From Schleiferiaceae bacterium (lineage in GTDB: Bacteria; Bacteroidota; Bacteroidia; Flavobacteriales; Schleiferiaceae), in NCBI GenBank assembly GCA_022565875.1, contig JAIULY010000008.1:1-38977 (forward strand): a stretch of 38,977 bases of DNA. The letters run 5' to 3'. This document shows, one piece after another, positions 1 to 38,977 of this stretch. Under the pieces are notes generated by a model that saw only the letters and a list, made by a program, of their open reading frames with translations, did not search any database and was not told the origin of the DNA. Each line of letters begins with the position of its first letter. Within the stretch, counting starts at the first letter, position 1. Both the position numbers and the translations under genes were made by a program.

Positions 1-2
1 GT

Positions 3-515
3 CTTGCTTACGAAGTCATTCGTTACATGGGCAAACTCCCCGGTAAGGCAAGTCACTTCACAAAAATGGACGCCAAATTTGATGAGGAGTACAAAAAAAT
101 TGCGGCAGCTCATCAACTCGAGTTTTACTATGAAAAAGAGGGTAAGGTGTATTTCATGTTCTCGCGAATAGCGCCCAGTATAAAAGTCAAACGCGTAGGT
201 TTGGGGGGATATCTCGAACGCGATGCTACAGGTGAAATCACTGTCTACAAAGAAGTTTTCCGGACTTGGAAAATGGAAGAACCTGTTCTTGCTGAAAAAG
301 GATTGAAATTGTTTTCACTTATGGTAAACAACAAGGACTTGACGCCATTTTACCCTGAAAACTCAGGAAGAGAAGAGTTTATTGAGTTTCCAGATGCATA
401 TACACACTTTGACGTTGAAAAACGCATGTGGATTTCTTCACGTGAAGATGTTTTAGAGCCTTTTTATCACTTGAAAGGCCATCCCGAACAACTAGAAAAC
501 ACAGACTCATTATGA
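3..515 (+). CDS. unrecognised protein, 5' end outside the window
   Basis: The reading frame is already open at base 3 and the residues before the first ATG (base 27) read like normal protein, so the gene probably begins upstream of the window. About 170 codons are visible. The visible part is soluble, with no signal peptide or membrane segment, and rich in charged and aromatic residues. I do not recognise a family. Its stop overlaps the start of the following response-regulator gene by 4 bases (ATGA at 512-515), so the two are very probably one transcript and translationally coupled. That pairing suggests, but does not prove, a link to the regulator's function. The reading frame and the coupling are clear; the function is unknown. 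Confidence 0.75.
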   Translation, partial: LAYEVIRYMGKLPGKASHFTKMDAKFDEEYKKIAAAHQLEFYYEKEGKVYFMFSRIAPSIKVKRVGLGGYLERDATGEITVYKEVFRTWKMEEPVLAEKGLKLFSLMVNNKDLTPFYPENSGREEFIEFPDAYTHFDVEKRMWISSREDVLEPFYHLKGHPEQLENTDSL

Positions 516-1210
516 ATGCACGCGATTACAAACTTTTAATTGTAGATGATGAGGTGGATATCCTCGAGATAATAAGCTACAATTTGAAAAAAGAAGGATT
601 TGTTGTGGAAACCGCATCTCATGGCGAAGAAGCGATTAAAAAACTGGAGACGTACTTGCCTCACCTCATTCTTTTGGATGTGATGATGCCCGGGATGGAT
701 GGCATGGAAACGTGTGACTTGATTAGAAAAGATCCGCGTTTTGATAAAACCATTGTGGCCTTTTTGACAGCACGGGGAGAGGATTATAGTCAACTAGCTG
801 GCTTTGAGGCGGGCGCAGATGATTACATTACCAAGCCCATTAAACCAAAACTTTTGGTGGGGCGTCTAAAAGCTTTGCTGAGAAGGGTTTCGAATGATAT
901 TTCTCAGAATGAAATTGCTGTTCCTACCACTGTTGAAGTGGGCAATGTACTAGTGGATTATGAACAGTATCAAGTGACTGTGGCCAAGAAAAAAATAGAC
1001 TTACCACGAAAAGAATTTGAATTGTTGAGTCTGTTAATTTCCAAACCAGGGAAAGTATTTCCAAGAGAAGAAATCATGGATAGGATTTGGGGTTCTGAAG
1101 TGGTGGTTGGTGGAAGAACCATTGATGTGCATATTCGAAAATTGCGCGAAAAAATTGGGGATGAAAAAATAAGAACAATAAAAGGAGTGGGGTATAAGTA
1201 CAAAGGTTAG
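512..1210 (+). CDS. OmpR/PhoB-family response regulator
   Basis: This is a two-component response regulator of 232 residues that binds DNA when phosphorylated. An N-terminal receiver domain (about 6-122) has the acidic pair D12/D13, phospho-acceptor D56 in LLDVMMPGMDG, T86 and K108, all intact. A C-terminal winged-helix DNA-binding domain (about 140-231) ends in the typical IRTIKGVGYKY hairpin. The ATG overlaps the stop of the preceding unrecognised gene. No histidine kinase is present in the visible window; it may lie upstream of the left edge or elsewhere. The target genes cannot be told from sequence. Related Bacteroidota proteins are often labelled PhoB- or RprY-like, but I do not assign a symbol. 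No convincing terminator is visible before the convergent division gene 62 bases downstream. Confidence 0.93.
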   Translation: MNARDYKLLIVDDEVDILEIISYNLKKEGFVVETASHGEEAIKKLETYLPHLILLDVMMPGMDGMETCDLIRKDPRFDKTIVAFLTARGEDYSQLAGFEAGADDYITKPIKPKLLVGRLKALLRRVSNDISQNEIAVPTTVEVGNVLVDYEQYQVTVAKKKIDLPRKEFELLSLLISKPGKVFPREEIMDRIWGSEVVVGGRTIDVHIRKLREKIGDEKIRTIKGVGYKYKG

Positions 1211-1272
1211 CTAGCTCGGAAAAATCGCAATAATCCTTATCTTCTCTTCACAAATCATACAGCCTAGCCATG

Positions 1273-1596
1273 CTATTCCCCCACGTCAACAATAAATAAC
1301 TCTTCGTTTTCCTTTACCATGTAATGCCGTTCACGGGCGTACTTTTCCAATTTTTCCTCACTGCCGGTCAACTCTTGAATGGCTTCTTTGTTTGCCTTTA
1401 TTTCTGCTTCAAAAAAGGCCTTTTCGTTGTTGAGCTTTTTTAAGTCTTGTGTCAACTCTCGCTGAATAATCCAAGAATTGGTATCGATAAATAACATCCA
1501 AATCGAAAACCCCAACAAACCCAATACGTAGCGATTTTTTAAAATCCGAAACCAAACGTTGTCGTTTAGTTGGTCAATTTTTGCTTTTAAAGTCAT
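1273..1596 (-). CDS. septum formation initiator (DivIC/FtsB-like) protein
   Basis: A small bitopic membrane protein of 107 residues with the layout of the DivIC/FtsB family, which holds the divisome together through a complex with FtsL and FtsQ-like proteins. It has a short basic cytoplasmic N-terminus, one membrane helix at about 25-42, then a coiled coil (about 48-85) rich in Leu, Lys and Glu, then the family-like segment EKYARERHYMVKENEELFIV near the C-terminus. The assignment rests on this layout and the C-terminal motif. The gene lies 199 bases downstream of the M1 peptidase on the same strand, with a long hairpin between them. I see no match to the TAnnTTTG promoter element directly before the start, so read-through from the peptidase gene is possible. 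Confidence 0.82.
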   Translation of the reverse strand: MTLKAKIDQLNDNVWFRILKNRYVLGLLGFSIWMLFIDTNSWIIQRELTQDLKKLNNEKAFFEAEIKANKEAIQELTGSEEKLEKYARERHYMVKENEELFIVDVGE

Positions 1597-1705
1597 ATGG
1601 CCGAGTTGTTTTTATACAATGCTTTGCTTTCAGAATGCTTGCCGGTTCTCAAGTCAGTTTGAGTCTGATGCTAGGCCATAAAAGTAAAGACTTTTTTAAA
1701 CGATG

Positions 1706-1751
1706 TCCGCTCGCGGTTTCATTGTTTTTCAACAATAAAACCGCAAGCGGA
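1706..1751 (-). other. 21-bp stem-loop with GAAA loop in minus-strand RNA
   Basis: Two 21-base arms (1706-1726 and 1731-1751) surround a 4-base loop. On the plus strand the arms have two C-A mismatches; in minus-strand RNA both become G-U wobble pairs, so the whole stem pairs, and the loop reads GAAA, a stable GNRA tetraloop. It sits 44 bases after the M1 peptidase stop and 109 bases before the DivIC-like start, both on the minus strand. There is no clean U-run after it, so it is not a textbook rho-independent terminator; it could be a transcript 3' end, a stabilising or processing structure, or one copy of a dispersed repeat. The structure is seen directly; the role is inferred. Confidence 0.6.
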
Positions 1752-1795
1752 TTTATGGTTTTTCAAAAGCCTTTGTAGCAGCTTCCATTGTTGTA

Positions 1796-4738
1796 TTACA
1801 AAAGGCTGCGCAAAGACTTGTAAGGGTTGGCTGCACGAATGTTTATCATAAAACGAACCCTATTCCAAAGCTTTGGCTGTAGGTCGCTAACGTGATCCTC
1901 CAAGCGGCTATTATTGATTAACGGTAAACCAATAGAGAATGCATTAGGAATCAATTCGATGAGTAATCCGGATGAAAAATAGCTATCCCAAACCATTGCA
2001 TTTGCACTGTTTTCACGGTTCATCAAGGCGCCCTCGGCATATACACTAATCAAAGGCACATAAGGAAGTTCCAGCGTTATGCGTCCTGATGTCAACACAC
2101 TATGGGCTTGTAGTTGGGTAAATACTAAGAAGCCACCTTCATTGTCCAAAAATTGGGTGCGATTGCCGCCACGATTGAAGAAAAACTCATCCAATCGGTA
2201 ATCTTGTTGGCCATCCCAACCGTTGAGCCTAAAGTTGTATGGTGAACGAGTTGAAGTAGGCGCCATTGCTCCAGCAAACAATCTGGTTTTAACGTGCTTT
2301 TCTTTCCAATAGCGCTTTTCGTAAACATAACTACCAAAAATTTTGGTGGTTGTACTGTTTTCTGATGGGCTAGAGGCAGTGGTTTCGCTCAAATCGCTAA
2401 TCCATTCTACCCCAATATACCCAGCGTGTGAACGGTTGTAGTTGCTCTTAGAAAAACTATAAAACGCTTCATTTGCCGTGTACCAATTTCTCGCTTCTAG
2501 GTTCTCATCACCCAACCGCTGTATGTCTTCAATAAAACGAAAGCGGATGCCAGCTTTGTGATTGAAGTTTGTACTGCGATCTTTGGTGCGCAAATGGAAA
2601 ATTAAGTTGGGGTTGATGCGATTGTAAAGAGAAGGAGAAGCCCCTTGAGTCGTGAAAAAACGGCTCGTTTCTGTTTCTAAACTGATGCGACTTAGCCAGT
2701 CTGTTTTTGGGGTGAAATAATTGTAGTTAAACCCAGCAAGCCCCACCAAACTATTTGAGCGAAAGCCAAAGGCAGGTGCAATATAGTACTCAAATTTTTT
2801 CCCAAAAAATGAGCGATTGTGGATGCCCAGCCCAAGATAAAAGGGGTCTCCACTATTGAACCCCATTACCGGTAGCAGCACTTGTCTGTTTTCTTCGCGA
2901 TGTTCGAGCATGGGCAAAAACTTAAAGGATAGCTTTCTAGTAGAGGGTGTAGCATCGTTTTCAAGCACCAGGTCCAATGAATTGTTGTTTTTGTTGTGGA
3001 TAATCGGTTCTGCCCAATCGGCAGGAAACTCAAAAGTCTTTTTGCCCGTGAATCCCTCGAGCCAACGCGTGGTATCATTGGCAAAGGTTAAGGGTAGTGG
3101 AGCAGAGACGTTTCCTTTGTTTTTAAGGGTAACCTGGAATTTACCGTCTAAAACTTTTGTGGAAACAATTTTATAATCCACTTTTTTGGTGCTACCAACA
3201 ATATCTTCAAAAAACCAGCTGAGGTCTTTACCTGTACTTTCCTCAAAAGTGGCTTGTAAATCTTCTGGCGCAGGATGTTTAAATTTCCAAGTATTGTAAT
3301 ATAGGTGCATCGCTTTTAGAAAAGCCTCCTCTCCCAGATAACCCCTCAAATGCTGAAAAGCCACTGCCGATTTCATGTAAACCACCAAACCATAGTTGGT
3401 ATTTGAGAACGCTGGCGCAGGTGCATTCATCGGTTGGTCTTCGTTCCAACTACCAACTATTCGGTAGGCTAAGTAATATTGGTCTTTGTCTTTCCACTTG
3501 TCCAAACCAAAGATTTTGGCATTGCCAGCTAAGTTTTCATTTGGGTAGAAATGTTGCATGTACATAGATTCTACGTGGGAGTTCATACCTTCATCCATAA
3601 AGGGATAACGTCTTTCATCTGAGCCCAAAATACCATAGAACCAATTGTGACCTACCTCATGTGCAATGACTTTGTCGAGCATTTTTCCAGAGCCCATGGA
3701 GCCAATTACAGTTACCATAGGGTATTCCATGCCACCACCTGCGGCTATGGTTCCGTCCACAGCTGTTACGTAATCGTAGGGGTAATCACCCACTTCTTTG
3801 CTGTAGAATTGCGTAGCATTAACGATGTAGTCAACACCTTTGTCTTTCCATAACTTTTTGTTGGCTTTTTGATACATAGCGATGGCCTTCACTGAGCGAT
3901 TGCCAATGTTGAAGTCTTTGGTTTCCACAAAAAACGATTTAGAAGCAAAAAAAGCAAAGTCATGGATGTTGTCTTGTTTATAGCGCAGCGTCTTTTTTGC
4001 CTCAGCGCTGGGCGAATCATCACCTTTAAAAGATCCGTCTTTGGTAGCGGCCTCACGTTCGGCAATGCGTTCCCATTCTTCATCATTTAACAACATACCC
4101 GTGGCGCCAACAAAGTAGTTTTCTGGTAGGGTAATCGATACATCAAACGCCCCAAACTCACTGTAAAACTCACCTTGAGTGAGATAGGGGTAGGGGTGCC
4201 AGCCATTTCTGTCGTATACAGCGGGTTTTGGATACCACTGCGTGATCATGTAATCATTTTCAATATGGCCTAATCTGGAAATTTCTGCATTGGGCAATTT
4301 CACACGAAAAGGAGTTTTAATGGTGGTTTTTTCTCCGGGTTGTAATGGGGTGTGCAGTTGAATGCGTTGCACGTCCAATTGATTGTTGACGTTTTCAAAC
4401 GAGACAGGCCTTCCATTTTGTGTAAAGAAAAGCGAATCGCAAAACCCTCTGTTGTCTTCTTGGTCCAAAAGTGCAGCTACCTTTCCAGAAACCAGAAGTT
4501 GGTCATGCAAAGCAGTACCTTTTTGATAGGCGTTAGGCATGGTTAAGATGTAGATTTCATCCAAGACATGCGGAGAGGCGTTGTGGTACTCCATTTCGAT
4601 AGAGCCGCGAAGCATTTTTTGCACATCATCCAACTCTACAGCAATGGTGTAATTTACAGTCTGCTGAAAATAAGGTGTTTGGCCAATGGCATTACAGGAG
4701 AATAAAAGCAGGGAAACAAAGGAAAGTATGTTCTTCAT
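1796..4738 (-). CDS. M1-family metallopeptidase with C-terminal outer-membrane barrel-like region
   Basis: A 980-residue secreted zinc aminopeptidase-like protein. Residues 1-19 look like a signal peptide. The M1 signature is complete: substrate-binding GGGMEYP at 334-340 (the family's GAMEN position), zinc site HEVGH at 360-364 and third ligand E383, exactly 18 residues after the second His. Residues from about 610 to 980 are not peptidase. They are rich in Gly and aromatic residues, show alternating polar/hydrophobic stretches, and end in a strand-like segment (RVRFMINIRAANPY), which resembles an outer-membrane beta-barrel of the surface-antigen type. I infer a peptidase anchored at the outer membrane through its own barrel. 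Most M1 enzymes lack this region. The start is the ATG that begins the signal peptide. The catalytic call is firm; the barrel is inference from composition. Confidence 0.92.
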   Translation of the reverse strand: MKNILSFVSLLLFSCNAIGQTPYFQQTVNYTIAVELDDVQKMLRGSIEMEYHNASPHVLDEIYILTMPNAYQKGTALHDQLLVSGKVAALLDQEDNRGFCDSLFFTQNGRPVSFENVNNQLDVQRIQLHTPLQPGEKTTIKTPFRVKLPNAEISRLGHIENDYMITQWYPKPAVYDRNGWHPYPYLTQGEFYSEFGAFDVSITLPENYFVGATGMLLNDEEWERIAEREAATKDGSFKGDDSPSAEAKKTLRYKQDNIHDFAFFASKSFFVETKDFNIGNRSVKAIAMYQKANKKLWKDKGVDYIVNATQFYSKEVGDYPYDYVTAVDGTIAAGGGMEYPMVTVIGSMGSGKMLDKVIAHEVGHNWFYGILGSDERRYPFMDEGMNSHVESMYMQHFYPNENLAGNAKIFGLDKWKDKDQYYLAYRIVGSWNEDQPMNAPAPAFSNTNYGLVVYMKSAVAFQHLRGYLGEEAFLKAMHLYYNTWKFKHPAPEDLQATFEESTGKDLSWFFEDIVGSTKKVDYKIVSTKVLDGKFQVTLKNKGNVSAPLPLTFANDTTRWLEGFTGKKTFEFPADWAEPIIHNKNNNSLDLVLENDATPSTRKLSFKFLPMLEHREENRQVLLPVMGFNSGDPFYLGLGIHNRSFFGKKFEYYIAPAFGFRSNSLVGLAGFNYNYFTPKTDWLSRISLETETSRFFTTQGASPSLYNRINPNLIFHLRTKDRSTNFNHKAGIRFRFIEDIQRLGDENLEARNWYTANEAFYSFSKSNYNRSHAGYIGVEWISDLSETTASSPSENSTTTKIFGSYVYEKRYWKEKHVKTRLFAGAMAPTSTRSPYNFRLNGWDGQQDYRLDEFFFNRGGNRTQFLDNEGGFLVFTQLQAHSVLTSGRITLELPYVPLISVYAEGALMNRENSANAMVWDSYFSSGLLIELIPNAFSIGLPLINNSRLEDHVSDLQPKLWNRVRFMINIRAANPYKSLRSLL

Positions 4739-4869
4739 TTTTTGATTTTTGCAATGAGTGGTAAAATGGTTTTTATACTTACAGAAAAATGAAATTTTAG
4801 TGAAATTTCTCGGATTTTAGCATTTCGTTGGCTACAGAGAATAGTTGTAAAATACAGGGGATAATCCAT

Positions 4870-4877
4870 TAGTTTTG
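4870..4877 (+). promoter_or_regulatory. candidate promoter of the acidic orphan gene
   Basis: TAGTTTTG is a perfect match to the Bacteroidota -7 element TAnnTTTG, 50 bases before the ATG at 4928. A TTG lies at 4845-4847, 22 bases upstream, which is slightly long for the -33 element. No experimental start site is known. Confidence 0.4.
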
Positions 4878-4927
4878 CGACAAATTTCAATAGTCTAGTC
4901 AATATTTTAAATAGAAAGCAAGTACTT

Positions 4928-5362
4928 ATGTCAGCACACAAAACAACGCCACTTTTTTTAGATACCCTCGAACGGATGGACCTTTGGATGGACGCTATTG
5001 AGGAGGTGCCCGTCGACACTGCGGAGCAGGCTGACGAGCACGCCTTTGAATTAGAGTTATACGAAGGAAATTTATATGCGGTGATTTTTGAGTATTGCAT
5101 AGAACGAGGTTATACTTTGCTTGATTTTCCGCAGCGCTATTTACACGATGAGAAATTAGCAGATGAGGAAATCACCTACGAGCGTATGGGCTATTACATT
5201 TGGCACACCGCTTTGGAAGCGACAGATGTCTTTGATTTGATACGTAAAATCGAACTTTGGGCTAATCCAGATTTGTCAGACGTAGATATTCGGCAAGAGT
5301 TAGCAGAGCGGCTGGCAGAGCTAGGTCCAGCAGCATCTTTATTCGAGGCCGTTGAAAATTGA
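4928..5362 (+). CDS. acidic hypothetical protein
   Basis: A 144-residue soluble protein that I do not recognise. It is strikingly acidic, with many Asp and Glu and few Lys and Arg, and is predicted largely helical from its Leu/Ala/Glu-rich composition. It has no signal peptide, membrane segment or obvious metal or catalytic motif. The middle part has several Tyr/Trp clusters (for example MGYYIWHTALEATDVF). The gene stands alone: divergent from the M1 peptidase and followed by about 240 bases before the alpha-glucan phosphorylase start. It has its own candidate promoter, which supports a real gene. Function unknown. Confidence 0.75.
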   Translation: MSAHKTTPLFLDTLERMDLWMDAIEEVPVDTAEQADEHAFELELYEGNLYAVIFEYCIERGYTLLDFPQRYLHDEKLADEEITYERMGYYIWHTALEATDVFDLIRKIELWANPDLSDVDIRQELAERLAELGPAASLFEAVEN

Positions 5363-5515
5363 ATGACCTTGAAATAACAAGTAACCGAGAGCAATTTAAT
5401 AAATGGTAGCTAATGGGTAATTTTTTCTTTAAACATAAGTTTTCATGGAATTTATTTTGCTGGGGTTTTGTTTTTAAATAATTGAAAAACAAGTTGTTGT
5501 TTGATGCGTGTTACT

Positions 5516-5536
5516 AAAGTGTAAAAAATACACTTT
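5516..5536. promoter_or_regulatory. inverted repeat just upstream of the glucan phosphorylase promoter
   Basis: AAAGTGTA (5516-5523), five A residues, then TACACTTT (5529-5536) form a perfect 8-bp inverted repeat. It ends 5 bases before the TTTG -33 element at 5542, a position typical of an operator. A weak terminator is an alternative, as four T residues include and follow the right arm. Confidence 0.3.
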
Positions 5537-5541
5537 TATCT

Positions 5542-5572
5542 TTTGCAGGTCGCATTTCATTTTATACCTTTC
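5542..5572 (+). promoter_or_regulatory. candidate promoter of the alpha-glucan phosphorylase gene
   Basis: TTTG at 5542-5545 and TACCTTTC at 5565-5572 (one mismatch to TAnnTTTG) are separated by 19 bases. It lies inside a longer open frame that could otherwise be read from 5508, which argues that translation starts further down, at 5592 or 5607. Confidence 0.4.
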
Positions 5573-5606
5573 GCCAAAATTTATTAATCTAATGTTGCAA
5601 AACCAC

Positions 5607-7217
5607 ATGAACAAAAAGAAACCAACAGTTGCCTATTTCTGCATGGAGTATGGACTAGACGAAACATTTAAGTCGTATGCTGGTGGATTAGGCATCCTGG
5701 CAGGAGATTATTTAAAAGGCGCAAAAGATCATGAATTCCCCATTGTTGGCATTGGTATAAAGTGGAAACAAGGGTATACCGATCAGCGCATTGATGAAAA
5801 TGGAAAGCCCTACGATGCCTATCACAACTATGAGTATGATTTTTTAGAAGATACAGGCGTTCAGGTTCCCGTTACCATAAAAGGTAGCGAGGTGCAATGT
5901 AAGGTATGGAAGGTTACTGCTTTTGGCAATGCCCCTTTGTATTTATTAGACACCGATTTGCCGCACAATCCCGAATCGTGGACTACGGGACAACTTTATG
6001 GTTGGTTTGGGGAAGAGCGCATCGCACAAGAAATTGTATTGGGCATCGGTGGTGTTCGTGCCTTGCGAAAATTAGGCATTGCTATCGATGTATATCACTT
6101 CAATGAAGGCCATGCATTATTTGCTGGTTTTGAATTGATACGCGAAAAAGTAGCAGCAGGTGCGACTTATGAAGACGCGGTAGCAGCCACAAAAGCTGAA
6201 ACTGTATTCACAACGCATACTCCAGTTTTACAGGGTAACGAGTCACATCCCATAGAGCGAATTGTTTATATGGGAGCCAATATGGACATCACAGAAGAGC
6301 AATTAGAGGAACTTGGTGGGTCGCCATTCAACATGACAGTAGGAGCATTGCGCTTGTCGAAAAAATCGAATGCAGTAGCAGCGCTTCATGGAGAGACCGC
6401 AAACAAAATGTGGGCACATGTAGATGGTAAATCCGATATTGTTCCTATTACCAACGCCATCCACATGCCAACTTGGGTGGATAATGAAATGATTGTTCGC
6501 GCCGAAAATGGTGGAGACTTGTGGGAGCAGCACATGAAAAACAAGAAAGATTTAGTAGACTTCATCGAAAAGAAAAATGGGGTTCGCCTCAATCCTGAAA
6601 ATCTAATCATTGGATTTTCTCGCCGTGCTGCACCGTACAAGCGAAGCGACTTTATATTCAGCGATCCAAAAATTATTGAGCCCTATTTAAAGTCAGGAAA
6701 AATTCAGATTGTGTTTTCAGGAAAAGCCCATCCATTGGATGATACGGGTAAAGGTATCGTTGCCAATTTGGTGAAAATGAGTAAACTGTATCCAAGTGCA
6801 GTAGTCTTTTTACAGAATTACGGAATGGAAATCGGTGCCGCACTAACAAGAGGGTCCGACATTTGGTTAAACAATCCACGTCGCCCAATGGAAGCAAGTG
6901 GTACCTCGGGAATGAAAGCCGCTATGAATGGTGTCTTGAATTTTAGTATTCTCGATGGTTGGTGGCCAGAGGCTTGTCGCCACGGTGAAAATGGATGGCA
7001 ATTTGGTGATGCGTTTGAAAGTACAGACGAGAAAATACAAGACGCCCACGATTTAAAAGCGCTTTATCAAGTGCTTGAGAATGATGTTGTACCAACGTAT
7101 TACGAAAATCGTGAAAAATGGGTTTCTATGATGAAAAATAGCATCCTTGACACTAAAGATTATTTTGCAGTTAAACGAATGTTGGAGGAGTACTACTCTG
7201 AGTTGTATGAAGCGTAA
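5607..7217 (+). CDS. glgP: alpha-glucan (glycogen) phosphorylase, short form
   Basis: A GT35 phosphorylase that releases glucose 1-phosphate from glycogen or maltodextrin in the cytoplasm. At 536 residues it is the short type of alpha-glucan phosphorylase, much shorter than the roughly 800-residue animal and E. coli enzymes. The pyridoxal-phosphate lysine is K437 in EASGTSGMKAAMNG. Other family blocks are YFCMEYGLDE near the N-terminus, the VYHFNEGHALFAGFEL block, FTTHTPVLQGNE, and GFSRRAAPYKR in the C-terminal half. I chose ATG 5607 because the family begins close to the YFCMEYGL block and because a candidate promoter lies at 5542-5572; ATG 5592 is also possible. A terminator follows. No other glycogen gene is adjacent, so it appears to be a single-gene unit. 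Confidence 0.93.
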   Translation: MNKKKPTVAYFCMEYGLDETFKSYAGGLGILAGDYLKGAKDHEFPIVGIGIKWKQGYTDQRIDENGKPYDAYHNYEYDFLEDTGVQVPVTIKGSEVQCKVWKVTAFGNAPLYLLDTDLPHNPESWTTGQLYGWFGEERIAQEIVLGIGGVRALRKLGIAIDVYHFNEGHALFAGFELIREKVAAGATYEDAVAATKAETVFTTHTPVLQGNESHPIERIVYMGANMDITEEQLEELGGSPFNMTVGALRLSKKSNAVAALHGETANKMWAHVDGKSDIVPITNAIHMPTWVDNEMIVRAENGGDLWEQHMKNKKDLVDFIEKKNGVRLNPENLIIGFSRRAAPYKRSDFIFSDPKIIEPYLKSGKIQIVFSGKAHPLDDTGKGIVANLVKMSKLYPSAVVFLQNYGMEIGAALTRGSDIWLNNPRRPMEASGTSGMKAAMNGVLNFSILDGWWPEACRHGENGWQFGDAFESTDEKIQDAHDLKALYQVLENDVVPTYYENREKWVSMMKNSILDTKDYFAVKRMLEEYYSELYEA

Positions 7218-7252
7218 GCATCATTTCTTAGATTGACGGATTGCGAAAAGAA

Positions 7253-7280
7253 AAAGCCGCTCCAATGTTGGGCGGCTTTT
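7253..7280 (+). terminator. terminator after the glucan phosphorylase
   Basis: AAAGCCGC pairs with GCGGCTTT around an inner CCAA/TTGG stem with a bulged T, and a run of T follows (to about 7283). It starts about 35 bases after the stop codon. Confidence 0.8.
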
Positions 7281-7379
7281 TTTGTTTTTGACAATTTTCA
7301 AGGGAAAAACCTTGGACAGTCATATATTAAATCAATATTACATCTGGTAATTTGTTACCAGAATAGCATACTTTTTTAT

Positions 7380-7757
7380 TTACTTGATAATCAAAACGGT
7401 ACCCTTTTTGTCAATCACCTCATTTTCAAATTCAAATTGAGCTGTAAGTTTCCAAAGATAAGTGGCTCGCGGCAATGGAATGCCGTCATAAGTGCCGTCC
7501 CATTTTATTTTAGGGTCTTGTGTTTGAAAAACTTCCCGACCAAATTGATCATAAATCCTGAGATCGTAGCGATGCAGGTTGCAGTTTTTTGGTATGGTTA
7601 CAAAAAATTCGTCGTTTACGCCATCACCATTGGGGGTGAAAGCATTGGGAACAATTAACTCACAACCATTTTCAAAAAAAGAAAAATGTACTGGCTCATG
7701 TGCGTTCGCAAGTTGCAGCGCAAGCACGAAAAGAAGTAGTATAAAAAGTTTTTTCAT
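7380..7757 (-). CDS. small secreted protein consisting of a T9SS type B sorting domain
   Basis: A 125-residue protein made of a signal peptide (about 1-19, cleaved near ANA/HE) and essentially one domain, the gliding-motility-associated C-terminal domain that serves as a type B sorting signal for type IX secretion. The hallmark VPNAFTPNGDGVNDEF is at about 36-51, followed by RYDLRIYDQFGREVF, WDGTYDG and the YLWKLTA strand. In most proteins this domain is the last ~90 residues of a very large surface adhesin; here there is no cargo. It may be a truncated remnant, a small carrier or anchoring protein, or a partner of SprF/PorP-like proteins. The frame is intact and has its own candidate promoter, so I call it a real gene. 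Confidence 0.85.
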   Translation of the reverse strand: MKKLFILLLFVLALQLANAHEPVHFSFFENGCELIVPNAFTPNGDGVNDEFFVTIPKNCNLHRYDLRIYDQFGREVFQTQDPKIKWDGTYDGIPLPRATYLWKLTAQFEFENEVIDKKGTVLIIK

Positions 7758-7790
7758 AGTGTAGTAAACGCTAATGGCAACAAAAATAGC

Positions 7791-7798
7791 TTTTTATT
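7791..7798 (-). promoter_or_regulatory. candidate -7 element for the type B sorting-domain gene
   Basis: Minus-strand TATTTTTG fits TAnnTTTG exactly, 34 bases before the ATG. No good -33 element is visible at the right distance. Confidence 0.35.
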
Positions 7799-7869
7799 TT
7801 CCTTGGCAGTACAACTTTGAGTTAAGTGTTTTAATTAGTTATTCACCGTGACATTTCACCGATTTAACG

Positions 7870-10665
7870 TTAGTGTGCTACTAGCCAATTTTCGCCGATA
7901 CCAACCTCCACTACAAGCGGAACACTCAGTTGGGTAGCCGTCTCCATTTCTTGAATAACAAGATTTTTTATGGTCTCGACCTCTTCTTTTGGGACATCAA
8001 ATACCAATTCATCATGTACCTGTAGCAGCATTTTTGTGGCTAAGCCGAGTTCTGTCAGTTTTTTGTGAATGCGTATCATGGCAAGTTTGAGGATGTCGGC
8101 TGCGGTGCCTTGGATAGGCGCATTGATTGCATTCCGTTCGGAGTGCCCGCGCACAACAGCATTCCGACTATTAATATCCCGCAAATAACGTCTTCGTCCA
8201 AATAATGTCTCTACGTAGCCATGCTCCCTGGCAAAGGCGATTTGCCGGTCCATATAACTTTTTATTCCGGGGTAGGTCGCAAAGTACGATTCAATCACCT
8301 CCTTTGCCTCGGTGCGATTTAGTGCTGTTTGCTGGCTTAAGCCAAAAGCAGAAACCCCATAAATAATTCCAAAGTTTACTGTTTTCGCATTGCTCCGCTG
8401 GTCCTTTGTAACGCTGTCAAGTGGCACGCCAAACACCTTCGAAGCGGTGGCGCTGTGGATGTCAAGTCCATTGGCAAAAGCTTCAATCATGGCCTCATCT
8501 TTACTCAAAGCAGCAATAACACGAAGTTCTATTTGTGAATAGTCAGCGGCTAGTAATACATGATTTTCATCTCTAGGGACAAAGGCTTTCCGCACCGCCC
8601 TGCCGCGTTCTGTGCGTATGGGTATGTTCTGCAAGTTGGGAGAGGTACTACTCAACCTGCCTGTTGCTGCAACGGTTTGATTAAATGTGGTGTGTACCCG
8701 ACCCGTATCGCGACGAATTAGTGCGGGCAATGCATCAACATAGGTGGATTTTAGTTTCACCAGTTGTCTGTGCTCTAAAATATAGTCTACTATTTCATGT
8801 TTGCCTTTAAGCGACAATAGGATGTCCTCCGAGGTTTGATACTGGCCAGTTTTGGTTTTCTTGGGCTTTTCTACCAGTTTCAATTTTTCAAAAAGTAAAA
8901 CGCCGAGCTGTTTGGGCGAGCTTAGGTTGAAACCCGGCGAAGCGAACTCCAGAACAGCTTTTTCTAATGTGTCAATTTCCGCCCCTAGCTCCTCAGAAAA
9001 GATGGCTAATGCTTTGTCATCTATTCGAATACCTTCGCGTTCCATCGACGCAAGAACGGTAACTAAGGGAACATCAAAATCGTCAAAAATGCTTTGAAGC
9101 CCATCTTTGGTCACAATTGGTGCCAACACGTCTTTCAATTGTAGCGTAATATCCGCATCTTCTGCTGCATAGTCGGTGACCTTCTCCGGTGAGATATCGC
9201 GCATGTTGAGTTGGCCTTTGCCTTTTTTGCCAATGAGCGTGGTTATGGAGATCGGCTGATAATTTAAATAAAACAACGCCATGTCATCCATATTGTGCTT
9301 TCGGTCCGGTTCAATGAGGTAACCAGCTATCATCGTGTCGAAAAATGGCCCTTGAACGCTTATGCCGTAATTGGCTAGTACGGTGAGATCGTATTTTAAA
9401 TTCTGACCTACTTTTTGAATCGTGGTGGCTTGGAAAAAGGGTTGAAAGTGCTCTAACAGTTCCAAACAGGATTGCCGGTCTGATGGGCAAGGTACATAAT
9501 AGGCTTTGCCTTTTTCATAGGCAAATGATAAGCCCACCAACGCCGCATCTAATGCCTCTAGTGCTGTTGTTTCGGTATCAAAAGCAACACTTTTTTGTTC
9601 CAGTAACTTTTTTACGAGTTGTTTTATCCCGATAGGGTCATCAATCAGCTGGTAGTGATGAGGTACCTTGGTAATATCCAAAACCGAAGTTTCTTCCATA
9701 CCTGTTGTATCCTCTGCGGGTGTGTCAAAAAGGCCTAATTGGTCAGAGGAGTTGTTGGACTTTTGAACATTTTTTTGAGGAACGTCCTTGCCCAGAATGC
9801 GTCTACCGAGGGTGCGAAACTCTAACTCGCTAAAAAGTTGTTCCAAGATCTCCCTATTAGGGGCTTCCTTAAGGACAGCTTTTTCATCAAAATCAATCGG
9901 GACATCAATAATAATTGTAGCGAGCTTTTTACTGAGAAGGCCCAGTTCTTTGTTTTCGCGAATCTTTTCACCCAGCTTCCCTTTTATCTGATCGGCGTTA
10001 TCCAATAGGTTTTCCAAGGTGCCGTATTCCTTCAAAAACTTTTTAGCGGTTTTGTCGCCAACTCCTGGTAAGCCGGGTATATTATCCGCTGCATCGCCAA
10101 CCATTCCCAAATAATCAATTACTTGAGAAACCTGCTCTATTTCAAATTTCTCACAGACTTCTTCAGGCCCCCATATTTCAGGCCCCGCGCCTCCTCTTGC
10201 TGGTTTGTACATCTTAATATGCGGAGAAACAAGCTGTCCAAAATCTTTGTCGGGAGTCATCATATACACATCGTAACCTGCTTGCTCGGCTTTTTTTGCT
10301 AATGTGCCTATCACATCATCCGCTTCAAAGCCCTCAACAAACAAACTAGGGATATTAAATCCTTCGAGAATTTTGTGAATATAGGGCACGGCTACCTTAA
10401 TGCCTTCAGGAGTTTCATTTCTTTGCGCTTTGTAGGCCTCAAAATCTATATGTCGCTGCGTCGGCTTGTCTGTATCAAAGACAACGGCTATGTGACTGGG
10501 GTTTTCTTTTTCTAAAATCTCGAGAAGGGTAGTGGTAAATCCAAAGATTGCAGAGGTGTCCAATCCATTGGAGGTTACTCTAGGATTTTTGGCAAATGCA
10601 AAATAAGCTCTAAAAATAAGAGCGTAAGCATCTAACAAAAATAGTTGGGGGCGTTGATTATCCAT
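7870..10665 (-). CDS. polA: DNA polymerase I
   Basis: A 931-residue family A polymerase for Okazaki-fragment processing and repair. All three domains look active. The 5'-3' exonuclease (about 1-290) has AVVFDTDKPTQRH and FEADDVIGTLAKK. The 3'-5' exonuclease (about 330-520) keeps DTET and the YAAEDADITLQL motif. The polymerase domain has TATGRLSSTSPNLQNIPIR, motif A ADYSQIELRVIA, motif B RSNAKTVNFGIIYG and motif C VHDELVFDVP. The length is normal for the family. The gene stands alone on the minus strand, 112 bases upstream of the type B sorting-domain gene. A weak minus-strand TATATTCG (one mismatch to the -7 element) lies just before the ATG. No strong terminator was found after the stop. Confidence 0.98.
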   Translation of the reverse strand: MDNQRPQLFLLDAYALIFRAYFAFAKNPRVTSNGLDTSAIFGFTTTLLEILEKENPSHIAVVFDTDKPTQRHIDFEAYKAQRNETPEGIKVAVPYIHKILEGFNIPSLFVEGFEADDVIGTLAKKAEQAGYDVYMMTPDKDFGQLVSPHIKMYKPARGGAGPEIWGPEEVCEKFEIEQVSQVIDYLGMVGDAADNIPGLPGVGDKTAKKFLKEYGTLENLLDNADQIKGKLGEKIRENKELGLLSKKLATIIIDVPIDFDEKAVLKEAPNREILEQLFSELEFRTLGRRILGKDVPQKNVQKSNNSSDQLGLFDTPAEDTTGMEETSVLDITKVPHHYQLIDDPIGIKQLVKKLLEQKSVAFDTETTALEALDAALVGLSFAYEKGKAYYVPCPSDRQSCLELLEHFQPFFQATTIQKVGQNLKYDLTVLANYGISVQGPFFDTMIAGYLIEPDRKHNMDDMALFYLNYQPISITTLIGKKGKGQLNMRDISPEKVTDYAAEDADITLQLKDVLAPIVTKDGLQSIFDDFDVPLVTVLASMEREGIRIDDKALAIFSEELGAEIDTLEKAVLEFASPGFNLSSPKQLGVLLFEKLKLVEKPKKTKTGQYQTSEDILLSLKGKHEIVDYILEHRQLVKLKSTYVDALPALIRRDTGRVHTTFNQTVAATGRLSSTSPNLQNIPIRTERGRAVRKAFVPRDENHVLLAADYSQIELRVIAALSKDEAMIEAFANGLDIHSATASKVFGVPLDSVTKDQRSNAKTVNFGIIYGVSAFGLSQQTALNRTEAKEVIESYFATYPGIKSYMDRQIAFAREHGYVETLFGRRRYLRDINSRNAVVRGHSERNAINAPIQGTAADILKLAMIRIHKKLTELGLATKMLLQVHDELVFDVPKEEVETIKNLVIQEMETATQLSVPLVVEVGIGENWLVAH

Positions 10666-10877
10666 GTTAAATTTTTTGCGAATATAAAGGAAGGAAAGGG
10701 CATTTTAAGAATTTTTTGTGGCTCTTTTTTCAACTTGCTCGTCAAGGTTGCAAGGGGTTTTTCAATTTCCTTTGCTGGATTGTTGACTTTTAACAATTTT
10801 TTAATTTAAAAAAAGCCTTTTAATTAAATTATTGATTTTCAATTACTTAATGACTTATAGGCGCCCCAACTTTAACC

Positions 10878-10922
10878 TATTTTTTGTGAATAGCATAAAA
10901 TGAAACATATTTTTTGTGAATA
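10878..10922 (+). repeat. two 15-bp direct repeats, 30 bp apart
   Basis: TATTTTTTGTGAATA occurs identically at 10878-10892 and 10908-10922. The start-to-start distance of 30 bp is close to three helical turns, and the repeats end 12 bases before the -33 element, which suits tandem activator sites. The binding protein is unknown; the adjacent regulator itself is one candidate. Confidence 0.6.
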
Positions 10923-10934
10923 TTATATGTAAGA

Positions 10935-10965
10935 TTGCGGGCGTATGTTTTTTTGTCTAAATTTG
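10935..10965 (+). promoter_or_regulatory. promoter of the LuxR-type response regulator
   Basis: TTG at 10935-10937, 20 bases, then TAAATTTG at 10958-10965, an exact match to TAnnTTTG. Transcription would start around 10970, leaving a very short leader before the ATG at 10986. Confidence 0.6.
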
Positions 10966-10985
10966 CCTAACAAAAACTGAAAATT

Positions 10986-11588
10986 ATGATTAAGGTATTA
11001 ATTGCAGATGATCACGCCGTAGTTAGAAAAGGTTTAAAGTTGTATTTAGGCCTTGAAGAAAACATTGAGATTGTTGGGGAAGCAATCGACGGGGAAGATC
11101 TAATGAACAAAATCAAAACGGAGGCTGTAGATGTGCTATTATTAGACATTGACATGCCCAAAATGAATGGTATCACAGCCATCCGCCACTTGGTAAGTGA
11201 GGTTCCCGATGTGAAAATCATCATTCTCTCCATGCACGCTGAAGAAATTTACGGTGCAACCTCTTACAAATTTGGTGCACGCGGTTATGTGTCTAAAGAC
11301 GCTGATCCTGCGGTTGTTATTTCTGCTATCAATGCGGTACACAACGGTGGTATCTTCTACAGCACTAACCCAACTGTAAAAAACAAACGCGAAGCTGAAT
11401 CAGCTGTCAAGCTTTCTAAACGCGAAATTGAAGTGTTGAAGTTAATTTCTGCTGGACGTTCCAATAAGGACATCTCTGAGGAATTGCGTATTTCTGACAA
11501 AACAGTTTCTACTTACAAGCAACGCTTGATGTCTAAACTAGGTGCTAAAAGTGTTGTTGATTTAATCAATTACTCTAAGCAAGTATAA
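10986..11588 (+). CDS. NarL/LuxR-family response regulator
   Basis: A 200-residue two-component regulator. The receiver domain (about 1-118) has D8/D9, phospho-acceptor D54 in LLLDIDMPKMNG, and the conserved Lys in GYVSKDAD. The LuxR-type helix-turn-helix (about 138-198) begins LSKREIEVLKLISAGRSN and includes DKTVSTYKQRLMSKLG. No sensor kinase is nearby, so the partner is encoded elsewhere. The gene is alone between its own strong promoter and a strong terminator. Tandem 15-bp repeats upstream suggest activation or self-regulation, which is an inference. The start ATG is supported by the receiver domain beginning immediately (MIKVLIADDH). Confidence 0.95.
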   Translation: MIKVLIADDHAVVRKGLKLYLGLEENIEIVGEAIDGEDLMNKIKTEAVDVLLLDIDMPKMNGITAIRHLVSEVPDVKIIILSMHAEEIYGATSYKFGARGYVSKDADPAVVISAINAVHNGGIFYSTNPTVKNKREAESAVKLSKREIEVLKLISAGRSNKDISEELRISDKTVSTYKQRLMSKLGAKSVVDLINYSKQV

Positions 11589-11604
11589 ATATTTTATGTT
11601 TTCT

Positions 11605-11635
11605 AAAAGCCTCCCAATTGTGGAGGCTTTTTTTT
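11605..11635 (+). terminator. terminator after the LuxR-type regulator
   Basis: AAAAGCCTCC and GGAGGCTTTT pair around a 7-base loop, followed by a run of T. It begins 16 bases after the stop codon. Confidence 0.88.
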
Positions 11636-11750
11636 GCTGAATACGTACTGTTACTGCCGTTTGTCGTGCTTTAAAAGAGCGTTACGTCCTCATTAGCAAA
11701 GTTTGATTTTTTTTGTTTGGTTTTCTCAAAAATATAAAATCTTTTTTTGG

Positions 11751-11780
11751 TTGCGCATGGGGGTAGATATTGTATCTTTA
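11751..11780 (+). promoter_or_regulatory. candidate promoter of the M48 protease gene
   Basis: TTG at 11751-11753, 19 bases, then TATCTTTA at 11773-11780 (one mismatch to TAnnTTTG). Predicted start near 11786, about 47 bases before the ATG. Confidence 0.4.
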
Positions 11781-11792
11781 CGTCAGTCTTTT

Positions 11793-11809
11793 AGTATTGA
11801 TATAATACT
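11793..11809. promoter_or_regulatory. inverted repeat in the M48 protease leader
   Basis: AGTATT, GATAT, AATACT form a 6-bp inverted repeat with a 5-base centre, just downstream of the predicted transcription start. This is a usual place for a repressor site; a small leader hairpin is the alternative. Confidence 0.3.
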
Positions 11810-11832
11810 GATTTTTAATAAATTAATTTTGT

Positions 11833-12642
11833 ATGAATAAGTTTTCTGCACTTGCCTTTTGCGCTGTCCTCATTGTTATTGAAGGGTGCAAAACGGTACC
11901 CATTACGGGAAGACGTCAAATGGCTTTTATCCCCAGTAGTCAAATAAACTCTTTGAGTTTTAGTACCTACGGAGATATGATGCGAAATGCGCCTTTAAGT
12001 ACCAACCAACCATGGACAGCTATGGTTAAAAATTCTGGTGATAAAATTAAAACGGCGGTCGAAAAATACTTAGCAGATAAAGGCCAGTCGGATGCAACTA
12101 AGGGGTTCGAATGGGAATTTAACCTCATAGCCAACCCTACTGTCAACGCATTTTGTATGCCAGGAGGAAAGGTGGCCTTTTATGAAGGGATTATGCCGGT
12201 TTGCCAAAATGAATTAGGCGTAGCGGTTGTAATGGGACACGAAATAGCTCATGCTATTGCCAATCATGGAAATGAACGGATGACCCAAGGGTTAGCGCAA
12301 CAATTTGGTGGAGCAGCTTTGAGTGTGGCTTTACGCGACAAACCACAACAAACTCAGGCGTTGTTTATGACTGCCTACGGTGTTGGTTCGCAATATGCTG
12401 CTATATTGCCATTTAGCCGATTACACGAATCGGAAGCGGATGAGTTGGGTTTGGTTTTTATGGCTATGGCTGGGTACGACCCTAGAGAGGCTCCAAAGTT
12501 TTGGGAACGTATGAGCAGTGCCTCCGGTGGAGCAGCACCGCCAGAGTTTATGAGTACCCACCCCTCGCACAATACACGCATTAAAAATCTAAATGCAAAA
12601 ATGCCTGAGGCTATTAAAATTTATGAGGCTAATCGAAAATAG
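11833..12642 (+). CDS. M48-family metallopeptidase, probable lipoprotein
   Basis: A 269-residue zinc peptidase of the M48 (LoiP/YcaL-like) group that acts in envelope protein quality control. The signal sequence ends in an atypical lipobox (IEGC, C19), suggesting a lipid-anchored periplasmic enzyme. The zinc site is HEIAH (136-140) with the third ligand E199 in ESEAD. The substrate-cleft region MPGGKVAFYEGI and the late STHPSHNTRI block are also typical of the group. Length is normal. The gene has a candidate promoter and leader inverted repeat, and is followed by a strong terminator shared with the convergent TlpA-like gene. The enzyme class is firm; the natural substrate is unknown. Confidence 0.93.
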   Translation: MNKFSALAFCAVLIVIEGCKTVPITGRRQMAFIPSSQINSLSFSTYGDMMRNAPLSTNQPWTAMVKNSGDKIKTAVEKYLADKGQSDATKGFEWEFNLIANPTVNAFCMPGGKVAFYEGIMPVCQNELGVAVVMGHEIAHAIANHGNERMTQGLAQQFGGAALSVALRDKPQQTQALFMTAYGVGSQYAAILPFSRLHESEADELGLVFMAMAGYDPREAPKFWERMSSASGGAAPPEFMSTHPSHNTRIKNLNAKMPEAIKIYEANRK

Positions 12643-12690
12643 CATTTACGCTATCAATGGGTAGATAAGCCCTCTTACATCAAAAATAAA

Positions 12691-12717
12691 GGTTGGGAAT
12701 ATCCCAACCTTTTTTAT
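12691..12717 (+). terminator. terminator after the M48 protease
   Basis: GGTTGGGA and TCCCAACC form a perfect 8-bp stem around a 3-base loop, followed by a T-rich tract. An A-run also precedes the stem, so it could serve the convergent minus-strand gene as well. Confidence 0.85.
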
Positions 12718-12786
12718 TTCAAATGTTACTTATGGATATGAATATCAGGTTTAAAGGTTGTAATCTTTTAATACCGATTATCATCT

Positions 12787-14157
12787 CTAAAGGCGGTAGT
12801 CAATCCAAGCTTTTGCATGGTCTGCATTTTTTGGCCTGAGTAATAATTTAAATTGGTTGTCGACTAAAAAGTAGGTTGGCGTTCCGTAAACAAAATAATC
12901 AATCGCAGCTTGACTATCCCATTTTTTGAAATCTGTGGTACTAATAAAAGGCATAGGTGCTGCAAATTTGGCAAAATCATTGCCGTTTTCATCTAGAGAA
13001 ACAAGTATTACTTCAACGCCTTTTTGCTTCCATTCATCATATAGTTTTGCGATTTTCGGTAACTCCTCGTTGCAATGAGGACACCAACCGGCAGCGAAAA
13101 CTAAGAGAAAATAGTCTGAATTTAACTCACTCATTTTGATCGCGTTAACACCCTCGGGGAAGTAGGTGAATTTCCCAAAATCAATGTCTGGTACAGTAGC
13201 ACCGACAGCCATTTTGCGGTAAGCTTCGAGTTGTTTGGCTACATTGTCGGTTACCGTACAACTCGATTCGTTGAGCACGCGTTGCGCTAAATATTCGGCT
13301 GAGGTAAACAAACTTCGCTTTTCCAATAAATTAAACAAGAAGTCAGTTACTTCATTAAATAGGCTCTCGTTTTCCAGTAGTTGATTGAGGATAATGTCAA
13401 TCGAATGATTTAACTCCTTATAGACAACTTCTAAATCACCACTGCTATTTTCAATAAACCAAACATGATTCTCTAAAGCCTCACGAAAAAGCCCACTCTT
13501 ATATAACTTTGGCTCTGAATAATCAATAGCGCGCAAGGCCTCTCTGGTTTGTGGAATGTCTTCGGGGTAATACTGTGCAACCAAACTGACATTACTAACC
13601 AATTTCCGAATAGGTAAGAACCATTTTACATAGCTATCGCTAGGAAGATTTGCTAAAAAAGTGGACTCCTCCTCATTCAAGCGAACAATCTCTGAAACGA
13701 TATCGGCTTTTGCTTTGGTTGCATTAGCTAATAGCGGATCCTGACGATAATTTTTATCCAAAAAACGCCACGCACTAAGGAATTGCTCACGTTTTGGCTG
13801 TTCGGTGGCATACTGTACAAATTTTTGATTCTCCTTCCCTTTACTAATGACTATTGTCTCCACGTAGCTGGGGGCTTCACCTTTTATCACAACTTTCTCC
13901 CCAGTAAGTAATACTATGTAGGGCTTGTCATCTGCTGATAGTAAAAAGCCCATACCAATATCGTCTTTGGTATAGTTTAGTTTAAAATTGCCATTAGCAT
14001 CTGTACTGTCTTTTGCTATTATGTAACTGCCAAATCCATTAAATCCCTCTAAACGAATTTCTTGTTGGGGTAATAATGTGAATTGCCCTTCAATAGTCTG
14101 TGCGGAACCATAGACAAAGAACCCCGCAAGTAACGTTGCTGAAATTAGTTTTATCAT
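12787..14157 (-). CDS. TlpA-like thiol-disulfide oxidoreductase with DUF4369-like N-terminus
   Basis: A 456-residue exported protein with a C-terminal thioredoxin fold. The redox motif is CPHC (C359, C362) in AAGWCPHCNEELPKI, and the cis-proline loop is GTPTYFLVD. A signal peptide covers about residues 1-19 (ending GSAQ). Residues 20-110 resemble the DUF4369-type beta domain common in Bacteroidota TlpA proteins, and the middle is helical. It probably reduces or isomerises disulfides in the periplasm. I placed the start at 14157, where the signal peptide begins; a start 21 bases upstream would put seven extra residues before it. It has its own promoter and is not obviously linked to cytochrome c genes here. 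Confidence 0.9.
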   Translation of the reverse strand: MIKLISATLLAGFFVYGSAQTIEGQFTLLPQQEIRLEGFNGFGSYIIAKDSTDANGNFKLNYTKDDIGMGFLLSADDKPYIVLLTGEKVVIKGEAPSYVETIVISKGKENQKFVQYATEQPKREQFLSAWRFLDKNYRQDPLLANATKAKADIVSEIVRLNEEESTFLANLPSDSYVKWFLPIRKLVSNVSLVAQYYPEDIPQTREALRAIDYSEPKLYKSGLFREALENHVWFIENSSGDLEVVYKELNHSIDIILNQLLENESLFNEVTDFLFNLLEKRSLFTSAEYLAQRVLNESSCTVTDNVAKQLEAYRKMAVGATVPDIDFGKFTYFPEGVNAIKMSELNSDYFLLVFAAGWCPHCNEELPKIAKLYDEWKQKGVEVILVSLDENGNDFAKFAAPMPFISTTDFKKWDSQAAIDYFVYGTPTYFLVDNQFKLLLRPKNADHAKAWIDYRL

Positions 14158-14175
14158 TGTTGATTGTTTTGCCGA

Positions 14176-14208
14176 CAAATATAAGTTGCTATGGAGCTTG
14201 GTTCCAAA
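14176..14208 (-). promoter_or_regulatory. promoter of the TlpA-like gene
   Basis: On the minus strand, TTTG (14205-14208), 21 bases, then TATATTTG (14176-14183), an exact -7 match, 18 bases before the ATG. Confidence 0.5.
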
Positions 14209-14366
14209 ACGTGCTTAAAATTCGGAAAGCACGAATGAGAATTATTGACTTTTACGGTTATCTTTTTGAATTTCAGGTTTTTATTGAGTTGTATATAAAA
14301 TAGGATATTTTTTTACTTATCATGTGTTGTCGATGAAAATGTATATTTCATTTGGGCACAAAAAAA

Positions 14367-14388
14367 AAGAATCCAATTTTGGATTCTT
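14367..14388 (-). terminator. terminator after the acyl-CoA dehydrogenase
   Basis: AAGAATCCA and TGGATTCTT form a stem with a short AT loop, flanked by A-run and T-run on both sides. On the minus strand it follows the acyl-CoA dehydrogenase stop by about 25 bases. Confidence 0.8.
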
Positions 14389-14413
14389 TTTTTCTTCTTG
14401 TCAATTAAACCGT

Positions 14414-16210
14414 TTAAAAACAGTATTGATTTTCCTCAATCAATTTATCTGCAATTTTACGTCGTAGCGCAACAGGGTTAATTGGGTTGTTCCGTTTTGT
14501 GAAGCGTTTTAACCCCATTAGCATCATGCGCTGCTCATCACCATCTGCGAAACTGAAGATAGCTTCTTTAGCTCCAGAGGTAAGTTTTTCAATAGCATGG
14601 TTTAGGTATAAACTTGCCATATCTACTTGAAGTTGAGCGTCAACGCCACTGGAAACAAGCTTTTCAGCTCTTAAAATTGCAGATTCTGCGGTATAGATTT
14701 CTATAACCATGTCAGCTGCGGCCATCAATATTTCTTGCTGTTCATCGAGATCCATCCCGAATTTTTCTACGGCTTTCCCTGCTACCATGAGGAAGGCTTT
14801 CTTCAAGTTGGCCAAAATATCCTTTTCTTCAGATAATACTTCACTATAATCGGGTGTATTGAAATCCGGAATCGCTAATAACTCCTGGCCAACTGCCATT
14901 GCTGGAGACATTAAATCGAGCTCACCCTTCATGGCTTTGCGCAATAACATTCCAACAATCAACATTCTATTGATTTCATTCGTGCCTTCGTAGATACGAG
15001 CAATACGAATATCGCGATAAGCACTTTCCATTGTAGCATCTGCAGAATAACCCATACCTCCAAAAATTTGGACACCTTCGTCGGAAATGTGTGTACTTGC
15101 TTCTGACCCATGCACTTTTAAGATGGCGCATTCAATGGCGTACTCTTCAACGCCTTTCAATTCTGCTTCTTGGTGGGAGTGACCTTCTGATATAAGTCTT
15201 GCGATGTTGTCTTCAATATCTTTTCCTGCTCGGTATGTGGCAGACTCGGTTACCCATGCGCGCGTTGCCATTTCTCCTAGTTTAGCTTTGATGGCTCCAA
15301 AGCTACTTATTGGACGTTGAAATTGATGACGCTCGTTGGCATATTTTACGGACTCAGTGATAACCCGACGATTTGCATCCAAACAGGCCGCAGCTAATTT
15401 GATCCTTCCCACGTTCAATGAATTCATAGCTATTTTGAAACCACCGTTGCGTTCTCCTAGTAAATTTTCTACCGGAACGGCAACTTCATTGAAAAAAACC
15501 TGTCGGGTTGAGGAAGCATGGATGCCCATTTTGTGCTCTTCCTCGCCAAAACTCATACCTTCTGCTCCGCGCTCGACAATGAATCCAGTGATGTTTTTAT
15601 CGTCTTCTATCCGAGCAAACACAATGAAAACGTGAGCAAAACCTGCATTGGAAATCCACATTTTTTGCCCAGTGATTTTATAATGGCTACCATCTTCACT
15701 CAATACAGCCTTCGTACGACCACTGTTGGCATCTGACCCAGCTCCGGGCTCTGTTAAGCAATAGGCGCCAAACCACTCACCTGTTGCGAGTTTGGGTAGG
15801 TACTTTTCTTTCTGTGCGGGTGTGCCATATAATAATATGGGCAAGGTACCGATTCCAGTATGCGCACCAAAAGCTGTTGAAAGGGAACCCGTTGCTCCAG
15901 AAATGCGGTCACAAATAAGCATCGAGGTGGTAAACTTCATCCCCAATCCGCCGTATTCTTCGGGTACAGTCACTCCTAATAGACCAAGTTCGCCTGCTTT
16001 TTTCATGATTTCGAAGGTGAATTCATAATCCTTCTTCTCAAATCGTTGCTTGTTGGGCCACACTTCCTTGTCCACAAAGTCTGTGGTGGCATCGGCCATC
16101 ATGCGCTGCTCCTCGGTAAATTCCTCGGGTGTAAATATTTCATTACTGGTGGGTTGCTCTATTAAAAAAGAACCACCGACTAACTTTTTAAGTGTTGCTG
16201 AATCTGACAT
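14414..16210 (-). CDS. acyl-CoA dehydrogenase with C-terminal extension (VLCAD-like)
   Basis: A 598-residue FAD enzyme for the first step of fatty acid beta-oxidation (acyl-CoA to trans-2-enoyl-CoA). Family blocks include CLTEPGAGSDANSGRT, ITGQKMWISNAGFAHVF, the HGSEASTHISDEGVQIFGG helix and RIYEGTNEINRM, whose Glu is the catalytic base in this family. The roughly 200 residues after that motif form the extra C-terminal domain seen in very-long-chain type and ACAD9-like enzymes, so a long-chain substrate is likely but not proven. No electron transfer flavoprotein or other beta-oxidation gene is next to it. It is divergent from the outer-membrane barrel gene, with a promoter at 16248-16255 and a 12-bp palindrome just upstream. 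Confidence 0.95.
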   Translation of the reverse strand: MSDSATLKKLVGGSFLIEQPTSNEIFTPEEFTEEQRMMADATTDFVDKEVWPNKQRFEKKDYEFTFEIMKKAGELGLLGVTVPEEYGGLGMKFTTSMLICDRISGATGSLSTAFGAHTGIGTLPILLYGTPAQKEKYLPKLATGEWFGAYCLTEPGAGSDANSGRTKAVLSEDGSHYKITGQKMWISNAGFAHVFIVFARIEDDKNITGFIVERGAEGMSFGEEEHKMGIHASSTRQVFFNEVAVPVENLLGERNGGFKIAMNSLNVGRIKLAAACLDANRRVITESVKYANERHQFQRPISSFGAIKAKLGEMATRAWVTESATYRAGKDIEDNIARLISEGHSHQEAELKGVEEYAIECAILKVHGSEASTHISDEGVQIFGGMGYSADATMESAYRDIRIARIYEGTNEINRMLIVGMLLRKAMKGELDLMSPAMAVGQELLAIPDFNTPDYSEVLSEEKDILANLKKAFLMVAGKAVEKFGMDLDEQQEILMAAADMVIEIYTAESAILRAEKLVSSGVDAQLQVDMASLYLNHAIEKLTSGAKEAIFSFADGDEQRMMLMGLKRFTKRNNPINPVALRRKIADKLIEENQYCF

Positions 16211-16247
16211 ATTTTCTGAATTTGTTTCGTTCGTTCGAATTACGTTT

Positions 16248-16255
16248 CAAAGATA
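16248..16255 (-). promoter_or_regulatory. -7 element of the acyl-CoA dehydrogenase promoter
   Basis: Minus-strand TATCTTTG is an exact TAnnTTTG match, 37 bases before the ATG. No TTG is seen at the -33 position; a palindrome occupies most of the spacer. Confidence 0.45.
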
Positions 16256-16264
16256 TAAAAATAT

Positions 16265-16276
16265 TATGCATGCATA
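16265..16276. promoter_or_regulatory. 12-bp palindrome between divergent genes
   Basis: TATGCATGCATA is a perfect palindrome in the region between the minus-strand -7 element and its expected -33 position. This placement fits a repressor operator for the acyl-CoA dehydrogenase gene; binding protein unknown. Confidence 0.35.
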
Positions 16277-16341
16277 GTAAATTTTAGAAAATCTTTTTTT
16301 GCATTAATCCTTTTGTTGATTTTTGAGTCTAACTAACCAAT

Positions 16342-16349
16342 TACATTTG
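16342..16349 (+). promoter_or_regulatory. -7 element for the outer-membrane barrel gene
   Basis: TACATTTG is an exact TAnnTTTG match, 26 bases before the TTG start codon at 16376. TTTG at 16322-16325 gives a 16-base spacer, slightly short. Confidence 0.45.
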
Positions 16350-16375
16350 TCAATACAATTTATTTTCAGTCAACC

Positions 16376-19225
16376 TTGAAAAAATTAACAATAAGTATCC
16401 TGCTATTTGCTTTTAGCACACTGTCAGGATTTTCTCAGCACATGTTGCAATTGCGCATTTTAGACGCAGATAGCTTGCCTCTGCCTAGCGCGATTGGTCT
16501 TGTTTATGCAGCCAATGATACCACACTGGTTTTAGCTCAAGGAATCAGTGATCCCAATGGTTTGCTCACGATTCGACAAATACCTATTTCCAATGTATCG
16601 GTTCGAGTTCAGATGCTTGGGTATTCTCCCGAATGGAAAACGTTTTCTTTACAATCTGGGCGCAATGAAGGCGGAAATATTGTGTTGCAAACGGTAGCGG
16701 AGCTTTTGCGTGCTGCCACGGTTTCCACTACTCAAGAACGCGTTACCCTCAAGGGCGATACAACAGAAATAAACGCAGAAGCCTATAAAGTCAATCCGGA
16801 TGCGGACGCAGCTGATTTGGTAAGGAAAATGCCGGGTATCGAGATTCAAGGCGGGACGGTTAGGGCACAAGGCGAAGATGTGAAACGGGTCACTGTGGAT
16901 GGTAAGGAGTTTTTTGGCGAGGATGCCAACGTGGCGCTAAGAGCTTTGCCCGCAGATGTCATTAGTAAAATTCAAGTTTACGACCGTTTAAGTGATCAAT
17001 CGCGCTTTACGGGGTTTGATGATGGGAATACTGAAAAAACATTGAACATTATCACCAAACCAGGAACCAACAAAGGCCAGTTTGGGCGCGTATATGCCGG
17101 TGGTGGTACGGACAATAGATATCAAGCCGGTGGAAACGTCAACTTCTTTCAAGGCAAAAGACGGATTGCTCTAATTGGCCTATCTAATAATATCAATCAA
17201 CAAAACTTTAACTCACAAGATGTACTGTCTGTTACCGGTGGTAGTGGCGGTAGAAGAGGAGGGCGAGGAGGCCGACCAGGATTTGGTGCAGGGGAAAGCT
17301 TCACCGTTCCGCAACAGCCTGGTATTAATGCCACACATTCTCTAGGTATCAATTATTCTGATGAATGGGGGAGTAGGGTGAAAGTTACCGGGTCTTATTT
17401 TGGCTCTTTTGTGCAAAATCAGAATGATGCTTTTACAAATAGACAGTTTTTCCTTCGCGATCAAAGTTTACGCTTTTACACTGAGGAGCGCTATAGCAGT
17501 TCTAATGACATGAATCACCGCATTCAAATGCGCATTACCATGGAGCTAGACAGTAGCAATACTCTAATTTTAACACCAAATATATCGCTGCAATCCAATC
17601 GGTCAAACGCTGAGATACTTGGGGTTAATGCTATTGAGGCCTTCCCAAGAAATGTTTTTTTGAATAGCACAAATACATTTAATGATAACACAACGCTGGG
17701 TTATAATTTTAGAAATAGTATACTTTGGCAGCGCAAACTCAATAAAAAGGGGCGAACGCTATCTGTTGATTTACGCACGGATGTTAGCGATCGGGTAGGG
17801 CAGTTTAACTTACTTGCTGAAAATGTATTTGGGGTAGAAGATTCTGTTGTTTTCCGAAATCAACAACAGGAAAGTGTTATTGATGCTCAAAATATTTCAA
17901 CGAGTATTCGCTACACGGAACCATTGGGTGAAAAAAACGCCCTTGAAATTTCCTATGAGCCATCCTTCCGATGGAGCAGCTCATTACAATTAACAGAGGC
18001 ACTTGATCCGGTTTTTGGAAATTTTGTCGAGGATTTGGCATTGAGTAATGAGTTTGACAACCTCATTATTTCTCAAAATGCAGGATTGAGCTTTCGGCGT
18101 AATGGTGAAAAATATAACTTTTTTATCGGTGGTGAATTTCAAGATTTACAGTTATTGTCTAATCAAGTCTTTCCTGAAACCTTGGAAGTGAATAAGCGTT
18201 TCCAAAATCTCTTGCCTCGTGGATTCTTTAGATACCAATTCAGCAAACAAACACAGTTGCGCACTTTTTACAGAGCCCGAACCATCACGCCTTCCGTTCA
18301 ACAATTGCAAAATGTAGCAGACAACAGCAATCCGTTACTTTTATCTGCTGGAAATCCTAATTTAGGTCAGGCTGTAAATCATTTTAATGTGATTCGATTC
18401 AATCACACCAACACGGAGAAGGGAACCACTTTTTTTGGGTTTATGACCACACAAATCACCCAAAACTTTATAGGTAATGCAACTTTCATTGCACCAACCG
18501 ATAGTTTGTTAGCTTCGGGAATATTGCTGCCAGCAGGCGCTCAATTAAATACGCCGGAAAATCTGGGAACAGCCTATGCCATGCGGTCATACTTAACTTA
18601 TGGCATTCCGTTGCTAAAACTAAAGAGCAACATCAACTTTAATGGTGGGCTTTCTTGGCAGCAAAGTCCAGGGTTGTTAAATAATGCAAGAAACGTCTCC
18701 GATTACTATAACTTTAGTGGAGGCCTTGTTTGGGGCAGTAACATCAGTAAAGAAGTTGACTTTACGATAAGTTATTCTGGCCAATACAACATTGTTAACA
18801 ATAGTATTCAGCCTCAGTTGGACAATAACTACTACACCCATATCGTAGGGGCAACTTCTCAGTTTGCGTTATTTAAAAATTGGGTTTTACAGACAGATGC
18901 CAATCACTATACATTTACCGGATTAGGCGATGGATTTAATCAGCAGTTTCTATTGTTGAACGCAGGTATTGGCTACAAGTTTCTAAAAAATCAATCGGCC
19001 GAGTTTCGCTTAACGGTTTTTGATTTGCTGAAGCAAAACAACAGTATTATTCGAGATGTGAATGAAACTTTTATTGAAGACCGCAGAATTAGTGTGTTAC
19101 AGCGATTCTTTATGCTTACGTTTACCTATAATCTGCGCAATTTTAATCAACCCAAGCCAGATGAAAACGCAACCAATTATCCCCCGAGAATGGGAGGAAG
19201 ACCACCGGGAGTTTTGGGCGGATAA
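16376..19225 (+). CDS. outer-membrane beta-barrel protein, TonB-receptor-like
   Basis: A 949-residue outer-membrane protein. The signal peptide is residues 1-21 (ending GFSQ). A short carboxypeptidase-regulatory-like beta domain (about 25-105) precedes a plug-like segment (about 115-225, including VRKMPGIEIQ and VDGKEFFGED), and the rest is a large barrel of the type annotated as outer membrane beta-barrel family 3. A Gly/Arg-rich insert lies at about 287-302 and the C-terminus has a Pro/Gly-rich tail. No clear TonB box was identified and the substrate is unknown. The start is TTG: no in-frame ATG lies between the upstream stop and the signal peptide, and the next ATG (codon 22) would remove the signal peptide. 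Confidence 0.88.
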   Translation: MKKLTISILLFAFSTLSGFSQHMLQLRILDADSLPLPSAIGLVYAANDTTLVLAQGISDPNGLLTIRQIPISNVSVRVQMLGYSPEWKTFSLQSGRNEGGNIVLQTVAELLRAATVSTTQERVTLKGDTTEINAEAYKVNPDADAADLVRKMPGIEIQGGTVRAQGEDVKRVTVDGKEFFGEDANVALRALPADVISKIQVYDRLSDQSRFTGFDDGNTEKTLNIITKPGTNKGQFGRVYAGGGTDNRYQAGGNVNFFQGKRRIALIGLSNNINQQNFNSQDVLSVTGGSGGRRGGRGGRPGFGAGESFTVPQQPGINATHSLGINYSDEWGSRVKVTGSYFGSFVQNQNDAFTNRQFFLRDQSLRFYTEERYSSSNDMNHRIQMRITMELDSSNTLILTPNISLQSNRSNAEILGVNAIEAFPRNVFLNSTNTFNDNTTLGYNFRNSILWQRKLNKKGRTLSVDLRTDVSDRVGQFNLLAENVFGVEDSVVFRNQQQESVIDAQNISTSIRYTEPLGEKNALEISYEPSFRWSSSLQLTEALDPVFGNFVEDLALSNEFDNLIISQNAGLSFRRNGEKYNFFIGGEFQDLQLLSNQVFPETLEVNKRFQNLLPRGFFRYQFSKQTQLRTFYRARTITPSVQQLQNVADNSNPLLLSAGNPNLGQAVNHFNVIRFNHTNTEKGTTFFGFMTTQITQNFIGNATFIAPTDSLLASGILLPAGAQLNTPENLGTAYAMRSYLTYGIPLLKLKSNINFNGGLSWQQSPGLLNNARNVSDYYNFSGGLVWGSNISKEVDFTISYSGQYNIVNNSIQPQLDNNYYTHIVGATSQFALFKNWVLQTDANHYTFTGLGDGFNQQFLLLNAGIGYKFLKNQSAEFRLTVFDLLKQNNSIIRDVNETFIEDRRISVLQRFFMLTFTYNLRNFNQPKPDENATNYPPRMGGRPPGVLGG

Positions 19226-19254
19226 AATAAACAACACTGTTAGAAGATTTTTGG

Positions 19255-19336
19255 AAAAAAGAGCCGGCGCAGGGAAAAGGGGGGAAGGGAAGAAAGCGCC
19301 GACTCTCAGGGAATTTTTCTTTGATGATTCTTTAAC
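19255..19336 (-). ncRNA. candidate minus-strand small RNA ending in a terminator
   Basis: In minus-strand RNA, AGAGTCGGCGC and GCGCCGGCTCT (19306-19296 and 19270-19260) pair over 11 bp including one U-G wobble, around a 25-base loop made only of C and U, and are followed at once by a run of U (six, counting the last stem base). This is terminator-like on the minus strand, where no protein gene lies nearby. An exact -7 element (TACATTTG, minus) at 19342-19349 would start an RNA near 19336, about 80 bases long. The -33 element is missing and nothing shows transcription. On the plus strand the same stem has a C-A mismatch and no adjacent U-run. Confidence 0.25.
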
Positions 19337-19658
19337 TGCAACAAATGTAAGTATGCTTGAGGGAATCATTCAGTGGTCCTTTTGCGAATTGCGTGTAAAA
19401 TTTTCCCTTTATTGTTGTAGATAGATAACTAAGAAAAAGTTATTTTCATAAGTAAAACACTTCTTTTGCTGTTGTGTTTTTCAATTGGCTATGAATGCAT
19501 TTGCAAAAAGAAGAATTTACATCAGTTATTTGACTTTCTTCAAAATTTTAAAATACGCTTTTCATTCGTGTGCTCCTATTTTTGTGTGCTGTTTGGAGTT
19601 TGATAGGTATTTCACATCCACCTAAAAAAGAAACACATTAAATTTCAAACTAGATCGC

Positions 19659-19666
19659 TATCTTTG
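19659..19666 (+). promoter_or_regulatory. -7 element for the T9SS type A protein gene
   Basis: TATCTTTG matches TAnnTTTG exactly, 42 bases before the ATG at 19709. No clear -33 element. Its position argues against translation starting at the upstream TTG (19664). Confidence 0.45.
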
Positions 19667-19708
19667 TTGCCTACGAAGTATTTAACATCGCTTTATAAAT
19701 GTAATCAC

Positions 19709-21805
19709 ATGGTAAAACAACTATTCTTGAGCATTTTAATGTTTTTTTCAGGGGTAACCTTTGCGCAAACTCAATTTCTTATTGAAAAAATTGCTGAGGT
19801 AGATCCAAAGAGTTATGATCCTGGTTTTGAAGCCAGGATTGATAATTTGGAGGCACCAGTTCCTGGGGGCGAAAGTTATCGTGGTTTTCTACGTGAACAG
19901 AAGGTGAAAGTTCGCGAAATGTTTCCGTTACAACCCGCGGCTCCAATACAGAATAAAACACAAAGCATGGAACCTGGACTTTTACAAGGATTTGTGCCTG
20001 CGCGACGCTTTCCTGCCGGAAATACATTACCGCTGACAGGGGGCATTCCCAATGATAATACCTTAGCTATTTCTAATGATGGCATTCTACTTATAGCCAT
20101 AAATTCTGTAGTGTGGGCCTATGACACAAAAAATGATAGTGTGTTGTTTCCCAACACTGTTGTAGCGCTTCAAACGTTTGCTGATGGCTCTGCTAATCAC
20201 AGCTATTACGACCCAAAGCTCTATTACGATGAAGATGCAGATCGCTTTATTCTAACTTTTCTTCGTGATAATCGCCCCAATACCAGCCAAGTCATCATGT
20301 GCTTTTCTAGTTCCAATAACCCAACAGACCCTTGGAATGCTTATGTGATACCTGGGAATCCATTAAATAACAATCGTTGGACGGACTTCCCGGCTTTGGC
20401 GACAACTAAAGATGAGGTGTTTTACACCGCCAATTTAATCATACCCGATGTGAGTTGGCAAGTTGGTTTTGATGGTTCTGTTATTTGGCAGCTCGATAAA
20501 TTTGCTGGATATGCTGGAAATGCGACCCTGCCGTCTAAGCTTTGGAGCGATGTGCGTCATAATGGCCGCTTTACCAGAAACCTCTTTCCTGTTCCAGGGG
20601 CTGCAGGCGATGCCGAGGACATCTTTTTTCTCTCGAATCGAAATTTTGATTTACAGAACGATACGTTTTTTGTAGCGCATATCACCGGTAAGTTAGATGA
20701 CCCAAACGCCGCTCTTGAAGTGAAGGCTGTTGTAGCTGATGTGCCGTATGGATTAGCTCCAAATGGACGCCAAGCCAATACCGTTTTGACAGATCCAACG
20801 AGCGGTTTAGATATCAATGACGCGCGTGTTTTGGGTGGCTTTTTGCTTGATGACCAAATTCAATTCACCTCCACAGCGGTTAATCCCGCAACGGGTCTTG
20901 CTGCAATTTACCATGGCGTCTTAAATGACCCCAAAGGTAACACCTCCATTGATGGAACCATACTTGGCGACCCTACTTTGGATATCGCTTACCCCAATAT
21001 TGTTTGGACAGGAATAGATAAGTGTCAAAAGCAAGCAATGATAGGCTTTAATTACACCTCTCCAAATGACTTCGCAGGGGTAGCTGCCATATTCTATGAC
21101 AATCAAGGGAATTATTCCAACTTAAAACGCCTCAAAGAAGGTGAAAATATCATCAATCGCATTCCGGGAACTTATGATAGGTGGGGGGATTACTTTGGTT
21201 TGCAACGCGTATTTAATGACCCAAGAAAAGTTTTTGCTGCGGGTATGTTTGGTTTGCAAAATAATTTGTCCGGAACTTTTGTAGCAGAACTCATTTCACC
21301 TGACACCATGCTTTTGGAGGGAGCCATAGCTTTTACTGGTAACCCTGCATTTTGTCAAGGTGTGGCTACAGCTACTGGGATTGGCGGGGTGCCACCCTAC
21401 ACCTATGAATGGTTGTCTCCTCTTGGTTCCACCAATGAAATAGCCTCAGGAATTTGCTCCAATGACAAAGTTTCTGTTCGCATTACAGACGCAACAGGAT
21501 GCGAAACTATTGTATCTGCCGATGTGCTGCCCGCAGCAATTGCAGCTCCTCCGCTTGCTTATCCTTCGCCTTTTGTCAATCAAGTGGCCGTACAATTTGA
21601 GTTGCCAAGAGACCAAGAAATCGTTGCACGTATTTATACCTTACAAGGTCAATTAGTGGATGAAGTCATCCGCAAGTCGGCAAAAGCTGGTCTAAACGAG
21701 TTAACATTTTTTACTGAACCATTAAGCAGCGGTACCTATGTTTTAGTGATTAGTGTAGAAAACCGCGAAATATTTTCTCAAAAAATAATTAAACAAGACC
21801 CATAA
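19709..21805 (+). CDS. secreted protein with T9SS type A sorting domain
   Basis: A 698-residue exported protein of unknown function. It has a signal peptide (about 1-20, ending TFAQ), a long central region with repeated beta-strand blocks and Asp/Asn-rich turns that looks like a beta-propeller or sialidase-like fold, one SprB-like repeat near residues 550-610 (GGVPPYTYEWLSP then RITDATGCE), and a C-terminal domain of about 80 residues beginning AYPSPFVNQVAVQF and ending in a short Lys-containing strand. That last domain is the type A sorting signal removed by the type IX secretion sortase at the cell surface. I see no catalytic motif. The stop is 2 bases before the TTG start of the next gene, so the pair is probably translationally coupled. 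The start at 19709 is the ATG that begins the signal peptide. Confidence 0.88.
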   Translation: MVKQLFLSILMFFSGVTFAQTQFLIEKIAEVDPKSYDPGFEARIDNLEAPVPGGESYRGFLREQKVKVREMFPLQPAAPIQNKTQSMEPGLLQGFVPARRFPAGNTLPLTGGIPNDNTLAISNDGILLIAINSVVWAYDTKNDSVLFPNTVVALQTFADGSANHSYYDPKLYYDEDADRFILTFLRDNRPNTSQVIMCFSSSNNPTDPWNAYVIPGNPLNNNRWTDFPALATTKDEVFYTANLIIPDVSWQVGFDGSVIWQLDKFAGYAGNATLPSKLWSDVRHNGRFTRNLFPVPGAAGDAEDIFFLSNRNFDLQNDTFFVAHITGKLDDPNAALEVKAVVADVPYGLAPNGRQANTVLTDPTSGLDINDARVLGGFLLDDQIQFTSTAVNPATGLAAIYHGVLNDPKGNTSIDGTILGDPTLDIAYPNIVWTGIDKCQKQAMIGFNYTSPNDFAGVAAIFYDNQGNYSNLKRLKEGENIINRIPGTYDRWGDYFGLQRVFNDPRKVFAAGMFGLQNNLSGTFVAELISPDTMLLEGAIAFTGNPAFCQGVATATGIGGVPPYTYEWLSPLGSTNEIASGICSNDKVSVRITDATGCETIVSADVLPAAIAAPPLAYPSPFVNQVAVQFELPRDQEIVARIYTLQGQLVDEVIRKSAKAGLNELTFFTEPLSSGTYVLVISVENREIFSQKIIKQDP

Positions 21806-21807
21806 TC

Positions 21808-22356
21808 TTGAAAAACTTTGTCGCTTTTGCTTGGGTGTTTTTCCTTGGCTTCTTCCTTTACATGGCTGCCATAGTTATGCCAAATGCCATTGAGCAACTC
21901 AATGCAGAAAGTAGTGTGCAACCCGCTCGCATTCCTGATTTACAATTCTACATGCACCTAGATGAACTCAATTGGGCCTTTATAAAACCTTTGACAGAGA
22001 AGGGACGGGATATATACGTCTCTATAGAAATGCGACAAGATATTTGGTATCCCATATCTTATGCAGGATTCTTGTTTTTTTCGCTTTGGTTAATGATAAA
22101 GAAATTACCAGTCGCAAAAAGAAGCTATTTCGGGGTTCTCTTCTTCCCTGTCCTTGCTTTTTTTGCGGATTTAATTGAAAATTTAAGTCTCGTGAAAATT
22201 GTGTCGCGTTATCCAGAAGTTCAAGAAACAGCATTTTTATGGTATCAGGTGGGGTTCGTTACAAAATGGTCAGCTGCCATTTTTTCTTTTGTGGCGCTCA
22301 TTGTATTATTGGTAATTTGGCTCAAACAAGTGTATAGCTTAAAGCCCCAGGGTTAA
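21808..22356 (+). CDS. four-helix membrane protein of unknown function
   Basis: A 182-residue integral membrane protein with four hydrophobic segments at about 4-24, 76-93, 102-120 and 147-170, and an extracytoplasmic or cytoplasmic loop of about 50 residues between the first and second helix. I recognise no family. The start is TTG, 2 bases after the stop of the T9SS cargo gene; the first in-frame ATG (codon 19) would cut through the first helix. The tight spacing suggests coupled translation, and possibly that the two proteins work together, which is only context. A 12-bp palindrome, AGGGTTAACCCT, spans its stop codon. Confidence 0.75.
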   Translation: MKNFVAFAWVFFLGFFLYMAAIVMPNAIEQLNAESSVQPARIPDLQFYMHLDELNWAFIKPLTEKGRDIYVSIEMRQDIWYPISYAGFLFFSLWLMIKKLPVAKRSYFGVLFFPVLAFFADLIENLSLVKIVSRYPEVQETAFLWYQVGFVTKWSAAIFSFVALIVLLVIWLKQVYSLKPQG

Positions 22357-22468
22357 CCCTTTGAAAATCTTTTACAAACAAAAGTTTGCTGGATAGGACT
22401 AGACATCGGCTCTGTTAAGTTTTAATTAAACCTCCTTGAAGACCTAAACCCCTGCTCTTGTTTCTACT

Positions 22469-22476
22469 TACTTTTG
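22469..22476 (+). promoter_or_regulatory. candidate -7 element for the DUF6929-like gene
   Basis: TACTTTTG is an exact TAnnTTTG match, 85 bases before the ATG at 22562. No -33 element at the right spacing. Confidence 0.3.
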
Positions 22477-22561
22477 CACACGATTGTTGCTATTGGTGAA
22501 AATTCATTTCTTGGAAATGCGCTTGCTATTCACGCCTTAACAGTTTATCGAAACTCATAAA

Positions 22562-23521
22562 ATGCTCAAGTCCTTTAGTATTGCCCCATTTTTTGTGCTA
22601 AATTTCATGGTTGTCTCATTTTTTTTAGGTGCTCAATCTTTGGAAATTCACACAACGGAAAGCCAACTGAATCCATTACTTCCAAGTGGTTCAGGTATGG
22701 CGATAGTAAAAGAACGAATTTTTGTGGTTGGGGACGATACGCCTTTTCTTTTTGAGCTCGATTCAAATTTTAGCATAGTAAATAAATGGGAAATAGCGCC
22801 GTACGATACTTTGATTCATAATCGTTTGCCAAAAAACATCAAGCCCGATTACGAAGCTATGGAAGCATTAGGTGATTCGGCGCTGCTTATTTTCGCATCG
22901 GGGTCATCAGCAATGGTGCGGGATAGGGTAGTTTTGGTGCAATTTATCGACCATACACCGGTATTCAAAAATGCCTCAGCAACTCCTTTTTTTACTTACC
23001 TAAAGAAGCACCCATCCATGATGGGTGCCGAGCTGAATCTTGAGGCTGTAACCCTTTTAGGAGAAAATGTATTCCTCTTCAATAGAGGGCGAAATCTCAT
23101 CTTCCAATGTAACTTAGACACACTTTTGTTGCATTTTTTTCAAAATCAACCTATTCCAAAAGTTGAGGTATTCTCCTTCAAACTTCCTGAAATAAAAGGC
23201 ATTCCGTCTGGGTTTTCTGGGGCTACTCGTTCTAGTGATGAATCCTGTATTTGGTTTACAGCATCCGTTGAGGCTTCAAAAAACGCCTATGATGACGGTC
23301 GGGTTTTAGGGAGTTTTATCGGTGTTATCCTCTTGGAAAATGGACAATTACAAGAGACCATTTACGCCATACAACAATTCCCCGGGGCAGTTCAAAAATT
23401 AGAATCCATTGTCCTGAAAAAGCAAGTTGGCAATGGTTCCTTTCAAATCTATTTAGTAGCTGATAATGATGATGGCACCTCAATATTTACTAAAGCTCAG
23501 CTGAAACTCTTATTGGATTGA
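22562..23521 (+). CDS. secreted beta-propeller-like protein (DUF6929-like)
   Basis: A 319-residue protein with a signal peptide or N-terminal anchor (about 1-24). The mature part has repeated strand-turn patterns such as GSGMAIVKERIFVVGDD, and segments around FNRGRNLIFQCN and FSGATRSSDESC, which recall Bacteroidota proteins annotated as DUF6929 or phytase/SdiA-regulated-like propellers. This is resemblance from memory, not a database match. No catalytic residues can be named. It lies between the four-helix membrane gene and menC, on the same strand, but gaps of 205 and 107 bases make a single operon uncertain. Confidence 0.75.
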   Translation: MLKSFSIAPFFVLNFMVVSFFLGAQSLEIHTTESQLNPLLPSGSGMAIVKERIFVVGDDTPFLFELDSNFSIVNKWEIAPYDTLIHNRLPKNIKPDYEAMEALGDSALLIFASGSSAMVRDRVVLVQFIDHTPVFKNASATPFFTYLKKHPSMMGAELNLEAVTLLGENVFLFNRGRNLIFQCNLDTLLLHFFQNQPIPKVEVFSFKLPEIKGIPSGFSGATRSSDESCIWFTASVEASKNAYDDGRVLGSFIGVILLENGQLQETIYAIQQFPGAVQKLESIVLKKQVGNGSFQIYLVADNDDGTSIFTKAQLKLLLD

Positions 23522-23628
23522 TCTTAAAATCAAAGAAATGAGAACGATGACAGGGTGGCTGATTTTTTGGTGGCAAATCTATTTTGTCTTTTCTTTGTTA
23601 TTTGGAAGTGTCAACAAAAACGGAAAAT

Positions 23629-24642
23629 ATGCAGGCAACTTGGGATAAGTATGAGCTCATTTTTAAACGTCCTGGAGGTACCTCTAGGGGGGTATTACAT
23701 GTGAAAGCGAGTTACTTTATTACTATTGAAAAGGGGAAAACAAAAGGTATTGGCGAGTGTGGCATCCTAAAGGGGTTAAGTTGTGATGATCGTCCCGACT
23801 ATGAAACCCAACTCGATTGGACCTGCCAGAATATTCACTTAGGGCTAGAGGGGCTATACAATGCGAATGTTGAATTTCCCAGTATTCAGTTTGGTTTAGA
23901 AATGGCCTTTAATAATTTAAAAACCAACAATAAAGAACGTTATTTTGATACTTCATTTTTGGAGGGGAAACAATCAATACCCATAAATGGTCTGATTTGG
24001 ATGGGAGATATCGCGTTTATGGAAGAGCAAATCTCTCAAAAGTTAGAAGAGGGTTTTCGCTGTTTGAAGCTCAAAATAGGTGCATTGGATTGGCAAGCAG
24101 AGCACCACTTATTATCGCAAGTACGCAAGCGTTTTGGGAAGGAGAGTTTAGAGATTAGAGTGGATGCCAACGGAGGATTTTCTGAAAAAAAGGCTCCCCA
24201 AGTTCTGGAGCAGCTTGCGGCTTTGTCGGTGCACAGCATCGAACAACCGATAAAAGCGGGTCTTTGGGATGAAATGCACACGCTATGCGCCAATACCCCT
24301 GTTCCAATTGCTCTAGATGAAGAACTCATTGGTCTGACAGACTATGTACTCCGCGAGCGCATGCTCGATTATATACAGCCGCAGTTTATTATTTTAAAGC
24401 CTAGTTTTATTGGCGGTTGGTGTGGTTCAGATCATTGGATTGCATTGGCAACAAAAAGGGGAATTGGCTGGTGGGCCACATCGGCCTTAGAAAGCAACAT
24501 TGGGCTGAACGCCATAGCGCAATGGGCTGCGACTAAAGCGCTTCAAGTTCCTCAAGGTTTAGGTACAGGTGGTCTCTTTACAAATAATTTTGAAAGGCCA
24601 CTGAAGGTTGTTAATGGCAACTTGTGGTATGTACCCCAATAG
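23629..24642 (+). CDS. menC: o-succinylbenzoate synthase
   Basis: An enolase-superfamily enzyme (337 residues) that dehydrates SHCHC to o-succinylbenzoate in menaquinone synthesis. The superfamily catalytic set is present: K147 and K149 (KLK), metal ligands D179 (RVDANGG), E205 (SIEQPI) and D230 (ALDEEL), and K257 (ILKPS). The late block SALESNIGLNAIAQ is typical of Bacteroidota MenC. Related enzymes in the superfamily act as dipeptide epimerases or N-acylamino acid racemases, so function by sequence carries some risk, but the fit to MenC is good. I chose ATG 23629; a TTG 45 bases upstream is also in frame but adds residues not expected in the family. No other men gene is adjacent. Confidence 0.85.
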   Translation: MQATWDKYELIFKRPGGTSRGVLHVKASYFITIEKGKTKGIGECGILKGLSCDDRPDYETQLDWTCQNIHLGLEGLYNANVEFPSIQFGLEMAFNNLKTNNKERYFDTSFLEGKQSIPINGLIWMGDIAFMEEQISQKLEEGFRCLKLKIGALDWQAEHHLLSQVRKRFGKESLEIRVDANGGFSEKKAPQVLEQLAALSVHSIEQPIKAGLWDEMHTLCANTPVPIALDEELIGLTDYVLRERMLDYIQPQFIILKPSFIGGWCGSDHWIALATKRGIGWWATSALESNIGLNAIAQWAATKALQVPQGLGTGGLFTNNFERPLKVVNGNLWYVPQ

Positions 24643-24670
24643 AGAGCAGCTATAAACAACTTCAAACAAA

Positions 24671-24698
24671 AAAGCTCCTCAATGGAGGAGCTTTTTTT
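24671..24698. terminator. bidirectional terminator between menC and recQ
   Basis: AAAGCTCCTC and GAGGAGCTTT form a 10-bp stem around a 4-base loop, with an A-run before and a T-run after, so it can stop both convergent transcripts. Confidence 0.88.
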
Positions 24699-24714
24699 GG
24701 TATCAAGCCAATCA

Positions 24715-26901
24715 TTAATTGGCAATTTCGCTCATAAATTTCAAGCGAACTAATCGGAGTTCTTCCTCCGTATAGTCACCATCAAATTCATGATAAGCTT
24801 CAATTAAATCGCCTGTTTCTGAGTCTTCTAAGAAATAGTCGAATATTTCTTCTATTGAATCTTCATCTAAAATATCTTTGAGGTAATAGTCGATGTTGAA
24901 TCGCGTTCCAGAATTAACAATCATTTCCATTTCATTGAGCAGTTCGTCAATTTTCAGCCCTTTGGCTGCTGCAATGTCTGGTAAGGGTATTTTTCTATCT
25001 GTACTTTGGATAATATAGACTTTTATCGCCGATTTATTCGCTACACTCTTGAAGACCATTTCCATAGACCGGTCTATGTTGTTGTCTTCAATGTATTTGT
25101 TAATGATTTGCAAAAATGGCTCACCAAATTTTTTAGCTTTTCCTTCTCCAACACCAGAAATATTTTTCAATTCATCCATATTAATAGGATAGTGTGTTGC
25201 CATTTCCGCAAGAGAGTTTTCTTGGAAAACCGCATAAGGCGGGACATTTTTTCGTTTCGCTTCTTTACGGGTTAAATCTTTGAGCATGTTAAAGAGCGTT
25301 TGGTCGAGCGCTGTGGCTCTTCCGCTTGCGCTTGATGCGTCTTCGCTATCGTCAGTGATTTCATGTTCCTCACTGATAATGAATTCAACAGGATTTTCGA
25401 TGAATTTCCGTCCTTTGTCGGTAAGACTTAAAACGCCGTAGGTTTCTATATTTTTACTCATATATCCGCTGACGACAGCTTGACGGATGATATTATCCCA
25501 GAATGGTTCACCATGCTCGGCACCTTGGCCAAAATGTTCGCCTTCATCGGCGCGTTGTGCTTTGATACGACTCGTTGCCTTACCTTGTAAAATATTGATA
25601 ACCTCGGGACCTTTAAAGCGGTCATGCGTTTCTTTTACAATTTCCAAAATAGGGACAAGATATTCTTGGGCATCAAATTTTTTGCGTGGATGCCTACAGT
25701 TGTCACACATCGAATTACAGTTTTCATCGCTGTAATATTCACCAAAATAGTGCAACAAGAACTTGCGTCGACACATCGAAGTTTCGGCGTAGCCCAGCGC
25801 TTCTTGCAGCAATTGCTTTCCGATTTCTTGCTCAGCTACAGGTTTTTTGCTCAAGAACTTCTCTAGTTTCTCAATATCTTTTGCAGAAAAGAAAGTGATG
25901 CAATTCCCTTCTCCGCCATCTCGCCCCGCTCTACCCGTTTCCTGATAGTAGCTTTCCAAGCTTTTGGGCATGTCATGGTGAATAACGAAGCGGACATCTG
26001 GTTTATCGATACCCATACCAAACGCAATGGTAGCTACAATGACATCCACGTCCTCCATCAAAAACTGATCTTGATGGCGTGCCCGTGTGTTGGCATCTAG
26101 TCCGGCGTGGTAGGGGAGTGCCTTTATGCCATTTACCTGCAAGGCTTGCGCAATGTCCTCTACTTTTTGACGCGACAAGCAGTAAATTATGCCGCTTTTT
26201 CCAGGGAATTTTTTAACGTACTTAATGATTTCCTTTTCGATGTTGACTTTCGGTCGTATTTCATAATAGAGATTGGCACGATTGAAGGAAGATTTGAAAA
26301 CGCGCGCATTTTCCATTCCCAAGGTCTTTAGTATATCTGATTGCACCTTGGGGGTTGCTGTTGCCGTAAGTCCAATGACAGGTTTGCGTCCAATTTTATT
26401 TATGGCAGCGCGCAAGTTGCGGTATTCCGGCCTAAAGTCATGTCCCCATTCAGAGATACAATGGGCTTCATCAATAGCAAAGAAAGAGATTTGAATGCTC
26501 TGTAAAAACTCGATGTTTTCATCTTTGTTGAGTGATTCTGGAGCTACATACAGTAATTTGGTGACTCCATTGACCAAGTCTTCCTTAACTTGAATGACCT
26601 CTCGCTTAGTTAAAGAGGAGTTTAAAACATGTGCGATGCCATATTCTGTAGAAATGCCCCGCATGCTGTCTACTTGATTTTTCATCAAAGCAATTAGGGG
26701 ACTAATAACGATTGCGGTACCTTCAGCCAGTAGTGCTGGCAATTGATAACAAAGCGATTTCCCACCGCCTGTTGGCATTATTACGAAGGTATCTTCGCCA
26801 TTCATTAAACTCTCAATGATGGGTTCTTGATTGCCTTTGAATTTATCGAACCCAAAAAATCGTTTCAAATGATCTGTCGCAGATAAGGTAACTTCCGCCA
26901 T
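24715..26901 (-). CDS. recQ: ATP-dependent DNA helicase RecQ
   Basis: A 728-residue 3'-5' DNA helicase for recombination and repair. Walker A is MPTGGGKS (K48), the DEAH box is in AIDEAHCISEWGHDF near residue 140, and motif VI is QETGRAGRDG. The RecQ zinc-binding region has four Cys (CRRKFLLHYFGE and CNSMCDNC), followed by the RQC winged helix, an HRDC domain (about 525-605) and a further acidic helical extension of about 120 residues. The extension is longer than E. coli RecQ but common in Bacteroidota. The gene is divergent from tatC. No strong promoter was seen close to the ATG; a TAATTTTG match lies 123 bases upstream. Confidence 0.97.
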   Translation of the reverse strand: MAEVTLSATDHLKRFFGFDKFKGNQEPIIESLMNGEDTFVIMPTGGGKSLCYQLPALLAEGTAIVISPLIALMKNQVDSMRGISTEYGIAHVLNSSLTKREVIQVKEDLVNGVTKLLYVAPESLNKDENIEFLQSIQISFFAIDEAHCISEWGHDFRPEYRNLRAAINKIGRKPVIGLTATATPKVQSDILKTLGMENARVFKSSFNRANLYYEIRPKVNIEKEIIKYVKKFPGKSGIIYCLSRQKVEDIAQALQVNGIKALPYHAGLDANTRARHQDQFLMEDVDVIVATIAFGMGIDKPDVRFVIHHDMPKSLESYYQETGRAGRDGGEGNCITFFSAKDIEKLEKFLSKKPVAEQEIGKQLLQEALGYAETSMCRRKFLLHYFGEYYSDENCNSMCDNCRHPRKKFDAQEYLVPILEIVKETHDRFKGPEVINILQGKATSRIKAQRADEGEHFGQGAEHGEPFWDNIIRQAVVSGYMSKNIETYGVLSLTDKGRKFIENPVEFIISEEHEITDDSEDASSASGRATALDQTLFNMLKDLTRKEAKRKNVPPYAVFQENSLAEMATHYPINMDELKNISGVGEGKAKKFGEPFLQIINKYIEDNNIDRSMEMVFKSVANKSAIKVYIIQSTDRKIPLPDIAAAKGLKIDELLNEMEMIVNSGTRFNIDYYLKDILDEDSIEEIFDYFLEDSETGDLIEAYHEFDGDYTEEELRLVRLKFMSEIAN

Positions 26902-27057
26902 ATAGCCTTACTTAAAGTGTATAAATTGATTGTGTCGTCTTTCTCAATTTGAGAGAATTTCCAACGGATATAAAAGTACGTAGAGATTTTTAATCGACAA
27001 AGAATTATTTAAACTTTCAGTCAACAAAATTAAGTTTCTAATTTTTTTTGTGAAAAC

Positions 27058-27086
27058 TTTGCAACCGGTTTGTTTGAATATTTTTG
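27058..27086 (+). promoter_or_regulatory. promoter of the tatC-lptB transcript
   Basis: TTTG at 27058-27061, 17 bases, then TATTTTTG at 27079-27086, an exact -7 match. The predicted leader before the tatC ATG is about 80 bases. Confidence 0.5.
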
Positions 27087-27174
27087 AGCAGTGCCCCTGA
27101 AACTTAAAGTCAGTTTAAATGTTTCTGTATTTTGTTGATTGTTAAATGTTTTCATCGTAGTCAAAACTATTTTA

Positions 27175-28005
27175 ATGAGTAAAGCCCAAAAGTCCCCCGA
27201 CGAAATGTCGTTTTTAGAACACCTAGAAGCACTCCGCTGGCACCTCGTTCGCGCAGCAATTGCTATTGTTTTCATGGGGCTCATTGCCTTTTTGCAGCCT
27301 GCCATCCTCTTTGATGTATTGATTTTCGGTCCAAAGGAACCTGATTTTGTTACCTACCGCATGTTTTGCGAAGGAAGTCAGGCCTTGGGCATAAAGGAAG
27401 TTTTTTGCTTTGATGAAATGCCTTTCCAAATTCTAAATACCAAAATGGCGGGCCAATTCAGTACCCATATCTGGGTCTCCTTCCTCGCCGGTATCATTTT
27501 CGCTTTTCCATATTTGTTCTGGGAGATTTGGCGATTTATTAAACCAGGTCTTAAGGAATCTGAAAGGGCCTACTCGCGAGGTGTTATTTTCTTTTCTTCG
27601 TTGTTGTTTGCCGGCGGAGTGCTTTTTGGATACTTTTTGATTGTGCCGCTCTCGGTACAGTTTTTAGGGTCCTATCAAATAAGCGCGCAAATCACTAATT
27701 TAATTGATTTGAGCTCCTTTATCTCCACGGTTACTTCCGTAACTTTGGCCTGTGGGATTTTGTTTGAATTGCCTATCATTGTGTATTTCCTTTCCAAAAC
27801 AGGCATTATAACCCCAGAAATGATGCGAACGTACAGGAAGCATGCCTTGGTTGTTATTCTGATTCTTGCGGCAGTCATTACACCTCCTGATTTGAGCAGC
27901 CAAGTCTTGGTGGCGGTACCGGTGCTCATATTATATGAAATTAGCATTAGAGTGTCTAAAGTGGTAAACAAAAAAGCAAAACTCAATAAACAAGCACAGT
28001 CATGA
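27175..28005 (+). CDS. tatC: twin-arginine translocase subunit TatC
   Basis: The receptor subunit (276 residues) of the Tat pathway, which exports folded proteins across the inner membrane. It has six hydrophobic segments. The conserved N-terminal block [15 protein letters not shown] includes E15, the residue family known to contact the twin-arginine signal, and the first periplasmic-to-second-helix region has [12 protein letters not shown]. There is a normal short basic tail. I placed the start at 27175, because the alternative upstream start adds a stretch unlike the family. TatA/TatB genes are not in the window. The stop overlaps the lptB start by 4 bases (ATGA), so the two are translationally coupled. 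Confidence 0.95.
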
Positions 28006-28769
28006 TGAAATTGAAAGCGGATAAGCTCGTAAAAGTGTATCGCGGAAGAAAAGTAGTTAATGAGGTGTCTTTTGAAGTGTCTCAAGGTGAAATAGTGGGG
28101 TTGCTTGGGCCAAATGGGGCTGGGAAAACCACTTCTTTTTATATGGTAGTAGGCCTAGTACGACCGGATTATGGTGATGTGTTTTTGGACGACGTAGCCA
28201 TTACCAAAATGCCGATGTACAAACGAGCACAACAAGGGGTTGGCTATTTGGCTCAAGAAGCTTCTGTTTTTCGAAAAATGTCGGTTGAGGATAATATTCG
28301 TACAGTTTTGGAAATGACGAAGCTCTCTCGGCAAGCCCAAAAAGACAAGCTGGAAAGTCTTCTTGATGAATTTGGATTACAACACATCCGAAAAAATCGC
28401 GGCGATTTGCTTTCAGGTGGTGAACGTCGAAGGACAGAGATTGCCCGTGCATTGGCCACTGATCCCAAATTTATTCTTCTTGATGAACCCTTTGCAGGCG
28501 TTGATCCCATTGCTGTTGAGGACATTCAAAGCATTGTTGCCCAACTCAAACAGCGCAACATTGGCATTTTAATTACCGATCACAATGTGCAGGAAACATT
28601 AGCTATTACTGATAGAACTTACCTGATGTTTGAAGGAGCCATTTTGAAATATGGAACGGCAGAGGAGCTGGCTGAAGATGAGCAGGTAAGGCGCGTTTAT
28701 CTCGGTCAAAATTTTGAATTGCGAAAGAAAAAGCCATTGCGTGTTCAACCCACAGAAAAGGAATCTTAA
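28002..28769 (+). CDS. lptB: LPS export ABC transporter ATPase
   Basis: The ATPase (255 residues) that powers extraction of lipopolysaccharide from the inner membrane with LptF/LptG. Walker A GPNGAGKT is at 36-43, Q-loop in [10 protein letters not shown], signature [15 protein letters not shown], Walker [14 protein letters not shown], and H-loop DHNVQETL. The DHNV and FAGVDP pattern, and the absence of a membrane domain, favour LptB over other ABC ATPases. Two ATG codons stand in tandem (28002 and 28005); the first overlaps the tatC stop. Its own stop overlaps the stop of the convergent Sua5 gene. The other lpt genes are elsewhere. Confidence 0.93.
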
Positions 28770-29746
28770 GTTGATTTAAACGCAGCTCGTCTCAAGCGGT
28801 CATTGATACCTCTACCCAAACCCCTTTCGGGAATGTTTGCCGCAAGAATGCCAGAAATCGGTAGGTTTTCGAATGCTCGTAAATGGGCAAATAAGTTTTT
28901 GGCTGCTTCTGATAAGTCGCCATTAGGGGAAAGCAATAGCTGCTGTGATTGCGGTATTTGTGGGTGTCTTTTGTCAAAGCCTAAGTAGCCAAGGGTTTCA
29001 AATTCTAAGGTCGTAAAGTGGGCAGCTTTGTTTTCTAAAAACAATGGTTTGCTTGGCGCATAATGGCTGTGAAGCATACCCGGAGCGGCCGGCTGAGAGG
29101 TAGAGGTCGTGTTGATGACAATCGATTCTCCGAGAACAGATTGTAAAAATTCTATAGCTAAGCCACCCAATCGCAGTACCACAGGTACATCTTGCGTAAA
29201 GTCTACAATTGTCGATTCGATACCAATGGTACAAGCGCCCCCATTTAAAATATAGGGTATTTTTTTGCCAAGTTGCGCATTGACGTGCCAAGCTGTTGTT
29301 GGGGAAACATAGCCAAATGGGTTGGCACTAGGAGCTGCCAAAGGATAGGGCAATGCTCGTAGTAGTTTTAAGGTCAACGGATGATTGGGTACGCGCAGCC
29401 CTACGGTTGGCAATCCGCTGGATACAAGATCAGAAATTATTGGTTTTTTGTTGAGAATGTAGGTAACCGGTCCAGGCCCTACGGCATTGTATAAATTTTC
29501 AGCAGCCTTTGAAATATCAAATGCATAATTTTCAAAAGCTTTGAAATCAAAACAATGAACAATCAGTGGGTCGAAGGAAGGTCGGTTTTTTACCTCGAAA
29601 ATTTTGATAACAGCGGCATCTTCCAGAGCATTGCCCGCCAACCCATAAACGGTTTCAGTTGGTATGGCGACTACTTCTTGGTTATTGAGATGGCGACATG
29701 CATCGCGTATGGAGTTTCCAATTATTGCACTGTGAGATATTGTCAT
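28766..29746 (-). CDS. L-threonylcarbamoyladenylate synthase (Sua5 type)
   Basis: This enzyme (326 residues) makes threonylcarbamoyl-AMP from threonine, bicarbonate and ATP, the first step in the t6A37 modification of tRNAs that read ANN codons. The YrdC-like domain (about 1-205) has [25 protein letters not shown] and [13 protein letters not shown]. The extra ~100-residue C-terminal domain marks the long Sua5 form rather than the short TsaC. The length fits Sua5. The stop overlaps the convergent lptB stop at 28766-28769. A promoter match lies across the 3' end of the preceding apaG gene, so it may be transcribed both alone and with apaG. Confidence 0.93.
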
Positions 29747-29768
29747 GCGAGCGTTTTCATTTGCGCTG

Positions 29769-29797
29769 CAAAATTAGTTGAGTCTTGGCGTTGCAAA
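29769..29797 (-). promoter_or_regulatory. promoter of the Sua5 gene, overlapping the apaG stop
   Basis: On the minus strand, TTTG (29794-29797), 17 bases, then TAATTTTG (29769-29776), an exact -7 match. The -7 element contains the apaG stop codon. It is 22 bases before the Sua5 ATG. Confidence 0.45.
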
Positions 29798-30163
29798 AAA
29801 CTGAAAAGTGGGTATTTTAACAGTGAATAGTTCAAAAGTTTCTAAATCCATCATTTTATACACACCTTCCATAGCTCCAATACTGGCTTTCAATTGACAT
29901 CCACTTTGGTAGGCGTGTGATTGATAGGGAGATAATATCGGCTGTACGCCAACTACGCCTTCACCTTCAACTTCACTAGGTTCGTCATTAGTGTCGTAAA
30001 TAAACCAATGGCGACCTAGCAGTTGCACGGTACGTTCACTTGTGTTTTCTATGACAATGTCATAGTTAAACAAATAAAGAGGGCCACTTTTTGAAAAATA
30101 ACGCCCTTGATAACTGGTTTCAACGGAAACTTTAATGCCGTTTGTTAATGCGGTAACAGCCAT
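29774..30163 (-). CDS. apaG: ApaG-domain protein
   Basis: A single-domain protein of 129 residues with the ApaG immunoglobulin-like fold. The family blocks YLFNYDIVIENTSERTVQLL, HWFIYD, EGVVGVQPILSPYQSHAYQS and the late F-T-V-K-I-P-T-F strand are present. The biochemical role of ApaG is not well settled; in enterobacteria it has been linked to cobalt/magnesium tolerance and Ap4A levels. The start is taken at 30163 (MAVTALTNG), where the family begins; an upstream ATG would add a 26-residue hydrophobic stretch that does not belong to it. It lies 100 bases downstream of the T9SS plug gene on the same strand. Confidence 0.88.
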   Translation of the reverse strand: MAVTALTNGIKVSVETSYQGRYFSKSGPLYLFNYDIVIENTSERTVQLLGRHWFIYDTNDEPSEVEGEGVVGVQPILSPYQSHAYQSGCQLKASIGAMEGVYKMMDLETFELFTVKIPTFQFFATPRLN

Positions 30164-30263
30164 ACTCAAAAAAGATTGTTCAATAGTGCAAATCGGTTGG
30201 CCAAAATAAATAATTAAATTGAAAAAAAAGGCGTTTTTCAAAAAAAATGTTTGATTTTTTGTT

Positions 30264-31559
30264 TTACTGAATTCCCTGATAATTTACTGTAGCCATGCCG
30301 ATTAATCTATCGTATCGAATGCCAATCTCGCGATGATACACCAGAACGGTGTAATCGTTCTCTGTTTCCCAGTGACTGCCTTCAATTAATGTTTCGTCTG
30401 CTCGATTATTGCCATCTCGGGCAACGGCAAACTTAAAATCATAGTAGCCTTGTTTGAGTAATATTTTGCCGCTGTACCCCTTGCGCTTGTAGTCGTAGCG
30501 CAACAAAAATTCAGGGCGGATTTTCCAATCTGAAAGGGCACCAAACACGTATACATTACCCTCCTCATAGACAGTTGGGCTAGCTAAGAAAAAGTCTACC
30601 CAACAATAATCGGCTTCAATTTCAGGGTTTCTGGCTCCAGTTCGACGAATTACATAGTTGCCATTAATGTCGGGCTGAACCGAATAGTTCTCTGTCTCGC
30701 GTGTGCGCATGGGTACGAGAACAGCCTCCCAAACGGAATCCATTAAATACCTGCGCACGTTCATGGTCAAGGTTTGGAAGTTTTTGACATCAAAAAAGCG
30801 AAATTCATTGCCGCCAGGGAAATTGTTTTCCTCGTCGTGGTTATAAGTTAATGTGCTATTACCAACAAACTGCGGTTGCAAATTGAGGATAGCATTATCC
30901 CAGCGCTGATTTTGAAGAATGGCAACCTTTAAATCTTGCATAGGGTCGGGGATAGTGTACCCCGAGTGGTTGATGATAAAATTTATTTCTTGATGTGTGT
31001 TCATGTTTTGCGTCAAAGTGGCTCGTTTTGGCGCAATGGCTGGTGTCACAAAGTCCTCATATACCATGAAGCGTCTGGTGATGACTACTTGTTCTGGGTC
31101 GTCATTCTCGTATATGATTAGAAGATAATTACCCGATTTTGTGAGCCGCATATATTGATTAGGAATGGTAAAACTATAGGATACATAAGGCACAAAGGTG
31201 TTAAAGGCAAATTCGTGCTCACGAATAAAATACTCTTGAAAGCCATCTATATATTCGGCTTTTAATAAGTCCGAGGGGGTCCAATCGGCATTGCAATGAA
31301 CCACCGTGTACCCATAGTTGTGGAACACCGCTGTGATATCATCAAAAACGAGCCGTAACGGACTACCGCCAAGCCGGATTATTGGTGGCGCCAACGGATC
31401 TTTATTGGGAAATAGACGAACCGATTTGATAAAAGGCAGATAGACATCGTTGTCGTACTGCATTTGTTTGGCGTCGTAATAATCGAAAAGGTCCTCCTGA
31501 GCAAAAGTCAAGTGACTGATTGACAGAAGTAAAAATAGAGTAAAGAGAAATTTATGCAT
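30264..31559 (-). CDS. type IX secretion system plug protein (DUF5103)
   Basis: A 431-residue periplasmic/outer-membrane-associated protein of the DUF5103 family. In Flavobacterium johnsoniae a family member was shown to plug the giant SprA translocon pore of the type IX secretion system when no substrate is engaged. Family-like segments seen are IKSVRLFPNKDPLAPPIIRL, LVFDDI, YTVVHCNADWTPSDLL, HSGYTIPDP and GNYVIRR. The signal peptide is about 1-21 (ending TFAQ). I start the gene at 31559, where the signal peptide begins. No other T9SS core gene is in the window, but two T9SS substrates are, at 7380 and 19709. The family call is firm; the role is by analogy. Confidence 0.9.
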   Translation of the reverse strand: MHKFLFTLFLLLSISHLTFAQEDLFDYYDAKQMQYDNDVYLPFIKSVRLFPNKDPLAPPIIRLGGSPLRLVFDDITAVFHNYGYTVVHCNADWTPSDLLKAEYIDGFQEYFIREHEFAFNTFVPYVSYSFTIPNQYMRLTKSGNYLLIIYENDDPEQVVITRRFMVYEDFVTPAIAPKRATLTQNMNTHQEINFIINHSGYTIPDPMQDLKVAILQNQRWDNAILNLQPQFVGNSTLTYNHDEENNFPGGNEFRFFDVKNFQTLTMNVRRYLMDSVWEAVLVPMRTRETENYSVQPDINGNYVIRRTGARNPEIEADYCWVDFFLASPTVYEEGNVYVFGALSDWKIRPEFLLRYDYKRKGYSGKILLKQGYYDFKFAVARDGNNRADETLIEGSHWETENDYTVLVYHREIGIRYDRLIGMATVNYQGIQ

Positions 31560-31685
31560 AGCGATATACTGGAAAAACAAAACAATAATTTTGTGTGTTC
31601 AAAAGAACGAAATATTCTTGAAACAAAACCTTATTTATACAAATTCTAAATAACAATTATATCAAGTAAAACGGTTTCTGTTTAT

Positions 31686-31693
31686 TAGTTTTG
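31686..31693 (+). promoter_or_regulatory. -7 element of the nqr operon promoter
   Basis: TAGTTTTG is an exact TAnnTTTG match, 34 bases before the nqrA ATG. No -33 TTG is visible at the usual distance. Confidence 0.45.
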
Positions 31694-31727
31694 CCACCGT
31701 TTTATTGCGTTTAATTAAACTGTTGCA

Positions 31728-33080
31728 ATGTCGGATATTATTAAGATTAAGAAAGGAACAGACATCAATCTCAAGGGCAAAGCCCAACGAGTTACTGAAT
31801 CCTTTGAAGCACCCAGTTTGTACGCCCTTAAGCCATCAAACTTCAATGGAATTCGTCCAAAATTAGCTGTAAAAGAGGGTGATGAGGTCAAAGCAGGCCA
31901 ACCCATCTACTTTAGCAAAGACGACGAAAGAATTGTGTTTACTTCTCCTGTAAGTGGTGAGGTAACAGAAGTGGAACGCGGAGAGAAGCGAAAAATTCTA
32001 GCCATTAAGATTTTGGCGGATAAAGAAATCAAATATGTAGATTTCAAAAGTGCGGATCCCAGTAAGCTGTCCCGAGAAGAGGTATTAGAAAAACTCTTAA
32101 CCTCTGGCTGCTGGCCATTAATCGTTCAACGTCCTTATGGGATTGTCGCCGATCCAAACGCTACGCCTAAGTCTATCTTTATTTCGGCATACAACACAGC
32201 TCCTTTAGCAGCCGATGTGCAGTATGTGGTAGCAGGTGAAGAAGCGGCTTTCCAAACCGGAATAGATGCTCTTGCCAAATTAACTGCTGGGAAAATACAC
32301 TTGAGTATTCCCGGCAAAGGCGATGTAGCAAAAGCCTACACACAAGCCAAAGGCGTTGTGTTGCACAAATTTGATGGCCCACATCCTGCAGGAAACGTAG
32401 GTGTTCAGATTCATCATATCGATCCCATCAATAAAGGTGATATTGTTTGGACTATTGCGCCACAAGACGTCATAATTATAGGTAAACTTTTTGCTGAGGG
32501 TAAGTTCATTGCCAAGCGCAAAGTGGCCCTGGCAGGTTCCGAAGTGAAGGCACCAAAATATTATGAAATCACCATCGGTGCGCAACTGACCAATTTGTTA
32601 AAAGAAAAGTTGACTCCAGTAAAACCTCGTATCATTAGCGGTAATGTGTACACAGGTGATCAAGTAGCTGCGGATGGTTTCATGTCTTTCCTATCAAAAG
32701 AAATTTGTGTCATTCCAGAAGGCGATGAGCCAGAGTTTTTAGGTTGGATTTTGCCCGGATTTGGCAAATGGTCACTTTCTCGCGCTTATTTCTCTTGGTT
32801 ATCCCCCAAGAAAGAATACGTCATCAATGCCAATATGCATGGAGAAGAGCGAGCATATGTGGTTACAGGTGAATACGACAGTGTTTTCCCATTCGATATT
32901 TACCCACAGCAATTGATAAAATCAATTATGATGGGAGATATTGAAAAAATGGAACAACTCGGAATTTATGAAGTTATAGAAGAAGACTTTGCACTTTGCG
33001 AGGTGGTTTGTACTTCAAAAATCGCAGTGCAAGACACGGTTCGCAAAGGTTTAGAGTTGGCTCATAAAGAATTAGGATAA
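31728..33080 (+). CDS. nqrA: Na+-translocating NADH:quinone reductase subunit A
   Basis: The peripheral cytoplasmic subunit (450 residues) of Na+-NQR, which takes electrons from NADH to quinone and pumps Na+ outward. It has no membrane helix. Recognisable NqrA blocks are the biotinyl-lipoyl-like start (LAVKEGDEVKAGQPIYFSKD and FTSPVSGEVTEVERGEKR), LTSGCWPLIVQRPYG, and the late EIFPYD-like FPFDIYPQQLIKS segment. It is the first gene of a six-gene operon and has a -7 promoter element just upstream. The gap to nqrB is 19 bases. Confidence 0.97.
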   Translation: MSDIIKIKKGTDINLKGKAQRVTESFEAPSLYALKPSNFNGIRPKLAVKEGDEVKAGQPIYFSKDDERIVFTSPVSGEVTEVERGEKRKILAIKILADKEIKYVDFKSADPSKLSREEVLEKLLTSGCWPLIVQRPYGIVADPNATPKSIFISAYNTAPLAADVQYVVAGEEAAFQTGIDALAKLTAGKIHLSIPGKGDVAKAYTQAKGVVLHKFDGPHPAGNVGVQIHHIDPINKGDIVWTIAPQDVIIIGKLFAEGKFIAKRKVALAGSEVKAPKYYEITIGAQLTNLLKEKLTPVKPRIISGNVYTGDQVAADGFMSFLSKEICVIPEGDEPEFLGWILPGFGKWSLSRAYFSWLSPKKEYVINANMHGEERAYVVTGEYDSVFPFDIYPQQLIKSIMMGDIEKMEQLGIYEVIEEDFALCEVVCTSKIAVQDTVRKGLELAHKELG

Positions 33081-33099
33081 TTTAAAACGCAGATTGACA

Positions 33100-34275
33100 A
33101 TGAAGTTATTGAGAAACTTTTTGGATACCATTAAGCCCAACTTTGAGAAAGGTGGGAAATTGGAGAAGTTTTATCCCGCATATGATGCATTTGAAACGTT
33201 TGCATTTGTCCCAGGACATACAGCGCACAGCGGTGCACACATTCGTGATGCCATCGACTTGAAGCGCACCATGGTAACTGTAATTTTAGCCATGGTACCC
33301 GCCTTGTTGTTTGGTATGTGGAATGTTGGCGCGTTGCACTACAAAGCAATTGGTGTGGACGCATCGTTGCTAGATGCTTTCGGTTATGGCGCATTCAAGG
33401 TAATACCTCTAATTGCAGTATCATACATCACTGGATTGGGTATTGAATTTGCTGCAGCTATCATGAGAGGGCACCAGGTAAACGAAGGATACCTAGTAAC
33501 AGGGATGCTAATCCCATTGATTATGCCAGTAACTATGCCATTGTGGATGGTTGCTGTTTCAACCGCTTTCGCCGTTATTATTGGTAAAGAGGTATTTGGA
33601 GGAACAGGAATGAATATCCTTAACGTGGCATTAACAGCTCGTGCCTTCGCCTTCTTTGCTTATCCCAAGAACATGTCAGGTGACAAAGTTTGGATTGACA
33701 CGACCACAAAATCAGGCGAATCTTTGGTTGATGGCTACTCAGGAGCCACAGCTTTAGGTGAAATGGCAGGTTCTGGATCGACCTCGTTTAGCGCCATGGA
33801 TGCCTTTTTAGGATTCATTCCAGGGTCTATTGGTGAAACATCCACACTTGCCATATTAATTGGTGCTGCTATCTTGATAATTTCAGGTATTGCAAGCTGG
33901 AAAATTATGGCAAGTGCTATAGTTGGAGCGGCTGTAATGGGTGGGATCTTTAATATTTTTGCTGGATACGCCATTTCCCCCGAGCAGCAAGGCTTTATGG
34001 GAATTCCTTTTTGGCATCAAATGCTCTACGGTGGTTTTGCTTTCGGTGTGGTCTTTATGGCTACTGACCCTGTTTCAGCGGCCCAAACTGAACGTGGAAA
34101 ATGGATATATGGCTTCCTTGTAGGCTTCTTTGCCATCATGATTCGTATTTTTAACCCAGCCTATCCTGAGGGAATCATGCTTGCCATTTTATTTATGAAT
34201 GTCATGGCGCCCCTAATCGATCATTATGTGGTTGAAGGAAATATCAAAAGACGTCTTAAACGAGTAAATGCCTAA
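33100..34275 (+). CDS. nqrB: Na+-translocating NADH:quinone reductase subunit B
   Basis: The large membrane subunit (391 residues, about ten helices) of Na+-NQR that takes part in quinone and Na+ handling. It carries FMN covalently on Thr; T217 in the YSGATALGEM motif is the expected site, to be attached by ApbE, whose gene lies downstream. Segments KRTMVTVILAMVPALLFGMWN, EVFGGTGMNILNVALTARAF and FMATDPVSAAQT match the NqrB/RnfD family. I chose ATG 33100 (MKLLRNFLD) over a TTG 6 bases upstream. The stop is 3 bases before nqrC. Confidence 0.97.
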   Translation: MKLLRNFLDTIKPNFEKGGKLEKFYPAYDAFETFAFVPGHTAHSGAHIRDAIDLKRTMVTVILAMVPALLFGMWNVGALHYKAIGVDASLLDAFGYGAFKVIPLIAVSYITGLGIEFAAAIMRGHQVNEGYLVTGMLIPLIMPVTMPLWMVAVSTAFAVIIGKEVFGGTGMNILNVALTARAFAFFAYPKNMSGDKVWIDTTTKSGESLVDGYSGATALGEMAGSGSTSFSAMDAFLGFIPGSIGETSTLAILIGAAILIISGIASWKIMASAIVGAAVMGGIFNIFAGYAISPEQQGFMGIPFWHQMLYGGFAFGVVFMATDPVSAAQTERGKWIYGFLVGFFAIMIRIFNPAYPEGIMLAILFMNVMAPLIDHYVVEGNIKRRLKRVNA

Positions 34276-34278
34276 ACA

Positions 34279-34992
34279 ATGGATGTAAATTCAAATAAGT
34301 ACACGTACCTATTTTCGGTAGTAATGGTTGTGATTGTGGCAGCGCTTCTTTCTGTTGCGGCCATGTCATTAAAACCCTTCCAATTGGCAAATGTCAAAAT
34401 GGAAAAAATGCAAGATATATTGAGTTCTATCAACATAGCGGTAGATCGCAATGACTCTCAAGATAAATTTGATCAATATATTACTGAGCGCTTGATTATT
34501 AAAAACGGTGCAATATGTGAAGATTGTGAAGGAGAAGCTTTTGACATCGATATGTCTGTTCAAATATCAAAACCTCACGAAGAGCGCACCCTGCCTCTTT
34601 ACATTGCAGACAAAGAAGGTTCAACCTACTACATCATTCCATTGAGAGGTCGAGGACTTTGGGGTCCTATTTGGGGATATATCTCTTTGCAGGAAGATGC
34701 AGCGACCGTTTACGGAGCTACGTTTGACCACAAGAGTGAAACCCCTGGTCTTGGCGCTGAAATAAACACAGCTTCTTTTCAAGATAATTTCCGCGAGAAG
34801 CGAGTTATCAATGAGAAAGGTGATTTTGTTTCTATTGCTATCCGAAAAGGAAGTGCTAGCACGGAATACGAGGTAGATGGCATTTCAGGTGGAACCATTA
34901 CTTCTGATGGAGTAGGAGACATGCTAAAAGACTGCATTGCTCCTTATGTTGAGTATTTGAAATCAAGAAACGGTGGAGTTGCCTCCATTTAA
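34279..34992 (+). CDS. nqrC: Na+-translocating NADH:quinone reductase subunit C
   Basis: A 237-residue subunit with one N-terminal membrane helix (about 10-30) and a periplasmic FMN domain. The covalent FMN site is T206 in the SGGTITS motif (the family is usually SGATxTS). The GRGLWGPIWGYISL block and GLGAEI are also conserved. A CEDC motif (C80, C83) lies in the periplasmic part and I do not recall it from the well-studied Vibrio protein. ApbE attaches FMN here as well. Starts 3 bases after the nqrB stop. Confidence 0.96.
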   Translation: MDVNSNKYTYLFSVVMVVIVAALLSVAAMSLKPFQLANVKMEKMQDILSSINIAVDRNDSQDKFDQYITERLIIKNGAICEDCEGEAFDIDMSVQISKPHEERTLPLYIADKEGSTYYIIPLRGRGLWGPIWGYISLQEDAATVYGATFDHKSETPGLGAEINTASFQDNFREKRVINEKGDFVSIAIRKGSASTEYEVDGISGGTITSDGVGDMLKDCIAPYVEYLKSRNGGVASI

Positions 34993-35010
34993 CCATTCAA
35001 AAAAACTGCT

Positions 35011-35691
35011 ATGAGTGCTACTACAGAAGAAATAAAGAAAAAGCCCAGTGAGCCGTTATTCGGAAAGAAAAATCGCAAGCTTCTCACAGATCCTTTAGAC
35101 GACAACAACCCGATTACCGTACAGGTACTCGGTATTTGTTCCGCACTGGCAATTACCGTAAAATTAGAACCTGCCATTGTTATGACCATTTCGGTAATGG
35201 CCGTTATGGGCATTGGTAACGTTGTGATTTCTGCAATTAGAAATTTGATTCCCAATCGAGTGCGCATCATTGTACAACTCGTGGTTGTCGCTTCTTTGGT
35301 AATTTTGGTGGATCAAGTGCTAAAAGCCTTTGTCTACGATGTCAGCAAACAATTATCCGTATTCGTTGGACTTATTATCACCAACTGTATTATCATGGGA
35401 CGATTTGAAGCCTTTGCTTTAGCCAATGGTTTGTGGAAATCGTTCTTAGACGGTATTGGAAACGCTTTTTCGTATGGTTTGATTTTGGTTATTGTTTCCT
35501 TTTTCCGAGAATTATTTGGTGCAGGAGAATTGTTTGGTTATCAAATAATTCCTTCAAGCTGGTACGTCGAAAACGGTGGCTTTTATGAGAACAACGGTAT
35601 GATGTTGTTGCCTCCGATGGCCCTCATCGTTGTTGCGCTGATTATTTGGTTCCAACGAGCTAGAAACACCAAGTTAATCGAAGAAAACTAA
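35011..35691 (+). CDS. nqrD: Na+-translocating NADH:quinone reductase subunit D
   Basis: A polytopic membrane subunit (226 residues, about six helices after a soluble N-terminal ~30 residues) of the NqrD/RnfE family. Blocks are NPITVQVLGICSALAITVKL, FVGLIITNCIIMGRFEAFAL (with the conserved Cys that helps bind the intramembrane iron site shared with NqrE), and GELFGYQIIP. It lies 18 bases after nqrC and 24 before nqrE. Confidence 0.96.
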   Translation: MSATTEEIKKKPSEPLFGKKNRKLLTDPLDDNNPITVQVLGICSALAITVKLEPAIVMTISVMAVMGIGNVVISAIRNLIPNRVRIIVQLVVVASLVILVDQVLKAFVYDVSKQLSVFVGLIITNCIIMGRFEAFALANGLWKSFLDGIGNAFSYGLILVIVSFFRELFGAGELFGYQIIPSSWYVENGGFYENNGMMLLPPMALIVVALIIWFQRARNTKLIEEN

Positions 35692-35715
35692 ACCCTCACT
35701 TTACATTTAAAAGAC

Positions 35716-36333
35716 ATGCAAGAATTAGTTAGTATATTCGTTAAGAGCATCTTTGTAGACAATATGATTTTTGCCTACTTTCTCGGGATGTGTTCTTATT
35801 TAGCAGTATCAAAAACTGTCCAAACTGGTGTAGGTTTAGGGGCTGCTGTTATTTTTGTTCTAGGGATTACCGTTCCTGTAAACTACTTACTTGAAAATTT
35901 TGTTTTAAAGCCAGGTGCTCTGTCTTGGGCTGGTGAACAATTTGCTGAAGTAGATTTGAGCTTTTTGAGCTTTATCATGTTTATCGCTGTTATTGCCTCT
36001 ATGGTACAACTCGTTGAGATGATTGTTGAGAAATTTGCTCCTGCGCTTTACGGTGCATTGGGTATTTTCTTGCCACTTATCGCAGTAAACTGTTCTATTT
36101 TGGGCGGCTCATTGTTTATGCAAGAGCGTGGGTATAACACGATTTCTGAAGCAACAGTATTTGGATTGGGGTCTGGTGTAGGTTGGTTTTTAGCCATTGT
36201 TGCTATTGCTGCAATTCGTGAGAAAATCCGCTATTCCAATGTGCCTGCTCCACTTAGAGGCCTTGGAATTACTTTCGTAATCACTGGTTTGATGGGGATT
36301 GCGTTTATGAGCTTTATGGGTATTAAACTTTAA
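35716..36333 (+). CDS. nqrE: Na+-translocating NADH:quinone reductase subunit E
   Basis: A six-helix membrane subunit (205 residues) of the NqrE/RnfA family, which pairs with NqrD with opposite topology. Blocks are [21 protein letters not shown] and [20 protein letters not shown], each carrying the conserved Cys expected to bind the intramembrane Fe centre with NqrD. Length is normal. Followed 11 bases later by nqrF. Confidence 0.97.
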
Positions 36334-36344
36334 CAGAAAAAAGA

Positions 36345-37655
36345 ATGGTTTTATTAAACATGTCAACGGTAATAATTGCAAGTATCGTCGTTTTCCTTGC
36401 CATTATTATTGCATTGGTAACGATCTTACTTCAAGCGAAGGCTCGTCTTTCGCCATCTGGACCCGTTAAACTTGATATTAATGGCAATCAAGTGGAAGTG
36501 GAATCTGGCAATACACTTTTAACAACACTTTCTCAGCAAAAAATATTTTTGCCCTCCGCTTGTGGTGGTGGTGGAACTTGTGCCATGTGTAAATGTCAAG
36601 TACTCGAAGGTGGTGGCGAAATACTCCCTACTGAAGTGGGGTATTTCACTCGTAAAGAAGTACAAGAAAATTGGCGTTTAGGTTGTCAGGTTAAAGTTAA
36701 AGCTGACATGAAAGTCAAGGTTCCCGAAGAGATTTTTGGAATCAAAAAATGGGAATGTGAAGTGGTTTCTAACTACAACGTCGCCTCATTTATTAAGGAA
36801 TTTGTGGTGCGTCTTCCCGAAGGCGAGCACTTGGATTTCGAAGCAGGTGGCTACATCCAGGTTGACGTTCCACCGATCACTGTTAATTTTAAGGATATAG
36901 ATATTACCTCGCATCCAAAGTTGGGACGCGACCCAATGGATTTCAAATCGGAGTGGGACAAGTTCAATTTGTGGCCTTTGAAAATGGTGAATGATGAAAC
37001 TATTTTCCGTGCCTATTCTATGGCCAACCACCCTGCTGAAGGTAACATTATCATGTTGAACATTCGAATCGCTACGCCACCTTGGGACAGAGCGAAAAAC
37101 GATTGGATGGATGTGAATCCAGGTATTTGTTCTTCTTATGTTTTTGGCTGTAAGCCAGGTGATAAAGTAACCATATCAGGACCTTATGGAGAATTCTTCA
37201 TCAAGGAAACTGATGCGGAGATGTTGTACATTGGTGGTGGTGCAGGCATGGCTCCCATGCGTTCACATCTCTTCCACTTGTTCCACACATTAAAGACTGA
37301 TAGAAAAGTTACCTATTGGTATGGTGGTCGTTCGAAACGTGAATTGTTTTACTTGGATGATTTCCAAAATATCGCCAAAGAATTCCCGAATTTTAAATTC
37401 TTTGTAGTGTTATCTGAGCCTGCTGAAGAGGACAATTGGACTGTTAAAAAAGATGTTAACGACAATGAAGGTGATGGTTTCTTAGGCTTTGTTCACCAAG
37501 CCGTTATCGATCAGTATTTATCGAAACACGATGCACCTGAAGATATTGAATTCTACTTCTGCGGACCGCCTTTGATGAATGCTGCTGTTCTTAAAATGGT
37601 AGACGACTGGGGTGTGCCACCAGAAAATGTATCCTTTGATGATTTCGGTGGATAA
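36345..37655 (+). CDS. nqrF: Na+-translocating NADH:quinone reductase subunit F
   Basis: The NADH-oxidising subunit (436 residues). It has an N-terminal membrane helix (about 7-29), a 2Fe-2S ferredoxin domain with ligands C73, C79, C82 and C114 ([11 protein letters not shown]), an FAD domain with the RAYSMAN motif, and an NADH domain with [12 protein letters not shown] and FCGPPLM, ending in FDDFGG as in other NqrF proteins. I keep ATG 36345; ATG 36360 five codons later would also give the membrane helix. It is the last nqr subunit; a strong terminator follows. Confidence 0.97.
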
Positions 37656-37676
37656 TTCACTAAAAGTAAATATTTC

Positions 37677-37702
37677 AAAACGAGGCATTTTGCCTCGTTT
37701 TT
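37677..37702 (+). terminator. terminator after nqrF
   Basis: AAAACGAGGC and GCCTCGTTTT form a 10-bp stem with a 5-base loop, followed by T residues, 21 bases after the nqrF stop and about 20 bases before apbE. Confidence 0.88.
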
Positions 37703-37721
37703 TGGTTTAATATTATTTATT

Positions 37722-38717
37722 ATGAAACAACTTAGTTTTTTTGCGCTTTTTGCCATGTTAATCGCTTGTGGGCCAGAACCTGAAACCATATTGCGTGTCA
37801 ATACAGGACGGGCACAAGGCTCTACCTATATGATTTCCTATGTAACCAGTTCCGATGTGGATTATGGTAGCCAAATCGATAGTATCCTACTGTTTGTAGA
37901 TATGTCGATGAGTACTTGGGTGCCTCATTCTAAAATTTCCCAAATCAATAACTACGATACAGTACTGGTGGATTCTCATTTTAATGCAGTATTGCACAAA
38001 GCCTATCAAGTCAATAACTTCACCCAGGGCGCTTTCGATATTACAGTCGGTCCTCTTGTTAATGCTTGGGGATTTGGACCAACGGGTAAAATGGCTGTGG
38101 ATAGTGCTGTGGTCGATTCTCTGATGCAGTTTGTGGGAATGAGCAAGGTTTATAGTAGAGGAGATCTTGTGTTTCTCGAAAAAGGAGCCAAGATTGATTT
38201 CAATGCAATTGCACAAGGCTACACTGTAGATATGATTTGTGAATTTTTACAGACCAAGGATATTGATAACTATATGGTAGAAGTAGGAGGCGAGTTGCGG
38301 ACCAGGGGTAAGAACCTCAAAGGAAATACTTGGACTATTGGTATCGACAAGCCGCAGGAACAAATTGATGAAGAAGCCCGATTCCAAGTAGTTTTGGCCT
38401 TAGACAATAAAGGCCTTGCCACCTCAGGGAATTACCGTAAATTTTGGGTAGATGAAACAACGGGCCAGAAGTTTGCGCATACCATTGACCCGCGCACTGG
38501 ATTTCCCGTATTGAGCAATCTTTTATCAGCAACTGTAATTGCAGAAACAGCCATGGAAGCCGATGCATACGCCACTGCCTTTATGGTAATGGGGCTAGAG
38601 GGAACCAAAAAGTTCCTTGAGAATAGACCAGATTTCCAAGTGTATTTGGTTTATTCCAATTATAAAGGCGATTGGGAAGTCTGGATGACGCCAGATTTCG
38701 ACAAAATGATTCAGTAA
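37722..38717 (+). CDS. apbE: FAD:protein FMN transferase, lipoprotein
   Basis: ApbE (331 residues) moves FMN from FAD to a Thr of NqrB and NqrC in the periplasm, and so is needed to mature the complex encoded just upstream. It has a lipoprotein signal ending LIAC (C16) and family motifs STYMISY, DMSMSTWVPHSKISQIN, FDITVGPLVNAWGFG, KIDFNAIAQGYTVD, EVGGELRTRG, ATSGNYRKF, HTIDPRTGFP and the late MEADAYATAFMVMG block. It is separated from nqrF by a terminator, so expression may depend on read-through or an unseen promoter. A terminator follows. Confidence 0.96.
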   Translation: MKQLSFFALFAMLIACGPEPETILRVNTGRAQGSTYMISYVTSSDVDYGSQIDSILLFVDMSMSTWVPHSKISQINNYDTVLVDSHFNAVLHKAYQVNNFTQGAFDITVGPLVNAWGFGPTGKMAVDSAVVDSLMQFVGMSKVYSRGDLVFLEKGAKIDFNAIAQGYTVDMICEFLQTKDIDNYMVEVGGELRTRGKNLKGNTWTIGIDKPQEQIDEEARFQVVLALDNKGLATSGNYRKFWVDETTGQKFAHTIDPRTGFPVLSNLLSATVIAETAMEADAYATAFMVMGLEGTKKFLENRPDFQVYLVYSNYKGDWEVWMTPDFDKMIQ

Positions 38718-38724
38718 TTTGACG

Positions 38725-38752
38725 AAAAAAGCGCGCTGAGCGCTTTTTTTTG
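38725..38752 (+). terminator. terminator after apbE
   Basis: AGCGC and GCGCT pair around a 5-base loop, extended by an A-run before and a T-run after. It starts 8 bases after the stop codon. Confidence 0.8.
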
Positions 38753-38856
38753 TGTCCAAAAGCAAGTGTTTTTTTGCCAAAGGAATCCTTTTTTTATTTT
38801 CAAATTATTGATAAACAATGGCTAGAAAAATAAACGAAAAAAAGTATGCACTCCAC

Positions 38857-38886
38857 TTGGATGGGAAGCATTTTTTTCTACTTTTG
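38857..38886 (+). promoter_or_regulatory. promoter of tRNA-Ser
   Basis: TTG (38857-38859), 19 bases, then TACTTTTG (38879-38886), an exact -7 match. The mature tRNA begins only 5 bases after it, so the transcript would have almost no 5' leader. Confidence 0.55.
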
Positions 38887-38890
38887 CACC

Positions 38891-38975
38891 GGAGAGTTGG
38901 CAGAGCGGTCGAATGCGGCGGTCTTGAAAACCGTTGAGGGTCATACCTCCGGGGGTTCGAATCCCTCACTCTCCG
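38891..38975 (+). tRNA. tRNA-Ser (anticodon UGA)
   Basis: The acceptor arms GGAGAGT and ACTCTCC pair over 7 bp, with a G discriminator base at 38975. The anticodon loop CTTGAAA carries UGA (38925-38927), read by serine UCA codons. A long variable arm of the type II tRNAs lies between the anticodon and T arms, and the T loop is GGTTCGAATC-like. CCA is not clearly encoded; the window ends 2 bases later. Confidence 0.95.
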
Positions 38976-38977
38976 CA

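Follow-up and report, generated by a model that had tools for sequence, protein, structure and literature searches.

The small RNA RepG of Helicobacter pylori has a length of about 87 nt. RepG (HPnc5490) is encoded in an intergenic region and acts through the C/U-rich loop of its terminator hairpin (PMC8295292). C-rich apical loops are likewise described for sX13 of Xanthomonas and for the UCCC-loop sRNAs of Staphylococcus aureus, where they act on G-rich mRNA sites (PMC3771888). Bacteroidota are described as lacking classical Shine-Dalgarno sequences, and the same source gives lengths of 78-128 nt for members of the DonS family of Bacteroides (PMC7366714).

Here we analyzed a hairpin with an all-pyrimidine loop in a Schleiferiaceae bacterium, a member of the Bacteroidota. 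The genome consists of 312 contigs with 3.15 Mb, and the window, the whole stretch of DNA analyzed, comprises 38,977 nucleotides. The hairpin lies in a gap of 438 bases between two plus-strand genes, and its stem begins shortly downstream of the stop codon of the first one. Its features are listed in Table 1.

Table 1. Features of the hairpin locus; coordinates are those of the window.
Feature	Position	Strand	Remarks
Outer membrane beta-barrel protein gene (upstream gene)	16376..19225	+	PF14905 (OMP_b-brl_3)
U-tract directly after the minus-strand stem	19255..19260	-	Reads A6 on plus; the last stem pair is formed with the first U
Putative 83-nt noncoding transcript	19255..19337	-	Predicted from box and terminator
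Stem-loop	19260..19306	-	11 bp, of which 10 are standard pairs and one is G-U; loop of 25 nt, C and U only
Homopyrimidine loop UUUCUUCCCUUCCCCCCUUUUCCCU	19271..19295	-	25/25 bases C or U; all purine on plus
Plus-side flank CAGGGAATTTTT	19307..19318	+	T-run begins seven bases past the stem
Promoter-like box TACATTTG	19349..19342	-	Exact TAnnTTTG -7 box of Bacteroidota; no TTTG at -33
Plausible -7 box for the downstream gene, TATCTTTG	19659..19666	+	
Secreted protein gene with Por_Secre_tail (downstream gene)	ORF 19664..21805; ATG at 19709	+	PF18962

The stem is formed by the arms AGAGCCGGCGC (19260-19270) and GCGCCGACTCT (19296-19306) and is GC-rich, with seven of the eleven pairs being G-C. 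At the pair 19264/19302 the plus strand carries a C-A mismatch, which is a G-U pair on the minus strand. On the plus strand the T-run comes seven bases late, leaving this strand without a normal terminator tail. The first-pass annotation had described an 11-bp GC-rich stem with one wobble around a 25-base purine/pyrimidine loop, followed directly by a U-run on the minus strand only, and had stated that no minus-strand gene lies nearby. Inspection of the sequence agrees with this on all counts, including the A6 at 19255-19260 of the plus strand; the closest gene-length minus-strand ORFs are found at 14414-16210 and 24715-26901.

Folding energies differ between the strands: the stem-loop alone reaches -19.6 kcal/mol on the minus strand and -14.5 kcal/mol on the plus strand, making the minus form 5.1 kcal/mol more stable. 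For the minus-strand region 19240-19345 the z-score is -3.14, a fold matched by 2 of 200 shuffles. The putative 83-nt minus RNA reaches -21.4 kcal/mol, with a z-score of likewise -3.14 and a match by 1 of 200 shuffles, whereas the plus-strand region 19226-19331 folds at the level of its shuffles (z 0.18), 109 of 200 being as good. The hairpin is terminator-like and real. That it faces the minus strand is supported by the direct U-run, the better fold and the G-U pair where the plus strand has C-A, and the hairpin is probably meant for that strand. A G-quadruplex in the plus-strand loop was also considered and found no support, the energies with and without it being -14.6 and -14.5 kcal/mol.

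To judge how unusual the site is within its genome, a sample consisting of the window and 99 of 100 further stretches (L119 was left out) was used, covering 1,689,061 of 3,153,901 bases. As genes, all scans used naive ORFs with a minimum of 100 aa, a definition that misses small genes and gives rough starts, and the intergenic part comprised 746 stretches, each 40 bases or longer and together 173,553 bases. These contain four hairpins, this site among them, that combine 10 or more pairs with a loop of 15-30, a T5 tail and seven or more GC pairs, compared to a mean of 0.1 in ten dinucleotide shuffles. When all T5-tailed long-loop hairpins are counted, overlapping variants included, the numbers are 20 versus 2.0. 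The combination of a GC-rich long-loop hairpin with a T-run is more than chance; stems alone are less rare, with 81 non-redundant hairpins of at least seven GC pairs in the intergenic sample, among which 23 have loops of 20-40. Purine runs of at least 24 bases are present at four places on both strands of the complete 3,153,901 bases (two A-rich runs, one poly-G contig end and this loop), and the hairpin loop is the sole intergenic one in the 1.69-Mb sample.

Several other elements were noticed in these scans. Contig C234 starts with 29 bases of poly-C/poly-G (positions 1-29), which is probably a sequencing artefact. Within the window, between two minus-strand genes, lies a hairpin of 21 bp (1706-1751) that has a GAAA loop on the minus strand and no trailing T5 run. 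A repeat about 95 bases long is dispersed in the genome (for example L164:570-680 on contig C40) and was found at 41 or more places at E <= 0.001, with 40 of 84 candidates scored; it contains an imperfect 12-bp stem with a 28-nt loop and could be a REP-like element or a small mobile element of the non-autonomous type. Two G8 runs are located just ahead of its copies on contigs C49 and C15.

The best reading of the site, which we hold tentatively, is that an intrinsic terminator on the minus strand ends a short noncoding RNA, about 83 nt long if the promoter-like box is used. Transcription, start site and termination are here predicted from the sequence. RNA polymerase would start near 19337, five bases past the TACATTTG box, and the 5' part of about 30 nt would be mostly unstructured. 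The hairpin would then form, the polymerase would stop in the U-tract at about 19255, and the loop of 25 C and U residues would be exposed.

The predicted start depends on the placement of the -7 box at -12 to -5 given in PMC9723704, from which a start near 19337 and an RNA of about 83 nt follow. The first-pass annotation had placed an exact -7 element 36 bases before the stem; the element is present, but the spacing is 35 bases (19341-19307). It had also noted a missing -33 box, and indeed the best match has two of four letters. Ahead of 339 gene-facing TAnnTTTG sites in this genome no clear TTTG peak was found at the -33 spacing, so that the absence of a -33 box is weak evidence against a transcript. 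In gaps, the density of TAnnTTTG ahead of a gene (one per 464 strand-bases) is about threefold that in places with no gene downstream (one per 1365), and the box is therefore informative in this genome. With 104 boxes per 141,913 strand-bases lacking a downstream gene, the chance of finding one within 120 bases is roughly 1 in 10, which makes the box weak evidence for a transcript; upstream boxes at this distance or less are present at 3 of 13 T5-tailed hairpins without an upstream same-strand gene (orphan sites) and at 6 of 111 gene-end sites. The transcript of about 80 bases with its own terminator that had been proposed from the first reading is possible, since box and terminator together would give 83 nt. 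Two ORFs were considered as a small protein at the site and rejected: the 90-aa minus-strand ORF stayed below every Pfam cut-off (best E 0.037), as did the 120-aa plus-strand ORF.

T5-tailed hairpins mark transcript ends in this genome, because 111 of 124 sites counted by strand are located downstream of a same-strand gene and 13 are orphan. Loops of at least 15 are found at 16 of the 124 sites, nine of which lie behind a gene. The orphan share is 7 of 16 among long-loop sites and 6 of 108 among short-loop sites; this is expected if some long-loop sites are chance, and it counts against a short RNA here. The loop of 25 nt is long for a terminator, which counts against it as well, and a pattern scan for terminators with loops of 3-8 gave no hit at 18700-20000. 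Two other orphan T5-tailed hairpins are strong and have loops of 4 bases (L199:11790-11829 and L133:7325-7350). They were observed in gaps of about 560 bases, the former with a TAnnTTTG box 90 bases upstream, and as small-RNA candidates both may be more promising than the site described here.

A serious alternative, already named in the first-pass annotation but rather unlikely, is an orphan minus-strand terminator that halts spurious or read-through antisense transcription before it reaches the 3' end of the outer membrane protein gene, with neither a defined RNA nor a loop function. The evidence from stem and tail applies to it in the same way, and the 12 further T5-tailed hairpins without an upstream same-strand gene form a small recurrent class to which the site would belong. 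Antisense starts are common in Bacteroidota, as 24% of the transcription start sites reported for B. thetaiotaomicron are antisense (PMC7366714). An orphan terminator does not, however, account for a promoter-like box at a distance that would give a short RNA, and it leaves the very rare homopyrimidine loop unexplained. We scanned 439 co-directional gaps, scoring the tail beside the GC core, and obtained 65 sense, 19 two-sided and 13 antisense-only sites, compared to shuffle means of 6.3, 0.4 and 6.6, respectively. The antisense-only class is, at 13 versus 6.6, at most about twofold over chance, which counts against the short RNA; that this site has the second-best score of the 13 members speaks for it.

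The same counts speak for an explanation on the other strand, since sense and two-sided sites (65 + 19) far outnumber antisense-only ones (13) in co-directional gaps. The hairpin could belong to the 3' end of the plus-strand outer membrane protein mRNA, as a former or imperfect terminator whose plus-strand tail was lost, or as a hairpin protecting the 3' end; we regard this as unlikely, though still a serious alternative. Its stem lies 34 bases past the stop codon, a distance that is usual for gene-end stems in this genome (median 22 bases from the stop, n=111), and the flanking A-run and T-run would let the plus-strand RNA add A-U pairs. Against this stand the C-A mismatch and late T-run described above, as well as the plus-strand folding, which is at shuffle level for the region and weaker than that of the minus strand for the stem-loop. 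A contig end in poly-G/poly-C is a known type of sequencing artefact. A low-complexity or assembly by-product, that is a GGGAA-like tract grown by slippage between accidental arms or an erroneous consensus in a metagenomic contig, is highly improbable: the loop does resemble an imperfect GGGAA repeat, AGGGAA recurs at 19286, 19308 and 19360, and the same assembly has a 29-base poly-G/poly-C contig end, but a purine repeat alone is not expected to give eleven pairs and a directly joined U-run, and the contig measures 39 kb and has the site in its interior, at 19 kb from the end.

For the conservation analysis, genomes of family- and order-level relatives were compared. At the gathering score, none of 4227 Rfam families matched at the site; with a lax threshold a single microRNA match appeared, far below the cut-off and elsewhere in the gap. 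When the gap (19200-19712) was compared at the DNA level with 88 family genomes, no match covered the stem-loop, and four other genomes had matches 36-39 bases long (E between 3.5e-4 and 8.3e-4); one at 19317-19355 (genome G108, 82%) was taken as chance. The first-pass annotation had suggested a covariance search in related genomes. The model used for it (R1) was built from two copies of one sequence and run with strict filters, and it found no relative in 88 family genomes and 196 order genomes, the latter including at least 20 of the family. Matches appeared in 2 of 87 other family genomes (E 0.07 and 0.099), neither convincing, and in one of 195 other order genomes (E 0.042), also not convincing; these E-values are per genome, and all three matches are therefore expected by chance. 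With genomes related at the family and order level, this result is not a refutation.

The neighborhood of the upstream gene was followed through its protein relatives, which belong to the Bacteroidota. Among 80 listed of at least 579 loci encoding a relative, none exceeded 45% identity, and the best identity in 60 relatives was 41%. Downstream regions were taken from 102 of 109 loci, seven loci with partial matches being left out, and 97 of these regions were long enough. T4-tailed hairpins were absent from 74 of the 97, present in sense orientation only in 13, in antisense orientation only in five and in both in five, and no loop like that of the site was found in any of them; pyrimidine runs of at least 16 occur in three, without such a hairpin. 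Since protein identity to the relatives is low (no more than 45% among the loci listed), the absence of conservation in all these searches is weak evidence against a function. The pattern GCNN followed by 20 purines is present in at least 66 of 88 family genomes among the matches listed; when 20 selected purine runs of the family were scored as purine-strand hairpins, none reached the score of the site, the best one being 11 versus 15 (plus) and 20 (minus) for the site.

By analogy to RepG, a lineage-specific RNA of about 83 nt with a C/U terminator loop could pair with G-rich leaders, as an independent counterpart in Bacteroidota; we consider this very doubtful. Pairing of the C-rich loop with G-rich sites had been put forward from the first reading of the sequence, and the target analysis lent it no support. 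Over 1289 naive gene starts, from about half of the genome, the best duplex between the loop and a target has -27.7 kcal/mol, and 2 of 15 shuffled loops reach that value too. Across 1281 windows near gene starts (again about half of the genome), G6 runs are no commoner than C6 runs (9 versus 12). Exact 10- to 12-mers of the loop complement were sought elsewhere in the sample, yielding two 12-mers, both within ORFs.

If the minus-strand RNA is transcribed, it would be a small RNA without a described family, with a layout like that of RepG, in a phylum without classical Shine-Dalgarno mRNAs, and it would raise the question of what a C-rich loop pairs with in Bacteroidota. If it is not, the site would be a clean terminator-like hairpin facing away from all neighboring genes and a useful yardstick for terminator-based sRNA screens.

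With an ordinary intrinsic terminator the site shares a GC-rich stem that is immediately followed by a U-run; the ordinary loop measures a few bases, in contrast to 25 nt here, and at this site there is no same-strand gene in need of a terminator. DonS-type antisense RNAs are, as far as described, also short Bacteroidota RNAs opposite an outer membrane protein gene. They are divergently encoded and antisense to susC homologues, whereas the putative RNA would lie in the gap past the 3' end of the OMP_b-brl_3 gene without overlapping the coding region. The C-rich loop resembles those of sX13 and the S. aureus UCCC sRNAs; those RNAs, however, have several stem-loops, and some of the RNAs act at G-rich ribosome-binding sites, and the site here has a single hairpin. 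RepG has the C/U-rich terminator loop in common with the site and would be of similar length. The tlpB leader, with its homopolymeric G-repeat, is the target of RepG, whereas no enrichment of G-repeats was found near the gene starts here. RepG also comes from another phylum and has no apparent sequence relation to the putative RNA described here.
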